A stretch of 64,000 bases of DNA from an uncultured Muribaculaceae bacterium. GTDB taxonomy: Bacteria; Bacteroidota; Bacteroidia; Bacteroidales; Muribaculaceae. Below are positions 1-64,000 of this stretch, one piece after another. Each line of letters starts with the position of its first letter. Position 1 is the stretch's first letter. The notes beneath the pieces are model-generated. The model was not told the DNA's origin and ran no database searches. It worked only from the letters and a program-made list of their open reading frames with translations. The stretch is from contig CALUMI010000007.1 in the NCBI GenBank assembly GCA_944321725.1, positions 1-64,000 on the forward strand, in the 5' to 3' direction. The translations under genes were made by a program, and so were the position numbers.

Positions 1-84
1 CATCCACAACAGTTTGACGGTGTTGTACTTTTGCGACATCAGTCCCCCAAGCCTCTCAACGATGCTCAAAACTGGGTTGAGCAT
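1..84 (-). CDS. N-terminus of an unknown protein, cut by the window edge
   Basis: An ATG at 82-84 on the minus strand opens 28 codons that run off the left edge without a stop. The peptide starts MLNPVLSIVERLGGLMSQ and continues hydrophobic, and third positions are rich in G/C as in neighbouring genes. The plus strand is also open here but reads less like protein. The family cannot be told from so short a piece. Confidence 0.4.
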   Translation of the reverse strand, partial: MLNPVLSIVERLGGLMSQKYNTVKLLWM

Positions 85-415
85 TCAATTTGACACTAAT
101 GTAGTGAGAATAATTCCTATTATCAATGGAAGGGCAAGCTGATTTATGTACAACACCTCACACTTCTCAATGGAGATAACTGATGTCAGCAGGATTGTTA
201 TAATCTGTATTATCAGTACAAAGAATACAATAGTTTATAATCTGCTTAATATCTCATAATCAGCTATTTACAAATCTGCATTCCCCAATTTTGTTTATAT
301 AAATATTTACGGTATAAAATTACCATATTTGTACCATGATGTTTGTAATATTCTGATAATCAGCTAAAGTTGTTTTAGAGGAAGTGAAATAAGTTTACGC
401 TAAATCAGAGATAGA
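85..415. other. A/T-rich intergenic region without a gene
   Basis: I see no convincing reading frame on either strand. The stretch contains A/T-rich promoter-like sequence and the 5' region of the partial gene at 1-84. It also leads on the plus strand into a strong terminator at 416-452, which leaves room for a short plus-strand RNA. Confidence 0.4.
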
Positions 416-452
416 GAAGCGCGCAGCCCAACAGGTTGCGCGCTTCTTTTAT
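416..452 (+). terminator. Strong intrinsic terminator with no plus-strand gene before it
   Basis: A 13-bp stem (416-428 with 434-446, one G-T pair) closes a 5-base loop and is followed by TTTT at 447-450. The T-run lies on the plus side, so it ends plus-strand transcription. No coding gene on plus precedes it in the window. Confidence 0.75.
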
Positions 453-512
453 TATGTAATAGTTAAGAAAATCTATTGCAGACACCACTATGTGCATAAC
501 ATTTGGCAAGCG

Positions 513-995
513 TCAGAGGGTTTCAAGGATGCGGATAAACGATTTTAGTGTGTCGGAATCGAATGCTGACAGCGGAACTAACAGGAAACGCAATCCTTTG
601 CCTTTAGGATACAGCTCAGCACAGCCGCCGTCGATTTCACAACGGTTAAAATCACTCCACCGATACCGGCTCCGGCCTGTGGCCTTACCGTCATCATCGC
701 AAAACACCCATTCTATCCCGGTGTCGTCAAACTCCACTCTGCCGCGACGTATCGACATTACGCACTCTTCCGAGAAAGCATAGTAGACATACACGAATCC
801 CAACAGCATCGGCACCACTATAAACAATGCCATCAACGCGACATAGATAAAATTGACGTTGACAAACGACAGTCCTGTAAATGGCAGCACAATCAGCGCA
901 GGAACATACCATCTGACGGACAAATAATGCCTGAACAACCGCCGGACATACGCGGAGGCGTCGTTTTTGAATATGTCGGACGACACCGCAGCCAT
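513..995 (-). CDS. Small two-TM membrane protein, YcxB-like (unknown function)
   Basis: A 160-residue protein with two adjacent hydrophobic segments at about residues 30-50 and 52-72, followed by a soluble C-terminal half containing a W-x-D-F core (RYRWSDFNRCEIDG). This architecture resembles YcxB-type bacterial membrane proteins, whose job is not established. It is the last gene of a three-gene minus-strand operon: its start lies 3 bases after the stop of the DUF486 gene, which in turn overlaps the C45 hydrolase gene. I cannot assign a function, and the family resemblance is an inference from layout only. Confidence 0.7.
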   Translation of the reverse strand: MAAVSSDIFKNDASAYVRRLFRHYLSVRWYVPALIVLPFTGLSFVNVNFIYVALMALFIVVPMLLGFVYVYYAFSEECVMSIRRGRVEFDDTGIEWVFCDDDGKATGRSRYRWSDFNRCEIDGGCAELYPKGKGLRFLLVPLSAFDSDTLKSFIRILETL

Positions 996-998
996 CCA

Positions 999-1376
999 CT
1001 ACTTTTTATCCAAGAAAGCAAAATACACCGCAGCAACAAGCAGCAAAAACGACACCACATGGTTCCATTTTATGGACTGCCCCTGAAACAGGAATGTGGC
1101 CACCACCGTAAACACTATCAATGTTATGGCCTCTTGCAACACTTTAAGCTGCACCAACGTGAACGGGCCGCCATTGCCCACGTAGCCGATACGGTTTGCG
1201 GGCACTTGAAATGAATATTCAAACAGGGCTATCCCCCACGAGAACAGTATCACCGCATACAACGGCCAATTTTTTGTAATACCGAGCTCTCCCATACGCA
1301 AATGCCCATACCAAGCCAATGTCATAAACACATTCGAAACGATGAGCATCAATATTGTTGTCAACGTGGCATTCAT
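999..1376 (-). CDS. DMT-family small membrane protein (DUF486)
   Basis: A 125-residue protein with four hydrophobic segments. It shows the pattern of the DUF486 branch of the drug/metabolite transporter superfamily: an N-terminal helix, an N-W-P-L-Y turn near residue 36, a G-[IY]-A-L-F-E-Y-S motif near 49, then P-A-N-R-I-G before the third helix. DUF486 proteins are conserved but uncharacterised. The ATG overlaps the stop of the C45 hydrolase gene by four bases, so translation is probably coupled. Its length is typical of the family. Confidence 0.85.
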   Translation of the reverse strand: MNATLTTILMLIVSNVFMTLAWYGHLRMGELGITKNWPLYAVILFSWGIALFEYSFQVPANRIGYVGNGGPFTLVQLKVLQEAITLIVFTVVATFLFQGQSIKWNHVVSFLLLVAAVYFAFLDKK

Positions 1377-2452
1377 TTACCTAATAATTTTTCTATTGTC
1401 GTATAACCTTGCTTGTAATTCTCAATGCTTTGCCGGCTGTTTTTCCGGCTTATATCGCTAAGTTTTTTAATATTAAGATAGTTTTGTCCGTTGTCGCGCC
1501 TAATCGGAAACACCTCGCGTTTCAATTCGTTGGCGCGCTCGCATGCAGGGGCTTTCCATGTAGCCGAATCGGCGCGCAAACAGTCCGGCACGCCGCCATC
1601 GAACAGCCACGCCGGCTCCACCACACCGCAAGGCGGATAACCCAACACAGTCCACATCGTGGTAGCCAACGGGTTGTCACCCGGATTTACCCCCTCAATC
1701 ACAACCGATGCCGAAGAGCTGTAGCGAGGGATGAAATCGCGATCCACCACCCATTCCACTTTATCCGCAGCAAAATCCTTGTCGATAAGCGAATGGTAAA
1801 AAGAGCGCGAAAGCGTTTCTGTCAGCACGGCAGGAGTTACCGATTTGCTTTCAACATACGGCTCAAACAACTTTTCAGCGTTTTGCTCACGGATATAGCC
1901 GTAGCCTTCGTCCTCCCTGCCTGACTTGGAATAATTAGTGCGAATCATATATCCCGCCACGTCAAAACGACGATATGAATAGTTGCCCGTTTCGAAATAC
2001 GCCGCATTGCCTTCCGCGTCGATTACTCCGAAATTAGCCTCCACGCCAAGCGGTTTCGGGGAAGAGGCAAGAAGCCTCTCGAAGTCGTCGACTGTGGCGC
2101 ACGAGGCAAGAGCCCTGCTCATCAGCAGTCCCTCTTTGTCCATTACGGTCACGGTATCGGCTTTCAGATTATATGACGCCGTATTCATCACAGCAAAACC
2201 TGTGGAATTATATCCAGCCCACGCCTGAAGGCACAGCGTGTCTGTAGCGTTGAAAAGCGCGACATACTCGTATCCGCCATTCTCCGGAACTATTTTTTCA
2301 ACCTTGTTGTCGAGGTCGGACGCGTCGCGGTGTTTCCACAACAGAGGCCGCCCGTTTGCAGTCAACGTGGCGGAAACAATGGCCGACGTGCACGCGGCTA
2401 TCTCTCCGACAACCACACAACACATCAACGCAAAACATATTATATTTTTCAT
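1373..2452 (-). CDS. Peptidase C45-like Ntn hydrolase (linear amide hydrolase / acyltransferase fold)
   Basis: A 359-residue secreted protein. The first 20 residues form a signal peptide. Cleavage after A20 would expose Cys21, the expected nucleophile of N-terminal-nucleophile hydrolases, followed by T-S-A-I-V-S and the conserved R-P-L-L-W-K-H-R-D strand. Relatives include acyl-CoA:6-aminopenicillanate acyltransferase and bile-salt/penicillin V amidases, which cleave linear amides. The substrate is unknown. It is the first gene of an operon with DUF486 and a YcxB-like protein. The cysteine after the signal could instead be read as a lipobox, but the residues after it favour catalysis. Confidence 0.82.
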   Translation of the reverse strand: MKNIICFALMCCVVVGEIAACTSAIVSATLTANGRPLLWKHRDASDLDNKVEKIVPENGGYEYVALFNATDTLCLQAWAGYNSTGFAVMNTASYNLKADTVTVMDKEGLLMSRALASCATVDDFERLLASSPKPLGVEANFGVIDAEGNAAYFETGNYSYRRFDVAGYMIRTNYSKSGREDEGYGYIREQNAEKLFEPYVESKSVTPAVLTETLSRSFYHSLIDKDFAADKVEWVVDRDFIPRYSSSASVVIEGVNPGDNPLATTMWTVLGYPPCGVVEPAWLFDGGVPDCLRADSATWKAPACERANELKREVFPIRRDNGQNYLNIKKLSDISRKNSRQSIENYKQGYTTIEKLLGK

Positions 2453-2629
2453 ACCGTAGCGAATTACGCCACGAAATTACAAATTAAATCAATCATATCC
2501 TATTATTGGAATTTTGTGCATACATCCTTACTCCCCAAATATTAACCCATTTCAGTATCACCAAGTAAAACGTTTTCTCACTAAAAAAGCGACAATATAC
2601 AAATGAGGTCACGAAAAGCATTAAAACCT

Positions 2630-3382
2630 TTATTTCGAGTGCTTGGAGTGGGCGCGGCGCAGACGGATGTGGTAGTTGCGCTTTTTGTAGCCGGGTCCGT
2701 TGTAACGGTAGGCGAATTTATCCCATTCGTGTGCTTTCAGGTAGCGCACAAGATTGTTCGTTTTGCAAAATTGGGCAAATAGTTCAAGCTGTTCCGCCTC
2801 CGACTCGCTCATTCGCGCAATAAACTCATCAAGCGACTTGCATCCGCATTGCCGCCAATTAAAACCGCCAATCTGAAACATGCCCCAAAACGTGGCTTTT
2901 TCGGCTATCTCCTTATCTATCTTACGGGCACTCTCCAACCTTGCCCACTGCGCTTTTCCGTATGAGCCGTATTTTCGTGTATTAGGACGTTGGAATGCCG
3001 TACTTTTCGTGTATTTCGCATAACTTTTACCGGCTTTCCGCATAAGCCGTTTGAACACAGTCAAATCGAAATTAATCAAAGGCACACCCGGCTCGACAAA
3101 TCCCTGATGCGAGCTTCCGGCCTCAATCTCGACAACAGCCTTCATGGTGGCGACATCTATGCCAAGCTCGCCGGCCACACGATTGTAATCGTCGTCTGTG
3201 AGCTTATAATATTTGTCATTTACGGAAGAAACAGCGGCAGTATCCACAGGCATCTTAGCGACAGTATCCGACGCCACAACCACAGAATCAGCCACGGCAG
3301 GCGACCCTCCCGGCTGAATATCGCAAGCCTTCGCGTGAATTGAAACGGCCGGCAGCAAAAACAGCAATATGGCTTTTCTCAT
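2630..3382 (-). CDS. Secreted N-acetylmuramidase (DUF3380 family)
   Basis: A 250-residue protein beginning MRKAILLFLLPAVSIHAKA, a good signal peptide. An upstream extension of the frame to 3484 is rejected because it would run into the pepD terminator and coding end. From residue 80 the sequence shows the N-acetylmuramidase pattern: D-Y-x-x-V-A-x-E-L-G, then V-V-E-I-E-A-G with the probable catalytic glutamate, N-F-D, and a C-terminal G-x-F-Q-I-x-G-F-N-W followed by Y-N-G-P-G-Y. The family cuts peptidoglycan glycan strands. The tail is very basic (R/K/H-rich). It stands alone after the pepD terminator. Confidence 0.85.
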   Translation of the reverse strand: MRKAILLFLLPAVSIHAKACDIQPGGSPAVADSVVVASDTVAKMPVDTAAVSSVNDKYYKLTDDDYNRVAGELGIDVATMKAVVEIEAGSSHQGFVEPGVPLINFDLTVFKRLMRKAGKSYAKYTKSTAFQRPNTRKYGSYGKAQWARLESARKIDKEIAEKATFWGMFQIGGFNWRQCGCKSLDEFIARMSESEAEQLELFAQFCKTNNLVRYLKAHEWDKFAYRYNGPGYKKRNYHIRLRRAHSKHSK

Positions 3383-3394
3383 AAGGCATGACAT

Positions 3395-3434
3395 ATAAAA
3401 AAGCATGGCTGCCGGACAAACACGACAGCCATGC
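3395..3434 (-). terminator. Intrinsic terminator of pepD
   Basis: A perfect 9-bp stem (3403-3411 with 3426-3434) lies just past the pepD stop. On the minus strand it is followed by six T residues. It separates pepD from the muramidase gene. Confidence 0.85.
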
Positions 3435-3444
3435 GCATAAAAAT

Positions 3445-4911
3445 TTACTCTGCCACCATTTCGAGTATTCTGACAAGATGACACCAGAATTTCTCCACAG
3501 CGGGAATGTGCATCGATTCTTTCGGCGTATGCACATCGCGCAATGTCGGCCCGAACGAAATCATATCCAACTTAGGATTCATAACCAAGAAATTTCCGCA
3601 CTCAAGTCCGGCATGCAGCGCAGTACAAAGCGGAGTCACACCATACAGTTCCTCGTATGCTTTCACCGCAATCTTCAAAATCTTTGAATCCATATTAGGT
3701 GTCCATCCGGGATAGCCGTCGCCCTGCTCCACTTCGGCTCCAGCAAGCCGGAAATGAGCCACCATCTGATTAGCGATATCGAATTTGCGGGTTTCCTCCT
3801 CGCTGCGCTGGGATGTGGTCACAACTATCTCATTGTTTTCGCGGTCCATGCGGATAAGGGCAAGATTGGTGGAAGTGCTCACCATGCCTTTTATGCTGCG
3901 GCTCATGGCAATCACCGCATTAGGAGCGGAATATACGCAACAAACCACTTTCTTGGCCGTTTCACCGTCTATCACATATTCCGGAGCGTCAGCCGATTCG
4001 AGTTTGACAATCTGACTGTCCTCTATACCTTTATATTCGGTTTCGATTACGGCGGCAAAATTATTTACACGGGCGCGCAAATCCTCTTTCTTGTCGGCAG
4101 GCACACCTATTACGGCATAAGCATTGCCCGGTATGACGTTGCGCAGCTCGCCTCCGTTGATGTCGGCAATGGCCATATCGCCATAAGCCTCATAGCAATC
4201 ATATAGGAAACGGGCAAGCAACTTATTGGCGTTGGCACGCCCAAGATGAATATCCGACCCTGAATGCCCGCCTTTGAAACGGAGCAACGACACAGTGAAG
4301 AACTGATAACCGGCCGGAACAGCCGCGCGTGTATAGCGGAACTTGCCTATTGTGTCGATTCCGCCCGCGCATCCCAAAAATATCTGCGCCTCATCCTCAG
4401 AATCAAGATTTATAAGGATATTGCCGGTAATCATGTTCTTGCCAACATTTTTGGCACCCGTAAGACCTGTTTCCTCGTCGACGGTAAACAACGCCTCCAA
4501 CGGGCCGTGGCTGTAAGTTTTGTCGACCAACGCCGCAAGTGCGCCGGCCATACCGATACCGTTATCAGCACCGAGAGTTGTCTTATAGTTTTTAGAGTGT
4601 ACCCACTCGCCGTCGATTTCCGTTTCAATCGGATCCGTCTCAAAATTATGGGTTTCCGGTTTAGTCTGGTTCGGAACCATGTCCATGTGCCCCTGCAACA
4701 CAACCACAGGCGCGTTTTCCTTTCCCGGAGTAGCCGGCACGCGCATCGCAACATTTCCGATAGCGTCGGTTTTGGCCTCTATACCATGTTTTTTGGCAAA
4801 TTCCAAAAGAAACTCGCGTATCTTTCCTTCTTTCTTCGACGGGCGCGGAACTTTGGTTATCTCATCAAAAATACCCCAAATCAATTCCGGTTTAAGCTCT
4901 TTGATTGTCAT
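3445..4911 (-). CDS. pepD: Aminoacyl-histidine dipeptidase (PepD, M20 family)
   Basis: A 488-residue cytosolic metallopeptidase of the M20 family, cleaving Xaa-His dipeptides such as carnosine. The metal-site motifs are in order: L-Q-G-H-M-D-M-V near residue 75, T-L-G-A-D-N-G-I-G-M near 113, D-E-E-T-G-L-T-G near 144, and a C-terminal A-L-H-A-G-L-E-C-G. The N-terminus (P-R-P-S-K-K-E-G-K-I) and length match Bacteroidales PepD. It is monocistronic, with its own terminator. The short plus-strand gene at 5072 diverges from it. Confidence 0.95.
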   Translation of the reverse strand: MTIKELKPELIWGIFDEITKVPRPSKKEGKIREFLLEFAKKHGIEAKTDAIGNVAMRVPATPGKENAPVVVLQGHMDMVPNQTKPETHNFETDPIETEIDGEWVHSKNYKTTLGADNGIGMAGALAALVDKTYSHGPLEALFTVDEETGLTGAKNVGKNMITGNILINLDSEDEAQIFLGCAGGIDTIGKFRYTRAAVPAGYQFFTVSLLRFKGGHSGSDIHLGRANANKLLARFLYDCYEAYGDMAIADINGGELRNVIPGNAYAVIGVPADKKEDLRARVNNFAAVIETEYKGIEDSQIVKLESADAPEYVIDGETAKKVVCCVYSAPNAVIAMSRSIKGMVSTSTNLALIRMDRENNEIVVTTSQRSEEETRKFDIANQMVAHFRLAGAEVEQGDGYPGWTPNMDSKILKIAVKAYEELYGVTPLCTALHAGLECGNFLVMNPKLDMISFGPTLRDVHTPKESMHIPAVEKFWCHLVRILEMVAE

Positions 4912-5031
4912 AGATGTTTACAATTTTAAATTATATACTTATATCTGAAAATTATTGTTAAAATCAAAGTTTTTCGCCCTCTAAGGTACAAAATAAAATC
5001 TACTAAACCTACAAATTTTGTGTCCTTTCCG

Positions 5032-5039
5032 TATATTTG
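5032..5039 (+). promoter_or_regulatory. Bacteroidota -7 box ahead of the 5072/ompH pair
   Basis: TATATTTG matches the TAnnTTTG -7 consensus. It lies 33 bases before the ATG at 5072, giving a short leader. No clear -33 TTTG sits at the ideal spacing. Confidence 0.5.
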
Positions 5040-5071
5040 CAACCAAAATTCTATCGCGAGTGGCTACAACA

Positions 5072-5233
5072 ATGCTTTCTATCGGTGTAATTGCGCTGTG
5101 TATCGTGCTGTTAGGAGTTAAAGTTTTTTTCGTGAAAGGAGGAAAATTTCCATCATCCCACATCCACGACAATCCGGCAATGCGAAAGCGGCACATAAGA
5201 TGCTACAAAGAAGAATTGGAAAATAACAATTAA
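5072..5233 (+). CDS. Small single-TM membrane protein
   Basis: A 53-residue protein starting MLSIGVIALCIVLLGVKV, one hydrophobic helix, followed by a K-G-G-K-F-P-S-S-H-I turn and a charged tail. A longer in-frame start at 5018 exists but would lie upstream of the -7 box, so the 5072 ATG is preferred. It sits 26 bases before the OmpH gene and probably shares its transcript. The function is unknown. A link to envelope biogenesis is suggested only by its neighbour. Confidence 0.65.
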   Translation: MLSIGVIALCIVLLGVKVFFVKGGKFPSSHIHDNPAMRKRHIRCYKEELENNN

Positions 5234-5259
5234 TAAAAATACAAATCAATAAAAACAAA

Positions 5260-5868
5260 ATGAATAATTTTAAAAGAATTGCCAAAGCCTCTGTTTTGTT
5301 GCTTTCCGCATTGCTATTCGTGCAGTGCGCGGCGAAAGACGGAGAAAAATCTGCCGCGACAAACGCCAATACCACAACAACGGCAGAAAGCAATGCCAAC
5401 ATCAAGATTGCCTATGTAGACGGCGACTCATTGATGAATAACTACAATTTCGCAAAAGACGTGAACGAAGCCATGCTGCGCGGGCAAAACAAGCTCGACA
5501 ACGCGCAACGCCAGAAAGCCAACGAGCTTCAACGCTTCTATGGCGAAATAGACAGGAAATACAAAAACAATGAATATCTCACACAGGAAAGTTTCAATGC
5601 CGACCAGCAAAAATACCAAAAGATGCAAGGCGACGCGGCCACATACATGTCGAATTTGGAACGCTCCGTGCAAAACGAGCTGATGATGAACACCCAGCAG
5701 CTCACCGACTCCGTCAACAAATTTATTGCCGAATACGCCAAGAAAAACGGATATTCCATAATACTGAGAAAAGAAGCCACATGGTATATCGGCAATGTTG
5801 ACGATGTGACAAATGATGTAATAAAAGGCTTGAACGAGCGTTACAACAAAGTTGACTCAAAAAAATAA
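5260..5868 (+). CDS. OmpH/Skp-family periplasmic chaperone, predicted lipoprotein
   Basis: A 202-residue protein with a lipoprotein signal (L-L-F-V-Q-C, Cys at about residue 23). Next come an A/T/N-rich linker and the OmpH core, beginning I-K-I-A-Y-V-D-G-D-S-L at about residue 48. A long coiled coil covers roughly residues 65-145 and ends in K-K-N-G-Y-S-I-I-L-R-K. Skp-type chaperones hold unfolded outer-membrane proteins in the periplasm. The lipid anchor and the short linker are common in Bacteroidales homologues. It is followed by a terminator before hflX. Confidence 0.88.
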   Translation: MNNFKRIAKASVLLLSALLFVQCAAKDGEKSAATNANTTTTAESNANIKIAYVDGDSLMNNYNFAKDVNEAMLRGQNKLDNAQRQKANELQRFYGEIDRKYKNNEYLTQESFNADQQKYQKMQGDAATYMSNLERSVQNELMMNTQQLTDSVNKFIAEYAKKNGYSIILRKEATWYIGNVDDVTNDVIKGLNERYNKVDSKK

Positions 5869-5888
5869 CCACCCATAACGCATCGGCA

Positions 5889-5922
5889 GAGGGAAGCCTT
5901 TTTCACGAGGTTCCCCTTTTTT
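5889..5922 (+). terminator. Intrinsic terminator after the OmpH gene
   Basis: An imperfect stem (about 5889-5899 with 5908-5916, one bulge) is followed by TTTTTT at 917-922. It lies between the ompH stop and the hflX start. Confidence 0.65.
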
Positions 5923-5938
5923 GATTAATATTTGAAGC

Positions 5939-7165
5939 ATGATTGAAAAAAACAACATATCTGAATACGAAAACGAAAAAGCGGTCTTAGTAGGGCTCAT
6001 CACGCAGACGCAAGGTGAGGCCAAAGCAAAAGAGTACCTCAACGAGCTTGCTTTTTTGGCTGAAACCGCCGGAGCGGAAACTGTGAAAACGTTTCTGCAA
6101 CGCTCCGACTTTCCCAACTCAAGGACATTTGTCGGAAAAGGAAAACTTGAAGAAATCAAAACGTTCATAGAAGACAACGATGTGGCTCTCGTGATTTTTG
6201 ACGACGATTTGTCATCCAAACAAATACAGAACATAGAAAGCGAGCTAAAAGTCAAAATCCTTGACAGGACAAATCTGATTCTCGACATTTTTGCCAAACG
6301 CGCGCAAACAGCCACAGCACGCACACAAGTGGAGTTGGCCCAATATCAGTATCTGTTGCCGCGCCTGACAAGAATGTGGACACACTTGGAACGACAAAGA
6401 GGAGGTATCGGAATGCGCGGTCCGGGCGAAACACAGATAGAAACCGACCGCCGCATAATTCTCGACAAAATTTCACGGCTGAAAGCGGAATTAAAATCAA
6501 TCGACAAGCAAAAATCCATTCAGCGCAAAAATCGCGGCAAACTGACAAGAATAGCGCTGGTGGGATATACAAACGTCGGTAAATCCACATTGATGAACCT
6601 GCTGAGCAAGTCAGACGTTTTCGCGGAGAACAAGCTGTTTGCGACACTCGACACCACCGTAAGAAAAGTGATTATCGACAATCTGCCGTTTTTGCTGACA
6701 GACACCATCGGTTTCATCAGGAAATTGCCTACCCACTTGGTCGACTCTTTTAAATCCACACTCGACGAGGTGCGCGACGCCGACATCTTGGTGCATGTGG
6801 TCGACATCTCGCATCCGCAGTTTGAGGAACAAATAGAAGTGGTCAACAAAACGCTTCAAGAAGTATGCGAATCGAAAGACAAACCGATGATATTGGTATT
6901 CAATAAAATCGACGCGTTCACATACACAAAGAAAGATGACGACGACCTCACGCCGCGCACACGGGAAAACATCCCGTTGGAAGAGCTTAAATCGACATGG
7001 ATGGCAAAAATGAACGACAACTGCATATTCATCTCCGCAAAAAACAAAACAAACATCGACGAGTTGAAGTCAAAGCTCTACGAAATGGCGAAAGAGATAC
7101 ACATGAAACGTTTTCCCTACAACGATTTTCTTTTCCAAAAATACGACGATTTGCAAGAACAATGA
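5939..7165 (+). CDS. hflX: Ribosome-associated GTPase HflX
   Basis: A 408-residue GTPase that binds the 50S subunit and splits or rescues stalled ribosomes. The N-terminal HflX domain includes S-R-T-F-V-G-K-G-K-L near residue 60. A coiled coil and the R-G-G-I-G-M-R-G-P-G-E-T-Q-I-E-T-D-R-R signature near 155 follow. The G domain has G-Y-T-N-V-G-K-S-T (G1) near 208, D-T-I-G-F (G3) near 257, and N-K-I-D (G4) near 321. The stop overlaps the start of the ThiF-like gene (ATGA), opening a three-gene coupled operon. Confidence 0.95.
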   Translation: MIEKNNISEYENEKAVLVGLITQTQGEAKAKEYLNELAFLAETAGAETVKTFLQRSDFPNSRTFVGKGKLEEIKTFIEDNDVALVIFDDDLSSKQIQNIESELKVKILDRTNLILDIFAKRAQTATARTQVELAQYQYLLPRLTRMWTHLERQRGGIGMRGPGETQIETDRRIILDKISRLKAELKSIDKQKSIQRKNRGKLTRIALVGYTNVGKSTLMNLLSKSDVFAENKLFATLDTTVRKVIIDNLPFLLTDTIGFIRKLPTHLVDSFKSTLDEVRDADILVHVVDISHPQFEEQIEVVNKTLQEVCESKDKPMILVFNKIDAFTYTKKDDDDLTPRTRENIPLEELKSTWMAKMNDNCIFISAKNKTNIDELKSKLYEMAKEIHMKRFPYNDFLFQKYDDLQEQ

Positions 7166-7908
7166 CAGAAGAGCAAAAACAACGGTACAAGCGGCACATT
7201 ATCCTGCCTGAAATTGGCGGAGAAGGACAGTCGCGCCTCCTCTCCGCCAAAGTTTTAGTGGTGGGAGCAGGTGGCTTGGGAGCCCCGTTGCTTATGTATC
7301 TTGCCGCGGCGGGCGTAGGCAACATCGGGATAATGGATTTCGACAAAGTGGACTTGTCAAACCTACAACGCCAAGTGATTTTCACAACCGCCGACACGGG
7401 TCTGCCAAAAGCAGAAAGAGCGTCAGCACGCATTGAAGCGTTAAATCCAGACATCAAAACAACGATAATCACCACTCGCTTAGACAAGGCCAATGCCAAA
7501 GATATAGCCGGCGACTACGACATCGTGCTCGACGCCACCGACAATATCGAAACAAAATATCTAATCAACGACACCTGCGTAGAGCTCGGCAAACCTTTCA
7601 TACATGCGGCAGTCAATCTTTTCGGAGGCAATGTAATGACTGTGATACCCGGCTCGGCCTGCCTCAGATGCGTTTTTCCGGAAGCAGTGAAACAAAAAGA
7701 CAGCACGGAATACGGAATTATAGGCTCTGTACCCGGCATAATCGGCTCAATACAGGCGACAGAGGCAATAAAACTGATTGTCGGCGCGGGAGAGCCGCTT
7801 GTCAACAAAATGCTAACATTCGACGCTCTTTCAATGTCATTCAACACATTGTCCGTAAATCCGTCGAGACACTGCATACACCACAAAAGACATTCCTTGC
7901 AATTATGA
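7162..7908 (+). CDS. ThiF/MoeB/HesA-family adenylyltransferase (E1-like)
   Basis: A 248-residue E1-like enzyme that adenylates the C-terminus of a ubiquitin-like sulfur carrier (ThiS or MoaD type). The motifs are R-Y-K-R-H-I-I-L-P-E-I near residue 8, the ATP loop V-V-G-A-G-G-L-G near 33, D-F-D-K-V-D-L-S-N-L-Q-R-Q near 58, and D-A-T-D-N near 120. Of the usual two zinc CxxC pairs only C-L-R-C is intact; the second is reduced to a single cysteine in the C-terminal H-C-I-H-H. It overlaps hflX and the HAD gene by four bases each. No thi or moa gene is nearby, so its partner is unknown. Confidence 0.9.
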   Translation: MTEEQKQRYKRHIILPEIGGEGQSRLLSAKVLVVGAGGLGAPLLMYLAAAGVGNIGIMDFDKVDLSNLQRQVIFTTADTGLPKAERASARIEALNPDIKTTIITTRLDKANAKDIAGDYDIVLDATDNIETKYLINDTCVELGKPFIHAAVNLFGGNVMTVIPGSACLRCVFPEAVKQKDSTEYGIIGSVPGIIGSIQATEAIKLIVGAGEPLVNKMLTFDALSMSFNTLSVNPSRHCIHHKRHSLQL

Positions 7909-8684
7909 TAAAAGCACTGTTTCTCGACATAGACGGCACATTGGTGAGTTTCCGCACCCATGCCATACCCGAGTCAACAATCTCCGCATTACATGCAGCC
8001 AAATCGAAAGGCATAAAGATTTTCATCGCCACAGGCCGGCCAAAAAAATTAATCAACAATTTGGGGCAAATCGACAGCCTAATCGACGGCTATATCACCA
8101 CCAACGGAGCATATTGCTTTGCAAACGGCACTGACATACTCTACACACCAATCTCTGAAACGGACGTAAAATCAGTAATGAGGCATGTCGACGAATGCGG
8201 TGTGGCATGTATCATAGTAGGCAAAAAAGATTTGTTGGTACACAATGTCACACCACAGTTCAAAGCAATAGCTGAAATGTTGGCAGTAGACGGGATAGAC
8301 ATGAGCACACCGATAGAAGAGCTGTTGAAGCAAGGCATCGTACAAATGACACCGTTCTTCAATCCCGCACAGGAAGCGCAGGCAATCGCCGACACCTCCA
8401 ACTGCATATCAAGCCGCTGGTTCCCCGATTTCACCGACATAACAGCTTTCGGCGCCGACAAAGGCAAAGGGATTGAGGCCGTAGCCCGGCATTTCGACTT
8501 CCGGATAGACGAAACAATGTCGTTCGGCGATGGCGGCAACGACATAACCATGCTTGAAACCGCCGGAATAGGAGTGGCAATGGGCAACGCATCCGATGAG
8601 GTGAAGCGACACGCCGGACATATTACAAGCACAGTCGACGACAACGGAATAGCCAACGCGCTGCGCCATTTCAAAATAATTTAA
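7905..8684 (+). CDS. Cof-type HAD-IIB phosphatase
   Basis: A 259-residue haloacid-dehalogenase hydrolase. The catalytic motif F-L-D-I-D-G-T-L sits at residues 5-12, with T-G-R-P near 45, a type IIB cap in the middle, a lysine near 185 (A-D-K-G-K-G-I-E) and F-G-D-G-G-N-D-I-T-M-L near 205. Members dephosphorylate sugar phosphates, nucleotides or PLP; the substrate cannot be read from sequence. The ATG overlaps the stop of the ThiF-like gene. An in-frame extension upstream lies inside that gene and is rejected. Confidence 0.9.
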   Translation: MIKALFLDIDGTLVSFRTHAIPESTISALHAAKSKGIKIFIATGRPKKLINNLGQIDSLIDGYITTNGAYCFANGTDILYTPISETDVKSVMRHVDECGVACIIVGKKDLLVHNVTPQFKAIAEMLAVDGIDMSTPIEELLKQGIVQMTPFFNPAQEAQAIADTSNCISSRWFPDFTDITAFGADKGKGIEAVARHFDFRIDETMSFGDGGNDITMLETAGIGVAMGNASDEVKRHAGHITSTVDDNGIANALRHFKII

Positions 8685-8715
8685 TCGCGCCACGTAAGAA
8701 AATAATTATAAAGTA

Positions 8716-8746
8716 GTTGCAGTATAAAAAATATATACTACCTTTG
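8716..8746 (+). promoter_or_regulatory. rpsA promoter
   Basis: TACCTTTG at 8739-8746 fits TAnnTTTG exactly. GTTG at 8716-8719 stands in for the -33 TTTG with a 19-base spacer. The predicted transcript has a leader of about 60 bases before rpsA. Confidence 0.65.
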
Positions 8747-8814
8747 CAGCCGACTATATAGCAATATAATGTCTAACTTATTAAATTAACTTTATTTTTA
8801 ACACTTAATTTTAA

Positions 8815-10608
8815 ATGAGCGAATTAAAAAATTCACCGCTTGCTGATTTTGATTGGGATTCTTACGAGAAAGGCCAAGAAATCAGTTCCAAAACTCGCGA
8901 AGAGTTGGAAAAGACCTACGATGAGTCCTTAAACACTGTTAAGGACAAGGAAGTTATCGAAGGTACTGTAATCGCATTGAACAAACGCGAAGCCGTAGTC
9001 AACATAGGCTACAAATCCGACGGTATTATCCCGATGAACGAATTCCGCTACAACCCGGATTTGAAAGTCGGCGACAAAGTTGAAGTGTTCATAGAAAATC
9101 AGGAAGACAAAAAAGGACAGCTTATCCTTTCTCACAAAAAAGCGCGCGCGGCCCGCAGTTGGGATCGCGTCAACGAGGCTCTTGCCAACGATGAAATCAT
9201 CAAGGGTTACATCAAATGCCGCACGAAAGGCGGTATGATTGTCGACGTGTTCGGCATCGAGGCATTCTTGCCGGGATCGCAAATCGATGTTAAACCGATT
9301 CGCGACTACGACGCTTACGTAGGCAAAACAATGGAATTCAAGGTTGTAAAAATCAATCAGGAGTTCAAGAATGTCGTTGTTTCCCACAAGGCTCTCATCG
9401 AGGCCGAGCTTGAGCAGCAGAAAAAAGAAATCATCGCCAAACTCGAAAAAGGCCAGGTACTTGAAGGCACTGTCAAGAACATCACTTCTTACGGCGTATT
9501 CATCGACCTTGGTGGCGTTGACGGTTTGATTCATATCACCGACCTTTCTTGGGGACGTGTCAACGACCCGAACGAGGTTGTACAATTAGACCAGAAACTC
9601 AACGTTGTAATCCTCGACTTCGACGACGAGAAGAAGCGTATCGCTCTCGGCTTGAAACAACTTCAGCCGCATCCATGGGACGCTCTCGATCCGGAATTGA
9701 AAGTAGGCGACAAAGTTAAAGGCAAAGTTGTCGTTATGGCCGACTACGGAGCATTCGTTGAAATTGCTCCGGGTGTAGAAGGCCTGATCCACGTATCGGA
9801 AATGTCGTGGTCGCAGCACTTGCGCTCCGCACAAGATTTCATGAAAGTGGGCGACGAGGTAGAAGCCGTAATACTTACTCTCGACCGCAAAGAGCGCAAG
9901 ATGTCGCTTGGCATCAAGCAGCTTAAAGCAGATCCTTGGGAAAATATTGAAGAAAAATATCCTGTCGGCTCGAAGCACACAGCAAAAGTGCGCAACTTCA
10001 CCAACTTCGGCGTATTCGTTGAATTGGAAGAGGGCGTTGACGGCTTGATTCACATTTCCGACCTTTCGTGGACAAAGAAAATCAAGCATCCGAGCGAGTT
10101 CACTCAAATCGGTGCCGACATTGATGTTCAGGTATTGGAAATCGACAAGGAGAACCGCCGCTTGAGCCTCGGACACAAGCAGTTGGAAGAGAATCCGTGG
10201 GATGTGTTCGAAACAATCTTCACTGTAGGCAGCATCCATGAGGGAACTATCGTAGAGATGCTCGACAAAGGCGCTGTAATCGCGTTGCCTTATGGCGTTG
10301 AAGGTTTCGCAACTCCGAAGCACCTCGTTAAAGAGGACGGTACTCAAGCACAAGTCGACGAGAAACTCAACTTCAAGGTAATCGAGTTCAACAAAGACTC
10401 AAAACGCATCATACTTTCTCACAGCCGCATCTTCGAAGACGAGGCAAAAGCAGAGAAAGCTGAAGCAAAGAAAGCCGCGAAGAAAGCCAAAGAGGCAGCC
10501 GCTAAAGAATCCGCTCCTGCCTTGAACACAGCTATGGAGAAAACCACACTCGGCGACATCTCTGAGTTGGCGGCATTGAAAGAGAAATTGGCGAAAGAAG
10601 AAAAATAA
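8815..10608 (+). CDS. rpsA: 30S ribosomal protein S1
   Basis: A 597-residue protein of six consecutive S1 (OB-fold) repeats spanning about residues 45-540. Each repeat shows a G-x-V-x-x-x-x-x-x-G-x-x-V-x-[IL] strand and ends in an LSH/LG-K type box. S1 binds mRNA and docks it on the small subunit, which matters in Bacteroidota where Shine-Dalgarno signals are weak. The C-terminus carries a long alanine/lysine-rich tail (about 540-597), common in this phylum. It has its own promoter and a strong terminator downstream. Confidence 0.97.
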   Translation: MSELKNSPLADFDWDSYEKGQEISSKTREELEKTYDESLNTVKDKEVIEGTVIALNKREAVVNIGYKSDGIIPMNEFRYNPDLKVGDKVEVFIENQEDKKGQLILSHKKARAARSWDRVNEALANDEIIKGYIKCRTKGGMIVDVFGIEAFLPGSQIDVKPIRDYDAYVGKTMEFKVVKINQEFKNVVVSHKALIEAELEQQKKEIIAKLEKGQVLEGTVKNITSYGVFIDLGGVDGLIHITDLSWGRVNDPNEVVQLDQKLNVVILDFDDEKKRIALGLKQLQPHPWDALDPELKVGDKVKGKVVVMADYGAFVEIAPGVEGLIHVSEMSWSQHLRSAQDFMKVGDEVEAVILTLDRKERKMSLGIKQLKADPWENIEEKYPVGSKHTAKVRNFTNFGVFVELEEGVDGLIHISDLSWTKKIKHPSEFTQIGADIDVQVLEIDKENRRLSLGHKQLEENPWDVFETIFTVGSIHEGTIVEMLDKGAVIALPYGVEGFATPKHLVKEDGTQAQVDEKLNFKVIEFNKDSKRIILSHSRIFEDEAKAEKAEAKKAAKKAKEAAAKESAPALNTAMEKTTLGDISELAALKEKLAKEEK

Positions 10609-10629
10609 TAATTCTTTCCTGACACAACT

Positions 10630-10667
10630 AAAAGCGGAGAGTTGCTGATGCAATTCTCCGCTTTTGC
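10630..10667 (+). terminator. rpsA terminator
   Basis: A perfect 11-bp stem (10630-10640 with 10655-10665) extends inward through a G-T pair. The flanking A and T runs let it work in both directions, so it probably also insulates the accessory island on the other side. Confidence 0.85.
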
Positions 10668-10740
10668 TTATAAAACGCCAATACCTGATGAAACTTTACG
10701 ACAAAATCAACCGGTTAATCAACTGCCGGCAACATTATTT

Positions 10741-11604
10741 TTAGCTGTTGGAATCTTCAGAGTAGTTATCGATAATAGTGGTTAACATCTCGTCAATCTT
10801 ATTGTATTCATCAAGATTTTCCGCTTGCCGTTTCACATTAGTCCTTGCCAAAGTAATCAAATATATATTACCGCGATTAATGAGATATTTGAACCAAGAC
10901 TCATTCGGAATCACGTAATCGTTGGTAACCTCTATGTCGAACATTTCCCCGTCGTCATAATCGTACCCCTTATGAGCCAAAAACATGTCATTAGAAAGAA
11001 ACAAATTAAACTTATTGTTATACTCAACGAATTGGTTCATCTTCATTTCATCAACAGAAAGAAAGGTTTTGACAATCAGCACCTTGTCAGTAAGCCATTT
11101 TCCAAGCAGCATCCCGCTTTCGCAAAATGCCCTCAAATCGTCCGAGCCTTGCATGCGAGGCTCTGCTACATACCAATGGTTTAAAGAAATAAACAGCATG
11201 AAACAATCGGAAATGGATTCCAACACTTTCGAATTGCGAATACGCTCTATGAAATTTTCACGCTCCACAATACGCTCCCGAAAATGACGAGGAAATAAAA
11301 ACAACTTATCTCCACCCACACACATTGCAAACCACAACTCCCCATCGTGGATAAATGTCGTAAAAAAGCACGGACGGCAAATAGCTATCTCAGCATCTTT
11401 CTTGCTATAGAAAAACATGATTATTTCCCACTTGTTTTTCCGATTTGTGGTCAACGAGTTTTGATACAATCTCGGATAAACATTCCATTTAAGTCTTTCA
11501 CGGTTTAATTTCGGCATAAATCTGCGCCAACGGCGGATTAATTCCTCATGATCTTTAATCAGTTCTTCTGCCTTTTCTTGCAGGCTCATACCCGAAACGA
11601 CCAT
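10741..11604 (-). CDS. Unknown protein with an F-x-R-H-F-R-E-R core
   Basis: A 287-residue soluble protein I do not recognise. I start it at the ATG at 11602-11604 because a purine-rich GAGGGGGTGAT lies directly upstream and a -7-like box sits further up; a GTG at 11646 is the alternative. Visible features are an N-terminal helix rich in E/R, then I-I-M-F-F-Y-S-K-K-D, a central F-P-R-H-F-R-E-R-I-V-E-R box, an aromatic L-N-H-W-Y-V-A-E-P strand, and an acidic N-Y-S-E-D-S-N-S tail. No transmembrane segment or catalytic motif is obvious. It is the last gene of the accessory island. Confidence 0.7.
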   Translation of the reverse strand: MVVSGMSLQEKAEELIKDHEELIRRWRRFMPKLNRERLKWNVYPRLYQNSLTTNRKNKWEIIMFFYSKKDAEIAICRPCFFTTFIHDGELWFAMCVGGDKLFLFPRHFRERIVERENFIERIRNSKVLESISDCFMLFISLNHWYVAEPRMQGSDDLRAFCESGMLLGKWLTDKVLIVKTFLSVDEMKMNQFVEYNNKFNLFLSNDMFLAHKGYDYDDGEMFDIEVTNDYVIPNESWFKYLINRGNIYLITLARTNVKRQAENLDEYNKIDEMLTTIIDNYSEDSNS

Positions 11605-11709
11605 ATCACCCCCTCTTTTATTATGGTACAAATACAATCCGGCCACGACAGATATAAAAACCTACCGCAACCGGAATAACAATATTTCTTGATTGGCTCT
11701 GACATCAAA

Positions 11710-11895
11710 CTACTGTCCACAATATTTATCTCTAATATCATGAATATCACGGGCAATATCGCTAAGGCTACTTGCCATCAAGAAAAAACTTTTAAAAACT
11801 TTCACAATCAATACTATCAGCAGCACAAACAATGCCACTGACACCAATAAAAATAATATTTCGGCAAGCCCAACTGCCATAAATCCTCCTACCAT
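11710..11895 (-). CDS. Small single-TM membrane protein
   Basis: A 61-residue protein with one long hydrophobic helix (about residues 5-36) of V/L/I runs and a short hydrophilic C-terminal tail (S-D-I-A-R-D-I-H-D-I-R-D-K-Y) that could form an amphipathic helix. It lies 10 bases after the GIY-YIG gene and probably shares its transcript. Size and layout resemble small membrane partners of toxin or phage-related modules, but no function can be assigned. Confidence 0.55.
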   Translation of the reverse strand: MVGGFMAVGLAEILFLLVSVALFVLLIVLIVKVFKSFFLMASSLSDIARDIHDIRDKYCGQ

Positions 11896-11905
11896 ATCTT
11901 TACAG

Positions 11906-12451
11906 TTAATCCTTCAAATTTGCGAACGGACGCTTGCCGTCATATTGCTGTTTAAACTCGGCAATCAACTCTTTCTCGATTTCAACAGGATTACCATCTT
12001 GCTCCGGTATCGCTTTCCAACAGAAAAGCAAATCTTTAGCGTACTTAATCTGCCAAATTAGCCGTCCGCCCCAATGCCCGACAGATTTACCGGTTCCGAA
12101 ATCGAGATAAGCGTTTATCCTTTTACGTAATGTGGACTTGCTTTTCTTGCCGTTTGCCTCAACACCTCCGGCTTTGCCAATATAAACCACACACGTGCCG
12201 CCTACCCAATTATTTTCAAGCTCGGAGATTGGCCTGTTCGGGTCTTCTTCCACTCTAACGCCTTTTCTCTTTCTCATCCGCTTTCCGCCGGTGCCTCTCT
12301 CCAAAAACTCAGGCATTCCGTCGCCTTCATATACCACAATATACACACCCTGCACGACAGGTATTCCGGATAAGTCCTTTCTCAAATCAGCCACAGAGCA
12401 GAATCCTTCGAATCCGGCTTCCTTCAAATCGCCAATCGTCCTATACTCCAT
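11906..12451 (-). CDS. GIY-YIG-fold nuclease-like protein
   Basis: A 181-residue protein carrying the GIY-YIG pattern: G-V-Y at residues 35-37, Y-I-G at 90-92, an arginine at about 111 in L-R-K-R-I, glutamates at 159/161 in V-E-I-E-K-E-L-I, and the closing P-F-A-N at 175-178. The spacer between the GIY and YIG strands is long (about 50 residues) and very basic (K-R-M-R-K-R-K), unlike the compact UvrC type. All key positions look intact, so it is probably an active endonuclease. It lies in a run with a 94- and a 71-residue protein that look like a fixed module. Its target is unknown. Confidence 0.8.
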   Translation of the reverse strand: MEYRTIGDLKEAGFEGFCSVADLRKDLSGIPVVQGVYIVVYEGDGMPEFLERGTGGKRMRKRKGVRVEEDPNRPISELENNWVGGTCVVYIGKAGGVEANGKKSKSTLRKRINAYLDFGTGKSVGHWGGRLIWQIKYAKDLLFCWKAIPEQDGNPVEIEKELIAEFKQQYDGKRPFANLKD

Positions 12452-12460
12452 AATAATTCT

Positions 12461-12745
12461 TTATTTATTAATAGCTTTCAAAATCGCCAATGCAGGAGAT
12501 TGTACACGGTCTACATATTTTTTCAATTTCGTTGTATTCAATTCAGAAACGTCACAATCTGAATAGGCCTTATACAATTTATCTAAATCAACTTCAAACG
12601 GATTGTTCGTGCTTTCTCTCTTGCCGTAACACATACTGCCTGCTACCGACAAATTGACATAATTAATTCCCGTCACACTTACAACTTGTTTCAAATCTCC
12701 TACTTTCTTAATAAATTCCTCTTTTGACATTTTTTTCTGTCCCAT
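12461..12745 (-). CDS. Unknown 94-residue protein of the GIY-YIG module
   Basis: A small soluble protein (M-S-K-E-E-F-I-K-K-V-G-D-L at the start, then S-V-A-G-S-M-C-Y-G-K-R-E-S). The middle reads like a short beta strand followed by two helices (D-L-D-K-L-Y-K-A-Y; K-K-Y-V-D-R-V). The conserved-looking tail V-Q-S-P-A-L-A-I-L-K-A-I could be a docking helix. It lies 9 bases before the GIY-YIG gene and 18 after the 71-residue gene. A DNA-recognition or control role is possible but unproven. Confidence 0.6.
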   Translation of the reverse strand: MGQKKMSKEEFIKKVGDLKQVVSVTGINYVNLSVAGSMCYGKRESTNNPFEVDLDKLYKAYSDCDVSELNTTKLKKYVDRVQSPALAILKAINK

Positions 12746-12763
12746 AATATCATTGTTTTATAA

Positions 12764-12979
12764 TTAGCCTTTTACTATTATTCTCTTATCCGCTATCAGC
12801 TTATCGAATTTCTCTATAGTCATATCGATAATGCCAAAATCATCACCCCCGTAAAATCCTATTTTACGCATTTTGTCGCGGATACGTTTTTGTGCATTTC
12901 TGTCAGCTTTTACCCTCTGACGAATCAACTCCCGCAACTCCTCAATCTCCTGCTTAGTAAAAACATTCTTTCCTTTCAT
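12764..12979 (-). CDS. Unknown 71-residue charged protein of the GIY-YIG module
   Basis: A strongly charged protein. The N-terminal half is a predicted helix (F-T-K-Q-E-I-E-E-L-R-E-L-I), then a basic K-R-I-R-D-K-M-R-K-I-G-F-Y-G-G-D-D-F-G block and a short C-terminal strand ending I-I-V-K-G. I recall proteins of this look as common small hypotheticals in Bacteroidales, but I cannot check that here. The pattern suggests a nucleic-acid-binding or antitoxin-like accessory protein. It is the first gene of the three-gene GIY-YIG run. Confidence 0.6.
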   Translation of the reverse strand: MKGKNVFTKQEIEELRELIRQRVKADRNAQKRIRDKMRKIGFYGGDDFGIIDMTIEKFDKLIADKRIIVKG

Positions 12980-13017
12980 AGTCTTATCAATTTATTTAAT
13001 TCGTTATCTTTTACAAA

Positions 13018-13386
13018 TTAATACCCTTTATATAATCTTTCAAAATTATTAAGCATAAATTCTGCCGCGTCTTTTTCCGCATCGGATGATTGTGGCGAAT
13101 TCAAAATATCAACATATTTGTTTCTTAATGCTTTAATTTCTTCCGTCGACATATTTGTAAGCCTTTCTTCCATTATCGCTTTATTCTTTTCCAGCATTCT
13201 CAACTCCTTGCCAATAGATGAATGCCGCTTAAAAAACTTGTAGCTGCTATATATGGAATATGGGATGTAGAATATAAACAACACAGGGAAGAAACAGCAT
13301 ATCACGAACAAAATTATGTCGACAACGCATCCGCCCGATTCGAAAAACGCATATTTTCTTAAATTATCCTCTATGCTCATAATCAT
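13018..13386 (-). CDS. Unknown membrane protein with C-terminal helical domain
   Basis: A 122-residue protein. A hydrophobic hairpin covers about residues 22-48 (I-I-L-F-V-I-C-C-F-F-P-V-L-F-I-F-Y). A cytosolic, helical, charged part follows: L-R-M-L-E-K-N-K-A-I-M-E-E-R-L, then A-A-E-F-M-L-N-N-F. Two possible ATGs lie two codons apart. It starts 6 bases after the stop of the 13393-13740 gene and is probably translated from the same message. I do not recognise it. Confidence 0.6.
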   Translation of the reverse strand: MIMSIEDNLRKYAFFESGGCVVDIILFVICCFFPVLFIFYIPYSIYSSYKFFKRHSSIGKELRMLEKNKAIMEERLTNMSTEEIKALRNKYVDILNSPQSSDAEKDAAEFMLNNFERLYKGY

Positions 13387-13392
13387 AACAAG

Positions 13393-13740
13393 CTAATAAT
13401 CCACAGAATATGTCACATTTCCGTCACTGTCGAGAAAAAACACCTTGTTTTCTATCACATATCCGCCGAAACTGTTTTTTGCGCGATACTTATGCCTGAC
13501 ATAGTACCCGTTGCCATTTTCCATCTCATTTACGGCCGACCACTCTATTGACTCATAACTGTCCGGATCCTTAAGATTGTTTTTAAGATACCTTTCCACT
13601 TGCCAAACAGAAGAGTCCAAGCCGCTGTTGCGCACCTCCGAATCGTAATCACTGTCCTCTGAATAGAAAATAAGAGATACAAGATATAACCCTAAAGCGA
13701 TGCCCAGCACCCATTTAAGCAATTTTCCAAACTCATTCAT
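13393..13740 (-). CDS. Membrane-anchored protein with a P-D-[ST]-Y-E domain
   Basis: A 115-residue protein with one N-terminal membrane helix (about 8-26) and a small outer domain. The domain has the pattern V-E-R-Y-L-K-N-N-L-K-D-P-D-S-Y-E at 48-63, then H-K-Y-R-A-K-N-S-F-G-G at 83-93 and a final F-F-L-D-S-D-G-N-V strand. The same two blocks occur, separated by a coiled-coil insertion, in the lipoprotein at 59802-60434. The function is unknown. The domain could sense or bind something in the periplasm, but nothing in the sequence says what. Confidence 0.65.
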   Translation of the reverse strand: MNEFGKLLKWVLGIALGLYLVSLIFYSEDSDYDSEVRNSGLDSSVWQVERYLKNNLKDPDSYESIEWSAVNEMENGNGYYVRHKYRAKNSFGGYVIENKVFFLDSDGNVTYSVDY

Positions 13741-13858
13741 AACTGTAATATTTTATTCACGTTCAATTCTTGAAGTATTACACATGTTATTAATTCGTTT
13801 AATAAGCAAATACTAAATGACAGATTGAAATAAGCGTTTTAACATATCCATATAAATC

Positions 13859-14401
13859 TTACTGATAGTACGGTTCTATTTCTTTCCAAATTTGTATTGC
13901 GTCCTTATTACCTCTATTTGCTGCTTCTTTTAGATCTGCCATAAATTGCTCAAGCATACCTGATGGTTCTTCGCTACCATTTTCGGCAGCTTTTTTAAAC
14001 CAATATATACATTTTGTCATATCCTTGTCTATTCCATATACTGATCCACTTAAATAAGCAGTTGCAAGCATAAACATTGATTTTTCGTCTTTCATAGAAG
14101 CTGCTTTCTCTAAATAATATATGCCTTTTTGTGCATCTGGTTCCACAACGTCCCCTAACAAATAATAAGCTCCTAACTGACTTATTGCTCTTATATTGCC
14201 ATTATCAGCAGCTTTGTGATACCAATAAGAAGCCTTTTCATTATTCTGCTCAACCCCAAGCCCACGCGCATAAAGTTCTGCCGTATAAAAATAGTTTTCA
14301 GCTTCATCGGTTTGATTTTCACTGTAAACCATTACAGAAGAAATACATATAACTATAACAACAGATGCAATAGCCAATATTCTTTTAGTCGTTTTTTTCA
14401 T
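13859..14401 (-). CDS. Sel1-repeat protein, short, membrane-anchored
   Basis: A 180-residue protein with an N-terminal hydrophobic anchor (residues 8-26). Three to four Sel1-like repeats follow, with the A-x-x-W-Y-x-K-A-A-x-x-G-[ND] signature (Y-W-Y-H-K-A-A-D-N-G-N near residue 60; Y-W-F-K-K-A-A-E-N-G-S near 130). Sel1 repeats are helical scaffolds for protein-protein contact. It follows a longer Sel1 lipoprotein by 12 bases, and the two are visibly A/T-richer than the flanking core genes. It was probably acquired together with it. Confidence 0.85.
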   Translation of the reverse strand: MKKTTKRILAIASVVIVICISSVMVYSENQTDEAENYFYTAELYARGLGVEQNNEKASYWYHKAADNGNIRAISQLGAYYLLGDVVEPDAQKGIYYLEKAASMKDEKSMFMLATAYLSGSVYGIDKDMTKCIYWFKKAAENGSEEPSGMLEQFMADLKEAANRGNKDAIQIWKEIEPYYQ

Positions 14402-14413
14402 AATAACAATAGT

Positions 14414-15391
14414 TTAATCAGATATTTTATTCAACATATCTATAGCATGTCTATCTTTCTCAGCAGCAGCTTTTTGATACCAATATTTTGCAGACTCAAC
14501 ATCCTTATATCCATAATAAAAACAGTCGCCAAGCAAAGATGCCGCATGTCTATACCCTCTCTTGTCAGCCTCTATTAGCCAATATTTTGCTTTTTCATAA
14601 TTCTGTTCAATTGCATCTCCTCTTAGGAAACAAGCTCCAAGATCGTATTGCGCTCCGGCTACTCCTTTATCAGCAGCCAACTTATAATAATAGATTGCTT
14701 TTTTAGTGTCTTTCTCTACACCTTTACCAAGAAACAGACATTTACCTAAACTATATTGCGCTTCAGCAAGTCCTTGTTTTGCAGCTGATTCATATAATGA
14801 CGCAACCAAATTATCATAATGCGCATAGAAAAAATCACCCTCATAGACATATCCTAACCGATATTGGGCTTTTGCATACCCCTGCTTAGCCGCTTTAGAA
14901 TACCAATCAACAGCTATATTTGTGCGTTGTGGAAAATCCATATCTAAATTATAATAATAGTATTCTCCTAAGCAAAATTGGGCTTCAGGATTATCTTTTT
15001 CCGCAGCTTGCTTATATAAGTCAAACGCTTTTTGAGGATCTTCATCAATGCCTAAACCATAACAATAACAATGAGCAAGATTTAATTGAGCTTCTGCATT
15101 ACCTTGATTAGCTGATTGCTGCCAATATTTTATCGCTTTTCTAAAATTTGGCTCTACATAATCACCTGTAGTGAAAACTTTTCCCAATAAATATTGGGCA
15201 TTCGCATTTCCATCATTTGCCAAATCTGTCAATAAACCAATTCCTTTATCAACATTCGTACTATCTTCTTTTATATATTTTAATGCCAATTCTATTTGCT
15301 CATCAGGATTCCCCGTTTTTACAGAATCACAAGCAAACATCATTGTTGAAGCCAACAATAACTCTACAAATAAAAAATTCAGCCTTTTCAT
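14414..15391 (-). CDS. Sel1-repeat lipoprotein
   Basis: A 325-residue protein starting MKRLNFLFVELLLASTMMFAC, a lipoprotein signal with the acylated Cys at about residue 21. An upstream in-frame extension lacks a signal and overlaps the neighbouring gene, so the start at 15391 is preferred. The rest is about seven Sel1 repeats, for example Y-W-Q-Q-S-A-N-Q-G-N-A-E-A-Q and Y-Y-Y-K-L-A-A-D-K-G-V-A-G-A-Q. It lies 4 bases after the 90-residue gene and 12 before a shorter Sel1 gene. The expected role is an extracytoplasmic scaffold; the partner is unknown. Confidence 0.88.
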   Translation of the reverse strand: MKRLNFLFVELLLASTMMFACDSVKTGNPDEQIELALKYIKEDSTNVDKGIGLLTDLANDGNANAQYLLGKVFTTGDYVEPNFRKAIKYWQQSANQGNAEAQLNLAHCYCYGLGIDEDPQKAFDLYKQAAEKDNPEAQFCLGEYYYYNLDMDFPQRTNIAVDWYSKAAKQGYAKAQYRLGYVYEGDFFYAHYDNLVASLYESAAKQGLAEAQYSLGKCLFLGKGVEKDTKKAIYYYKLAADKGVAGAQYDLGACFLRGDAIEQNYEKAKYWLIEADKRGYRHAASLLGDCFYYGYKDVESAKYWYQKAAAEKDRHAIDMLNKISD

Positions 15392-15395
15392 AGCG

Positions 15396-15668
15396 TTAAC
15401 TTTTAAGACGTTGAAAGTACCAATTAGTGTTTTTAGTCTTGCGTTCAGGCAATACAGACGGAATTTTATCCAACTCATTATTACGGTCCAACTTCCGCAA
15501 TACTTTTCTTATCGGAAGTCCTTCTCTTTCAGAATCTTTATTAAAGATTCCGGCTTTAATAAATTCCGACATAAGATCCATTGCCGGAATTTTGTTTACT
15601 GACGGATTGCTTTTGAAATAGTCGGTGACTACTTGGTTGATTCGGGCAATTTTAGTTTTTTCATCCAT
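15396..15668 (-). CDS. Small winged-helix-like protein behind a structured leader
   Basis: A 90-residue soluble protein starting MDEKTKIARINQVVTDYF. Predicted helices are followed by L-P-I-R-K-V-L-R-K-L-D-R-N-N-E-L-D and a strand pair ending N-T-N-W-Y-F-Q-R-L. This layout resembles a small winged helix, a nucleic-acid-binding fold, but the call is by eye. The reading frame stays open upstream for 25 codons to a TAA at 15744-15746, then again to 15890. The frame is therefore interrupted by one stop only. It is the first protein gene of the island transcript, followed at once by the Sel1 lipoprotein. Confidence 0.65.
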   Translation of the reverse strand: MDEKTKIARINQVVTDYFKSNPSVNKIPAMDLMSEFIKAGIFNKDSEREGLPIRKVLRKLDRNNELDKIPSVLPERKTKNTNWYFQRLKS

Positions 15669-15669
15669 A

Positions 15670-15950
15670 ACATTAGGTTTTACGCTCTGCCCGGCTCCTG
15701 TGCAGGTGGTTTGCAAATAAAAAGAAAGTGTGGAGTCGTTGGTTTATCGAATGGAGGCTCTGGAATGCCCTTGTGTCAATAACCAATACCCCACACTGGG
15801 TACGTATATACTTCCGTCAGTATATATCACGCCAGTGAAGAGTGCTTGTAAATTTATTTCTGACACAATGAAAATTTTCCAGATTCCCATTCAAAAATAA
15901 AAGCCAAACACTTTCATTTATTCCGTATGTCATTGGAGCTTATGCTCCAA
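15670..15950 (-). ncRNA. Long structured leader RNA (candidate cis-regulatory element or ncRNA)
   Basis: From the promoter at 15954-15985 the minus-strand transcript should start near 15947 and run about 280 bases before the first good start codon. It can form a 7-bp 5' hairpin (15933-15939 with 15944-15950). It can also form a nested hairpin (outer 15794-15799 with 15832-15837, inner 15805-15811 with 15820-15826). A long stem pairs 15728-15736 with 15788-15796 and continues through 15739-15744 with 15781-15786. The last two share bases 15794-15796, so they compete. Two exclusive folds ahead of a gene are typical of RNA switches. No known riboswitch class is recognised. Confidence 0.45.
15744..15890 (-). 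pseudogene. Leader reading frame in phase with the 90-residue gene, ended by one TAA
   Basis: An ATG at 15888-15890 opens 48 codons (start MGIWKIFIVSEINLQALF, end G-H-S-R-A-S-I-R) closed by TAA at 15744-15746. The frame is the same as that of the gene at 15668 (222 bases apart), and no other stop intervenes down to 15396. It may be the N-terminus of a once longer protein broken by a nonsense mutation, a leader peptide, or a chance frame inside a structured RNA. Confidence 0.3.
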
Positions 15951-15953
15951 ATA

Positions 15954-15985
15954 CAAAGGTAGAAAATGTTTTTGATTTTTACAAA
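15954..15985 (-). promoter_or_regulatory. Accessory-island promoter
   Basis: On the minus strand TACCTTTG (15954-15961) matches TAnnTTTG and TTTG (15982-15985) matches the -33 box, with a 20-base spacer. It is one of the best promoter matches in the window. The start point falls at the edge of a 5' hairpin. Confidence 0.75.
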
Positions 15986-16026
15986 ACATCCCTTTGGGGT
16001 ATTGCTTCACTCTTATCCTCTGATAA

Positions 16027-16941
16027 TCAAGCTGTATCATTCTTATTTCTCTCTAAGGCTGCTTTCCATACGCCGCACAGACGCTCACGCAGACTGTCGG
16101 GCTTCACGACCGTCACCGAACGGCTTCGGGAAAGCAATGCCATAACAAAGTCGTTGGTGACACGAAGATGCAGCCGCACTGTAATGCCATCCTCGCCATC
16201 CTCCAATATCTCCTGCGATTTATGGAGCGGCAACGTTTTGATAAACGCGCCGTCCAAAGCGTCATATCTAAGGATTATCTCCTCAACGGGGTCTGAAGGG
16301 TTGTTCCAAATGCCATAACATTCGTCGAAAAGACGGCGGATGTCGATTGAATCATTCCGCCTGAACGGCACGGACTCATCTACCTCAACGTTGCTGATTC
16401 TGTCGATTCCGAGCGAGCGCAACTCGTCCTTTTCATTATAGCCGACAAGATACCAACGCTGCTGCGACTCTTTCAGAAAATGCGGCTTCAATCGGAAATG
16501 AGCAATCTTACCGCCCTGACGCACCAAGCAATAATCGAACTCAATGGTAAGGCACCGGCGTATGGCCTCAAGCATCAAATGGAAGTCGCCGTTCACCTTA
16601 TAGGCGTGATGCTCGGCCACCACATACTTTTGCAACGTTGAATCGGCATCAATAGAACTCAAAAGCTCGAAGTTGAGGAGCAAATCCTCATAACGGTCGG
16701 CGTTTTCGTGACGCTCGGCAATATAGTATCCTCTGCTTTTATCGTTGCCTATCTCTATGCCGAAAAGCTCAGCAATGGCATTGATGTCACGTTGGACAGT
16801 ACGCAGCGAACAGTCCTTGCAGCCACGCAGTCGCATCGCCACGTTCACCCCATCGACAAGCTCCGCCGTAGGAATATATTTACGCGCATTTAGCTTGTTG
16901 ATTATTACAGCCAACCGTATTATCTGATAATCCTTTGCCAT
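16027..16941 (-). CDS. WYL-domain transcriptional regulator (YafY-like)
   Basis: A 304-residue regulator. The N-terminal winged helix (about 1-65, with A-E-L-V-D-G-V and T-V-Q-R-D-I-N-A-I) binds DNA. The WYL domain follows at about 120-220, with the signature Q-Q-R-W-Y-L-V-G-Y-N. A C-terminal WCX-like part closes it with V-T-N-D-F-V-M-A-L-L-S-R. WYL proteins respond to nucleic-acid or nucleotide ligands and often govern mobile or defence genes. It lies between the accessory island and the VapD pair, divergent from the latter, so it may control either. That is inference from position. Confidence 0.9.
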   Translation of the reverse strand: MAKDYQIIRLAVIINKLNARKYIPTAELVDGVNVAMRLRGCKDCSLRTVQRDINAIAELFGIEIGNDKSRGYYIAERHENADRYEDLLLNFELLSSIDADSTLQKYVVAEHHAYKVNGDFHLMLEAIRRCLTIEFDYCLVRQGGKIAHFRLKPHFLKESQQRWYLVGYNEKDELRSLGIDRISNVEVDESVPFRRNDSIDIRRLFDECYGIWNNPSDPVEEIILRYDALDGAFIKTLPLHKSQEILEDGEDGITVRLHLRVTNDFVMALLSRSRSVTVVKPDSLRERLCGVWKAALERNKNDTA

Positions 16942-16962
16942 ACTCCTTGATTTTAACTATGG

Positions 16963-16970
16963 CAAAAGTA
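16963..16970 (-). promoter_or_regulatory. -7 box of the WYL regulator gene
   Basis: TACTTTTG on minus matches TAnnTTTG and lies 22 bases before the ATG at 16941. A TTTG at 16985-16988 is somewhat too near for an ideal -33 box. Confidence 0.45.
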
Positions 16971-17083
16971 GGAAGCCAAAACGACAAACCGTGTCACCGT
17001 ACTGACTTTAACACAAAATAACTTTTACGGCTCTGCGCAAACGCAAAATCCCTAAAAGAATTGCATAATTAATTCCAAACCGA

Positions 17084-17091
17084 TATATTTG
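17084..17091 (+). promoter_or_regulatory. -7 box of the VapD pair
   Basis: TATATTTG matches TAnnTTTG. An ATTG near 17060-17063 could serve as the -33 box with a spacer near 20. It lies 26 bases before the ATG at 17117. Confidence 0.55.
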
Positions 17092-17116
17092 CTATCTGAT
17101 AAAACAATTACACGAT

Positions 17117-17317
17117 ATGATGAACATTGGTGACAAAGTACTCATTTCTCCCGATTTGACCATGAATAAGAATTGGGAAGCAGGAACAATAATACAAGTT
17201 GAGCAAAACCCATTTGTTGGGATTGTTATCTCTGCCGAAACAGAAAACAAAGATGTTTTCTTCGGAAAAGCTGATATGTTCAAACCATTGAAGAAAGAAA
17301 ATGTATGTTTGCAATAA
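17117..17317 (+). CDS. Putative antitoxin-like partner of VapD
   Basis: A 66-residue protein, mostly beta: [14 protein letters not shown], then [10 protein letters not shown] and G-I-V-I-S-A-E, which reads like a small SH3/KOW-type barrel. Its last 13 bases overlap the VapD gene in another frame. In Haemophilus the toxin VapD is paired with a small upstream antitoxin, VapX. Size, order and overlap here fit that plan, but I see no clear sequence match to VapX, so the antitoxin role is inferred from context. Confidence 0.6.
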
Positions 17318-17586
17318 GTTTCGACATGTCTGTTTCCGAACTTGAAACCTACTACGGAACGCCGTACAATCGCGCTTACTACGAAATCAAAGAATGCTTA
17401 AAAAGCAATGGTTTCGATTGGATACAAGGAAGCACGTATCTCTCGGCAGAAGGCAATTTAGGCAATCTTTACAATGCCATTCATTCTCTCTCCAAATACG
17501 ATTGGTTCAAAAAAGCTGTCCGTGACATACGTGCTTACAAAGTTGAAGATTGGTCAGATTTCACACAAATCGTGAGAAACAGCTAA
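17305..17586 (+). CDS. vapD: VapD-family endoribonuclease (Cas2-like fold)
   Basis: A 93-residue protein with the VapD pattern: M-F-A-I-S-F-D at the N-terminus (strand with the conserved Asp), Y-Y-E-I-K-E-C-L, then [11 protein letters not shown] and N-L-Y-N-A-I-H-S-L. VapD proteins are ribonucleases with a Cas2-like ferredoxin fold and act as toxins or persistence factors in Haemophilus, Helicobacter and others. The start lies inside the upstream partner gene. The stop lies 4 bases from the convergent trxB stop, so the module is tightly inserted. Confidence 0.88.
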
Positions 17587-17590
17587 ATCA

Positions 17591-18532
17591 TTATTCCAAT
17601 GAGGCAAGATAGCGTTCTGCATCGATAGCCGCCTTGCAACCCATGCCGGCTGAAGTTATGGCCTGACGATAAACCGGGTCGGCCACATCGCCTGCGGCAA
17701 ACACACCGGGCACATTGGTAGCCGTTCCTGCTCCCTGAGTTTTAATATAACCCTGCTCGTCAAGCTCTATAAAATCCTTGAACACATCGGTATTCGGCTT
17801 ATGGCCGATTGCGAGGAAAAATCCGTCGATTTTAATATCAAAAAATTCTTCCTTGTCTGTACCTTTAAAACGCACCAATTTGGCGCCTTCCACTCCGTTT
17901 TCACCGAAAAGCCCCACTGTATTGGTATTGAAAAGCACCTCTATCTTCTCATTGTCAAACACCCGCTTCTGCATAACTTTCGAGGCGCGCAAATAATCCT
18001 TGCGCACAATCATGTAGACTTTAGAGGCAAGATTGCTTAAATATACCGCCTCTTCACAGGCCGTATCGCCTCCGCCAACGACAGCAACCGTCTTTTTCCG
18101 ATAAAAAAATCCGTCGCAAGTAGCGCAAGCCGAAACGCCCATTCCGGCATATTTCTTTTCATCGGCAAGTCCGAGATATTTAGCCGACGCGCCGGTGGCA
18201 ATAATCACGGCATCAGCCTCTATCGCATCACCGTCATCGGTAACCGCCTTTAACGGATGCCCGCTGAAATCCACCTTTACAATCTCATTACCGCGTATAT
18301 CGGTGCCGAAACGCAACGCCTGTTTCCGGAGATCCTCCATCATGTCAGGCCCAGACACGCCTTCCGGATAACCGGGAAAATTTTCCACCTCAGTAGTTAT
18401 GGTCAACTGCCCGCCGGGTTGCATACCCTCAAATAACACAGGACTAAGATTGGCGCGCGACGCATATATGGCTGCCGTATATCCGGCCGGGCCGGAACCT
18501 ATTATAAGGCATTTTGTCTTTAATGTATCCAT
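17591..18532 (-). CDS. trxB: Thioredoxin-disulfide reductase
   Basis: A 313-residue flavoenzyme that reduces thioredoxin with NADPH in the cytosol. The FAD loop I-G-S-G-P-A-G-Y-T-A-A is near residue 10 and the redox centre A-C-A-T-C-D-G-F-F near 135. The NADPH loop V-G-G-G-D-T-A-C-E-E-A is near 155, with the closing G-V-F-A-A-G-D near 280. The ATG at 18532 is preferred to a TTG at 18541. It is the last gene of a long minus-strand operon, 20 bases after the LolA-like gene. Confidence 0.95.
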   Translation of the reverse strand: MDTLKTKCLIIGSGPAGYTAAIYASRANLSPVLFEGMQPGGQLTITTEVENFPGYPEGVSGPDMMEDLRKQALRFGTDIRGNEIVKVDFSGHPLKAVTDDGDAIEADAVIIATGASAKYLGLADEKKYAGMGVSACATCDGFFYRKKTVAVVGGGDTACEEAVYLSNLASKVYMIVRKDYLRASKVMQKRVFDNEKIEVLFNTNTVGLFGENGVEGAKLVRFKGTDKEEFFDIKIDGFFLAIGHKPNTDVFKDFIELDEQGYIKTQGAGTATNVPGVFAAGDVADPVYRQAITSAGMGCKAAIDAERYLASLE

Positions 18533-18552
18533 TTTTATCAACTATTTTTCAA

Positions 18553-19170
18553 TCAACGCAAATCAACCACAGGAGTACCTGCCGGAACAAGATTTTTCTC
18601 AAACACAAATGTCGATGCCGGATAGCTCTCGCCTCCTTTTGTATGGCTAAGCACAACTATCACAGCCGTGCCGTCGGACAACGAGAAAACGATTTTAACC
18701 GGCAAATAGGTTTTGCGGCTAATCGTCAACCGCACTGATTTTATGTCAGAGCCGCCGGTTTTCGGCAAAAGTTCCACCTCATGGTTGCTTGCTGTTGCCG
18801 ATTTCACCTGCCGGGTCGTAAACGCTTTCCGAAATCCGCTGATAATGGAATACGGATTGACCATTTGCAATTCTTCAGCCGTCGGTTCCGAGATATTCAC
18901 CTCCCCGCTCATTGGAGAATAGCTCCACAGGATTTTTCCGTCATACCAACAACGCAATTCATTGGAAATCATACGGAATTTCTCTCCCTGCATAGTTATC
19001 TTGCCCTCTGTAACCCCCTGGTCGGTGGTTATGGCATAGTTTGCGGAGATTCCTTTTGCCGCCTTATATGTGGCTACTACCTTATCAATTATTTTTTGTG
19101 AATTGTCGGCAGCGTATGTATTCGCAAATAATGCGACCGACATCAGCAACAGCAGTACAATTTTTCTCAT
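18553..19170 (-). CDS. LolA-like periplasmic lipoprotein carrier
   Basis: A 205-residue protein starting MRKIVLLLLMSVALFANTYAA, a signal peptide. The mature part shows a LolA-type half barrel: Y-K-A-A-K-G-I-S-A-N-Y, a G-K-I-T-M-Q-G-E-K-F-R-M strand, W-Y-D-G-K-I-L-W-S-Y, and N-P-Y-S-I-I-S-G-F. LolA ferries lipoproteins from the inner to the outer membrane. Placement directly after ftsK is the same as in many bacteria (lolA follows ftsK). In Bacteroidales these are divergent and carry the outer-membrane lipoprotein carrier label with less certainty. Confidence 0.82.
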   Translation of the reverse strand: MRKIVLLLLMSVALFANTYAADNSQKIIDKVVATYKAAKGISANYAITTDQGVTEGKITMQGEKFRMISNELRCWYDGKILWSYSPMSGEVNISEPTAEELQMVNPYSIISGFRKAFTTRQVKSATASNHEVELLPKTGGSDIKSVRLTISRKTYLPVKIVFSLSDGTAVIVVLSHTKGGESYPASTFVFEKNLVPAGTPVVDLR

Positions 19171-19171
19171 A

Positions 19172-21664
19172 TTATTTATTCTGGTTAAGAATACTTTCAA
19201 GCCCATAAGAGTCAACAAGCACCTGACGCGGCTTGCCGCCAACAGCGGGGCCGACTATGCCGACGGCCTCCATTTGGTCCATTAATTTTCCGGCACGGTT
19301 ATAGCCGATAGAATAACGGCGCTGAAGCGACGATGTGGATGCCGTGCTTCCGGAGCTTACCACGAATTCGGCAGCCTCGTCGAAAAGCGGGTCACGGTCA
19401 GAAAAACTGCCAAGTCCGCCACCGCTACCGCCGCCTTCAGCCTGCTCTGGCACAAACTTAGGCAATTCATACGGGTGGTCAAAACCTACTTGATTACTTA
19501 TATAGTCAACTATTGCCTCGACCTCCGGAGTGTCTACAAAAGCGCATTGCACGCGGGTCAGTTGGTTGTCGTAAGTTATCAGCATATCGCCACGCCCTAT
19601 CAGCTGCTGCGCGCCGGAACGGTCAAGAATGGTGCGGCTGTCGACCATCTGTGTGACACGAAAAGCTATACGCCCGGGACAGTTGGCCTTGATGACACCG
19701 GTGATAATATCTGTAGAAGGACGCTGAGTGGCAAGAATCATGTGTATTCCCACTGCCCGCGCTTTCTGAGTGATACGGGCGATAGGCATCTCCACCTCTT
19801 TTCGCCCTATGTTCATTATCAGGTCGGCAAGCTCATCGATTATAACCACTATATACGGCAGGAACTTATGCCCTTTTTCCGGATTGAGCCTCCGGGCGAT
19901 AAACTTTTTGTTATAGTCCTCTATATTACGCTCGTGAGCATCGTTGAGCAGCAACAACCTGTCCTCCATTTCCTGAACAAGAGAGTTAAGCGTAGCAACC
20001 GCCTTGTTCATATTCGTGATAATCGCGTCATCCTCGCCTTCCATTTGCGCGATATAATGGTATTCAAGCGGCGCATACATGCTGAACTCAACCATTTTCG
20101 GGTCAATCATCACAAACTTGAGTTCCGAAGGATGCTTTTTATAGAGCAACGAAGTGATTATGGCATTAAGCCCGACAGATTTGCCCATACCGGTGGCACC
20201 CGCCACAAGAATATGCGGCATTTTCGCAAGATCGGCAATAAACACGTCGTTTGATATCGTACACCCCATAGCTATGGGCAACTTATATTTGCACTCTTGA
20301 AATTTTCTCGACTCTATTATGGAGCGCATCGAAACCGTCTGCTTTTCCTTGTTGGGCACTTCTATGCCTATTGTCCCTTTACCGGGTATGGGGGCGATTA
20401 TACGGATACCAAGCGCGGCGAGGCTTAGGGCTATATCGTCTTCCAACACCTTTATCTTCGATATTCTGACACCTTCTGCCGGAATTATCTCGTAAAGTGT
20501 GACTGTAGGACCGACACTCACTTTTATGCTTTTAATCTCAATGCCGTAATCGCCAAGAGTCTTAGTAATCCTGTCCTTGTTTTCTTCCTGTTCCTGAATA
20601 TCCACACTTATCGTGTTGTTTTTTGCCTCGTGTAGAAGAGTGGATGGCGGAAACTTGAACCGCGACAATTCAGCTGTCGGGTCAAACGGCTTATCAATAA
20701 TCGAATCGGCCTTCTCTATAGGTTTAAGTGTTTCCTGATTGATTTCCATTTCGACATTTCTTGCGGCCTCCTCGTTCTTATCGCGCTTATCAACTGCATT
20801 CACAATGTCTTCCAACGGTGGCTCTTCCTTTGCTGCAGGCTCCTCAAAAACAATGTCGTCAGGCGTGTCAGTTTCATCCGTAGCATCAGAAATATCCTCA
20901 CCGGAAAATCTCAAAGTTTCTTCGGCTTCTTTGCGTTTGGCTTCAGCCTGCAACGCATTGCGCTTCCTTGCAAACTCATTGAATCTGTGATACACTTTCT
21001 TCAACGAATTTATACATAAAGCAGCAAGTATCGATATCAGGAATATATTCAGAAATACGGCTCCATATATACCGGCCACACTGATTATAAACTCATTCAG
21101 ATATTTTCCGTGATAACCTCCCAACGGAAAGAAAAAGTCGCTTTCAAGCGTGACCAACCCGACCACACTCGACACCGTCACTGTGGCGACAAGAGAGATC
21201 ACGAATGTCGACGACATCCGCATCCTGTATTTGCCCAACAGCCTCAGTCCCACGACAGCAACCAAATAAATAAGGAAAAACGAGCCAATCCCGAAGCCCC
21301 TGTTAAACAAAGCGTCGGCTATCGAAGCCCCGAAAGGTCCTCCGTCATTGCGTATTCCGCTCCCTTTCGCGTTTTCAATTATCCCTTTACTGTCGACAAG
21401 GCTTTGGTCGGCGGCTCCATTTATCAGATACGAAATGCACGACAGCAAAAGCAATGCCGCGAAAAGCAGGCAGCCTATGCCTATCACTCCTTTTACTCTC
21501 TCATCCCTGAAAAACGCGACGACATTAGTGAACGAGGCTTTTTTCGCTTTGCAGTTACCGGGTTCTACTTCCGGCTTATCATCGCCCTCATTGTTTTCAT
21601 ATTCTGTTTCCGCCTTATTTCCATAAGTCGGTATAAATTGATTATTATTTAATTTTAATCCCAC
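19172..21664 (-). CDS. ftsK: DNA translocase FtsK/SpoIIIE
   Basis: An 830-residue septal DNA pump. Four membrane helices occupy about residues 55-215, followed by a charged linker. The motor domain has Walker A G-A-T-G-M-G-K-S-V-G near 490 and Walker B V-I-I-D-E-L-A-D-L near 615. The C-terminal gamma winged helix (about 765-830, S-L-Q-R-R-Y-S-I-G-Y-N-R-A) reads chromosome polarity sequences. The first codon is GTG at 21664; no ATG lies nearer. It leaves a 1-base gap to the LolA-like gene and follows trkH by 26 bases. Confidence 0.95.
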   Translation of the reverse strand: MGLKLNNNQFIPTYGNKAETEYENNEGDDKPEVEPGNCKAKKASFTNVVAFFRDERVKGVIGIGCLLFAALLLLSCISYLINGAADQSLVDSKGIIENAKGSGIRNDGGPFGASIADALFNRGFGIGSFFLIYLVAVVGLRLLGKYRMRMSSTFVISLVATVTVSSVVGLVTLESDFFFPLGGYHGKYLNEFIISVAGIYGAVFLNIFLISILAALCINSLKKVYHRFNEFARKRNALQAEAKRKEAEETLRFSGEDISDATDETDTPDDIVFEEPAAKEEPPLEDIVNAVDKRDKNEEAARNVEMEINQETLKPIEKADSIIDKPFDPTAELSRFKFPPSTLLHEAKNNTISVDIQEQEENKDRITKTLGDYGIEIKSIKVSVGPTVTLYEIIPAEGVRISKIKVLEDDIALSLAALGIRIIAPIPGKGTIGIEVPNKEKQTVSMRSIIESRKFQECKYKLPIAMGCTISNDVFIADLAKMPHILVAGATGMGKSVGLNAIITSLLYKKHPSELKFVMIDPKMVEFSMYAPLEYHYIAQMEGEDDAIITNMNKAVATLNSLVQEMEDRLLLLNDAHERNIEDYNKKFIARRLNPEKGHKFLPYIVVIIDELADLIMNIGRKEVEMPIARITQKARAVGIHMILATQRPSTDIITGVIKANCPGRIAFRVTQMVDSRTILDRSGAQQLIGRGDMLITYDNQLTRVQCAFVDTPEVEAIVDYISNQVGFDHPYELPKFVPEQAEGGGSGGGLGSFSDRDPLFDEAAEFVVSSGSTASTSSLQRRYSIGYNRAGKLMDQMEAVGIVGPAVGGKPRQVLVDSYGLESILNQNK

Positions 21665-21690
21665 ATCAGTCTATTTTACGTCAAACAATA

Positions 21691-23166
21691 TCATTTCTTG
21701 TTCCAAAAATGCTTTGTAAAGATAATCAATACAGTGAACAGTTCCAAACGTCCCAACAGCATCAAAACCGACATGGTCCATTTTCCAACATCTGAAATAC
21801 CGGCAAAAGAGCTGCCCGACACACCGTACCCCAACCCGATATTGCTCAATGTGGATATGGCCATGAACAATGAGTCGAAAAACGAGGCGCCTGTTTCCGT
21901 CAGAATAGCTGTCCCGACAAATATCAGCAAAGCATAAACGAGCAGGAACGTATTTGTCTTCGACACCAATTCCGGCTGCAGCACCTTCCCGTTCACCCTA
22001 ACCGCTTTCACTGTATTGGGATGTATGATTTTATACAATTCATTTTTGAAATTTCTTACAAACACGACTAATCTGTCGATTTTAAAACCACCCGCAGTAG
22101 AGCCGGCACAAGACCCGACAATCATTATGGCAAGTATCACCATTATCGCAAGCCCTTGCCATTGCAAATAGTCGGAACCGACAAATCCGGTTGTCGTGAT
22201 TGTTGTCACAACCTGAAATACCGTATCGACAATCAGGCTCTCAACGTCAGGATAGCGGCCTGTCAGCCACAATCTGACGGCAATAATAACCACAGCCCCT
22301 ATCACTATATAGGTATACCACCGGAACGTGTCGTTCTTAAACAAAGATTTTGGCTTCCCGATAACCACATAATAAAGCAAGCCGAAATTAGCTCCTGACA
22401 AAAACATGAAAACAGACAGCACTATTTTCACATAGTCGGAGTTATAAGCCTCTATACTGTTGTTTTTTGTTGAAAAACCGCCTGTGGCAATGGCAGAAAA
22501 AGCGTGGCAGACAGAGTCGAACAAGTTCATGGGCCCTATCCACAGAAGCACAATAAGCACGGAGTTAAGCAAAAAGTATATTGCCCAAAGCGACTTTGCC
22601 GTATGGCTGATACGTGGACGCACCTTGTCATGGGTAATGCCTGTCACTTCCGCGTTAAACAGCTGAATGCCGCTTTTTTTATTCAGCATTGGAATCACAG
22701 CAAGGGTAAACAATATTATCCCCATTCCTCCCACAAAATGAGTAATGGCGCGCCACATCAGCGTACCGTGCGCCACATCCTCAACAGAGGCTATGGCGGA
22801 AACTCCCGTAGTGGTAAAACCCGACATCGTTTCAAAATAGGCTGAGGCCACATCCAAATCGGCACTTCCGAAAATAAACGGCAGCATTCCGAACAAAGAA
22901 AACAGCACCCACGTCAGAGCCGTCAGAAGAATGCCTTCACGCTTGCCCATATCATTGTCGCGCGACTTGGTAAGCAACATCAGCAGCAAACCGCATCCCG
23001 CCGTAATGGCTATCGATATAAGGAAACTTACCGACTCGGCATATTCTGAATAGATATAGCAGACGGCCAACGGGATAAGCATAAATCCCGCCTCTATCTG
23101 CAACAGCAATCCGAGTATGCGAAATATGACATTGAAATTAATATTTCCTTTATGTGGAAAAATCAT
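21691..23166 (-). CDS. trkH: TrkH/KtrB-type potassium uptake membrane subunit
   Basis: A 491-residue polytopic protein with the four-fold pore layout of the Trk/Ktr family. The P-loop regions are M-S-G-F-T-T-T-G-V-S near residue 113, A-T-G-G-F-S-T near 230, T-I-T-T-T-G-F-V-G near 320, and L-S-N-I-G-L-G-Y-G near 435. It moves K+ across the inner membrane together with the gating subunit TrkA, whose gene lies 9 bases upstream. Placing K+ uptake between isoprenoid synthesis (dxs) and ftsK is a layout I associate with Bacteroidales. Confidence 0.93.
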   Translation of the reverse strand: MIFPHKGNINFNVIFRILGLLLQIEAGFMLIPLAVCYIYSEYAESVSFLISIAITAGCGLLLMLLTKSRDNDMGKREGILLTALTWVLFSLFGMLPFIFGSADLDVASAYFETMSGFTTTGVSAIASVEDVAHGTLMWRAITHFVGGMGIILFTLAVIPMLNKKSGIQLFNAEVTGITHDKVRPRISHTAKSLWAIYFLLNSVLIVLLWIGPMNLFDSVCHAFSAIATGGFSTKNNSIEAYNSDYVKIVLSVFMFLSGANFGLLYYVVIGKPKSLFKNDTFRWYTYIVIGAVVIIAVRLWLTGRYPDVESLIVDTVFQVVTTITTTGFVGSDYLQWQGLAIMVILAIMIVGSCAGSTAGGFKIDRLVVFVRNFKNELYKIIHPNTVKAVRVNGKVLQPELVSKTNTFLLVYALLIFVGTAILTETGASFFDSLFMAISTLSNIGLGYGVSGSSFAGISDVGKWTMSVLMLLGRLELFTVLIIFTKHFWNKK

Positions 23167-23175
23167 AGCACCCGA

Positions 23176-24513
23176 TTAATTGAACATTTTCTCTATCTTA
23201 TGAATCGCGCCCGACAAACAAAAAACAAGCACATGGTCGCCCGCCATAATCTGCGTATGCCCGTCAACCAGCATTCCCTTGCCGTCACGTATCAATCCGC
23301 CGATTGTCATGTCCTGCGACAATTTGAGGTCTTTCACGGTCGCCTTAGTTATTTTCGAGCCTTCTTTTACGACAAGCTCCGCCACCTCAGCGTCGGTCAA
23401 GGCAAGGCATTTTGCGTTCGACGAGTCGAAATCGAGCAATATCTGGAATATTTTGCTCGACGCAAGCAGTTTCTTGTTTATCACCGTGCCGATGTTCAGA
23501 TTTTCAGCCGCCGCTATGAATTGGATGTTCTCCACCTCCGCTATCGTCTTCAGCACACCCGACTCTTTCGCTGTCAGGCATGCAAGGATATTGGTTTCCG
23601 AACTGTCGGTAAGAGCTATGAACGTGTCATAGTTCGCAAGCCCCTCTTCTTTAAGCAATTCAAAATCCCTCGCGTCGCCATTGACAACAGAGCAGTTGGA
23701 CGGCAACTGACTCACAAGCTTAAGGCATTTCTCTTTATCTGTTTCTATTATTTTTATGTCGTAAGAATCGTCGAGCATGTCAACCAACCGCACCGCGATG
23801 CGGCTTCCGCCCATAATCAATATCTTCTTTATGTTGACGGGACGTTTTCCGCAAGCGTCTATTATTTTGCCGATATTGCCTTTTTGGGTTGTGAAGTACA
23901 CAATATCGCCCACCTCAAGATGGTCATTGCCTCGCGGAATAATGGTTTCGTGGCGGCGGCGTATGGCAGAAACATGGAAAGGATGCCCGCTTTGCGCAAG
24001 ATCCTTTAATTTTATATTCACAATCTTCGCATTTTCCCTAAGTTTCACCCCCGTAAGAAGCAATTCGCCATTATACAGCTCAAACCAGTTGCGTGCCCAC
24101 GAATGGCGCATCGCCGACACTATTTCCGTCGAGGCAAAATACTCCGGATAAATCAAATCGTCGACACCTATGCTCTTAAAATACGGCTTATACTCCGGCT
24201 TTAAGAATTCATAATTATCGATTCGCGCAACGGTTTTCCTTGCCCCAAGATTTTTTGCCATCGAGCATGACACGATATTCCTTGTTTCAAACGGGGTAAC
24301 GGCTATAAACAGGTCGGCGCGGCTCACATTGGCCTCATTCAATGTCTTGAAGGCAGTAGTGCGCCCCGTCATCGTCATCAGATTATAATTCGAGTCAAGC
24401 GCCTGCAATTTGGATTCTTCCGGATCGACTATTATCACATCCTGTCCCTCTGACGACAACAATTTGGCAAGATGCACACCCACTTCACCGGCTCCGGCTA
24501 TTATAATTTTCAT
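23176..24513 (-). CDS. trkA: Trk potassium transport regulatory subunit TrkA
   Basis: A 445-residue cytosolic protein made of two RCK units. Each has a Rossmann RCK_N with a nucleotide loop ([11 protein letters not shown] at residue 3; [11 protein letters not shown] near 235) and an RCK_C tail. It binds NAD(H) and gates the TrkH channel. Its ATG overlaps the dxs stop by four bases, and trkH follows after 9 bases. The duplicated form (two N, two C) is the full-length TrkA type. Confidence 0.94.
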
Positions 24514-26435
24514 CTTATCATCTCCAATATATCGTTCTTTATACTGTCAGCGTCGATACCGCATATCGCCGATAATTGCGCCACCGAACCTTGCTTGATA
24601 AAATTGTCTGGGATACCTATTCTTCTGATTTTAGGAGAAAAACCATGGTCCGACATCCAATCGGCCACTGCCGACCCGAAACCTCCGTTGACAGCACCGT
24701 CCTCCACCGTGATGATTTTATCGAATTTGCCGCCTATCTCAGCCAACAGCTCCTCATCAAGCGGCTTCAGAAAAATCATGTCATAGAGGGCAACAGTCGC
24801 CGTACATTCGCTTTCCGCCTTCTCAATAGCTTTAGCGGCAGTGTTTCCCACAGTCCCAATGGTAAGCACGGCAAGCGAGTCGCCGCTTTTCAACATGCGC
24901 CCTTTGCCTATGGAAATCTCTGTCATTTCATTATGCCAATCGGTATGCTCGCATTTGCCACGCGGATAGCGAATGGCAAAAGGCCCGTAATTGCCGGCCT
25001 GCGACGTAAACATCAAATCGCGCAAACAATGCTCGTCGATAGGAGCGGAAACTATCATATTCGGAATGCTCCGTAAATAGCACAAATCGAACACACCATG
25101 ATGCGTCGCGCCATCCTCTCCGACAAGCCCCGCCCGGTCGATGCAAAAAGTCACCGGAAGTTTCTGCAATGCCACATCATGGATAATTTCATCGTATCCC
25201 CTTTGCAAAAATGACGAATAAATGCAGCAAAACGGTTTGGCACCATCTTTTGCGAGCCCGCCGGAGAAAGTGACGGCATGCCCCTCGGATATTCCCACAT
25301 CAAACACCCTGTCAGGATATGCCTGCTGCATGAACGTCATTGAGCAACCCGTAGGCATGGCTGCCGTAATTCCGACTATCTTGGGATTTTTCCCGGCAAG
25401 TTCCACCAGCGTCTTCCCAAACACATCCTGATACTTCAGCCTCCCGTCGTCAGGCGATTTTATCAGCTCGCCCGTTTCCTTATCGAATCTGCCCGGCGCA
25501 TGCCACGTGCAAGGATCTTTTTCCGCCGGAGCGTACCCTTTGCCTTTCACGGTGCGGAAATGAAGTATGCGCGGCCCTTCCATATCCTTTATGTCGTTAA
25601 ACACACGCACTATGCGCTCCACATCATGCCCGTCGTAAGGCCCGAAATATCTAATGTTAAGCCCCTCAAATATATTCTGCTGCTTGGATATCAAGGATTT
25701 CAGACTATTGTTAAACCTTAATATCACTCCTCTGTGGCGCTCGTCTATCAGATGCAGCTTTTTCAGCATCTTATAAGTTTTATAACGGAAAGTATTGTAG
25801 CTCTTTGAAGTAGTCAGATTAACCAAATAATTATTCAGCGAGCCTACATTATGGTCAATCGACATATCGTTATCGTTCAACACTATCAAAATGTTGCTCT
25901 TGTTGGCGGCTGCGTTGTTCAACCCCTCAAACGCCAAACCTCCGGCAATAGAGGCGTCGCCAATGACAGCTATGACATTTCTGCGCGGACTGTCCCCGTT
26001 GATTTTCGACGCAATGGCCATTCCGAGCGCGGCAGAAATCGAGTTTGAGGCATGTCCGGCTATGAAATTGTCGTATTCGCTTTCCTCCGGATTAGGAAAA
26101 CCGCTAAGTCCGCCAAGTTTCCTTATCGTCGGGAAACTGTCGCGCCGACCTGTCAATATCTTATGCCCGTATGCCTGATGCCCCACATCCCACACAATAC
26201 GGTCGTAAGGCGTATTGAACACATAGTGCAACGCTACCGTCAGTTCCACCGCCCCCATGCTTGATGCGAAATGACCGGGATTTTCCGAAAGCACGTCTAT
26301 CATATACTTTCTCAACTCACCACACACCTGAGGCAGAAGGCTCACGTCAAGTTTACGCAAGTCGTCCGGACTGTCGATTTCAGACAACAAAGGAAAGTCC
26401 TGTGAATTTATTATCAGATTTTTTTCCAAATCCAA
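24510..26435 (-). CDS. dxs: 1-deoxy-D-xylulose-5-phosphate synthase
   Basis: A 641-residue thiamine-diphosphate enzyme making DXP from pyruvate and glyceraldehyde-3-phosphate, the first step of the MEP isoprenoid route. The motifs are [13 protein letters not shown] near residue 55, [10 protein letters not shown] near 82, the ThDP site G-D-A-S-I-A-G-G near 155, and G-I-S-E-G-H-A near 375. No ATG exists near the N-terminus. TTG at 26435 is one start; TTG at 26429, eight bases after a GGAG, is another. It is the second gene of the long operon. Confidence 0.94.
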
Positions 26436-26447
26436 CGCTCCTTTTTT

Positions 26448-26627
26448 CTATTTATCGTATCGCCCCTGCTTGTATTTTTTATACAGCGGGACAAAAACAA
26501 TTATCCCCGAAGCTATGATGGAGAAAACAACCATAAAGTCTATCTTCCTGCTCGTGAGCAGAACTACGCACAATCCTACCCACAAAAGTATCAGACACAC
26601 AAACCTGAATATGATATATTTCTTCAT
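26448..26627 (-). CDS. Small two-TM membrane protein before dxs
   Basis: A 59-residue protein read from the ATG at 26625-26627 to TAG at 26448-26450. It starts MKKYIIFRFVCLILLWVGL, has a second hydrophobic segment V-V-F-S-I-I-A-S-G-I-I-V-F-V at about 33-46, and ends in a basic K-Y-K-Q-G-R-Y-D-K. Both ends are positively charged, so both should be cytosolic. It lies 12 bases before dxs and is probably the first gene of that operon. Codon use looks like its neighbours'. The function is unknown. Confidence 0.65.
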   Translation of the reverse strand: MKKYIIFRFVCLILLWVGLCVVLLTSRKIDFMVVFSIIASGIIVFVPLYKKYKQGRYDK

Positions 26628-26727
26628 CGCTTCATATTTTCACACAAAGATATGCAAAGATACTATGCAACAAAAATAAAAACAAATTATCTTTGCCACA
26701 TCTTTTCACAATATCAAACCGACAAAT

Positions 26728-27129
26728 ATGGACAAATATATTTTCTCCCTTGAGATGCAAGTCCGCGACTACGAACTTGACTCGGAAGGCATTGTCAACA
26801 ATGCCAACTATTTGCACTATTTGGAGCACACAAGACACCAATTCTGCACAAAAAACGGAATCTCGTTTGCCGAAATGCAGGCAAGAGGCATCATTCCTGT
26901 CCTCAACAAAGTGGAGATAGAATACAAAACTCCGTTGAAAAGCGGCGACACATTCACAAGCAGGCTCAACCTTGAGCGAAAAGGCGCAAGATTTATTTTC
27001 CGTCAAGACCTGTTCAAACCCGACGGCACTCCTGTGGTAAAAGCCGTTGTGAGCTGTGTGTGCCTGTCGGGAGGAAAACTTGACCGCGGCGACATGCTGG
27101 CAGAAATTTTCAAAGATTTTCTGAAATGA
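26728..27129 (+). CDS. Acyl-CoA thioesterase, YbgC/4HBT hot-dog family
   Basis: A 133-residue hot-dog-fold thioesterase. The N-terminal strand-helix region V-R-D-Y-E-L-D-S-E-G-I-V-N-N-A-N-Y-L-H-Y-L-E matches the 4HBT active-site helix; the usual Asp is present as D-S-E-G. Substrates are likely acyl-CoAs, as for YbgC. The last four bases overlap the dprA start. In this phylum such genes often sit beside DNA or envelope genes without a clear functional link. Confidence 0.88.
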   Translation: MDKYIFSLEMQVRDYELDSEGIVNNANYLHYLEHTRHQFCTKNGISFAEMQARGIIPVLNKVEIEYKTPLKSGDTFTSRLNLERKGARFIFRQDLFKPDGTPVVKAVVSCVCLSGGKLDRGDMLAEIFKDFLK

Positions 27130-28247
27130 GCGGCTGCCCAACGATATACCAAATCGCGTTCTCCCGATTGAAAGGCATCACTGTCGAAACGGCAAACGAG
27201 ATAATCCATGCCGTAGGCTCGGAGGAAAATTTCTTTCGGGCGAAAGAATCCGATTTGCAAAAAATTTCAGGGACACACAGTAAAATATTCGATGACGGCT
27301 ATCGCTCCGATTTATTGGAAAAAGCACGCTACGAACAAAGTTTCATCACCGGAAAAAACATTAGGGCATATTATTTCACCGAAAAAGATTATCCCGTAAG
27401 ATTTCTCAACGCCCCAGACGCTCCTTTGCTTGTCTACTGCGCAGGCTCATGCAATCTGAATGGATCAAAAGCCGTAAGCATTGTAGGCACACGCCACGCC
27501 ACAAACTATGGCGTAGAGCAATGCCGTAATTTGGTTTTCGGGCTGAAAGAGGCATTGGGAGATGATGTGATAATAGTCAGCGGCCTCGCCTATGGCATCG
27601 ATATAACGGCACATCTTGCCGCGCTTGAGGCGGGATTGCCCACAGTAGCCGTGCTTGCCCACGGATTAGACATGGTCTACCCCGCACAGCACCGGCAGAC
27701 AGCAGCCGACATAATAAGGCATCACGGGGCTATTCTTACGGAATACCCTGCAAAAACCCGCATTCACCGCGCCAATTTCCTCGCCCGCAACCGCCTGATA
27801 GCGGCCTTGTCCGATTGTACTGTGGTGGTCGAGTCGGCACGGAAAGGCGGAGCTCTTGTCACAGCAAACATCGCGTCGAGCTACAGCCGCGACGTATTCG
27901 CGTTTCCCGGGCGGACAAGCGATGAATATTCCGAAGGATGCAACAAACTGATTACCAAAAACATCGCCGCATTGATTACCTCCGCCAACGATTTGACGGC
28001 ACTGATGGGTTGGGAACATATAGCGGAGCATAAGCCCGTGCAACAGCAACTGTTCGTGGAACTCGAACCCGACGAACAAAAAATCTTTGACATATTGTCA
28101 GGCCGCGACTACGTGAACATCAACGAGCTAAGCACATCGACAAAAATGCCCGTGCATCGTCTGCTGAGCATTCTCGTCGACATGGAATTTCGCGGCATTG
28201 TCCAATCAATGCCCGGCAACCGCTACAAACTCTCCCACACTGCTTAA
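27126..28247 (+). CDS. dprA: DNA-processing protein DprA
   Basis: A 373-residue protein that loads RecA onto incoming single-stranded DNA. A short SAM/HhH-like N-terminus (about 1-75) leads into the Rossmann-like DprA domain: V-S-I-V-G-T-R-H-A-T-N-Y-G near residue 118, S-G-L-A-Y-G-I-D near 155, L-A-H-G-L-D-M-V-Y-P near 177, and the C-terminal Y-S-E-G-C-N. A winged-helix (DML1-like) tail follows at about 305-373. The start overlaps the thioesterase stop by four bases. Confidence 0.94.
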   Translation: MSGCPTIYQIAFSRLKGITVETANEIIHAVGSEENFFRAKESDLQKISGTHSKIFDDGYRSDLLEKARYEQSFITGKNIRAYYFTEKDYPVRFLNAPDAPLLVYCAGSCNLNGSKAVSIVGTRHATNYGVEQCRNLVFGLKEALGDDVIIVSGLAYGIDITAHLAALEAGLPTVAVLAHGLDMVYPAQHRQTAADIIRHHGAILTEYPAKTRIHRANFLARNRLIAALSDCTVVVESARKGGALVTANIASSYSRDVFAFPGRTSDEYSEGCNKLITKNIAALITSANDLTALMGWEHIAEHKPVQQQLFVELEPDEQKIFDILSGRDYVNINELSTSTKMPVHRLLSILVDMEFRGIVQSMPGNRYKLSHTA

Positions 28248-28382
28248 CCCAACCCCAATAAGCCTCACTCCGCAACTGCTTCGCATGCTTGAAGTTCTTT
28301 AAATGGGCGGACATTATTATGCCGAATGCAAAAAAACGCAACAATATGTGAATTTTCGAAGGATTTTCACTGTACAAAATAA

Positions 28383-28883
28383 TCAACGCTGCTTGGCGAG
28401 CTCTATCACTTCGAGGTCTTTAATATCGCCGGCATCGATTTTCAAACGGATGAGTGTGCGCACAGCCTGCCAACCATAAACACCGGCAGCGCCGGGGTTT
28501 ATATGCAGCAACTGTAATTGTCTGTCGTATATTACTTTCAAGATATGGCTGTGCCCAGCGACAAATATTTTCGGGCGACACGTTTCCAAACGAAATTTAA
28601 TACCCGGAGCATATTTGCCCGGATAGCCTCCGATATGCGTCATCATCACACGCACATCGTCAGTCACCCATTCCTGCAACACGCCGAAACGCCGGCGCAT
28701 AGCCGCCCCGTCGATATTGCCGGCAACGGCACGCACCACAGGGGCAACCTCCTCAAGGCGGTCAATTATGTCGTCGGAGCCGATATCTCCGGCATGCCAT
28801 ATCTCATCGCATCCGGAAAAATGCTGTGCATAGCGGTCGTCCCAATATCCGTGAGTATCAGAAAGTATTCCTATTTTCTTCAT
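28383..28883 (-). CDS. YfcE-type metallophosphoesterase
   Basis: A 166-residue calcineurin-fold phosphodiesterase. All metal-site blocks are present in order: L-S-D-T-H-G at residues 7-12, A-G-D-I-G-S near 33, A-G-N-I-D near 55, T-H-I-G-G-Y near 83, and A-G-H-S-H near 110. Length and order match YfcE/MJ0936-type enzymes, which act on small phosphodiesters with Mn2+ or similar metals. It is the last gene of the parC operon, 9 bases after the outer-membrane protein gene. Confidence 0.92.
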   Translation of the reverse strand: MKKIGILSDTHGYWDDRYAQHFSGCDEIWHAGDIGSDDIIDRLEEVAPVVRAVAGNIDGAAMRRRFGVLQEWVTDDVRVMMTHIGGYPGKYAPGIKFRLETCRPKIFVAGHSHILKVIYDRQLQLLHINPGAAGVYGWQAVRTLIRLKIDAGDIKDLEVIELAKQR

Positions 28884-28892
28884 GGAGCAAAA

Positions 28893-29774
28893 TTAATATA
28901 AAGCCTGTATCATTCTCGCTTTCTCTGGAATACCTTTCCGGAGGTTCACCCTCAACGCCTCCCACGCTATTCCGAAAACAAACGAATGCACCGAACGCCG
29001 CACACTGATATTATTCTCCCAAACAGTGGTAAACTCATTGCGGTAGCCCACTCTCAAAGAAGCCGACCCCAAATGAAAATCCACAGTCAGAAAATTGTCG
29101 ATATCAAAACGGTTTTTCCACCAACCGAAATTCACAGCATCCTTATAATTGCCCAAATACATCTCAAAAAACGATTGGTCGTAATCCGGAAGATAGAACA
29201 CTCCCACGACAGGAATCTCAGGCTGATAACGCACCGTAACAGGCAATCTGCGGATTTTAAAACGATAAGTCGCCATGCCTGTCACCCCCACATTCAAATA
29301 CATCTGCGGAGAGCAGACATTGTTGGAATTGCGCGGATCGTAAGTGACACCGCCGTTGAAACCTACAACTCCACCGGCATAAAAACACAGTCCGACGACA
29401 GGATGAAAGTCAATCCTGCGCATCAGTCCGTACCCGATGTCGGCAAGCAGCGTATGCCGGGTATTGTTGCCGGAGGGATTCCGGATATTATCATACGACA
29501 AGGCGGCCTCTACTCTGCCGAGCCATTTTTCGGGTGAAAATTTAGCGGCGCGCAAAAACTCCGAGCGTATCTCCATACGTTTACCCTCATAGCGCAATCC
29601 GCTGAGATATGTATCGATGTTGCCGCTTTTTCCGACATTGAACATCACCGAAATATCCGACGGGCGCAATGCTACACTATCTCCACGCTGCTCCGCCGCA
29701 CCAAGCCCACAAACACCCGACATGGCTAAAACAGCCGCCAAAACAATTGTCCGCAATATCCTAACCGCCCTCAT
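28893..29774 (-). CDS. Outer-membrane beta-barrel protein, DUF3316-like
   Basis: A 293-residue protein with a signal peptide ending G-L-G-A-A. The remainder is rich in alternating beta-strand patterns (D-T-Y-L-S-G-L-R-Y-E-G; I-D-F-H-P-V-V-G-L-C-F-Y-A-G-G-V; S-L-R-V-G-Y-R-N-E) and ends in a long barrel-like stretch. It looks like the DUF3316 outer-membrane family of Bacteroidales, function unknown. The ATG shares one base with the parC stop, so translation is likely coupled. Confidence 0.75.
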   Translation of the reverse strand: MRAVRILRTIVLAAVLAMSGVCGLGAAEQRGDSVALRPSDISVMFNVGKSGNIDTYLSGLRYEGKRMEIRSEFLRAAKFSPEKWLGRVEAALSYDNIRNPSGNNTRHTLLADIGYGLMRRIDFHPVVGLCFYAGGVVGFNGGVTYDPRNSNNVCSPQMYLNVGVTGMATYRFKIRRLPVTVRYQPEIPVVGVFYLPDYDQSFFEMYLGNYKDAVNFGWWKNRFDIDNFLTVDFHLGSASLRVGYRNEFTTVWENNISVRRSVHSFVFGIAWEALRVNLRKGIPEKARMIQALY

Positions 29775-32443
29775 CAGCTCAAATCATCGGAATCAAAAAG
29801 ACGCATTTGCCCTGTCAGCTCATCGCGCACATCATTCTGATTAATCGCATCATCAGTCCCGGACTGTTCCGTGTCGATGTCAACCGAAGGCAATGTTTCC
29901 GGCTCATCATCGGGCACCTCACGTGGCTCTGTTTCCTCAATAGAGCCTACCTCATAAGTGGTGATACGCTTTCCTTTTGCCTTGAAACTCTTCACTCCGA
30001 TATATTCTTCCGCATCAATTACCAATGGCTCACGAAACTCGTCCGCTCCGGCAAACACCACTTTGAACCGCGGATATTTGTTGTCGGAGAGCAAATATAA
30101 TTTCGAATCCGCGTTCTCGCCGATAAAACTCTGTTTCTTCGCCACAGGCTCAAATACAAAACGCTTTACGTAAGGATATCCCTGCTCCGCGTCGTAGAGC
30201 ACCGCCGTCCACACTTTCCCCTCCTCGAATTTCTCGATGCGGAGAATATTGTCCTCATAATGGTTGCCGGTATCGAATGATGTAGTATAGTATTCCCCGC
30301 TTTTCAGCACAACAAGGACACGGTCACTCGCATTAAACTCACCGAGCGAGTCGCCTCTGCCGTCGTAATTCAAACGCAGCACATCCGGGTCGAACCACAC
30401 CTCGCGTCCCCCCAGCGTCGATACACCTTTTTCCTTCAATGATATGCGATGCACCTCATTTTTTGTAACCATATTTCCAAGTGAGCCTTTGCCTTTGATG
30501 GCAATATCCGCGAAATCAACATCAAACTGCAATTTCTTCAGGCGCGGCTTGTCCTTGAGCGTTACGCGCAATGTTTCCGCCTCTCCGTTGGGATTAGCAG
30601 AAAACCACCATATTTTAGAGCCTTTAAGACCCTGTGTCATATCGTATTCCTTATCGCGCGACACACCCGTGACGGCAAAACGCTTCATATACACCGTGCC
30701 ACCCTTGCCATTCTGATAGACAAGGTTGTAAATAGTGCGCACATCATTGCGTTTGAACACATTAAGATACAGAATGTTCTTTCCCACATACAGTTTGTCG
30801 GCAACTTTCACAATCTTATACTTGCCGTCTTTATAGAAAATGATTATGTCGTCGATGTCCGAGCAATTACATACAAACTCGTCTTTCTTCAGTCCGGTAC
30901 CGATAAAGCCGTCCTCACGGTTAATGTATAATTTTTCGTTGGCCTCAGCCACTTTAGCGGCCTCGATGTTGTCGAAATTGCGTATTATGGTGCGGCGCGG
31001 ATGAGCCGGGCCGTATTTCTTCTTCAAATTCTCATACCACTCTATCGCATATTCCACCAAATGGTCGAGATGCTCATTGATTGCTGAAATCCTGTCTTTC
31101 AGCGATGCTATATACTCGTCGGCCTTATCGCTGTTGAACTTCAGTATACGTCCCATTTTGATGTCGAACAGCCGCAATATATCCTCGCGCCTCACTTCCC
31201 TCACAAACGAAGGCTTGAACGGAGCCAAACGCTTGTCGATATGGTTTACAGCCTCATCTATGTCGCGGCTTTGTTCATACTCCTTGTCCTTATAGATGCG
31301 CTGCTCTATGAAAATACGCTCCAACGAGGCAAACATAAGGCTCTCAAGCAGTTCTCCACGCTGTATTTCCAATTCACGGCGCAGCAGCTCCTTAGTGTCG
31401 TCCACACTGCGGCGCAGCACATCGCCCACCGACAAAAAATGAGGCTTGCGCCCGGAAATCACACAGCAATTAGGCGAAATGCTCACCTCGCAATCGGTAA
31501 ACGCATACAACGCGTCGATAGCCCGGTCGCTCGACGTGCCCGGTATCAGATGGACTATTATATCGGCATGTTCGGCCGTATTGTCGTCGACACGGCGTAT
31601 TTTTATCTTTCCTTTCTCCTGAGCCTTTATTATTGAGTCGATCAGCGTCCCCGTAGTTTTACCATACGGTATATCGGTTATCTCAAGCGTCTTATTGTCG
31701 ATTTTCTCAATCTTTGCGCGCACTCTTACAGAGCCGCCACGCTCGCCGTCGTTGTATTTTGACACATCGATATACCCGCCCGTAGGGAAATCAGGGAACA
31801 ACGCAAAGTCCTCCCCGCGCAGATACGACACGGCGGCATCGAGTATCTCATTGAAATTATGCGGCAAAATCTTGGACGACAAACCAACGGCTATACCCTC
31901 CGCGCCCTGCGCAAGCAGCAATGGAAATTTCACGGGAAGAGTCAACGGCTCCGGCTTGCGTCCGTCGTAGGACACGGTCCACTCCGTAGTTTTCGGATTA
32001 AACACCGTTTCCAGCGCAAATTCCGACAAACGGGCCTCTATATAACGGGGAGCCGCAGCACTGTCGCCGGTAAGTATGTTTCCCCAGTTCCCTTGGCACT
32101 CGATTAGCAAATCCTTCTGACCAAGCTGCACAAGAGCGTCGCCAATCGAGGCGTCGCCATGCGGGTGATACTGCATCGTGTTGCCGACAATATTGGCCAC
32201 TTTGTTAAAACGCCCGTCATCCAACTCTTTCATCGAATGAAGTATGCGCCTTTGCACAGGCTTCAGCCCGTCCTGAATATGCGGTACGGCACGCTCAAGA
32301 ATAACGTATGAGGCATAATCGAGAAACCATGTCTGGTACATTCCCGACAAATGCGTGTTCTTGTCCTTCGGCACAACGTATGAGGAATGCACCTCCTCAT
32401 CCGACATGCCGTCAATGTCTGTATTTTCGCTATCTTCTATCAT
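29774..32443 (-). CDS. parC: DNA topoisomerase IV subunit A (GyrA/ParC family)
   Basis: An 889-residue type II topoisomerase A subunit. The winged-helix core carries R-R-I-L-H-S-M near residue 65, Q-Y-H-P-H-G-D-A-S-I near 91, and the DNA-cleaving tyrosine in A-A-P-R-Y-I-E-A-R near 128. A coiled-coil tower and a long, divergent beta-propeller C-terminus (about 480-840) follow. The tail is acidic (E-P-R-E-V-P-D-D-E-P-E-T). The divergent propeller and length point to topoisomerase IV rather than gyrase; no gyrase-type box was seen. It leads an operon with a DUF3316-like gene and a phosphodiesterase. Confidence 0.88.
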   Translation of the reverse strand: MIEDSENTDIDGMSDEEVHSSYVVPKDKNTHLSGMYQTWFLDYASYVILERAVPHIQDGLKPVQRRILHSMKELDDGRFNKVANIVGNTMQYHPHGDASIGDALVQLGQKDLLIECQGNWGNILTGDSAAAPRYIEARLSEFALETVFNPKTTEWTVSYDGRKPEPLTLPVKFPLLLAQGAEGIAVGLSSKILPHNFNEILDAAVSYLRGEDFALFPDFPTGGYIDVSKYNDGERGGSVRVRAKIEKIDNKTLEITDIPYGKTTGTLIDSIIKAQEKGKIKIRRVDDNTAEHADIIVHLIPGTSSDRAIDALYAFTDCEVSISPNCCVISGRKPHFLSVGDVLRRSVDDTKELLRRELEIQRGELLESLMFASLERIFIEQRIYKDKEYEQSRDIDEAVNHIDKRLAPFKPSFVREVRREDILRLFDIKMGRILKFNSDKADEYIASLKDRISAINEHLDHLVEYAIEWYENLKKKYGPAHPRRTIIRNFDNIEAAKVAEANEKLYINREDGFIGTGLKKDEFVCNCSDIDDIIIFYKDGKYKIVKVADKLYVGKNILYLNVFKRNDVRTIYNLVYQNGKGGTVYMKRFAVTGVSRDKEYDMTQGLKGSKIWWFSANPNGEAETLRVTLKDKPRLKKLQFDVDFADIAIKGKGSLGNMVTKNEVHRISLKEKGVSTLGGREVWFDPDVLRLNYDGRGDSLGEFNASDRVLVVLKSGEYYTTSFDTGNHYEDNILRIEKFEEGKVWTAVLYDAEQGYPYVKRFVFEPVAKKQSFIGENADSKLYLLSDNKYPRFKVVFAGADEFREPLVIDAEEYIGVKSFKAKGKRITTYEVGSIEETEPREVPDDEPETLPSVDIDTEQSGTDDAINQNDVRDELTGQMRLFDSDDLS

Positions 32444-32596
32444 ATCAAAAAAATGAACCGGCAGACACTCCCGACTTTGTCGTTAAAAAAACGAGTTATT
32501 TACCAATTATTTACAATTTGAGAGTTTTGCCCTCGCAAAAATAAGAATAAAATCGAAAAAAATCATTTACTTTGCACCTTAAAAATAACTATTCCC

Positions 32597-32625
32597 GTGT
32601 GCCGAAGCCGCAAGTGGCGGCACAC
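32597..32625 (+). promoter_or_regulatory. Leader hairpin of glyS
   Basis: A perfect 8-bp stem (32597-32604 with 32618-32625) lies between a -7-like box (TTACTTTG at 32567-32574) and the glyS ATG. No T-run follows, so it is not a terminator. It may stabilise or control the glyS message. Confidence 0.4.
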
Positions 32626-32660
32626 AGACAAAAACACTGAATAAAAACATTATAACGAAT

Positions 32661-34202
32661 ATGGCTCAGGATGATTTATTTAAAAAGATCGTAGCGCACG
32701 CTAAAGAGTATGGTTTTGTATTCCCGTCAAGCGAAATCTACGACGGACTTTCCGCCGTTTACGACTACGGGCAGAACGGAGTGGAACTGAAAAACAACAT
32801 CAAACGTTATTGGTGGGACGCGATGACCCAGCTCAACGAGAACATTGTAGGCTTGGACTCCGCCATTTTCATGCACCCGACAATATGGAAAGCGTCGGGA
32901 CACGTAGACGCTTTCAACGACCCGCTAATCGACAACCGCGACTCAAAAAAACGCTATCGCGCCGATGTCCTGATTGAAGATGAAATAGCCAAATACGATG
33001 ACAAAATAAACAAGGAAGTTGCCAAAGCCGCCAAGAAATTCGGCGACTCATTCGACGAGAAACTATATCGTGAGACCAATCCGCGCGTGCAGGAGCATTT
33101 TGCAAAACGCAACGAATTGCATGAGCGATACTCAAAAGCGATGAACGACATGAACCTTGAGGAACTTCGCCAAATAATCCTCGACTACGATATAGTGTGC
33201 CCCATTTCCGGAACAAAGAATTGGACGGAAGTGCGCCAATTCAACCTCATGTTCTCCACCGAAATGGGAAGCACATCGGAAGGCTCCATGAAAGTATACC
33301 TGCGTCCGGAAACGGCACAAGGAATATTTGTCAACTTCCTGAACGTGCAGAAGACCGGACGTATGCGCATCCCGTTCGGAATCGCCCAAATAGGCAAGGC
33401 TTTCCGCAATGAGATAGTGGCGCGGCAATTCATATTCCGTATGCGCGAGTTCGAGCAAATGGAAATGCAGTTCTTCGTGCGACCGGGAGAAGAGTTGAAA
33501 TGGTTCGCAAAATGGAAAGAGACACGCCTGAAATGGCACAAGGCTCTCGGACTTGGCGATGAAAAATACCGCTACCACGACCACGAAAAACTTGCGCACT
33601 ACGCCAACGCGGCAACCGACATTGAATTCCTCATGCCATTCGGATTCAAAGAAGTAGAGGGAATACACTCACGCACCAATTTCGATCTTGGCAATCATGA
33701 GAAATTCTCAGGTAAAAAGATACAATATTTCGACCCGGAATTGAACCAGTCATACACTCCTTATGTCATCGAGACATCCATAGGAGTAGACCGCATGTTC
33801 TTGTCGGTGTTTGCCTCGTCGTATGAGGAGGAAAAATTGGAAAACGGCGAAACACGCGCCGTGCTTCACCTTCCTGCCGCGCTTGCCCCGATAAAAGCCG
33901 CAATCATGCCGCTCGTCCGCAAAGACGGGCTTCCGGAAAAAGCGCAGGAGCTTATCGACGCGCTGAAATTCGACTTCAAAGTGCAATACGACGAAAAAGA
34001 CTCCATCGGCAAACGCTACCGCCGTCAGGATGCCATCGGAACGCCTTTCTGCATAACCGTAGACCACCAGACATTGGAGGACAACACCGTAACCATACGC
34101 CACCGCGACTCCATGCGGCAGGAACGTGTCGCCATACCGGAAGTGGCGGCTATGCTCGACAAAGAAGTCAGCATGAAAGAATTGCTCAAGAAATTAGTTT
34201 AA
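32661..34202 (+). CDS. glyS: Glycyl-tRNA synthetase (class II, alpha2 type)
   Basis: A 513-residue single-chain glycyl-tRNA synthetase of the homodimeric kind. The motifs are F-V-F-P-S-S-E-I-Y near residue 15, the class II motif 2 region near 245 (F-R-N-E-I), R-P-E-T-A-Q-G-I-F-V-N-F near 215, and G-V-D-R-M near 375. A C-terminal anticodon-binding domain has R-Y-R-R-Q-D-A-I-G-T-P near 450 and T-V-R-H-R-D-S near 478. It is followed at spacings of 4-7 bases by three lipoprotein genes that likely share the message. Confidence 0.96.
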   Translation: MAQDDLFKKIVAHAKEYGFVFPSSEIYDGLSAVYDYGQNGVELKNNIKRYWWDAMTQLNENIVGLDSAIFMHPTIWKASGHVDAFNDPLIDNRDSKKRYRADVLIEDEIAKYDDKINKEVAKAAKKFGDSFDEKLYRETNPRVQEHFAKRNELHERYSKAMNDMNLEELRQIILDYDIVCPISGTKNWTEVRQFNLMFSTEMGSTSEGSMKVYLRPETAQGIFVNFLNVQKTGRMRIPFGIAQIGKAFRNEIVARQFIFRMREFEQMEMQFFVRPGEELKWFAKWKETRLKWHKALGLGDEKYRYHDHEKLAHYANAATDIEFLMPFGFKEVEGIHSRTNFDLGNHEKFSGKKIQYFDPELNQSYTPYVIETSIGVDRMFLSVFASSYEEEKLENGETRAVLHLPAALAPIKAAIMPLVRKDGLPEKAQELIDALKFDFKVQYDEKDSIGKRYRRQDAIGTPFCITVDHQTLEDNTVTIRHRDSMRQERVAIPEVAAMLDKEVSMKELLKKLV

Positions 34203-34208
34203 AACGAT

Positions 34209-34805
34209 ATGAAAACCGTAAGAAACAAAATTATAGCCCTTGCCGCAGCCATAATGGCAGCGGCAAGCCTCAGCTCATGCAACTACAACTCGCTCGTCGA
34301 GAAAGAGCAGACTGTAGAGCAGACATGGGCGGAAGTAGAAACGCAATATCAACGCCGCGCCGACTTGATACCTAATCTTGTCAACACAGTGAAAGGCTAC
34401 GCCGAGCACGAGTCAAAAACACTCGAACAGGTTGTTGCAGCGCGTGCCAAAGCCACATCAATCACATTGTCGGCTGAAGATTTGACAGAAGACAACCTTG
34501 CGAAATACCAGCAGGCACAAGGCGAATTGTCGGGAGCGTTGAAATCGCTGCTCGCCGTCACGGAATCGTATCCCAATCTGAAAGCAAACGAGAATTTCCG
34601 CGACCTGCAAGTACAGCTCGAAGGCACCGAAAACCGCATAGCGACAGCCCGCACACGCTATACGCAAGCTGTCAGGGACTACAACACCTCCATAAAAAAG
34701 TTTCCTACCGTAATCTATGCCGGTTGGTTCGGATTTGAGGAGAAACCGCAATTCAAAGCAGAAGCCGGAGCAGAAAATGCGCCGGAAGTAAATTTCAACG
34801 AGTAG
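34209..34805 (+). CDS. LemA-family protein, predicted lipoprotein
   Basis: A 198-residue protein with a lipoprotein signal (A-A-A-S-L-S-S-C, Cys at about 22). The LemA core follows: a long helix pair with Y-Q-R-R-A-D-L-I-P-N-L-V-N-T-V-K-G near residue 47, then R-D-L-Q-V-Q-L-E-G-T-E-N-R-I near 120 and Y-N-T-S-I-K-K-F-P near 158. LemA proteins are widespread membrane-attached four-helix proteins without a settled function. The lipid anchor in place of the usual N-terminal helix is a common Bacteroidales variant. It follows glyS by 6 bases. Confidence 0.92.
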   Translation: MKTVRNKIIALAAAIMAAASLSSCNYNSLVEKEQTVEQTWAEVETQYQRRADLIPNLVNTVKGYAEHESKTLEQVVAARAKATSITLSAEDLTEDNLAKYQQAQGELSGALKSLLAVTESYPNLKANENFRDLQVQLEGTENRIATARTRYTQAVRDYNTSIKKFPTVIYAGWFGFEEKPQFKAEAGAENAPEVNFNE

Positions 34806-34809
34806 AAAA

Positions 34810-35376
34810 ATGAACAAACTGCCTATATTTTTATGCCTGTCGGCATTGATTGCAATAGCAACGTCATGCAAGCTCGACCCCGAAGAAGACGCATGGGAAT
34901 ATTACGAGGAATGGCGCGATGAGAACACCACATGGCTGGCGCAACAGGCTGCACGCACCAACGACGACGGCTCGCTCTACTACCGGACAATAACGCCCGA
35001 ATGGGACGCAAGCGCCTATGTGCTTATCCACTATTTCAACGACCGCGAGGCCACATCCGGAAACTTGTCGCCGCTCTACACTTCGACTGTCGACATCAAA
35101 TATAAAGGACAGCTCTACAATGATGTGGCTTTTGACTCGTCCTACACTCAAACCGCATACGGCGACAGCATCTACCGCTCGAAAGTGGGCAACTTCGTAA
35201 GCGGATTCTCCATGGCTCTCATGGACATGCACGTGGGCGACTCTTGTGAGGTGGTTATTCCTTACCAACAAGGCTACGGCGCAACAGGCTATGGAACAAT
35301 TCTTCCATATTCCGCGCTGAAATTCAATATAAAATTAGTTGACATACCCGGTTATGAGAAACCGGCAAGAGAATAA
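34810..35376 (+). CDS. FKBP-type peptidyl-prolyl isomerase, lipoprotein
   Basis: A 188-residue protein with a lipoprotein signal (A-I-A-T-S-C, Cys at about 20). The FKBP domain occupies about residues 70-185: the D-S-S-Y flap region, then a G-F-S-M-A-L-M-D-M-H-V-G-D block and V-V-I-P-Y-Q-Q-G-Y-G, closing with I-P-Y-S-A-L-K-F-N-I-K-L. The domain is short and lacks an N-terminal chaperone arm. It probably assists folding at the outer membrane. It lies between the LemA and S41 genes in the glyS cluster. Confidence 0.88.
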   Translation: MNKLPIFLCLSALIAIATSCKLDPEEDAWEYYEEWRDENTTWLAQQAARTNDDGSLYYRTITPEWDASAYVLIHYFNDREATSGNLSPLYTSTVDIKYKGQLYNDVAFDSSYTQTAYGDSIYRSKVGNFVSGFSMALMDMHVGDSCEVVIPYQQGYGATGYGTILPYSALKFNIKLVDIPGYEKPARE

Positions 35377-35382
35377 CAACTG

Positions 35383-36411
35383 TTGCTCAGACATCTTATC
35401 CATATCATAACAGCATTGACGCTTATGTCGTGGGTGTCGTCATGCCACGACATAGCGGAATATGCCGACAATCCGGAAGGAAATTTCGAGGCATTGTGGT
35501 CGATACTCGATGAGCATTACTGCTTTTTCGAGTACAAAGATGTGGATTGGCAGGAAATAAAAGAGCGCTACCAAAAAAAAATCAGCCCCACAATGACCGA
35601 CGAGGAGCTGTTCCGTGTATGCTCTGACATGCTCATGGAACTTAAAGACGGCCATACAAACCTCAGCTCGCCTTTCGATGTTTCCCGCTATTGGATATGG
35701 GAACAATATCCCGCCAACTACGACGACCGCCTCGTAAAAGAGCATTATTTGGAATTTGACTATCGCACAGCCTCCGGCATCGACTACCGGATACTGCAAA
35801 ACAACTATGGATATATGTACTACGGCTCGTTCTCGTCGACAATCGGCGAAGGCAATCTCGACAATATCCTTGCGTATCTCGCGGCCTCCGACGGACTTAT
35901 TATCGACGTGCGCGACAATGGCGGAGGACTGCTGACCAATGTGGAAACACTCGTGGCACGGTTTGTCGACGAGAAAACGCTTGCGGGATACATATCCCAC
36001 AAGACAGGACCCGGGCACAACGAGTTTTCAGAACCGTATCCCTACTACATAGAACCTGCCAAATCGCGCGTACACTACAACAAGCCGGTTGTTGTGCTAT
36101 GCAACCGCGCCACATTCAGCGCGGCAAACAATTTTGTGTCCATCATGAAAAGCATACCGGGTGTGAAAATAATAGGCGACACAACAGGCGGCGGATGCGG
36201 GCTGCCGTTTACATCGGAGCTGCCCAACGGTTGGAGCATACGATTCAGCGCGGCGCCAATCTACGACAGAGATGGCAACCTTACCGAATACGGCGTAGCG
36301 CCATCCGACGGATGCAAAACCGACATCACGGAAACCGACAAACTTGCCGGGAAAGACACAATACTCGAACTCGCGTTCGACACGCTCGACTCGATGCTGC
36401 AAAATCCTTAG
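35383..36411 (+). CDS. S41-family (tail-specific type) protease, lipoprotein
   Basis: A 342-residue protein from a TTG start, which gives the lipoprotein signal M-L-R-H-L-I-H-I-I-T... ending V-S-S-C (Cys at about 21); starting at the next ATG would destroy it. No PDZ domain is visible. The S41 core has a G-L-I-I-D-V-R-D-N-G-G-G block near residue 168, the probable catalytic serine in A-T-F-S-A-A-N-N-F near 245, and G-D-T-T-G-G-G near 265. The protein would cut other cell-envelope proteins from the C-terminal side. It ends the glyS-lemA-FKBP-S41 cluster. Confidence 0.88.
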   Translation: MLRHLIHIITALTLMSWVSSCHDIAEYADNPEGNFEALWSILDEHYCFFEYKDVDWQEIKERYQKKISPTMTDEELFRVCSDMLMELKDGHTNLSSPFDVSRYWIWEQYPANYDDRLVKEHYLEFDYRTASGIDYRILQNNYGYMYYGSFSSTIGEGNLDNILAYLAASDGLIIDVRDNGGGLLTNVETLVARFVDEKTLAGYISHKTGPGHNEFSEPYPYYIEPAKSRVHYNKPVVVLCNRATFSAANNFVSIMKSIPGVKIIGDTTGGGCGLPFTSELPNGWSIRFSAAPIYDRDGNLTEYGVAPSDGCKTDITETDKLAGKDTILELAFDTLDSMLQNP

Positions 36412-36551
36412 CAAAGGCGCAAATTAACATTATTTAAACTAAAAAGATGAGACACGGTAAACCTTTTCTCATCCGCGTTGTTATACTGACATGAAAAATT
36501 AAAAAAACACACAACATATAAGTCAATAATTTTAATTAAACTTTATTCGTT

Positions 36552-37745
36552 ATGAAGAAATTATTACTAACTGCATTATCGATTGCGATGGTTGTTCCCG
36601 CAATCAATGCGCAAGAAACGGTAGCCAATGAAAGCCAACAGCAGACACCTGAAGTGATTTACACACACTCATGGCGCGATAATTGGTATATACAATTAGG
36701 AGCCGGCGCACAAATGCCTCTCTTCGAGAAAGACGCGGGCAACAGCAATTTTGATTTCGACAAGACAACCGCTGTCTATGAGGCTGCCGTAGGCCACTGG
36801 TTCTCGCCGTGGTTCGGCTTCCGATTCAGAGGGCAAGGCGGAAGGCTGCATTGGGACAATGCCGGATGGAACAAAATGGGATATGCCAACTTCGGGCTCG
36901 ACCTCACATGGGATATGTTCAACAGCATAGGCGGTGTGAACGACAAACGAGTGTTCACCATCATTCCTTACTTGGGATTAGGCACAACCTACGCATGGGA
37001 CTATAACAACGGCGGAAACATTTTCGACAACAACGGCACACCGATGGATCACCAATGGGTGGTAAACGGGACATTTGGTCTGGAATTCCGCTTCCGCACA
37101 AGCAAACGCGTAGATTTGTATATCGACGCGCGAATGACAGCCACAGCCGACAACATCAACAATGTGGCTTGGAAAACCGGTGTTGACCCGATTTTCTCGC
37201 TCACAGGAGGTTTGAAAATCAATCTCGGCAAAGAAGGCCGTCACGTGACCAAATATGAGCCATATGACTGCTCAGGTGAAATCAACGCGCTCAACGACCG
37301 CATAAACGCCATGCGTGACGAGCTCGCACAAAAAGACGCGCGTCTGCGCGCAGCAGAGGCACAACTCCCGTGTCCGGAAGTAAAAGAGCAGCCTGTAGCA
37401 GAACAAAAAGCGCCGTCAACACCTAATTGGCAACCGGCAGTAAGATTCCGCATCAACTCCGCGACCGTATCAGCAAACGATAAAGTGACGCTCTACGATG
37501 TGGCCAAATACATGAAAGAGAATCCCGACACAAAAGCCATAATCAAAGGCTATGCCGACAAAGACACAGGTACGGAAGAGTTCAACCGCCAACTCTCTGA
37601 GAAACGTGCCAATGCGGTGAAAGACATAATCACGGACTACGGTGTAGATGAAAGCCGACTGTCGATAGAAGGACTTGGCGCAAGCGCACAGCCATACTCC
37701 GACAACAACAATTGGAACCGCGTTGTACTGATTGAATTCAAATAA
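36552..37745 (+). CDS. OmpA-family outer-membrane protein
   Basis: A 397-residue protein with a signal peptide cut near A-I-N-A-Q (residue 21). An eight-stranded barrel part (about 40-240) follows. A coiled-coil linker at 245-285 (I-N-A-L-N-D-R-I-N-A-M-R-D-E-L) leads to a C-terminal OmpA peptidoglycan-binding domain: F-R-I-N-S-A-T-V, then I-K-G-Y-A-D-K-D-T-G-T and N-R-Q-L-S-E-K-R-A-N-A-V near 355. It links the outer membrane to the wall and is usually abundant. It has its own terminator. Confidence 0.93.
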   Translation: MKKLLLTALSIAMVVPAINAQETVANESQQQTPEVIYTHSWRDNWYIQLGAGAQMPLFEKDAGNSNFDFDKTTAVYEAAVGHWFSPWFGFRFRGQGGRLHWDNAGWNKMGYANFGLDLTWDMFNSIGGVNDKRVFTIIPYLGLGTTYAWDYNNGGNIFDNNGTPMDHQWVVNGTFGLEFRFRTSKRVDLYIDARMTATADNINNVAWKTGVDPIFSLTGGLKINLGKEGRHVTKYEPYDCSGEINALNDRINAMRDELAQKDARLRAAEAQLPCPEVKEQPVAEQKAPSTPNWQPAVRFRINSATVSANDKVTLYDVAKYMKENPDTKAIIKGYADKDTGTEEFNRQLSEKRANAVKDIITDYGVDESRLSIEGLGASAQPYSDNNNWNRVVLIEFK

Positions 37746-37770
37746 CACCATAAACACACACAACACAAAA

Positions 37771-37810
37771 AAAGCAGGGTGGAGAATGGCTTCTCCACCC
37801 TGCTTTTTTA
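37771..37810 (+). terminator. Terminator after the OmpA gene
   Basis: A perfect 12-bp stem (37774-37785 with 37792-37803) has A-run and T-run on its two sides. It is strong in both directions but serves the OmpA gene on plus. Confidence 0.9.
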
Positions 37811-37857
37811 TATCCGCTATTTGTCTGTTTTAATTATATTTAACGGGATTTTTTACA

Positions 37858-37866
37858 CCCCCCCCC
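37858..37866 (+). repeat. Poly-C tract of nine in a promoter spacer
   Basis: Nine C residues in a row, flanked by A/T-rich DNA, lie between a T-run at 37849-37854 and the -7 box at 37881-37888. Length changes by slippage would alter the -33/-7 spacing of the T9SS cargo gene downstream. Confidence 0.5.
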
Positions 37867-37880
37867 ACTACAAATCAGAC

Positions 37881-37888
37881 TATTTTTG
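37881..37888 (+). promoter_or_regulatory. -7 box of the T9SS cargo gene
   Basis: TATTTTTG matches TAnnTTTG and lies 61 bases before the ATG at 37950. The upstream spacer contains the poly-C tract. Confidence 0.55.
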
Positions 37889-37949
37889 TTGCGTAAACAT
37901 ATTAATTAACTACAAAAGTTGCGCCCGACACGAATCAGGGCAACATTCA

Positions 37950-38789
37950 ATGAAAAAAATTTTACTCACTGCCGCATTGGGAATGGCGGCAGTCATGGCA
38001 TCGGCAGCAATCCAACCGGAAGAAATCAGCACTTTTACGGGAACGTTAGAAGGATTTGTCTACGAAACAAACGAACCCTATTTGGTTGAATACTTCATGC
38101 ACGACAATCAGATGGATTACACGTACAACATCTACAACAGCAGTCTTGAGAAAGTATGGAGCTATACAGGCTACATTCAAGGTAACCACAACTATTCAAT
38201 GGACACAGATATTGACGGCGACAGTTTCTATTTCTCCCAATATCTGTTCAACACTGACGATGAGTTTGAGTTTTTCCTGCAAAAAGAGCGTCCTGCGGCG
38301 AATCCTGAATACGAAGGGCAGACAGAAATCTACGGTTTCCAACTCATGCAAAGCAACGGAAACGCCATTATCGACTTGGATTTTGACCAACCGTTGCCCG
38401 GCGGAAACAGCATAAACTTTTACACATACCAACTCGGAAACTACAAACTAATACTTGAACTCAATTATTATCATAACGGCGACTATTACATACGCTATAT
38501 GTACGACCCCACGTCACAAGGCGGAACTATGCAGCTTATCTCCAAAGGACAGATGAAAGCGTATCCCAACCCCGTGAAAGCCGGCGACATGTTTAAAATC
38601 AGCGGAGTGAAAGACATTAAAGGGGCAACCGTAACTGTCAACCGCATGGACGGCTCTTTGGTCAACGCCTTCACATGCGACGCCACTGTAGCGGAAATAC
38701 CCACAGGCGGAATGGCAAACGGCATGTATCTCTACACCGTCACCCGCAACGGCAAAGTGCTCGCAACAGGAAAAATAATTGTGGAATAG
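37950..38789 (+). CDS. Secreted protein with a T9SS type A sorting domain
   Basis: A 279-residue protein starting MKKILLTAALGMAAVMASAA, a signal peptide. An in-frame extension to 37779 runs through the terminator and poly-C tract and is rejected. The middle (about 25-195) is beta-rich, aromatic and acidic with no recognised fold. The C-terminal 80 residues form a Por-secretion tail: A-Y-P-N-P-V-K-A-G-D-M-F near 203, then V-N-R-M-D-G-S and G-M-Y-L-Y-T-V. This domain directs export through the type IX system. The cargo's function is unknown. Confidence 0.88.
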   Translation: MKKILLTAALGMAAVMASAAIQPEEISTFTGTLEGFVYETNEPYLVEYFMHDNQMDYTYNIYNSSLEKVWSYTGYIQGNHNYSMDTDIDGDSFYFSQYLFNTDDEFEFFLQKERPAANPEYEGQTEIYGFQLMQSNGNAIIDLDFDQPLPGGNSINFYTYQLGNYKLILELNYYHNGDYYIRYMYDPTSQGGTMQLISKGQMKAYPNPVKAGDMFKISGVKDIKGATVTVNRMDGSLVNAFTCDATVAEIPTGGMANGMYLYTVTRNGKVLATGKIIVE

Positions 38790-38804
38790 CACAACGCCAC
38801 ACAA

Positions 38805-38844
38805 CAACGGCCATCGCGCTCAACGAAGAGAGTGATGGCCGTTG
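38805..38844 (+). terminator. Hairpin after the T9SS cargo gene
   Basis: A perfect 11-bp stem (38805-38815 with 38834-38844) follows the stop. The T-run after it is weak, so termination is probable rather than certain. Confidence 0.5.
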
Positions 38845-38939
38845 CTGTACCATCTTTTACAAACGGAATGACACCCAAATAAAAAATCAACCATTTTCGG
38901 TTGTTTCAAGATGTCTATCCGACATTATCGCTTATTGCT

Positions 38940-39160
38940 TCTTTGAGAAAGGCATATAAGACAGAGCCCCGCCGGGACTGCACAATTTTACCCCCACGCA
39001 AGCGGAGTGCGGCTTGGAGGGTAAAGTATCTAAGAAATCCGGTCGCATAGAGGCCGCACTTCCAACCGGCATCTGTTCTACCCACTGCACAGCGGCAGCT
39101 CTTCGAAGCACCTACAGCCTACAAAACAGCTGCATAAGTGAAATAGAGGTATGACAGGCG
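38940..39160. other. G/C-rich folded intergenic element A
   Basis: The 454 bases between the T9SS cargo gene and the MFS gene hold no convincing gene. Within them a G/C-rich part can form stems: AGTGCGGC near 39007-39014 with GCCGCACT near 39053-39060, plus TTACCC with GGGTAA and CCGGT with ACCGG. It contains AAGCGGAGTGCGGC (39000-39013) and GGCAGCTCTTCGAAGC. Near copies of both occur in the intergenic region before valS (element B), suggesting a dispersed repeat or a structured RNA. Confidence 0.4.
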
Positions 39161-39188
39161 GCATCTCGGCATAACAATTCCAAACGAG

Positions 39189-39223
39189 TTTGGTTGTTCT
39201 GCTCTCGATTTGCACTATCTTTG
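39189..39223 (+). promoter_or_regulatory. Promoter of the MFS transporter gene
   Basis: TATCTTTG (39216-39223) matches TAnnTTTG and TTTG (39189-39192) matches -33, with a 23-base spacer. The predicted start is within 15 bases of the ATG at 39244. Confidence 0.7.
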
Positions 39224-39243
39224 CAGACAAAAACAACAATAAA

Positions 39244-40902
39244 ATGACAGAACTGGTAAAAACTAAGCTAAACGATTCCGCCGCCATGCGGTGGACAGCC
39301 TTATTATTGCTCGCAATGGCAATGTTCTTCGGCTACATTTTCATGGATATACTCTCCCCTATAAAGGACTTGATGCAATCCACGCGCGGTTGGGACTCGA
39401 CAGCCTTCGGCACGATGCAAGGCTCGGAAACATTTCTCAACGTATTCGTATTCTTCCTGATTTTTGCCGGCATAATCCTCGACAAAATGGGAGTGCGCTT
39501 CACGGCAGTCCTGTCGGGAGCTGTAATGCTCGTAGGAGCCGTCATCAAATGGTACGCCGTCACCGAAAGCTTTCAAGGGAGCAGCCTCGAAACATGGTTC
39601 GACAATAATCTGAACTACATACCGGGATTCGACGAGTTGGGTATCTCCCCGTTCTACAAAGGAATGCCGGCATCAGCAAAATTAGCCGCCATAGGCTTCA
39701 TGATATTCGGGTGCGGTGTGGAAATGGCGGGAATCACCGTGTCGCGCGGAATAGTAAAATGGTTTAAAGGCCACGAAATGGCATTGGCCATGGGTTCTGA
39801 AATGGCATTGGCCAGACTCGGTGTCGCAACCTGCATGATTTTCTCGCCGGTGTTCGCACGGCTTGGAGGCGACATCGATGTGTCGCGTTCGGTGGCTTTC
39901 GGAGTTGTATTGCTCATGATTGCCCTGATAATGTTTATCACATATTTCTTTATGGACAAGAAGCTCGACCAACAGACAGGGGAAGAAGAGGAAAAAGACG
40001 ACCCGTTCAAAATAAGCGACATCGGCAACATATTGCGCAGCAGCGGATTTTGGCTCGTCGCGCTTCTGTGCGTACTCTATTATTCCGCCATATTCCCATT
40101 CCAAAAATATGCCGTCAACATGCTGCAATGCAACCTTACGTTCACAGCCCTGCCCGACGGCTCTTTTTGGGCAGGCAACACCGTAACCGTCATACAATAC
40201 GTAATCATGCTGATAGTGGCGGGAGCATCGTTTGCAAGCAATTTTTCAAAAACAAAAACAATGAGATACGGGATGCTCGCGTTGGCAGTGGTATCGCTCG
40301 TGGCATTCTGCTACATGGGCTACATGCGCCAAAGCGCGGAAACAGTATTTGCCGTATTCCCGCTTCTTGCAGTAGGCATCACTCCGATATTGGGCAAATA
40401 CGTCGACCATAAAGGAAAAGCGGCATCGATGCTGATAATCGGTTCTTTGCTCCTGATAGCTTGCCACCTCACATTCGCATTTATCCTGCCCGAGCTGAAA
40501 GGAAATGTAGTAGGCGGCGTAATTCTCGCTTATTTCACCATCCTCGTATTGGGCGCCAGCTTCTCGCTCGTACCGGCTTCACTATGGCCGAGCGTTCCGA
40601 AACTTGTCGACGCAAAAATCATCGGAAGCGCCTACGCCCTGATTTTCTGGATACAAAACATCGGATTGTGGCTGTTCCCACTGCTTATCGGCAAAGTGTT
40701 GGACAAAACCAACTCACAGCTTGTGGCGGACATGCAGAACGGGCTGATTTCAGCCAAAGAGGCAGCCGTGTCATACGACTATACCGCGCCGCTTGTGATG
40801 CTTGCCTGTCTTGGCGCCGCCGCGCTTGTTTTGGGCTTTGTGCTTAAAATCATCGACAAGAAGAAAGGCTATGGCTTGGAATTGCCAAACATCACCGAAT
40901 AG
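39244..40902 (+). CDS. MFS transporter
   Basis: A 552-residue inner-membrane carrier with about 12 helices. The start at 39244 fits the promoter just upstream; an earlier in-frame ATG at 39190 lies inside the promoter. The first half has the MFS turn D-K-M-G-V-R-F near residue 80 and a long loop between helices 3 and 4. A charged central loop (G-E-E-E-E-K-D-D-P-F) divides the halves. The substrate is unknown. The placement before serC may reflect nothing more than neighbourhood. Confidence 0.88.
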   Translation: MTELVKTKLNDSAAMRWTALLLLAMAMFFGYIFMDILSPIKDLMQSTRGWDSTAFGTMQGSETFLNVFVFFLIFAGIILDKMGVRFTAVLSGAVMLVGAVIKWYAVTESFQGSSLETWFDNNLNYIPGFDELGISPFYKGMPASAKLAAIGFMIFGCGVEMAGITVSRGIVKWFKGHEMALAMGSEMALARLGVATCMIFSPVFARLGGDIDVSRSVAFGVVLLMIALIMFITYFFMDKKLDQQTGEEEEKDDPFKISDIGNILRSSGFWLVALLCVLYYSAIFPFQKYAVNMLQCNLTFTALPDGSFWAGNTVTVIQYVIMLIVAGASFASNFSKTKTMRYGMLALAVVSLVAFCYMGYMRQSAETVFAVFPLLAVGITPILGKYVDHKGKAASMLIIGSLLLIACHLTFAFILPELKGNVVGGVILAYFTILVLGASFSLVPASLWPSVPKLVDAKIIGSAYALIFWIQNIGLWLFPLLIGKVLDKTNSQLVADMQNGLISAKEAAVSYDYTAPLVMLACLGAAALVLGFVLKIIDKKKGYGLELPNITE

Positions 40903-40908
40903 TGCAGA

Positions 40909-40949
40909 TTATCGGTGTCCGGTTTATTGCTTTCACCAGACACCGATAA
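40909..40949 (+). other. Hairpin after the MFS gene
   Basis: A perfect 11-bp stem (40909-40919 with 40939-40949) starts 7 bases past the stop. No T-run follows on either strand, so it is more likely an mRNA 3'-end stabiliser or a weak terminator. Confidence 0.5.
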
Positions 40950-41017
40950 ACATAAATTAACAACTAATACTCCATATTATTTTCCAAAACAAATATTATA
41001 TTTCAGAAATATTTCCG

Positions 41018-41025
41018 TAAATTTG
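41018..41025 (+). promoter_or_regulatory. -7 box of serC-serA
   Basis: TAAATTTG matches TAnnTTTG and lies 55 bases before the serC ATG. The -33 element is weak. Confidence 0.5.
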
Positions 41026-41080
41026 TAAAAGCATACTTTTATGCACAATAAAACAGGCAACCAATATAAAACATAACGAA

Positions 41081-42148
41081 ATGAAAAAGTACAACTTTTA
41101 CGCCGGGCCGTCGATTCTGAGCCAATACACAATCAAAAATACCGCCGACGCGGTATTGAATTTCAACGGCACAGGCCTTTCTATACTTGAAATTTCTCAC
41201 AGAAGCAAAGAATTTCAGGCTGTAATCGACGAAGCCAACGCGTTGGTAAAAGAGCTTCTCGACATTCCTTCAGGCTACGAGGTACTGTTTCTCGGTGGAG
41301 GCGCAAGCCTGCAATTCTGCATGATCCCATTCAACTTTCTCCGCAAAAAAGCCGCTTATGTGGATTCCGGAGTATGGGCAAACAAAGCCATCAAGGAAGC
41401 AAAACTGTTCGGAGAAGTGGAAGTTGTGGCATCGTCGAAAGACGCCAACTATACTTTTGTCCCTAAAAACTATGACATTCCGGCTGATGCCGACTATCTG
41501 CATATCACAACAAACAACACCATCTACGGGACAGAGCTCCGCAAGGACATAGACTCGCCCATCCCATTGATTGCCGACATGTCGAGCGATATATTTTCCC
41601 GAAAAATCGATATCGCAAAATATGACGCCATATATGCCGGAGCGCAAAAGAACCTCGCCCCATCGGGTGTAACGCTTATTATCGTAAAAGAATCGGCTCT
41701 CGGAAAAGCGGACAGAGTGATTCCGACGATGCTCGACTACCGCACACACGTAAGCAAAGGCTCAATGTTCAACACTCCCCCTGTGCTGCCGATTTACTCC
41801 GCTCTCCAAACCCTCAAGTGGTATAAAGAGCAAGGCGGCGTGGAAGCGATGGAAAAATTGGACATACAAAAAGCCGAGAAACTCTACGACGCTATCGACA
41901 ACAGCAAGATATTTGTCGGCACAGCCAAACAGGAAGACCGCTCGATAATGAACGTATGCTTCGTAATGAAGCCCGAATACGCCGAGTTGGAAAAACAATT
42001 CATCGATTTCGCAACAGAAAAAGGCATCGTAGGCATTAAGGGACACCGCTCGGTGGGCGGATTCCGCGCGTCAATCTACAACGCGATGTCGCTCGAAGGA
42101 GTTGAATATCTTATCGGAACGATGAAAGAGTTCGAACGCAAACTATAA
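41081..42148 (+). CDS. serC: Phosphoserine aminotransferase
   Basis: A 355-residue PLP enzyme converting 3-phosphohydroxypyruvate and glutamate to phosphoserine, step two of serine synthesis. The signature blocks are N-F-Y-A-G-P-S near residue 4, G-G-A-S-L-Q-F near 71, A-D-M-S-S-D near 165, and the PLP lysine in [12 protein letters not shown] near 192. The C-terminus has [11 protein letters not shown] near 325. It is followed 5 bases later by the phosphoglycerate dehydrogenase gene, giving the first two pathway steps in one unit. Confidence 0.96.
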
Positions 42149-42153
42149 CAGCC

Positions 42154-43071
42154 ATGAAAATTTTAGTTGCTACAGAAAAACCGTTTGCGGCTGTTGCCGT
42201 TGAAGGTATACGGAAAGTCGTGGAAGAGTCGGGAAATGAGCTTATATTGCTTGAAAAAGGCACGAAAGACGACCTTATAAAAGCTGTAAGCGACGCTGAG
42301 GGGCTCATCGTCAGAAGCGACATAGTAGACACAGCCGTACTCGATGCCGCAAAAAGGCTGAAAGTAATCGTACGCGCCGGAGCCGGTGTCGACAACATTG
42401 ACCTCGCTGCTGCCAAAGAGCGCGGAATATGTGTGATGAACACACCGGGACAAAACTCCAACGCTGTGGCTGAGTTGGTGTTCGGTATGCTTGTCACAAT
42501 GATACGCAACCGATATAACGGTACATCGGGAACAGAGCTGAAAGGCAAGACACTCGGCATCCACGCCTACGGGCAGGTGGGACGCAACGTGGCACGCATC
42601 GCAAAAGGGTTCGGCATGGAAGTATCGGCTCTCGACCCGTTTGTAAGCGACGACACAATGGCTGCCGACAATGTAAATCCCGTGCACAGCATCGAAGAGC
42701 TTTACAAAAACAACCAATACGTTTCTCTCCACATACCGGCCACAGCCGAAACACGCAAGTCGGTAGGAAAATCATTGATAACGCTAATGCCGAAAAACGG
42801 CATACTTGTCAACACGGCAAGAAAAGAGATAATCGACGAGGAAAGTCTTGCCGACGCCATGAGAGAAAGAGAGGATTTGCGCTATATAGCGGATGTAAAG
42901 CCTGACGCGTCCGACAAGTTCATTGAAGAGTTTGGCGAAAGGGTGATGTTCACCCCAAAGAAAATGGGAGCGCAAACAGCCGAAGCCAATATCAACGCCG
43001 GAATAGCCGCCGCCAAACAAACAGTGGCATTCCTGAAAGACGGTTGGAACAAATATCAGGTAAACAAATAA
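42154..43071 (+). CDS. serA: D-3-phosphoglycerate dehydrogenase, short form with a Lys in place of the catalytic His
   Basis: A 305-residue NAD-dependent dehydrogenase for the first step of serine synthesis. The NAD loop G-I-H-A-Y-G-Q-V-G-R-N lies near residue 134, N-T-A-R-K near 224, and no ACT or other regulatory tail follows. The site that is His in classical SerA reads T-P-K-K-M-G-A-Q-T-A-E-A-N (Lys269/Lys270), and the partnering Glu region reads A-D-V-K-P-D. Enzymes with this pattern form the short type known from Bacteroidales and from Entamoeba. It is paired with serC and ends in a terminator. Confidence 0.92.
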   Translation: MKILVATEKPFAAVAVEGIRKVVEESGNELILLEKGTKDDLIKAVSDAEGLIVRSDIVDTAVLDAAKRLKVIVRAGAGVDNIDLAAAKERGICVMNTPGQNSNAVAELVFGMLVTMIRNRYNGTSGTELKGKTLGIHAYGQVGRNVARIAKGFGMEVSALDPFVSDDTMAADNVNPVHSIEELYKNNQYVSLHIPATAETRKSVGKSLITLMPKNGILVNTARKEIIDEESLADAMREREDLRYIADVKPDASDKFIEEFGERVMFTPKKMGAQTAEANINAGIAAAKQTVAFLKDGWNKYQVNK

Positions 43072-43119
43072 AAGGAAACAATTCAATTACAGTTTTTTCA
43101 TAGTATATTTTATGCAGGG

Positions 43120-43151
43120 ATCCCGCCGACGTGAGTCGCCGGGATTTTTTT
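43120..43151 (+). terminator. serC-serA terminator
   Basis: An 11-position stem with one C-C mismatch (43120-43130 with 43135-43145) and a 4-base loop is followed by a T-run at 43145-43151. Confidence 0.8.
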
Positions 43152-43166
43152 ATCCACACCATGCAC

Positions 43167-44087
43167 CTACATTACCCATGTAGTTATGGTATGGGCTTTA
43201 ATAATGGATTGAGAATTGTATCCGTCAATCCACATCCCGTACTTTATATCTTTATCAGTACGATTAAGCACCACTACCACCAATTTGTTGTCAGGATTCA
43301 AATAGGCAACCGTTTCTAATTGCGAACGGTTTGAAGAGGCGGCAACCCTCTTTGCTCCACGTTTTATAAACTTAGAGAAATGACCTATATACCAATAAGC
43401 ATAAGTATAGTGCAGCTCTCCTGTTTCCACATCGGCATGAACCGGCGCGAAACCGTACTCTTTTATAAACTTAACATAATATTCCGCCCATACAGGATAA
43501 TACTTTTCCAGCAAATGCCCGCCGGCAAGCATCGAATTATTTGTCTTCATCCATGCCGGAGGCGACCACGGCGCGAAAAACAGCAAAAACTCATCGCCAA
43601 TTTTCCGCATCGCATCCTTTATCAAAGGGATTCGATATCGCTCATCATGAGAAACATCAAAACTGTTCAAACTATTGTCGCCCTCATTGATATAAATATA
43701 ATTCTCTGAAGAAAAATCGCAACTGTTCATGTGAGTACGAACCAAATTATAACCGATGCCTTTCTCATCGTCATAATAAGCCTCTATCAACTCTTCACGC
43801 TTGTCTTCCGGAAGTTTGGCATACACTTCGGCAGAAGCGTCGGTAATAGCGCCTCCAAAACCTAAAAATGTTTCAAACTGATGCTTCGCATCAATAAAAA
43901 TATAAGCGTCACCCTCCAACGGCTGCCCGTATTTCTCAAAAGGCGCGGAATTCGAACGCTTAATATGTTTCCCTTCGGATTTCGATGTCGTATAAACATC
44001 GGCAATGGCACCGTCTAAATCTGCAGCGGAAACAAGCGATAACGGCCAAAAAGCCGTTATCGCCATAAGAAAACATATTTTATTCAT
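43167..44087 (-). CDS. GH30 glycosidase with a large in-frame internal deletion
   Basis: A 306-residue protein with a signal peptide (to about residue 21). It starts like a GH30 glucanase: F-L-G-F-G-G-A-I-T-D-A-S-A near 74, N-L-V-R-T-H-M-N-S-C-D near 113, F-A-P-W-S-P-P-A-W-M-K near 171. At about residue 211 (near 43455) it jumps straight to the end of the family: A-P-V-H-A-D-V-E-T-G-E-L-H-Y-T-Y and the final beta domain. The stretch with W-G-L-T-V-x-N-E-P (acid/base) and the nucleophile glutamate is missing, about 170-200 residues against the usual 480-500. It is probably inactive. The ATG overlaps the GH172 stop by 8 bases. Confidence 0.85.
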   Translation of the reverse strand: MNKICFLMAITAFWPLSLVSAADLDGAIADVYTTSKSEGKHIKRSNSAPFEKYGQPLEGDAYIFIDAKHQFETFLGFGGAITDASAEVYAKLPEDKREELIEAYYDDEKGIGYNLVRTHMNSCDFSSENYIYINEGDNSLNSFDVSHDERYRIPLIKDAMRKIGDEFLLFFAPWSPPAWMKTNNSMLAGGHLLEKYYPVWAEYYVKFIKEYGFAPVHADVETGELHYTYAYWYIGHFSKFIKRGAKRVAASSNRSQLETVAYLNPDNKLVVVVLNRTDKDIKYGMWIDGYNSQSIIKAHTITTWVM

Positions 44088-45264
44088 TTCCCCACAATTT
44101 TGCGCCGTTACCCTTGTTTTTGCGCCACTCATGACGCCATTTCATTATCTCCACAGTATCAATCAAAGGCTTTATGGCGCGTTCTTCTTTCGACGGGGCA
44201 ACCGGCAGCGCACATGCTTCCGACTGATACCAATAAGCCACTGTCGCAATGTCCAAAGTCAGGCAATTATTATGCCCGTGCTCTATGGTGGCTTTCAACG
44301 ACTTGTCGAAATAAACCGGATCGTCGATGAAAAAGCGATAAACATGGGTACGTCCCAACCAGCCAATATTGTCATTCACACGCGGATAGCCGAAATAAGG
44401 ATGGCAGAAAGGCTGCTTCGGACACCACGAGGTGTTGAAGAAATCCTCTGTGCCTGTACCTATAATCGAAGGAGTGTCCTCCCCGTCGATAAACCACATG
44501 TCGTCGCCCTCGCCATACCACATCGGCGAAGGATTTTGCACATAATAATTAATCCCTACAAAATGCCCTTTCCCTTTAATGTCGGCAAACACATAATTAT
44601 CCTTGCCGGTAGTGTTCTCTGTTTGAGGGCCAAGCACACCCCATTCCGTTTCTCCTTCCGGCAAAGCCTCCGTAAGCTCATGGTTATACCAAGCATGAAA
44701 ACGCCCCATGTCATCCGGCAGTTTTTCCATCGACACATAATCAACATAATAATAGAAGCAATCTATATTACGGTCTGTCTGGTTCTCTATTTCTATCCTC
44801 GCGCCTTTCTCAAAGGGCATGGCAAAATAGCACGACAGACCCGTCCCGTCATTAGGACCGGCCGACAAAGGAAATGACGCATAATTATAGGCCTCATTCC
44901 AGCCTTGCCCGAAAAACGGGCCTATAGGCGACTCAACGGAAGGATATTCGTTGCCGTCCCAATACATGCGGATTATGATGTCGTTGCGGCACAAGTCGGC
45001 AGGTCCCGGAGCTATTGTAGCCCAAATATGGTTTATAACTCCCGCACCTTTGATGTCGGCAAGCACAGCCTTCTCGCCCGGCTTGATATCCTTCAAATGG
45101 TCACGATTGTTTCCTGAGCGGTCATAGCTGCTTATGCGATGACTTTTAACCCCGCTCCGCATTTTAGTCAAAGTCATCATGTCGCTCGACAAATTAACTT
45201 GGGCAGCAGCGCCCGCCACTGCCAACACGGCAATTATTGCCGCAAACATTCTTCTGATTCTCAT
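44080..45264 (-). CDS. GH172 (DUF2961) glycoside hydrolase
   Basis: A 394-residue secreted protein (signal to about G-A-A-A-Q, residue 22). The DUF2961 jelly-roll blocks are S-S-Y-D-R-S-G-N-N-R-D near 45, N-H-I-W-A-T-I near 78, S-P-I-G-P-F-F-G near 112, G-T-G-T-E-D-F-F near 268 with a candidate catalytic Glu, and F-I-D-D-P-V-Y-F near 318. Characterised GH172 enzymes act on difructose anhydride, inulin-type fructose or D-arabinofuranose linkages. Here it lies beside beta-glucan-type enzymes, so its substrate is uncertain. An intrinsic terminator lies just upstream of it. Confidence 0.88.
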   Translation of the reverse strand: MRIRRMFAAIIAVLAVAGAAAQVNLSSDMMTLTKMRSGVKSHRISSYDRSGNNRDHLKDIKPGEKAVLADIKGAGVINHIWATIAPGPADLCRNDIIIRMYWDGNEYPSVESPIGPFFGQGWNEAYNYASFPLSAGPNDGTGLSCYFAMPFEKGARIEIENQTDRNIDCFYYYVDYVSMEKLPDDMGRFHAWYNHELTEALPEGETEWGVLGPQTENTTGKDNYVFADIKGKGHFVGINYYVQNPSPMWYGEGDDMWFIDGEDTPSIIGTGTEDFFNTSWCPKQPFCHPYFGYPRVNDNIGWLGRTHVYRFFIDDPVYFDKSLKATIEHGHNNCLTLDIATVAYWYQSEACALPVAPSKEERAIKPLIDTVEIMKWRHEWRKNKGNGAKLWGNE

Positions 45265-45301
45265 AGACTTATATTATTAATGGCTAAATGTGATTTGCAA
45301 T

Positions 45302-45335
45302 AAAAAACCCTATCCTACCTTCACGGAGGATAGGG
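45302..45335 (-). terminator. Intrinsic terminator inside the PUL, between GH3 and GH172
   Basis: A perfect 9-bp stem (45308-45316 with 45327-45335) is followed on minus by a T-run (TTTTTT at 45302-45307). It would cut the transcript after the GH3 gene unless it is partly read through. Confidence 0.8.
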
Positions 45336-45372
45336 CACCGAAACATTTATTCTGATTATGAAGAGAGTTACA

Positions 45373-47649
45373 TTACTTCAACACGAAGCTCTTCTCCTGA
45401 ACATCGCGGCTGTTGGGGCCTACCATAACCTTAAATTCGCCCGGCTCGCACACATATTCAAGATTTGAGTTATAGAACTTCAAAGATTCCGCGTCAATCT
45501 TGAACGAAACGGTCTTGCTTTCGCCTTTCTTCAAGCTGATGCGCTCAAAGCCTTTCAACTCCTTGACAGGACGGACAACAGAGCCGACCATGTCGCGGAT
45601 ATACATTTGCACAATCTCATCGGCATCATAATTTCCCGTATTGGTTACTGTAACCGATGCCGTAATAGAGCCGTTTTCAGTCATATTATCCGCGCTGAGA
45701 GTCAAGTCGCCATACTCGAATGTGGTGTAAGACAATCCATAGCCGAATGGATACAACGGATAATTCGGGCTGTCCAAATAACCGGTTTTAAATTTGGTGA
45801 ACCAGCCGTCGGCAGGAAGCGGGCGGCCTGTATTGTACTCATTGTAGCTCATCGGAAGCTGACCCACCGTCAACGGGAAAGAAGTGGTCAACTTGCCGCT
45901 CGGAGAATAATCGCCAAACAACACATCGGGGACAGCGTCGGCAGTTTCACTTCCGGCAAACCACACATTCAAGATAGCCGGCACATTGGCATCCTCCCAT
46001 GTCAAAACCACCGGACGGCCTGTAAACAATACCAACACAACCGGTTTGCCTGTGGCAAGCAACGCTTTCAAAAGGTCGCGCTGCGCATCAGGCATCTCAA
46101 GATTGGTACGGCTGCTCGATTCTCCGCTCATTTCCGACGACTCGCCCAAAGCGGCGACAATCACATCGGCCTGAGCAGCAACTGCAAGAGCCTCGTCGAG
46201 CATTTCTTTGTCACTGCGGCTATCGCGCATCTCACGGCCAAACATCGTGGCATCGGCCTCGCGCTTGGCATCATACATCAAATTAGAGCCTTTGGCATAC
46301 AAAATCTCGGCCTTGTCGCCGACTGCGCGCCGCATACCCTCAAGCAGCGTGGAATACTTGTCAAACACAGCCGCAACACTCCATGTGCCCGGCATATTGG
46401 CGCGTGTATTGGCAAGCGGACCAACCAAAGCAATCTTGCCCTTGCGCTCCAACGGCAGCACGTTGCCCTGATTTTTCAACAGCACAAACGACTCGCGGGC
46501 TATCTCACGCGCGGCAGCACGTGTTTCATCCGTAAGTATTTGTTTCTCGCGACGGCCTAAATCGCAATATTTATACGGGTCTTTAAACAAGCCCAATTTA
46601 TATTTTGCCTCAAGAATGCGGCGGCATGCCGTATTCACCTCTTCTTCCGAAACTTTTTCTTCCTTGACCGATTTCTCTATCGTTCCTATGAACCCTTCGG
46701 AAACCATATCCATATCCAACCCGGCTTTCAACGCCAACGCCGACACTTGCTGCAAATCGCCCATTCCATGTGCTATCATCTCATATATGCCGGTATAATC
46801 GGAAACAACAAATCCGTCGAATCCCCATTGGTTGCGAAGCACTTCTGTCAGCAGCCATTTGTTGCCTGTGGCAGGAATGCCATCCACAACGTTGAACGAA
46901 GCCATAAAACTTGCCGCTCCGGCCTCTACAGCTGCCTTATATGGCGGGAAATAATCATTGTACATGCGCCAATGGCTCATATCCACCGTATTGTAGTCGC
47001 GTCCGCCCTCCGGAGCTCCGTAAAGCGCAAAATGCTTCACGCAGGCAAGTATCTGGTCATTGCTTGTCAAGTCGCCCTGATAGCCTTTCACCATTGCCTC
47101 CGCTATGCGCGAGCCAAGATAGGCATCTTCGCCATTGCCTTCGGAAACACGTCCCCAACGCGCGTCATGGCAGACATCTACCATCGGGCTGAATGTCCAA
47201 TTTATTCCATCGGCACTCGCCTCAGTAGCGGCAATGCGAGCCGAACGCTCAACAGCCTCCATGTCCCACGTGCAAGAAAGTCCCAACGGTATAGGGAATA
47301 TGGTTTCATAACCGTGTATAACATCCATACCGAAAATCAAAGGAATGCCGAGCCGGCTTTCCTCAACGGCTATTTTTTGTACGTCGCGTATGCGGTCAAC
47401 TCCTTTAAGGTTGAACAAACCGCCCACCTGACCCTTACGAATCTGTCCGGCAACATCGCTGCTCTTTGCCTCGCCGGTAACAATTTCTCCCGTGACAGGC
47501 AAGTTGAGTTGGCCGATTTTCTCCTGAAGGGTCATCTTTTTCATCAGGTTGTCAATAAAACTATCCATCTCTGCGTCGCCGGCAGCCGCCACAGGAGCCA
47601 CAGCGGAAGCCATCAACGCGGACGCGAATAACAATTTGGTTAACTTCAT
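45373..47649 (-). CDS. GH3 beta-glucosidase (BglX type), secreted
   Basis: A 758-residue protein with a signal peptide cut near A-A-A-G (residue 24). The GH3 barrel has F-G-M-D-V-I-H-G-Y near 108, the nucleophile in G-F-V-V-S-D-Y-T-G near 290, and the acid/base region G-E-S-S-E-M-S-G-E-S-S near 505. A C-terminal fibronectin III-like domain (about 665-758) is typical of periplasmic BglX enzymes. It releases glucose from beta-glucan oligosaccharides. In Bacteroides thetaiotaomicron a GH3 next to a GH144 degrades beta-1,2-glucan pieces; the same pair is present here. Confidence 0.93.
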   Translation of the reverse strand: MKLTKLLFASALMASAVAPVAAAGDAEMDSFIDNLMKKMTLQEKIGQLNLPVTGEIVTGEAKSSDVAGQIRKGQVGGLFNLKGVDRIRDVQKIAVEESRLGIPLIFGMDVIHGYETIFPIPLGLSCTWDMEAVERSARIAATEASADGINWTFSPMVDVCHDARWGRVSEGNGEDAYLGSRIAEAMVKGYQGDLTSNDQILACVKHFALYGAPEGGRDYNTVDMSHWRMYNDYFPPYKAAVEAGAASFMASFNVVDGIPATGNKWLLTEVLRNQWGFDGFVVSDYTGIYEMIAHGMGDLQQVSALALKAGLDMDMVSEGFIGTIEKSVKEEKVSEEEVNTACRRILEAKYKLGLFKDPYKYCDLGRREKQILTDETRAAAREIARESFVLLKNQGNVLPLERKGKIALVGPLANTRANMPGTWSVAAVFDKYSTLLEGMRRAVGDKAEILYAKGSNLMYDAKREADATMFGREMRDSRSDKEMLDEALAVAAQADVIVAALGESSEMSGESSSRTNLEMPDAQRDLLKALLATGKPVVLVLFTGRPVVLTWEDANVPAILNVWFAGSETADAVPDVLFGDYSPSGKLTTSFPLTVGQLPMSYNEYNTGRPLPADGWFTKFKTGYLDSPNYPLYPFGYGLSYTTFEYGDLTLSADNMTENGSITASVTVTNTGNYDADEIVQMYIRDMVGSVVRPVKELKGFERISLKKGESKTVSFKIDAESLKFYNSNLEYVCEPGEFKVMVGPNSRDVQEKSFVLK

Positions 47650-47670
47650 AAGAATTAATGCATTAATAGT

Positions 47671-49050
47671 TTATTTGTTAATTGTAAATCCGAGCTTTTG
47701 CAGACCTGCCTGCACCTCCTGACAACTCATAAACAGCTTCCACAACAATCCGCTGCGGTAGTTCTCAATCATCGGAGCTATCGTAAGCTGGTCTATAGCC
47801 AAATAACGTGGAAGTGTCCAATTATATTGTTCGGAGAAAGCGTCAAAAAATCCGTATTTTCCCCAAATCCACTCGCCTTTGCCATAAAAATATTTCAATG
47901 CCCGCATCGATTCTTCCGGCGTATAAGGAAAACTCGACAATGCGGCAGTCGGTGTAATTACGCCCAAGTCATTGTCGCCCGGACAATGGGCAGCATATCC
48001 GTTGACCGAATAGCTTGCCGTCAATCCCCAGCAATTCTCGCCATAGCCCTTATAATTCTTCGGGTTATCCACACAATAAGCATAATCGCTCATGGCATGG
48101 TTGCGCGTTACGTTCCAATAGTCGGCATAACGGTCTTTCAAGCCGCGCGGGTCAAGACCTATATAAGAATAATGCGCCCAAAACAACGGGCCGCCAAGCT
48201 CTTCCGCATAATTATGGCTTAATTCCAACGGATAGCCGTAGGGAGCCGAGTCGGATATAAACGAGCCGTTACGCGCCCAGCCCTCATGGTAGCATTCAGC
48301 CGGAATGGAATGCGTTGGCGACGACGCGCCGAGTATATAAGTAATCAGACACTCGTTATAGCCTTCCAAAGGAAAGTTCATTTCCCACTGATATTCAGGC
48401 GACCAATGCCAATAAAGCACGTTCTTGCCGCCGTTGCGGTACCAGTCGAACTCCATTTCATGCCACAACTTGTTGATTTTGTCGATAATTTGCTTCTCAG
48501 CCTCCACATTCTTGTCCATATACTGCCTTACACACAACAGGCTTTGCATCAAGAAACAGCTCTCGACCAAATCGCCGCCGTTGTCTTTCTGTCCGAACGG
48601 TTTTACTTTCCCTGTCGGCCCGTCCAACCAATGCGGCCATACTCCATGAAAACGGTCGGCTTTAGTCAGATAATCCACAATCTTCGTCAATCGCTCCACA
48701 CCGGCCTCACGGGTAATGAAACCGCGGTCCATAGCCACAATCAGGCCTGCCACACCGAAACCGCTTCCGCCGATAGTAACCGTCTTGGGGTCATCGGCTC
48801 CATAATCGCCGTCGAGATGAATACGCTCATAGGCAAGACCCGATGTGCTGTCGGCGCCTTCCCACATATAATTGAAATGCACTTTCTGAATGAAATCGAG
48901 CAACGCGCTGTCGCTTGCGAACGTGTCCGGACGATTTTCCGCCTCCGAAACAATCGACGCGCCCCGTCCACCAATATTCTGCTCACCTTTGCAGCCTACA
49001 GCCACAACTGTAACTACAAACAACGACAATAATAAAATCAGCTTTTTCAT
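47671..49050 (-). CDS. GH144 (glucoamylase-like) beta-1,2-glucanase, lipoprotein
   Basis: A 459-residue protein with a lipoprotein signal (V-A-V-G-C, Cys at about 20). The (alpha/alpha)6 barrel blocks are F-N-Y-M-W-E-G-A-D near 60, T-I-G-G-S-G-F-G-V-A-G near 92, G-V-W-P-H-W-L-D-G near 137, N-G-G-K-N-V-L-Y-W-H-W near 210, G-E-N-C-W-G-L-T-A-S near 335, and P-T-A-A-L-S-S-F-P near 370. These match the GH144 family, whose known members cleave beta-1,2-glucan (endo in Chitinophaga, exo in B. theta). The lipid anchor places it at the membrane. It lies 21 bases before GH3. Confidence 0.85.
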   Translation of the reverse strand: MKKLILLLSLFVVTVVAVGCKGEQNIGGRGASIVSEAENRPDTFASDSALLDFIQKVHFNYMWEGADSTSGLAYERIHLDGDYGADDPKTVTIGGSGFGVAGLIVAMDRGFITREAGVERLTKIVDYLTKADRFHGVWPHWLDGPTGKVKPFGQKDNGGDLVESCFLMQSLLCVRQYMDKNVEAEKQIIDKINKLWHEMEFDWYRNGGKNVLYWHWSPEYQWEMNFPLEGYNECLITYILGASSPTHSIPAECYHEGWARNGSFISDSAPYGYPLELSHNYAEELGGPLFWAHYSYIGLDPRGLKDRYADYWNVTRNHAMSDYAYCVDNPKNYKGYGENCWGLTASYSVNGYAAHCPGDNDLGVITPTAALSSFPYTPEESMRALKYFYGKGEWIWGKYGFFDAFSEQYNWTLPRYLAIDQLTIAPMIENYRSGLLWKLFMSCQEVQAGLQKLGFTINK

Positions 49051-49059
49051 ATTCGTATT

Positions 49060-51165
49060 CTATATTTTAACGGTTTTACTTAAACTTGATTTTCCTGATT
49101 CTCCCAAAGCCTCTATCGCGAAATAATAGTCAGTGCCTTTATCAAGTCCGCGCATATCATACTTATTGTCGCCATAGACGGTTATCGTGTTATACATTTT
49201 GTCGGGAGCAATACCGTAATAGATGTTGTAGCCGTAAGCTCCATCAGATTCTTCCCATTCTATCATGGCGTTGCGACTGTCGGCCTTGTCGCGCGTCACG
49301 GTAAATTTACCGACGGCACCGGGCGCGTCACCCCCCGCCGTGCCAAACACGCGAAACTCCGAAAGGCAGAAATTGCCCGAAGGCACATGCAGATTTTCCA
49401 ACTTCAGATAGCGCGTCTGCAAATCCGACTGCAATTCGATATAGTCATGCGGACAGTCGCGGTCGTTATCGCTTTTGTCTATGACAAGCTCCCACGTTTT
49501 CCCGTCGTTTGAGGCATAAATGCGATATTGATAATATATGTCGTTGGCACGGTTGTGCTGCACGGTTTTATGGTCATAGTAGTTCAACTGTATAGCTTTC
49601 ACAGTTTTCACCGCTCCCAAATCCATCATCAGCCATTCACCCGGATTTCCGGTTTTGGCTGACCAGAACGTGCGCATACTCTCGTCGGAAAGATTTCCGG
49701 CGGAATAGATGCTGTCGGTACTCGAAACTGCCACTTTCTTGCCAAGCGAAAGAAGCATCCAACCCGTGAAACGCTCCGTCGGATTTTTTATGTCGCTGTC
49801 GGCGTTCCAATTCGGATAATCGCCGAAAGCCGCCGAGCTGTACATCACCCCGTCGCTGTCGAAAGCCGTAGGATAAAGTCCTATCCTGCGCTCAAACTTG
49901 TATTTCAACGACAACATGCAAGTCGACACATGCCAATAGTTGCCATTCAAATCGCAGAACGTGCCGCCATGTCCGCTGCCCTGCACAAATCCGCCCGGCT
50001 TGTAGCTCATCGGATTATGCTTTTGGTAGGTAAACGGGCCGAGAGGAGAATCGCCAACATACACACCATCGGCATATACTTTAAACTCTGTACCCGGAGC
50101 CCCATACTGCAAATAGTATTTGCCGTTGTGCTTCGTCATCGATGCGCCTTCCGTGAAAGGGGCGAGCGTAGCCCCGTTGTCGTCATTGTTCATTCCGAAA
50201 CGCTCCCAACCATGCTCGTCGGGATAGAGCATAAGCACATCATGAATCTTGCTTATCGGATAAAAATCATCGCGGCTCAACTGCACGGCCTTCAACGGAT
50301 ACTCATTGCTTGATCCGTAATAAAGATACAGCTTGCCGTCGTCATCGAGGAAAAGATATGGATCCCACCACGGAAGCACGCCGCAATCCATCACCCGCTT
50401 AAAGCGGCCGCTCTTGGGATTGGATGTGTACCACACCGGCAGCCCGTAGTATGTGGAACCTGTATAATAAAGCGTGTCGCCGCTCACAAATGCCGCCGGC
50501 GCACATTGGTCGTCGTCGGTTGGGCGGCGTTGGAAACTTGCCGGAGCAAAATCCCACTCGCTCAGATTTTTCGAATAATGGAAACCACCCTGATTGGTAG
50601 AGAAAAGGAAGTATTCATCTTTATAGGTCAACCCCATCGGGTCAGCCGACGAGCGGAAAGAGCCGCTCGGACGCACATTGTTGTTGTACGGCTCGTAATT
50701 GTAACTGATGTTCATCGGGTTGCAATACGTGCGCGGACTGTAGGTGGAAGCGTCGTACCACCGTGTCGGCTTCGACGCGCGCCGACGCGCTATTTCTTTG
50801 CGGTCGTCGTCGACGAGAGTGACATCCACTGCCAAATCCGTCAACTCCAACGGCATTTTAACAATCTTTTTACCGGGATAATACACATACAGGCAGCGAT
50901 CGTTTTCTCCGCCCGTCAGGGCATAGCCGCCGTCCTTACCCGTAGTGCAATGAGCGGGACTTGCAAAAAACATCACAGTGGCGCCTTCCAACGGGTTCCC
51001 TTGCTCGTCGCGCACCACGCCTTTTATAGTCCGCTGCTCAGTAACTGTAATATAATAATCGCTTATCTGACCCTTAACAACCTTTATAGAATCGCCGGGA
51101 GCGGCGCCTGCCGGAGTGCCGGCAAGCGCAATTCCACAGCAAATCAATAACTTTTTTACCTTCAT
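49060..51165 (-). CDS. GH43-like five-bladed propeller glycosidase with discoidin and FnIII domains
   Basis: A 701-residue secreted protein. After the signal (residues 1-22) comes a carboxypeptidase-regulatory-like domain (about 40-125, I-K-G-V-V-R-D-E-Q-G-N-P-L-E-G-A-T). The propeller has its three acidic residues in S-A-D-P-M-G-L-T near 178, P-W-W-D-P-Y-L-F near 258 and F-T-E-G-A-S-M-T near 325. An F5/8-type discoidin domain (about 490-610) and a fibronectin III domain (about 625-701) follow. GH43 enzymes act on arabinosides, xylosides or galactans; which one applies here is not clear. It lies between the susD and GH144 genes. Confidence 0.82.
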   Translation of the reverse strand: MKVKKLLICCGIALAGTPAGAAPGDSIKVVKGQISDYYITVTEQRTIKGVVRDEQGNPLEGATVMFFASPAHCTTGKDGGYALTGGENDRCLYVYYPGKKIVKMPLELTDLAVDVTLVDDDRKEIARRRASKPTRWYDASTYSPRTYCNPMNISYNYEPYNNNVRPSGSFRSSADPMGLTYKDEYFLFSTNQGGFHYSKNLSEWDFAPASFQRRPTDDDQCAPAAFVSGDTLYYTGSTYYGLPVWYTSNPKSGRFKRVMDCGVLPWWDPYLFLDDDGKLYLYYGSSNEYPLKAVQLSRDDFYPISKIHDVLMLYPDEHGWERFGMNNDDNGATLAPFTEGASMTKHNGKYYLQYGAPGTEFKVYADGVYVGDSPLGPFTYQKHNPMSYKPGGFVQGSGHGGTFCDLNGNYWHVSTCMLSLKYKFERRIGLYPTAFDSDGVMYSSAAFGDYPNWNADSDIKNPTERFTGWMLLSLGKKVAVSSTDSIYSAGNLSDESMRTFWSAKTGNPGEWLMMDLGAVKTVKAIQLNYYDHKTVQHNRANDIYYQYRIYASNDGKTWELVIDKSDNDRDCPHDYIELQSDLQTRYLKLENLHVPSGNFCLSEFRVFGTAGGDAPGAVGKFTVTRDKADSRNAMIEWEESDGAYGYNIYYGIAPDKMYNTITVYGDNKYDMRGLDKGTDYYFAIEALGESGKSSLSKTVKI

Positions 51166-51189
51166 AAAAACGCTATCGGATTTTTATCA

Positions 51190-52707
51190 TTAATCAACAA
51201 CAGGTTCTTCCAACTCAGGATTGATGTCGATGGCAACTGCCGGGATAGGCAGGTACTTCTGATCTTCCGTATAGTTGAAGCCTTTCGAAGTAAGCACCTC
51301 TACGGCCTTTCCGGTTCTCACCAAGTCGTTGAAGCGTTCGCCCCACTCCATACACAACTCTATACGGCGCTCGTCAAGAATGAAGTCTACAGCGTTAGCA
51401 CTGAAATCCGCTTCTGATATATAATGAGGAGCACTTGGATTGTCAACATCGAAACCGGCACGCTCACGAACATCCATTACTGCATTGTAGGCATCCGACA
51501 TCGAACCGCCTGCACCACGCGCGCAAGCCTCCGCGTACATCAACAACACATCCGAATAGCGGAACACTCTCACATTGTTGTTGCTACCGTACTTCGTACT
51601 ACCTTCGCTCAATTCGCTCACAGGAGTATAGGCCTTTGCGTTGTAGATTCCGTATTCGGCACCTTGTTTCGGACGAAGCACATCTCCCCATTTTGTGGTT
51701 GTTCCGGCAAACAGGAACGAGTTGTCGTAACGCACTGTTTCGCCTCTATCCTTAGCCCAATCCACAAATTCCTGCAACGGCCAAATCCAACCCCAACCTG
51801 AAGGTTGATCGTCGTTTGCCGGGCCTTGGAACTCAAACCATTGAGAATATATTTCATCGCCGGCGCCATCGCCGAAGTCGGTGGTCTGAATTTCCATCAA
51901 CGACTCATTGCAAAGTTTGCCCGGTATCTTGAACAACTCAGAATAATCAGCATACAACTCGAAATTACCATTGTCGATTATATCTTTTGTCAAACGGTAA
52001 ACTTCAGCGAAATTGCCTTGGTTCATATAAATCTTGGCAGCAAGCATTTCAGCGGTGAACGCTGTGAACGCACCGAGATGGCTCATCTGGTTGGGACGAA
52101 GACGCTCCATATTGTTAATGCAGTAATCCAAGTCCTCAAGAGCGTAGGCATAAACCGACTCTACGCTGCGGCGGTGCATGTCGACCTGAGTGTTTTCATA
52201 CAAAATGGGCACCGGACCGAACAACTGCACCAATCTGAAGTAAGAATATGCGCGCATATAGCGAACCTCACCCTGATATTGGTGGTTCAACGCCAAATCA
52301 GCCTCTGTGTGGCAATTTGCCTCGAATTGCTCCAAATCGTTTAACGCTTTGTTGCAATACTTAATCAAACGGAAATACAACACCGAGAACGGCTCGTCCC
52401 AGAACCAAAGAGAGTTGTCGTAGTTGTAGTTCTCGAATTTTGTCCAGTCGTCGCCTGTAGAGCCCGGATGAACATCATCGTCACGGCCGATTGTCATCGC
52501 ATATACAGCCCAGTGCAAACCTTCCTGACGCAACCAAGCATAACATCCGGAAACACAATTATACATCTGATTCAAATCATTGTAGTCAACAGTTTCCGCG
52601 TCGATGGTCTTTTCAGGCGCTTTGTATAAGAAATCGTTGCAAGATGTGCCACTAATCAAGAATGATACGGCAGTTGCACATACTATTATTTTATTTAGAA
52701 TTTTCAT
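51190..52707 (-). CDS. SusD/RagB-family glycan-binding lipoprotein
   Basis: A 505-residue outer-surface lipoprotein (signal ending I-S-G-T-S-C, Cys at about 23). The SusD helical scaffold with TPR-like repeats shows in G-C-Y-A-W-L-R-Q-E-G near 54, E-V-R-Y-M-R-A-Y-S-Y-F-R-L near 145, and R-V-F-R-Y-S-D-V-L-L-M-Y-A-E-A near 385. The C-terminal F-I-L-D-E-R-R-I-E-L motif is near 450. It captures the glycan and forms the lid of the SusC transporter, whose gene lies 26 bases upstream. The binding residues cannot be read here. Confidence 0.95.
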   Translation of the reverse strand: MKILNKIIVCATAVSFLISGTSCNDFLYKAPEKTIDAETVDYNDLNQMYNCVSGCYAWLRQEGLHWAVYAMTIGRDDDVHPGSTGDDWTKFENYNYDNSLWFWDEPFSVLYFRLIKYCNKALNDLEQFEANCHTEADLALNHQYQGEVRYMRAYSYFRLVQLFGPVPILYENTQVDMHRRSVESVYAYALEDLDYCINNMERLRPNQMSHLGAFTAFTAEMLAAKIYMNQGNFAEVYRLTKDIIDNGNFELYADYSELFKIPGKLCNESLMEIQTTDFGDGAGDEIYSQWFEFQGPANDDQPSGWGWIWPLQEFVDWAKDRGETVRYDNSFLFAGTTTKWGDVLRPKQGAEYGIYNAKAYTPVSELSEGSTKYGSNNNVRVFRYSDVLLMYAEACARGAGGSMSDAYNAVMDVRERAGFDVDNPSAPHYISEADFSANAVDFILDERRIELCMEWGERFNDLVRTGKAVEVLTSKGFNYTEDQKYLPIPAVAIDINPELEEPVVD

Positions 52708-52733
52708 TGTAGAGTAAATTTAATGGTTAATCG

Positions 52734-55700
52734 TTAGAAATCGATTGTAAGTCCGAATGTGTAAGTAGCATACATCGGATAAACCTCTGTATCCCAACCT
52801 ATAGGATCAGTAACCTCAGGAGTGAAGCTGTTAGCTCCGAACACAGTCAACGGGTTCTCCGCGCTCAAGCTCAAACGAACTCTCGGAAGAGTATATCCGC
52901 CCATCTTAAGATCTCTGAACGTATAGCCCAAAGTAATGTTCTGCAATCTGAAGTAATCGCCGTCCTCAACCCAGAATGTGCTTGTGTGGTTCTTGTTCCA
53001 ACCCTTTGTCAAAGCCTTTGCAGAAGGATAAGTGTTGGATGTGCCCTCACCATGCCAACGGTTGACAACCTGATCTTTGTCGAAGTTGTAGTTAGGCTGT
53101 GCGTAACGCATCGCACGCTTGCGGTTGTAAATCTGGTTGCCGGCTACACCCGACATTATGATGCCCAAATCGAAGTTCTTGTATTGCATTGCGAGATTGA
53201 TACCATAGGTGATGTCAGGAATATTCGAGCCTAAGGCCATTCTATCGTCATCATCAACCATTTGGTCGCCGTTTATATCGCGATATTTGAAATCGCCCGG
53301 CTCCAAATCAATACCTGATGCAATGATATTCTGGGCAACAGGGTCATTGTCAATCTCAGCCTGAGTCTGATAAATTCCCTCTACATCCCAACCGTAGTAA
53401 GAGTTCATCTCCTCGCCTACCAACGCTATTGTGCGGCACTCTGCCGAACCACCATAGATGTAAGGCACATCGTTAAGGCTGACAACCTTATTGCGCAAAT
53501 AAGCCAAGTTAGCACCGATAGAGTAGCTGAAATCGCCTACTTTGTCAGACCAGTTGGCAGTGATTTCAAAACCTTGGTTTCTTATCTTACCGTTGTTGCC
53601 GGCAATTGTAGTGTTGTCCAAAGGAAGCGGAGAATTGATTACCGCGTTGTTGGTCGTTCTGTTATAGTAATCGAGGTCGACATTCAAACGGTTGTTCAGC
53701 GTCATGAAGTTCAAACCTACGTTCCACTCTTCCACAACTTCCCATTTCAACCATGAGAATTCGCCGTTGTAGTAATATCCGGGCAATACGCCATTGCCGA
53801 ACACACCATAATATTCATTGCTGCCGGTAGAAATACCCGCGAAACCGTCGCTCGCCGGAATGTTGTCGTTACCGAGTTTACCCCAACTTGCGCGCAACTT
53901 CAAATAATCCAACCAATTTACCTCGTCGAAGAAGTTTTCGTTGCTGATGACCCAAGCAGCGCCAACCGACGGGAAGAAGCCCCATTTTTCGTTATATTTC
54001 TGCGAGCCGTCCTCACGTACAGTCACGTTCAACAAATAACGGTCGTCATACGAATAGTTTACACGTCCGAACACCGACAATCCGCGATAAGTCGTACCAT
54101 CGTCGGATACTGTAGCGTCGGCAATGTTACCGTTAACCAAATACAAATACTCGTCGCGAAGATCCGGCACATTTGCGGAAGTACCCGTCAGATAGCGGTA
54201 ATTCTCCTCGCGTGCAGACTGTCCGACCATCACTGTCAAAGAGTGCTTGTCGAAAGTGTCGGAATAAGTAATGGTGTTATCCCATACATAGTTTCTGTAG
54301 TAGCTGTTGCTCTTTGTCAAAGACGACTGCTCAGACTGCTGCCAAGAGCTTACATAATAGGCAGGCGTGAATTGTCTGCGGTTTGTAAGATTGAAAGACT
54401 GGCTATATTGAGTTCTGATTTTCAACTTGTCGTTAAACAGATTGAGCTCAGCATAGAACGTAGGCAACACTCTGAGGATTTCAGCCTTGTTTTGAGTATA
54501 ATTGGCGGCTGCCACAGGGTTGTTGAAGTTGCCCGTAAAACCTATCTCTGAAGGAGAGGCGTATTTTTCCGGGAAAGCCTGAGTATTGGCGTCGGAATAA
54601 ACCGGAATGATACCCGGCATATTGAAAGCGAGCTGCCAAGCGTTCAGATTAGGAGAGTTTTGGGTAGCGTTGCTGACAACCACATTGGCACCGACTTTCA
54701 ACCAGTCGTATGCATCGTAATCCAACTGAGCGCGCAAGTTGAAACGTCTGAAGTCATTGTTGTCAGTATCCATGATACCATCTTGATACATGTAGTTCAT
54801 ACCTACAGCATACGATGCCTTCTCCGTACCGCCGGAGATGTTCAAGCTGTGGTTGGTGATGATGGCTGTGCGAAGCAATTCGTCATACCAGTTGGTATCG
54901 GCGCCGTATGTCCAATTATGGAAATCGGGATCTGCATAGCTGCCGCCATACTTGTCGATAGAGTTTTTGAAATATGAGTTATATGTGTCGTAGTCAGCCT
55001 CCATCATCATGATACCGTACTCTTGGGAGTTTGCCATTTCCAACACATTAACGGCTTTCTGAATACCTACGTAACCGTCGTAAGTCACTTTTGCCGGTCT
55101 GTTCTTTGCACCCTTCTTGGTAGTGACGATAATCACACCGTTAGCAGCGCGCACACCATAGATGGCAGCTGCGGAAGCGTCCTTCAGAATCGACATTTCC
55201 TCGATATCGGAATTGTTCAAGAAGTCGATATTGTCGTAGAACATGCCGTCAACAACATAAAGAGGAGTGGAGTTGTTGGAGAATGAGCCGACACCACGAA
55301 TCTTCACCGTAGGAGATGCGCCCGGAGCGTTGGAACGGGTAATCGAAAGACCCGGAACCGACCCTTGCAACGCCGCCATTGGAGAAGATGTTGCGATAGA
55401 CGCAATGTCGTCGCCTTTAACCACCGCGATAGGAGCCGTCAAGTCCTTAGCTTTGGCAGAACCGTAACCGATAACCACAATCTCCTCAAGATTTTGTGCA
55501 TCTTCCGCCATTGTAACGTTGATTTGCGACTGTCCTGCCACTTTGACTTCCTGAGTCGACATTCCTATATATGTATAGGAGATAGTCGCGTCTTCCGGCA
55601 CGTTCGAAAGAACGTAATTACCGTCAAAATCTGTAGCAGTAACAATGTTAGTACCCACGACTCTTATCGTGGCACCGATAACAGGCTGATTGTCTTTATC

Positions 55701-55796
55701 GACAACCGTACCTTTCACCGTCTTAGTTGCTTGGGCAAATGCCATTGCCGGCAAAAGCAAAAAGACAAGTAAAAATGTTAGGATTTGCTTTCTCAT
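52734..55796 (-). CDS. SusC/RagA-family TonB-dependent glycan transporter
   Basis: A 1020-residue outer-membrane transporter. A signal peptide is followed by a carboxypeptidase-regulatory-like domain (about 25-105, V-K-G-T-V-V-D-K-D-N-Q-P-V-I-G-A-T) and a TonB box-like E-E-I-V-V-I-G-Y-G near 105. A plug with S-P-M-A-A-L-Q-G-S-V-P-G near 138 and the SusC D-A-S-A-A-A-I-Y-G-V-R near 208 come next, then a 22-strand barrel to the C-terminal F. It imports oligosaccharides cut at the surface. It starts the PUL; no regulator gene precedes it. Confidence 0.96.
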   Translation of the reverse strand: MRKQILTFLLVFLLLPAMAFAQATKTVKGTVVDKDNQPVIGATIRVVGTNIVTATDFDGNYVLSNVPEDATISYTYIGMSTQEVKVAGQSQINVTMAEDAQNLEEIVVIGYGSAKAKDLTAPIAVVKGDDIASIATSSPMAALQGSVPGLSITRSNAPGASPTVKIRGVGSFSNNSTPLYVVDGMFYDNIDFLNNSDIEEMSILKDASAAAIYGVRAANGVIIVTTKKGAKNRPAKVTYDGYVGIQKAVNVLEMANSQEYGIMMMEADYDTYNSYFKNSIDKYGGSYADPDFHNWTYGADTNWYDELLRTAIITNHSLNISGGTEKASYAVGMNYMYQDGIMDTDNNDFRRFNLRAQLDYDAYDWLKVGANVVVSNATQNSPNLNAWQLAFNMPGIIPVYSDANTQAFPEKYASPSEIGFTGNFNNPVAAANYTQNKAEILRVLPTFYAELNLFNDKLKIRTQYSQSFNLTNRRQFTPAYYVSSWQQSEQSSLTKSNSYYRNYVWDNTITYSDTFDKHSLTVMVGQSAREENYRYLTGTSANVPDLRDEYLYLVNGNIADATVSDDGTTYRGLSVFGRVNYSYDDRYLLNVTVREDGSQKYNEKWGFFPSVGAAWVISNENFFDEVNWLDYLKLRASWGKLGNDNIPASDGFAGISTGSNEYYGVFGNGVLPGYYYNGEFSWLKWEVVEEWNVGLNFMTLNNRLNVDLDYYNRTTNNAVINSPLPLDNTTIAGNNGKIRNQGFEITANWSDKVGDFSYSIGANLAYLRNKVVSLNDVPYIYGGSAECRTIALVGEEMNSYYGWDVEGIYQTQAEIDNDPVAQNIIASGIDLEPGDFKYRDINGDQMVDDDDRMALGSNIPDITYGINLAMQYKNFDLGIIMSGVAGNQIYNRKRAMRYAQPNYNFDKDQVVNRWHGEGTSNTYPSAKALTKGWNKNHTSTFWVEDGDYFRLQNITLGYTFRDLKMGGYTLPRVRLSLSAENPLTVFGANSFTPEVTDPIGWDTEVYPMYATYTFGLTIDF

Positions 55797-55840
55797 ATTA
55801 ATTAATAGTTAGGTAATAAGGTAAATTTATTTTTACGCTG

Positions 55841-55848
55841 CAAACGTA
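55841..55848 (-). promoter_or_regulatory. -7 box of the PUL promoter
   Basis: TACGTTTG on minus matches TAnnTTTG and lies 45 bases before the susC ATG. A GTTG near 55874-55877 is a possible but widely spaced -33 element. Confidence 0.5.
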
Positions 55849-55898
55849 GTTCTTTACAATATTTAAGAGAAAAACAACAGCACTACGCCACTACTTTT

Positions 55899-55912
55899 AT
55901 GTTGTACAACAT
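55899..55912. promoter_or_regulatory. 14-bp perfect palindrome upstream of the PUL promoter
   Basis: ATGTTGTACAACAT is its own reverse complement. Its centre lies about 60 bases upstream of the -7 box of susC, a position where an activator could act. ACTACG is repeated on both sides (near 55882 and 55921). It could be the binding site of the PUL's unlinked regulator. Confidence 0.4.
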
Positions 55913-55989
55913 TACGTTTTTACTACGTCAACATACTGCAACCAACAACTATTCAGCCAATTATAAAAAGAATGGTTTTTCAGCAAAAT

Positions 55990-56285
55990 ATAACATTTAT
56001 TGTACCACCCAAACCGCCCTCCCTACTCCATAGCGGCACGGAGCGCTAACCCCGGCAGCTTTGCGAAGCTCCGCTTAAGGCAGACATCACAGCCGCAAAG
56101 CAAATTTTACAGACACATATAAAGATCACTTGAATGGGAATACAGCTTAGTAGCACTACTCTGTAGCCCACACAGTCATATATAGCATTCGGTAGTAAGC
56201 AGCCACAGAGCGGCGGCACTCCATAAAACACGGTAAGCGGAGTGCAGCCGTAGGGCTACAGCCCATTGCATCACACAAACCTGAT
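55990..56285. other. G/C-rich folded intergenic element B
   Basis: The 614 bases between susC and valS hold no convincing gene beyond the promoter region. This part contains several stems (GCACTCC with GGAGTGC near 56216-56245; GGAGC with GCTCC near 56040-56072). It has AAGCGGAGTGCAGCC at 56235-56249 and GGCAGCTTTGCGAAGC near 56054-56069, close copies of segments in element A at 38940-39160. A short open frame on minus (56046-56231) has no protein-like signal. Confidence 0.4.
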
Positions 56286-56309
56286 GTTCATACTTTTAAA
56301 GGACAACAA

Positions 56310-56363
56310 GGCATCGCCGCCGCACAATCAGGAAATGTTTTCTGACTGTGCAGCGGCGATGCC
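56310..56363 (-). terminator. 22-bp hairpin downstream of valS
   Basis: A 22-position stem (56310-56331 with 56342-56363), nearly perfect with two G-T type pairs on the transcript, lies about 50 bases past the valS stop. The T-run after it on minus is short and broken. A second smaller stem (56382-56390 with 56398-56406) lies nearer the stop. Confidence 0.6.
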
Positions 56364-56410
56364 ATCAATATTGTTTTATATGCGATTGCCCAAAACAGGC
56401 AGTCGCAAAA

Positions 56411-59032
56411 CTACTTTTTCAGAGCGGCGATACTGTCTTTCAGAGCGGCGATTTTCGCTTCAGCGTCAGCCTGTTTCTTCCGCTCCATTTCTATAACCTT
56501 CGCGGGAGCATTGTTGACAAACTTCTCATTGCCAAGTTTCTTCAATACGCTCTGCAAGAATCCCTCATTATATTTCAAGTCAGCCTCGAGCTTCTTCAGT
56601 TCCTCCTCCACATCGATATTGTTTCCGAGAGGAACGGCATATTCCGTAGTGCCGACAAGGAAAGCGGCCGTCATGGGCTCTTTCTCCGCCACATTGACAA
56701 TCTCCGACAAATTAGCCAACTTCATCACCACCGCTTTGGCCGGCACATCGGCAGAGCCTACAACATCGAGCGTCAGCTTCTCCTTGTTTGGAATGCTTTT
56801 TTGCAATCTGACTGTACGCACTCCCGATATGATTTCTTTGGCGACATCGACCGACGATATCACGCTCTCATCAACCGGCTTTATAGCAGGCAACTGCGCA
56901 ACCATTATGCTGTCGCCATCTTTACGCTCGGCAAGATGTTGCCACAACTCCTCCGTAATAAACGGCATGAACGGATGAAGCAGACGCAACAATGTATCGA
57001 AAAATCCGAGTGTAGCATCATAAGTGGCGCGGTCGACAGGCTGCCCGTAAGCGGGCTTGACCATCTCAAGATACCACGATGAGAACTCATCCCAAAACAA
57101 TTTGTAGACCGCCATTAGAGCTTCCGAAAGACGGAATTTGCCGAACAAATCGTCCATTTCGGCCATTGTCTTGTTGAGAACAACGTCAAACCACCTCACG
57201 GCAGTAGCCGCTGCCTCCGGTTGGGCGCAATCGGCCACGCTCCACCCTTTGACCAAACGGAAAGCGTTCCATATCTTATTGTTGAAATTGCGTCCCTGCT
57301 CACACAAAGCGTCGTCATAAAGGATGTCGTTTCCTGCCGGAGCGGCAAGCATCAGTCCCATTCTCACGCCGTCGGCCCCATACTTGGCAATCAAATCCAG
57401 CGGATTAGGCGAATTGCCCAAAGTTTTCGACATTTTCCGTCCGAGCTTGTCGCGCACGATACCGGTGAAATACACATTGCGGAAAGGCTTGTCGCCCTTA
57501 TACTCATATCCGGCCATTATCATACGCGCCACCCAGAAGAATATTATATCCGGCCCCGTAACGAGGTCATTGGTTGGATAATAATATTTAATTTCCTCAT
57601 TGTCAGGCTCAAGAATGCCGTTGAACAACGAAACAGGCCACAGCCACGACGAGAACCACGTGTCAAGGCAATCCTCATCCTGACGCAAATCGGCCGCTGT
57701 CAAACTGTCGTCGCCCGACTTTTCTTTTGCAAGAGCCAATGCCTCCTCCGGTGTTTCCGCAACCACATAGCCGCCCTGAGGCAAGAAATATGCCGGTATG
57801 CGGTGTCCCCACCAAAGCTGCCGCGATATGCACCAGTCCTTTATGTTCGACATCCAATAGTTGTATGTGTTCTTGAATTTCGATGGATAGAACTTTATAT
57901 CGTCGTTCATCACGGCATCCAAAGCAGGTTTCGCCAAATCTCCCATTTTCAGGAACCACTGCATCGACAATTTTGGCTCTATCACGGCATCGGTACGCTC
58001 CGAATGCCCCACCTTGTTGGTATAAGACTCCGTCTTTTCGAGCAATCCGGCGGCCTCAAGGTCCTTTTCTATCTGCCGGCGCACCTCAAAACGGTCCATA
58101 CCGACGTACAGGCCGGCTTTCTCGCTCAGCGTGCCATTGTCGTTGAATATATCAATGCTCGGCAAATTGTATTTCTCGCCAAGCATGTAGTCGTTGACAT
58201 CGTGTGCGGGAGTGACTTTCAAGCAACCGGTACCGAACTCTATATCTACATAATCGTCCTCTATCACAGGGATTTCCCGGTCAACAAGAGGCACAATCAC
58301 TTTTTTGCCTTTCAAATGAGCGTTCTTCGGATCGTTGGGATTGATGCACATGGCCGTATCGCCCATGATGGTTTCCGGACGGGTTGTGGCCACAACGGCA
58401 TAACCGTCCTCTCCTACAATCTTGTAGCGCAAGTAATAGAGTTTGCCGTGCTCCTCTTTGTATATCACCTCCTCATCGCTAAGCGCGGTCAAAGCGACAG
58501 GGTCCCAATTCACCATGCGCACACCGCGATAAATCAGCCCCTTGTTGTAGAGGTCGACGAACACGCGTATCACACTCTTCGAGCGCACCTCGTCCATAGT
58601 GAATGCCGTGCGGCTCCAATCGCACGACGCGCCGAGCTTCTTTAGCTGTTCGAGAATTATCCCGCCATGCTCCTCTTTCCATTCCCACGCGTGTTTTAAA
58701 AACTCCTCGCGTGTAAGGTCGGTTTTCTTTATTCCTTTGGCAGCCAAACGTGCCACCACCTTAGCCTCTGTGGCAATCGAGGCATGGTCGGTGCCCGGCA
58801 CCCAAAGCGCATTCTTGCCTTTCATGCGCGCACGGCGTATGAGAATGTCCTGAATTGTGTTGTTGAGCATGTGCCCCATGTGCAGCACACCCGTCACGTT
58901 TGGCGGCGGAATTACTATCGTATAAGGTTCGCGGCTGTCGGGCACCGACTTGAACAAATCGTGCCTCAACCAATAGCCATACCATTTCTCCTCGACTTCA
59001 TCAGGATTGTATTTTGTCGCTAATTCACTCAT
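56411..59032 (-). CDS. valS: Valyl-tRNA synthetase
   Basis: An 873-residue class I synthetase. The motifs are [13 protein letters not shown] near residue 42 (HIGH form), the editing domain with [11 protein letters not shown] near 218, [13 protein letters not shown] near 398, and [10 protein letters not shown] near 535 (KMSKS). The C-terminal coiled-coil arm is at about 805-873. It charges tRNA-Val and clears threonine. It is monocistronic, with a large hairpin after the stop. Confidence 0.97.
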
Positions 59033-59143
59033 GACAATTATTTTTAGCTTTTAAATTGACAATCAAAAACGTCTGCAAAGTTACTAATCCTGACGCAAAC
59101 ATCCGACTTTTAAGCAATTATTTTACATAACAAAATCTATCCA

Positions 59144-59782
59144 TCATTTTTTCAGCATAAGCCATTGAAAAGAGAACACATCGCCACCGACAGGGATGTC
59201 GACAAGCAATATTTTCCCTTTGCTACTTTTCAAGAACATATATCCCGAAATACTTTTGCCGGCATATAGCGTTGTCTTTTTCAAATACCCGACTTTTTTG
59301 GAAAACCTGTCGTCCTCCATCATCCGTTCCAACGCATAAGTAGCCGCTACATTTTGCGGCAACTCGTCAGTCGAGCCAAGTCCTGTGGCTATGCCCGACA
59401 TTGCCACCGACCAATTTTGCTGTTTTCTTAACTTCTTTTGCAACTCGTCATTGCTATATACATCAAGGCTATTGATTAGTTTATCCCTATTTTTATGTTG
59501 GTTAACCACACGAGCGGAAACACTGTCGGGATCTAACAGTACAGTCCTGCCTGATTTGTTCAAAATAAATATTTTCAACCTGTAATAGTCATCTTTGTCG
59601 TCATCATTCAATGTCACTCCAACCCAAAAATCACCGTTATCCTTATACACCCATTCCTCTCCGTCGATCCACTCTGTCAAATCATAATTCTGCCTATCCT
59701 GCTCAAAAAGAGAAAACACCGTTTTCTTACCGCAAGCCACCAACAACAGCACAACCGCCAACAACAATATCAGCCTTTTCAT
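59144..59782 (-). CDS. Unknown lipoprotein, beta-rich
   Basis: A 212-residue protein starting MKRLILLLAVVLLLVACGKK, a lipoprotein signal with Cys17. A longer in-frame start at 59827 lacks a signal and is not preferred. The mature part has an N-terminal beta domain (W-I-D-G-E-E-W-V-Y-K-D-N-G-D-F-W-V-G-V; L-L-D-P-D-S-V-S-A-R-V), a helical segment around 105-150 and a final strand pair G-Y-M-F-L-K-S-S-K-G-K. It follows another lipoprotein gene by 19 bases. I do not recognise a family. Confidence 0.7.
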   Translation of the reverse strand: MKRLILLLAVVLLLVACGKKTVFSLFEQDRQNYDLTEWIDGEEWVYKDNGDFWVGVTLNDDDKDDYYRLKIFILNKSGRTVLLDPDSVSARVVNQHKNRDKLINSLDVYSNDELQKKLRKQQNWSVAMSGIATGLGSTDELPQNVAATYALERMMEDDRFSKKVGYLKKTTLYAGKSISGYMFLKSSKGKILLVDIPVGGDVFSFQWLMLKK

Positions 59783-59801
59783 ATAAGTATGTTTAACACT
59801 A

Positions 59802-60434
59802 TTAATCCTCATCAAGAACATCATCAATAATATCCCTCAATTTATTAATGTTATGGTCATCAAATTCATCATCTGTGAAAACATTGACGATATTCTCCAT
59901 ATCCTTATCAGTAAGAATCACAACATCCCCCATAAGCGTCATTCCGTTACCATTCTCTGCACGGTAACGATGTGCGATAACCCAACCACAGAACACACCT
60001 TCATTGATTGTTTCATAGCAAGTGCGGATAATCGTTTGTTGCTCTTTCAATTCATCCTCACAACCTTTCAACTTTCTTTCTGCTTCAGCAAGCTCTTCTT
60101 TTGCCTGACGATATTTTTCTTCCCGGTAAGCACTTCTCCCATAAGTAAAATCGCCATATAAAGAAACGTCTGACAATGCTCCCTCATAATCCATTTGCAG
60201 TCTTTCTCTTTCCATCTTCAAATCTATAATCTCATAAGCCGCCATCAAGGCCTCCTTATTTGTATAAATCGTAACAAACGCACTGTCAACTACAGTTTCG
60301 ACAGGCTCGTAAGTATCAGGATAATAAAGAGTCTTTACCACCGTTTCCTTTGCGATTTTTTCAGCTTTCTTTTCTCTGCCACCACAAGACACCAACAACG
60401 GCACGACCGCAAATATCAAAACCAACCTTTTCAT
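59802..60434 (-). CDS. Lipoprotein with a P-D-[ST]-Y-E domain split by a coiled coil
   Basis: A 210-residue protein starting MKRLVLIFAVVPLLVSCGG (lipobox Cys17). Residues 33-53 (K-T-L-Y-Y-P-D-T-Y-E-P-V-E) and 151-176 (A-H-R-Y-R-A-E-N-G-N-G, then V-V-I-L-T-D-K-D) match the two blocks of the island protein at 13393-13740. The piece between, about residues 58-145, is a coiled coil (Y-R-Q-A-K-E-E-L-A-E-A-E-R-K-L). The tail is acidic (D-D-V-L-D-E-D). The function is unknown; it looks like one domain opened by an inserted helical arm. Confidence 0.72.
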   Translation of the reverse strand: MKRLVLIFAVVPLLVSCGGREKKAEKIAKETVVKTLYYPDTYEPVETVVDSAFVTIYTNKEALMAAYEIIDLKMERERLQMDYEGALSDVSLYGDFTYGRSAYREEKYRQAKEELAEAERKLKGCEDELKEQQTIIRTCYETINEGVFCGWVIAHRYRAENGNGMTLMGDVVILTDKDMENIVNVFTDDEFDDHNINKLRDIIDDVLDED

Positions 60435-60478
60435 AATAATATATTTTAAGTTTAACAAATCATATCACACCGTATATA

Positions 60479-61192
60479 CTATATATTAATATTTTGAGTG
60501 CCAAAGATTAGTTTGTGTACTAAGTTCATAAAAGACTCATAATCAATATCAACAGTTCTATTGTTTTGTAAAAACCAATTTATATACTGAGGATCTTTTT
60601 CATATACCGCCCTATAAGTTTGCCCTTTATATTTCCCAAAAGAAATTATATCATCAACCGTGATTTTAGGGAATACACGCTGAATTTCTATGGCCATTTT
60701 TTCTTGTGCATTTTTGTCTTCAGGATTTACACCTATTAAGGCAAAAAAATCAATTCTATAATATGGATCATTTTTTACTAACCAAAATATGTATTTCGGA
60801 TTTTCTTTATATACCTCTGAAATTGTTTTCCCTTTATATCTACCAAACGACATAACTTCGTCAACTTTATGAACCGGAAATATTTCATTCATATTCACAC
60901 CCGGGACATCAAGGAGTACCCATTCACCGCAACCTGCACATGGTATCTCTCCGTCAGTAATTTTAGGATAACATTCCTTTATATAAGAATCGTTAGGCTT
61001 ATCATCTACCAAGCATATTCCATAAGCCTTACCATATCTACCTCTTGGTTCAACCCTTTCAACCATGAAAGACCTCCCTTTATGACTATATCTATTTTCT
61101 TCTCCATACCTTTCAGGCCAACGTTTGACCTGAAACGGAGTCCGTTTTCCTATCTTATAATAAATGTTGAATATATTATCATTCGGATACAT
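60479..61192 (-). CDS. Protein with tandem ExoX C-terminal-like motifs
   Basis: A 237-residue soluble protein. The C-terminal half has the same block twice: M-S-F-G-R-Y-K-G-K-T-I-S-E-V-Y (residues 114-128, closing Y-I-F-W-L-V-K-N) and I-S-F-G-K-Y-K-G-Q-T-Y-R-A-V-Y (183-197, closing Y-I-N-W-F-L-Q-N). This block resembles the small domain that follows the nuclease in exodeoxyribonuclease X. No DnaQ-type nuclease domain is present. The N-terminal 80 residues are basic and aromatic, and a single C-A-G-C lies at 85-88. It leads a three-gene unit with two lipoproteins; the link between them is unexplained. Confidence 0.78.
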   Translation of the reverse strand: MYPNDNIFNIYYKIGKRTPFQVKRWPERYGEENRYSHKGRSFMVERVEPRGRYGKAYGICLVDDKPNDSYIKECYPKITDGEIPCAGCGEWVLLDVPGVNMNEIFPVHKVDEVMSFGRYKGKTISEVYKENPKYIFWLVKNDPYYRIDFFALIGVNPEDKNAQEKMAIEIQRVFPKITVDDIISFGKYKGQTYRAVYEKDPQYINWFLQNNRTVDIDYESFMNLVHKLIFGTQNINI

Positions 61193-61350
61193 ATCTTTTT
61201 AGTAAATTATTTCCATAAACCAAACATCATATTCTTCTGATTAAAAAAGCATAACGTTTCGTTATTTCCTAAAAATCAATGAAATCAAGACAATCCCCCG
61301 ACTTCAATAACAAAAATAGCAAAAAATTGACAACAACCCAAAATTCCCGC

Positions 61351-61387
61351 AAAAAAAGCCGCACCAAAGAAAATTTCTTTAGTGCGG
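61351..61387 (-). terminator. Terminator of the GH20 gene
   Basis: A stem of about 13 pairs (about 61359-61371 with 61375-61387, one T-G pair on minus) is followed on minus by TTTTTTT at 61351-61357. Confidence 0.85.
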
Positions 61388-61424
61388 ACTTTATAAATCT
61401 AACTTGTTATATATCTATATCCCG

Positions 61425-63887
61425 TTATCTGAGCTCCACCGTCGCGCTCTCTTTTCCGAGATAGAATAATTTCGCCTTGATAACCTTACCTGACGCTTTT
61501 ACCGGGCCTTTCCACAATTTTGACCCCGAATCAGGCTCTTTACCATCGGTTGTGTAGCGTATCTCGGCCTCCGGATACGGCGAGTTCATGAAAACCATAT
61601 CGTCGGAGCGGCGAATGCCCGGCATCCCGACATGGAAATTAATGCCGCAACGCTGCAAATATAGCAACTCCGATGTGCCTATCAACCGGTTATAGCGTAT
61701 CAACCCCGTTTTCTCGTCAGCCACATCGGCATTCCATGCCCTCTCGACCACGCCAAATATTTTAGGAAACATATATAATTCCACCATGTCGAAATTACGT
61801 ATTGTTTCCGCAAACATCTGCGCCTGCACACCGATTATGTTTTTCTTCGACTCCTCACTAAGCACAGGCTTTCCTTTTGCTATGTCCGCGCTGAGCGGCT
61901 TTCCGTCCAAAGTTGTCGATGTGGAGCGATAAATATCATAAGGCCGCGCTTCCCACGAGCGATACTCATCCACATATCCGCCCCAACACAATCCCTGCTC
62001 TGCCGGATTGGCATTATAGGCCATGTCGAGATAGAAATTGCCCACATTGCTCAATATCACCTTATAACCGTTATTCGCAATCGAATAAGGTATAGAATCG
62101 TCACCCCAATCGGGGATTGTGTTCCAACTGTTGATTCCGGCAAATTTCTCACGCAAAGATTTGTCGACAGCCTCACTATGCCCCATAGCCGATTCCTGCC
62201 AACCTCCAACTTTGACACCTTTGGCGGAAATCATGTCGGCCATACGGACAACAAAATACTCATGCACATCGTGCGTCGTCGTGAAACCTTTCTCTTTCAT
62301 CAACGCCAACACATCTGGCGAGCCTGCCCACGGATTTTTAGGCACCTCATCGCCGCCGGCATGAAAGAACGGTATTTCCACACCCGCCTCCTCATACATC
62401 AGCAGAATCTCATCGACCACTTTCTCAAGGAAACGGTAGGTGCCTTCACGCGCCGGATTAAGCACATTGTCATGATAGCCCTGAGCCGAAGTGTAGCGCG
62501 AAGTGTCGTTCCAGTCCCAAAGCCTGTAACGTTCCGCCTCCTCAAAATCGTCTTTCTCGTATTTCTTATAACGCGTGCGCATGGCTATTATGGCGGCACG
62601 CGCATGACCCGGCGTCTCCACCTCCGGAACAATTCTCACACCTCTCGCGTCGGCATATTTCAAAAGCTCTATAAACTCTTTGCGGGTCACATAGCCATTC
62701 GAAGTAGTCGACAAATCATCAGGATTTCCGTTTCCGGCATAGAATTGGCACATAAACTCGTCCTCAGCAACAGTCAGCCCACGCCGAGCTCCCACTTCAG
62801 TAAGTTCCGGCAATCCCGGTATCTCCAAGCGCCATCCCTCGTCGTCGGCAAAATGGAATTGCAAGATATTCAACTTATACGCCGCAATGCGGTCGATTAG
62901 CTTTCTCAAATTGGCCACGCCCGTAAAATTCCGCGCAATGTCGAACATCATACCGCGATAATGGAAATCAGGCCAATCGCAAATCGCCACATTAGGCAAT
63001 GAAGTGCTGCCATAGTTATGGTCGAGAATCTTTACCACAGACTTGACGCCATTAAGCACCGCATCGGCAGAGACACCCCTGACAGCCCAATTCTCGCCAT
63101 TGATTTCAAGCTCATAATATTCGTCATTGCTTTTACCGGCGCTATTATTCACATCCGCGCGGCTGAGAAGCGACAACGACAATGTAGCCGCGGCTTTGCC
63201 GTCGGCAAGCAATTCCCTCTCCCTGAGCTTTTCTGCGGCATAGCCCGACTCACGCGACAACCATTCCGGAGCAACAACCGAAAATTTGCCGCCGAGTCTG
63301 GAATATCCCTCTTTCTCTTCAATGCTCTTTATACCCGGAAAAATTTCAAACGGATTGAAAGGTACCGCCACATCAATCGGATTTACCCGCGCGTTCAGGG
63401 CATATACCCGCTCAGCAGTGGGATAGACGCCCGTTTTCTGCACAAATTCCTGATTTATAGGTTTCCGCTCTATCGGCAACGGACGCGCCACACTGTCGGT
63501 GACAAAGGCGAAATGCCCTCCGTCGGGAGCAAAACTGATATTCGGGAGCTTTCCTTTTACGACAAACTCTATTTTCACCGTTTTACCGTCGTCGAGTTTA
63601 AATCCGTACTTCGGAGCCATTTTGTAATACCCTGTCTGCATTTCCGAGAATGTCACAGGGCAGTCTTTATCGGTAACAATCGTTCTCGGAAACATGTTGA
63701 AATAAATATTCCAATCATCTCCAAGCTCGTCCTCGCCTATATTCTCAAGGACAAACAAATTATTATAAGTTCCGGTCACCTCAGTTTCTGTCAGTTCCCA
63801 TGTCAATGTGACGGGCGCCTCTTTCACCCCGGCTTCCATAATCACCGCCGAAAAAATCGCCGATAAGGTAAAAATCCACGTTTTCAT
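61425..63887 (-). CDS. GH20 beta-N-acetylhexosaminidase, secreted
   Basis: An 820-residue protein with a signal peptide (about 1-18). An N-terminal beta domain (20-130) and a GH20b-type domain (about 165-300) precede the barrel. The barrel starts Y-R-G-M-M-F-D-I-A-R near 310 and has H-F-A-D-D-E-G-W-R near 346. The catalytic pair is in F-F-H-A-G-G-D-E-V near 512, and W-G-G-Y-V-D-E-Y lies near 638. A C-terminal chitobiase-like domain (about 755-820, I-R-Y-T-T-D-G-K-E-P) ends it. It removes terminal N-acetylglucosamine or -galactosamine, for example from mucin or chitin fragments. It is not part of the PUL. Confidence 0.95.
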   Translation of the reverse strand: MKTWIFTLSAIFSAVIMEAGVKEAPVTLTWELTETEVTGTYNNLFVLENIGEDELGDDWNIYFNMFPRTIVTDKDCPVTFSEMQTGYYKMAPKYGFKLDDGKTVKIEFVVKGKLPNISFAPDGGHFAFVTDSVARPLPIERKPINQEFVQKTGVYPTAERVYALNARVNPIDVAVPFNPFEIFPGIKSIEEKEGYSRLGGKFSVVAPEWLSRESGYAAEKLRERELLADGKAAATLSLSLLSRADVNNSAGKSNDEYYELEINGENWAVRGVSADAVLNGVKSVVKILDHNYGSTSLPNVAICDWPDFHYRGMMFDIARNFTGVANLRKLIDRIAAYKLNILQFHFADDEGWRLEIPGLPELTEVGARRGLTVAEDEFMCQFYAGNGNPDDLSTTSNGYVTRKEFIELLKYADARGVRIVPEVETPGHARAAIIAMRTRYKKYEKDDFEEAERYRLWDWNDTSRYTSAQGYHDNVLNPAREGTYRFLEKVVDEILLMYEEAGVEIPFFHAGGDEVPKNPWAGSPDVLALMKEKGFTTTHDVHEYFVVRMADMISAKGVKVGGWQESAMGHSEAVDKSLREKFAGINSWNTIPDWGDDSIPYSIANNGYKVILSNVGNFYLDMAYNANPAEQGLCWGGYVDEYRSWEARPYDIYRSTSTTLDGKPLSADIAKGKPVLSEESKKNIIGVQAQMFAETIRNFDMVELYMFPKIFGVVERAWNADVADEKTGLIRYNRLIGTSELLYLQRCGINFHVGMPGIRRSDDMVFMNSPYPEAEIRYTTDGKEPDSGSKLWKGPVKASGKVIKAKLFYLGKESATVELR

Positions 63888-63918
63888 ATTGTCTGATTAT
63901 TTTTTATTCCAAAAACAT

Positions 63919-64000
63919 TCAACTGTTAAACACTTCTGTTTCAAGCGTCCCCGCCACTATTAAATCCGCAATGGCATTACAAGCGTCATCCAAAAGGTCG
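63919..64000 (-). CDS. C-terminus of an unknown protein, cut by the window edge
   Basis: Reading minus from the right edge, 26 codons (D-L-L-D-D-A-C-N-A-I-A-D-L-I-V-A-G-T-L-E-T) end in TGA at 63919-63921, 31 bases before the GH20 start. The composition is protein-like and no stop interrupts it. It may share an operon with GH20. The family cannot be told. Confidence 0.45.
   Translation of the reverse strand, partial: DLLDDACNAIADLIVAGTLETEVFNS

Follow-up and report, generated by a model that had tools for sequence, protein, structure and literature searches.

Riboswitches with terminator platforms, such as the fluoride and SAM-I classes, combine a conserved core with a competing terminator strand, and one class can stand before many genes. 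In Bacteroides, the sRNAs FopS and GibS are multicopy, have Bacteroides-type promoters and a Rho-independent terminator, and are also found on phage; FopS has a single-stranded 5' stretch and a terminator hairpin, and acts in trans on susC-like mRNAs (PMC11697453). The 5' UTRs of B. thetaiotaomicron are mostly short, with 13.5% exceeding 100 nt, and leader-type elements are suspected in some (PMC7366714). A comparative-genomics survey lists Bacteroidetes motifs (PMC2864571), and a microbiome survey reported 5'-UTR candidates, with HTH_XRE as the commonest downstream domain (PMC8040213).

Here we analyzed a leader RNA in 64,000 nt of contig CALUMI010000007.1 (assembly GCA_944321725.1, from an uncultured Muribaculaceae bacterium), hereafter the window. 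Consistent with the sequence-only reading of this DNA, in which no known riboswitch class had been recognized, Rfam 15 (riboswitch classes and T-box included) provided no match for this RNA, whether searched with the window, the leader or 16 diverse homologous loci; at a lax threshold, the leader returned only sub-threshold chance matches. No match was found either among those survey candidates (PMC2864571, PMC8040213) that are in Rfam. Candidates outside Rfam were not compared, and earlier partial detection of this RNA in structured-RNA surveys cannot be excluded. We consider it likely, from sequence and folding and without transcript data, that the leader acts in cis as a transcription attenuator, that it belongs to a new family spanning the phylum, and that it forms a portable promoter-plus-attenuator module.

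Promoter, leader and first genes in the window

The window has a promoter of the Bacteroidetes TTTG / TAnnTTTG type on the minus strand (TTTTGT...TACCTTTG, 15986-15954), where one had been read from the letters alone at 15954-15985. It is conserved in homologues: of 142 homologous leaders, 129 have TAnnTTTG in a comparable position, compared with 11 shuffled upstream regions. The structured leader of about 280 bases proposed to follow it was also recovered. It spans 282 nt, and its minimum free energy (-86.0 kcal/mol; stretch folded, 15950-15668) was not equalled by any of 200 shuffles (-62.8 +/- 4.3; z -5.47). Two pairings in it compete. The first joins CACTGG (15837-15832) to CCAGTG (15799-15794), the second joins AGTGTGGGGT (15797-15788) to ACTCCACACT (15736-15727), and bases 15797-15794 are common to both, making them mutually exclusive. 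This overlap contains the bases 15794-15796 for which competing folds had been claimed, and each pairing is backed by covariation in homologues. The features are as follows (window coordinates, all on the minus strand).

15954 to 15986, minus: Bacteroidetes-type promoter TTTTGT-N19-TACCTTTG, from sequence, with TAnnTTTG kept in homologous leaders
15669 to 15950, minus: structured leader (5' UTR), 282 nt, transcript start inferred; fold z-score and match to covariance model R2
15933 to 15950, minus: 5' hairpin TTGGAGC-ataa-GCTCCAA, from folding; homologues have variable hairpins there (by eye)
15926 to 15931, minus: GACATA motif; ACATA at that place in 84 of 142 leaders
15893 to 15924, minus: strand 1 (X1), pairing with strand 2 as anti-antiterminator hairpin; own-versus-swapped energies
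15887 to 15892, minus: 5' strand of P1, GAATGG, partner CCATTC; covariation
15749 to 15754, minus: 3' strand of P1, CCATTC; covariation
15877 to 15883, minus: 5' strand of P2, TCTGGAA, with the 3' strand TTCCAGA at 15765-15759; covariation
15861 to 15868, minus: 5' strand of P3, TTGTGTCA, with the 3' strand TGACACAA at 15778-15771; covariation
15832 to 15859, minus: strand 2 (Y1), partner of strand 1 or strand 3; own-versus-swapped energies
15779 to 15798, minus: strand 3 (X2), antiterminator with strand 2 (139/144) or terminator with strand 4 (143/144)
15727 to 15748, minus: strand 4 (Y2), GATAAACCAACGACTCCACACT; own-versus-swapped energies and independent helix test
15727 to 15797, minus: putative intrinsic terminator hairpin (3:4), of the same shape in 133 of 136 homologues with a U-run
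15715 to 15726, minus: terminator U-run, from sequence and U-runs in homologues
15687 to 15705, minus: hairpin E (CTGC...GCAG); stem covariation in many homologues, weak in the window copy
15692 to 15699, minus: strand 5 or D, AGGAGCCG, loop of hairpin E; complementary to Y2 in many homologues, weakly in the window
15396 to 15668, minus: 90-residue first gene, possibly a winged helix, leader cargo; open reading frame, structure prediction and distribution
10741 to 15391, minus: co-directional gene run (two Sel1 proteins and small ORFs), presumed to be in the same transcription unit; co-transcription inferred only

Across the family, the promoter and a 5' hairpin, frequently followed by ACATA, lead into strand 1 and then the 5' strands of P1-P2-P3. 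Strand 2, an apical hairpin and strand 3 come next; after them the 3' strands of P3-P2-P1 precede strand 4 and the U-run, and a small hairpin carrying strand 5 in its loop lies before the start codon.

The 90-residue gene (15668-15396) is indeed first, as the sequence-only reading had it, and the Sel1 genes do come after it, in a run to 10741. The winged-helix-like character attributed to its product remains plausible but is not demonstrated: the AlphaFold2 model (pLDDT 71) has the order H-E-H-H-E, and Foldseek returned no significant match for it, several of the weak ones being winged-helix chains. A confident homologue of the protein was found in one sister genome only and, judged by this distribution, it is cargo and not a constant partner of the RNA.

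Two neighbours are recorded here. A gene for a WYL-domain regulator (WYL + WCX domains; 16027-16941, minus) immediately precedes the leader promoter and has the same orientation. At the extreme edge of the window (46-77, plus strand) there is an abiF RNA (RF03085; 42.5 bits, exceeding its gathering score), which suggests an adjoining Abi_2 abortive-infection gene.

Homologues and competing helices

A DNA search within Muribaculaceae detected collinear short matches in other genera. A first covariance model (R1), built from six homologues, had matches in 48 of 397 family genomes; without the arm, it missed long-armed members, the window copy included, and we therefore built a second model (R2) from 50 sequences, with the window copy in the seed. 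R2 E-values are rough, owing to a shortened calibration. R2 matches the window at 15891-15749 (92 bits, for a copy that belongs to the seed) and gives 13 candidate places in the window's own genome, with E up to 1. The twelve others, which lie outside the seed, have the same general layout ahead of unrelated genes. Two own-genome copies (L237 and L244) have extra-long apical arms (cores of 178 and 205 nt) and keep strand 4, the U-run and strand 5.

The genomes sampled were in part drafts. All 38 from the family had R2 matches (30/30 genera, up to 15 per genome). Outside the family, we counted 9 copies in Phocaeicola vulgatus ATCC 8482, 10 in B. salyersiae, 17 in Bacteroides congonensis and 16 in P. 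faecis, and one to five in those Flavobacteriia and Cytophagia that were searched. With strict filters, a draw across the phylum had the RNA in at least 21 of 296 genomes, a lower bound. An exact pattern of the conserved core (22 fixed bases) was found in at least 117 stretches among 84,980 species genomes; among the 80 matches listed, all organisms were Bacteroidota, from Bacteroides and Prevotella to Chryseobacterium, Riemerella, Dyadobacter and Emticicia. Apparently, this is a large and undescribed RNA family across Bacteroidota, often with many copies per genome.

The core pattern is also present in 18 viral contigs, and family members occur on human-gut phage records. A close RNA subgroup (L173-L189) is found on virus-binned contigs, where the neighbour gene is in some cases UmuC-like by appearance and in others encodes a conserved unknown protein (SLNSVEEIPNLNASAAF..). 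On plasmids or elements of Bacteroides and Parabacteroides, a member has rteB on one side and a DHFR-family gene, then rteC, on the other; an RNA at this place could affect the control of transfer genes. Members on CTnDOT-type elements (tetQ-rteA-rteB-rteC) include L191-L193, L004, L031, L034, L082 and L181.

The alignment of homologous leaders for compensatory changes, the check that had been suggested for this RNA, yielded strong support. Among 35 aligned R1 matches, 94.5% of the cells of P1, P2 and P3 are paired, compared with 34-44% when partners are slid, and 20 of the 21 pairs show double changes. In the phylum-wide set of 50 sequences, 97.3% of helix cells are paired, compared with 25-46% when slid; P3 could not be registered in that alignment, and its support comes from the 35-match alignment only. 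For the longer strands we compared duplex energies of each leader's own strands with those of strands exchanged between leaders, in 144 non-redundant leaders. These swapped controls preserve composition and do not fully remove phylogenetic dependence. Own strands paired better in 128 of 144 leaders for 1:2 (-15.0 vs -10.7 kcal), in 139 for 2:3 (-20.3 vs -13.3) and in 143 for 3:4 (-22.5 vs -14.2); an independent ungapped helix test agreed for 3:4 (150/158). No own-versus-swapped signal was seen in the 144 leaders for 1:3 (X1:X2) or 2:4 (Y1:Y2). An outer stem 1:4, with a weak signal (-13.2 vs -11.9; 95/144), is not claimed.

The 4:5 duplex is favoured in 60 of 82 leaders (-11.0 vs -8.7) and is no better than swapped in the other 22; the window copy has it only in weak form. 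The stem enclosing strand 5 scored +2.4 +/- 0.4 over swapped (46/63), a result from ungapped D sites and not from the automatic gapped-duplex test. GAAAT/ATTTC, the apical stem of hairpin 1:2, shows almost no variation, so that covariation neither backs nor excludes it. The comparisons thus support a chain of competing helices 1:2, 2:3 and 3:4, extended by 4:5 in many copies, and at this level the helices and their mutual exclusiveness can be taken as established.

A U-run is present in 112 of 144 leaders (13 control windows), and a hairpin ends at it in 133 of the 136 leaders with a U-run. This hairpin is about 78 nt long (mean -33 kcal/mol, with the 3' half folded alone) and has the apex GGY-N-RCC in 127 leaders. 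The 3' half (-34.2) is more stable than its shuffles (-21.2), in all 144 leaders; that of the window folds at -32.6 kcal/mol. By shape 3:4 is an intrinsic terminator, and the terminator-like hairpin, the U-run, the promoter and the spacing to the gene rest on sequence comparison; that transcription ends there in the cell is our inference. The 5' half forms hairpin 1:2 (-23.3 vs -18.9). The long hairpin of P1-P2-P3 and 2:3 (mean -53.5) and the two-hairpin state (mean -57.6) are near balance in energy.

Two other models were discarded. One is the single minimum-energy structure of the full leader, in which the two states are mixed and the terminator does not show. The other is a pseudoknot of 3:4 atop P1-P3; with the halves folded apart, 3:4 is better described as a terminator hairpin that excludes P1-P3.

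Downstream genes, mechanism and rival explanations

Downstream context was scored with simple ORF rules. A co-directional ORF starts within 450 nt in 146 of 161 loci, and the distance to the ATG peaks at 70-90 nt after the core/P1. About half of these ORFs look secreted by a simple signal-peptide heuristic, for which there was no matched background. The genes are unrelated: secreted LRR proteins, lipoproteins, HTH regulators, Sel1 proteins and ICE genes, and in the window's own genome two Cro/C1 HTH, two BspA-type LRR, a PD-(D/E)XK, an FRG-domain and a ferritin-like protein, besides unknowns. In pairs of similar RNAs, the upstream gene is shared and the downstream gene is not, or vice versa, so promoter and RNA appear, on this evidence, to move together as a module. 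In one homologous locus (L144) the gene right after the RNA resembles the seventh gene of the window's island (12461-12745; MSKEEFIKKV.. / MTKEQFIDRV..), possibly a recurrent cargo. We set aside an ORF of 62 aa that runs across the RNA in L016 (similar in L004); its frame is not conserved in L001 or L003.

By sequence and folding, the leaders have the parts of a transcription attenuator: promoter, leader and gene in this order, a terminator with its U-run, and a conserved antiterminator that shares its strands. The exclusive covarying helices, their compensatory changes and the terminator hairpin before the gene support the earlier suggestion of an RNA switch controlling the island, although switching is inferred at most, without data. 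In the mechanism we propose, the RNA made from its own promoter would consist of four strands that compete for pairing. With strand 2 held by strand 1, strand 3 would be free for strand 4, forming the long terminator hairpin right before the U-run, and transcription would end about 230 nt past the start. If strand 3 captures strand 2, through P1-P2-P3 and the arm, the long antiterminator hairpin would leave strand 4 single, and RNA polymerase would read through into the gene. The direction of control is inferred. After read-through, strand 4 may pair with strand 5 in the small-hairpin loop ahead of the start codon; strand 5 is made after the U-run, and 4:5 is thus unable to decide termination, but may fix the RNA in its read-through form, or act close to the ribosome site. 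The P2 bases CUGG and CCAG, which are near-invariant, would in the two-hairpin state lie in two facing apical loops, which P2 would join, and we infer that this is the likely nucleation point of the change.

No trigger is indicated: the downstream genes have no common pathway and suggest no ligand or protein partner. In the window's own genome, P2 is of the type TCTCGCA/TGCGAGA in about half of the copies, and TCTGGNA, CCTGAGAAA or ATCCCCA in others; these types are possible specificity groups. One could speculate, though we find it doubtful, that paralogous leaders of one genome share apical-loop specificities and that terminated leaders, or leaders from ICEs and phages, enter the hairpins of another leader through complementary CUGG/CCAG-type loops and set its termination, a phylum-wide RNA-only network linking mobile elements and accessory genes without protein or metabolite sensor.

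Among other explanations, a metabolite riboswitch survives best, and it would refine the attenuator rather than oppose it. Here P1-P2-P3, with the invariant AAA/GCC and AATT/GGC loops, would be the aptamer and the terminator its expression platform. The invariant unpaired bases of the long hairpin and the presence of a terminator/antiterminator platform keep this possible, but we regard it as unlikely: the terminator-apex stem can account for the invariant GGC/GCC, with some covariation to GGU/ACC (weak, partly invariant), a small stem of hairpin 1:2 can account for AAAT/ATTT, and the downstream genes share no metabolism.

Alternatively, the RNA could be a free-standing regulatory RNA of about 230 nt that acts in trans and is merely upstream of genes. 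Nearly all copies have their own promoter and strong terminator, and ICE copies following rteB are flanked by unrelated or distant downstream sequence, often with no clear gene within 200 nt, so that some copies may work as free RNAs. As a general account this is improbable given the co-directional ORFs and the sharp ATG peak; strand 5 and hairpin E, beyond the terminator, co-vary with the RNA, and a balanced antiterminator would be needless.

That nearly all copies of the RNA begin where transcription is presumed to start, and that a run of about ten genes follows in the window, would also suit a promoter-linked, put/EAR-like RNA that modifies RNA polymerase for processive antitermination, a very remote prospect when each copy has its own terminator/antiterminator pair and many precede single genes. 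Finally, the RNA-plus-protein element envisaged by the sequence-only reading, for example a type III toxin-antitoxin with the 90-residue protein as partner, has adjacency on the same strand in its favour and deserves next to no credence, being contradicted by distribution (a confident protein homologue in one sister genome only, and an RNA that precedes dozens of unrelated genes).

Implications and comparison with known systems

If the attenuator reading is true, one undescribed attenuator in Bacteroidota, often with about ten copies per genome in gut species, would control secreted proteins, regulators and mobile-element genes, including the rteB-rteC region, which controls the tetracycline-induced transfer of CTnDOT-type elements. 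In this phylum of common gut bacteria, a widespread layer of gene regulation would seem to have been overlooked, and it would explain some of the phylum's unusually long 5' UTRs. It would also provide a single testable RNA with many natural variants, and possibly a promoter-plus-switch part for gut bacteria.

Like riboswitches with terminator platforms, this RNA has a conserved core and a competing terminator strand and precedes many genes; unlike them, it has no Rfam match, indicated ligand or shared target pathway. With FopS and GibS it shares a multicopy Bacteroidota distribution, a Bacteroides-type promoter, a terminator and occurrence on phage, but as a putative 280-nt attenuator ahead of genes it does not follow the FopS layout of single-stranded seed and terminator. 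In architecture it resembles trp-leader attenuators, where successive strands also compete as 1:2, 2:3 and 3:4, with 3:4 as the intrinsic terminator before a U-run. In contrast to them, no conserved leader peptide is apparent by eye: an ATG (MKVF...) was seen in the GATGAAAGTG sub-type only, by inspection and not by a systematic uORF test. The predicted terminator and antiterminator are 70-150 nt long, and the RNA is multicopy, lies ahead of unrelated genes, carries its own promoter and has a fifth strand past the terminator.

Follow-up and report, generated by a model that had tools for sequence, protein, structure and literature searches.

The minus strand of the window (the whole 64,000-nt stretch of DNA analyzed here, from an uncultured Muribaculaceae bacterium) encodes a 237-aa protein that carries two ExoX-like C-terminal (ExoX-C) domains and no nuclease and whose N-terminal part is predicted to fold like the mitoribosomal protein mS34. 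Its family is rare, patchy, and mobile in gut Bacteroidales, is placed by defense or restriction genes and small secreted proteins, and is under strong purifying selection. Tentatively, we regard it as an accessory factor of phages and mobile elements of Bacteroidales, a noncatalytic adaptor made of an mS34-like barrel and tandem ExoX-C domains that would act on nucleic acid in element-host conflict. The gene and its surroundings have the following features:

59144..59779, minus strand: lipoprotein gene B (211 aa, with the lipobox LVAC); genus mate G003 has an orthologue at this locus
59802..60434, minus strand: lipoprotein gene A (210 aa, with the lipobox LVSC)
60479..61192, minus strand: focal gene, 237 aa; predicted mS34-like N-terminal domain and two ExoX-C domains
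60560..60646, minus strand: ExoX-like_C copy 2, residues 183-211; PF20600, 46.1 bits
60770..60853, minus strand: ExoX-like_C copy 1, residues 114-141; PF20600, 48.5 bits
60896..61192, minus strand: N-terminal domain, residues 1-99; predicted SH3-type barrel resembling mitoribosomal mS34
61311..61342, minus strand: promoter-like site of the Bacteroidota type, TTTG-N-TATTTTTG; consensus match only
61359..61387, minus strand: terminator-like stem of 13 pairs followed by a T run, separating the GH20 gene from the unit; pattern match only

Both C-terminal blocks belong to ExoX-like_C, scoring well above the curated PF20600 cut-off of 26.5 bits with E-values of 2e-12 (copy 1) and 1e-11 (copy 2) in a whole-genome profile search, which bears out the two motifs recognized in an earlier note on this DNA. 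Over the first block, the PF12843 (DUF3820) profile likewise attains its cut-off, which may mean that the two families are related; the PF12843 label “quorum-sensing-regulated virulence factor” is merely a family name. No DEDD exonuclease domain was matched in Pfam or NCBIfam, and the top NCBIfam match, exodeoxyribonuclease X, is restricted to the tail of the protein, so the block is indeed doubled without the nuclease, as had been claimed. The N-terminal 80 residues, previously described as basic, are mildly so (16 Lys and Arg and 11 Asp and Glu residues, pI 9.3). The start codon is backed by homologues that open with the same MYPxDNIF motif, and three pairs of homologues gave dN/dS ratios of 0.072, 0.077, and 0.090 (dS is close to saturation for the 0.090 pair, and no usable dS was obtained from a fourth), values that exclude a chance ORF.

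Where the earlier note had seen a basic region, structure prediction points to a folded mS34-like domain; both the fold and the mobility of the family were missing from that note. AlphaFold models, each computed with six sequences as input, were obtained for the focal protein (the window model; mean pLDDT of 78, pTM of 0.51) and for the N-terminal domain of a homologue from the phage contig L083 (mean pLDDT of 76, pTM of 0.75, the only one of its five models above 60), the two proteins being 29% identical overall. In VIA comparisons, the window model matched mS34 with a Z score of 7.9 (75 aligned residues, rmsd of 3.0) and its 19 top rows were mitoribosomal chains (Z of 7.9 to 4.4), followed by the UHRF1 Tudor domain at 4.2; the L083 model matched mS34 with a Z score of 9.2 (89 aligned, rmsd of 2.9), its 22 top rows spanning Z scores of 9.2 to 5.7 and the next row dropping to 3.6. 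Foldseek gave no significant match with the whole window model and 16 best rows that were all mitoribosomal with the L083 model (E of 1.1e-3 to 0.14, probability of 0.99 to 1.00 in 15 of them). Among the matched chains, those named mS34 by their depositors come from mammals, plants (9evs, 6xyw), Chlamydomonas (7pkq), Tetrahymena (6z1p), and Trypanosoma brucei (6hiv, 6hiw, 7pub); 7aor_t bears another name, and 7ane_t, 8a22_Bz, 9fia_Bg, and 9hqv_Bt are further matched chains. Both predicted models thus have the mS34 fold, and residues 1 to 99 are predicted to form a folded domain that resembles mS34 clearly more than other folds. When aligned, this domain and mS34 also have the motifs G..(V/P).R, V.P, GKA(W/Y)G, and (D/E)W.L in a common sequence along the chain, and within the N-terminal domain G15, P19, F20, R24, V44, V47, Y53, G54, G58, C88, G89, W91, and L93 are invariant (alignment A2). 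A CxxC pair was considered as a metal site and discarded, C85 being Asn in L083 and L142.

The sequence support for homology to mS34 is weak. The mS34 profile, PF16053, had no match in the genome at an E of ≤10 (nor in the control genomes) and none in the Pfam scan of the focal protein at an E of ≤1, and the N-domain profile alone retrieved no mS34 chain from the PDB at an E of ≤10; hhalign of this profile against the human mS34 segment gave a P value of 0.006 and a probability of 6%. A mixed profile of the human segment and nine N-domains listed the chains of Tetrahymena (0.098), T. brucei (0.29), and T. cruzi (0.33), none of which the human segment listed by itself, and brought the plant chains to 0.14 from 0.21 to 0.28, whereas the Chlamydomonas chain fell to 21.4 from 29.2 bits. 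A control profile with shuffled rows kept only near-human mS34 chains, its alignment being longer (243 columns) and hence a poorly matched control. The focal protein, known here from predicted models, further differs from mS34 in being bacterial and phage borne and in its fusion to ExoX-C. mS34 is counted among the supernumerary mitochondrial proteins (PMC11251090), and none of the mS34 papers listed in literature searches reports a bacterial homologue in its title or at the start of its abstract. There is about an even chance that mS34, regarded as specific to mitochondria, is truly homologous to proteins of bacterial mobile elements and phages, in the present case joined to tandem ExoX-C domains; if so, the mitoribosomal protein may stem from a bacterial or phage pool of nucleic acid-binding adaptors. 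A bacterial and phage relative would make the origin of this supernumerary protein testable.

The predicted match to mS34 could also point to a factor directed at translation, whose barrel would bind the host ribosome or rRNA and whose ExoX-C domains would supply further contacts to RNA or protein, allowing a phage or element to modulate translation. According to PMC8067846, mS34 contacts 12S rRNA in the mitoribosomal foot as well as mS40, mS26, and mS27, and the copies in L083 and L142 lie in phage late regions, after genes judged by eye to be phage tail-like. Nevertheless, a common fold proves no function, ExoX-C is otherwise found on a DNA exonuclease, and the genes nearby have to do with restriction, helicases, and NERD proteins, not with translation; such a role is unlikely.

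The ExoX-C module itself is not confined to nucleases. The only other ExoX-like_C match in the genome is a 253-aa DnaQ-type exonuclease (G000 contig 12), encoded between what we take to be dnaN and coaBC, the enzyme and gene names being assigned from the sequences; the gene adjoins dnaN at L003:1438-3075, and exonuclease-like and dnaN-like ORFs are adjacent in 13 of the 18 relatives' loci examined. Compared with such ExoX/DnaQ-like enzymes, the focal protein lacks the nuclease, has two ExoX-C copies instead of one and a different N-terminal domain, and is mobile rather than core. Among 57 viral-contig ORFs with an ExoX-C match (from 58 loci, near-duplicates included, found with a profile built from the focal family's own repeats), 26 are under 120 aa and too short for a nuclease, so the module exists without one. 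Only L082 and L083 carry two copies, so doubling seems particular to the focal family; the stand-alone ExoX-C/DUF3820 (PF12843) phage proteins share the absence of the nuclease but have a single copy and no mS34-like domain. Phage proteins of 72 to 76 aa in L104, L110, L124 to L126, L128, and L136 to L138 contain little beyond one ExoX-C domain. Searches of the literature on the exodeoxyribonuclease X C-terminal domain, DUF3820/PF20600, Muribaculaceae phage defense, and Bacteroides mobilizable elements found no protein of this kind. E. coli ExoX residues 1 to 167, without ExoX-C, were crystallized and kept activity (PMC3753628). A natural doubled form free of the nuclease offers a way to find the binding partner of the domain that was cut away in that structure.

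At an E of ≤1e-8, the whole protein has matches in 11 of 397 genomes of the family and in 4 of 393 of the order, its own included in both, and the N-terminal domain alone in 1 of 395 phylum genomes, its own (the three sets overlap). The 11 include a weaker relative with one ExoX-C (G053), a partial copy (G159), and a split copy (G302), and one of the four is an exonuclease-like protein instead (G645); none of three genus mates carries the family. Named carriers are Duncaniella muris and Xylanibacter rodentium. A 15.9-kb circular record of Bacteroides finegoldii carries a copy together with an integrase and a DUF5906 protein, with a NERD protein beside the copy; further copies are found in an unverified fecal phage record and in the IMG/VR contigs L082, L083, and L142 (the last ending inside the N-terminal domain). 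Loci L044 and L046, from two genera, have in common 5.1 kb at 98.9% identity that includes the gene and a tyrosine recombinase. Directly after the L082 copy lies a type I restriction-modification system (HsdM-, HsdS-, and HsdR-like, the first two assigned by eye), and a type II methylase and a restriction enzyme are directly upstream of the copy in G053. In G302 a KAP NTPase is upstream; in G679 Fic is nearby, and the gene next to the copy is PD-(D/E)XK-like by our reading of the sequence, with weak PADLOC hits. Record L036 (NZ_OY725957.1), labeled a plasmid, resembles an integrative element that was excised or miscircularized; it contains an integrase and a gene for mannose-1-phosphate guanylyltransferase.

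Purifying selection, the existence of ExoX-C without a nuclease, and a doubling particular to the family suggest an adaptor or decoy role in element-host conflict, in which confidence is moderate at best. The barrel would contact nucleic acid (DNA or a structured RNA), whereas the two ExoX-C domains might take up the site used by the single ExoX-C tail of the resident ExoX-type exonuclease, making the protein a decoy or tether in conflicts of mobile DNA with the host or a rival phage. The two lipoproteins would be coexpressed cargo that may guard the envelope, rather than obligate partners. Counting against the decoy reading, ExoX-C is not known to have a function, and the E. coli enzyme keeps its activity without it. 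Several observations count against the accessory role: neither the focal protein nor the lipoproteins are matched by a PADLOC model; an adjacent same-strand secreted gene is missing from five of 17 loci (L037, L049, L053, L082, and L083), and L037 and L083 have no obvious restriction gene beside the copy; mS34 homology is poorly backed by sequence tests; and the focal gene itself lies in a gap of the chromosome flanked by GH20 and valS, where no integrase adjoins it.

The layout of that locus agrees with the earlier claim that the gene leads a unit with two lipoproteins. The three genes are on the same strand with gaps of 44 nt (focal gene to A) and 22 nt (A to B), neither of which contains a TAnnTTTG (-7) box, whereas valS has its own; the terminator-like stem and the single promoter-like site lie ahead, the -7 box of the latter being 126 nt from the focal start. 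Matches to this Bacteroidota-type consensus number 6 in the window against 3.6 expected. The GC content of the unit drops to 32 to 42% from about 50% in the flanks, and in genus mate G003 the shared flanks enclose lipoprotein B and other genes, one phosphodiesterase-like, one encoding a secreted protein, and one a UvrD-like helicase. Such data fit a passenger selected on its own merits, with neighbors that merely mark a GH20-valS hotspot; a clean empty site was not found, valS and GH20 being on separate contigs in G001 and G002. A mere passenger is rather improbable, since the family recurs next to secreted genes on elements that are unrelated, which speaks for more than coincidence.

That recurrence is seen at 12 of 17 loci (15 surveyed together plus L082 and L083), where a gene adjoining the focal gene on its strand encodes a predicted signal peptide; the background is 31 of 141 more distant ORFs. 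The binomial value is 0.009 if the loci are independent, and it is optimistic because several are close relatives. The caller was a crude rule that also called the L051 restriction enzyme secreted (left out of the count), and the 12 include L048, with a gap of 259 nt and a truncated focal ORF. Together with the short gaps and one promoter-like site, this association would favor a single envelope process shared by the focal protein, for instance as a cytoplasmic regulator, and the two lipoproteins. However, the partners fall into about five families unrelated by BLAST (three of them without a Pfam match), and neither lipoprotein occurs at the 16 other focal loci. Relatives of A and B were found in 26 and 14 other genomes, respectively, of the 342 family genomes searched, and both occur in genomes without the focal protein. 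Among 14 such loci examined, A and B are adjacent in G081 and separated by a secreted gene in G113, and in G130 A is directly upstream of a UvrD-like helicase 79% identical to that beside B in G003, so such genes are shuffled from one small unit to another. A shared envelope process is therefore quite unlikely; conservation of the coupling asserted in the earlier note is not supported for these two lipoproteins, and the coupling survives in a looser form, as adjacency to other secreted genes. The helicases (∼873 aa; L075:2650-5271 and L186:2129-4753) have RTasHel and GajB as their best PADLOC matches. The start of lipoprotein A (window positions 60390 to 60453, signal peptide MKRLVLI...) has 82 to 89% DNA identity to L075:5918-5961 and L075:2501-2561, the starts of two otherwise unrelated genes of G003, as if leader segments recombine.

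Two broken copies, one interrupted by a transposase-like ORF (L052) and one split in two (L049), could suggest a decayed gene in which the two ExoX-C domains are what is left of an ordinary exonuclease, a reading that the intact conserved domain in the nuclease's place and the purifying selection make highly improbable. The interrupting ORF, in G685, encodes 461 aa (L052:7483-8868).
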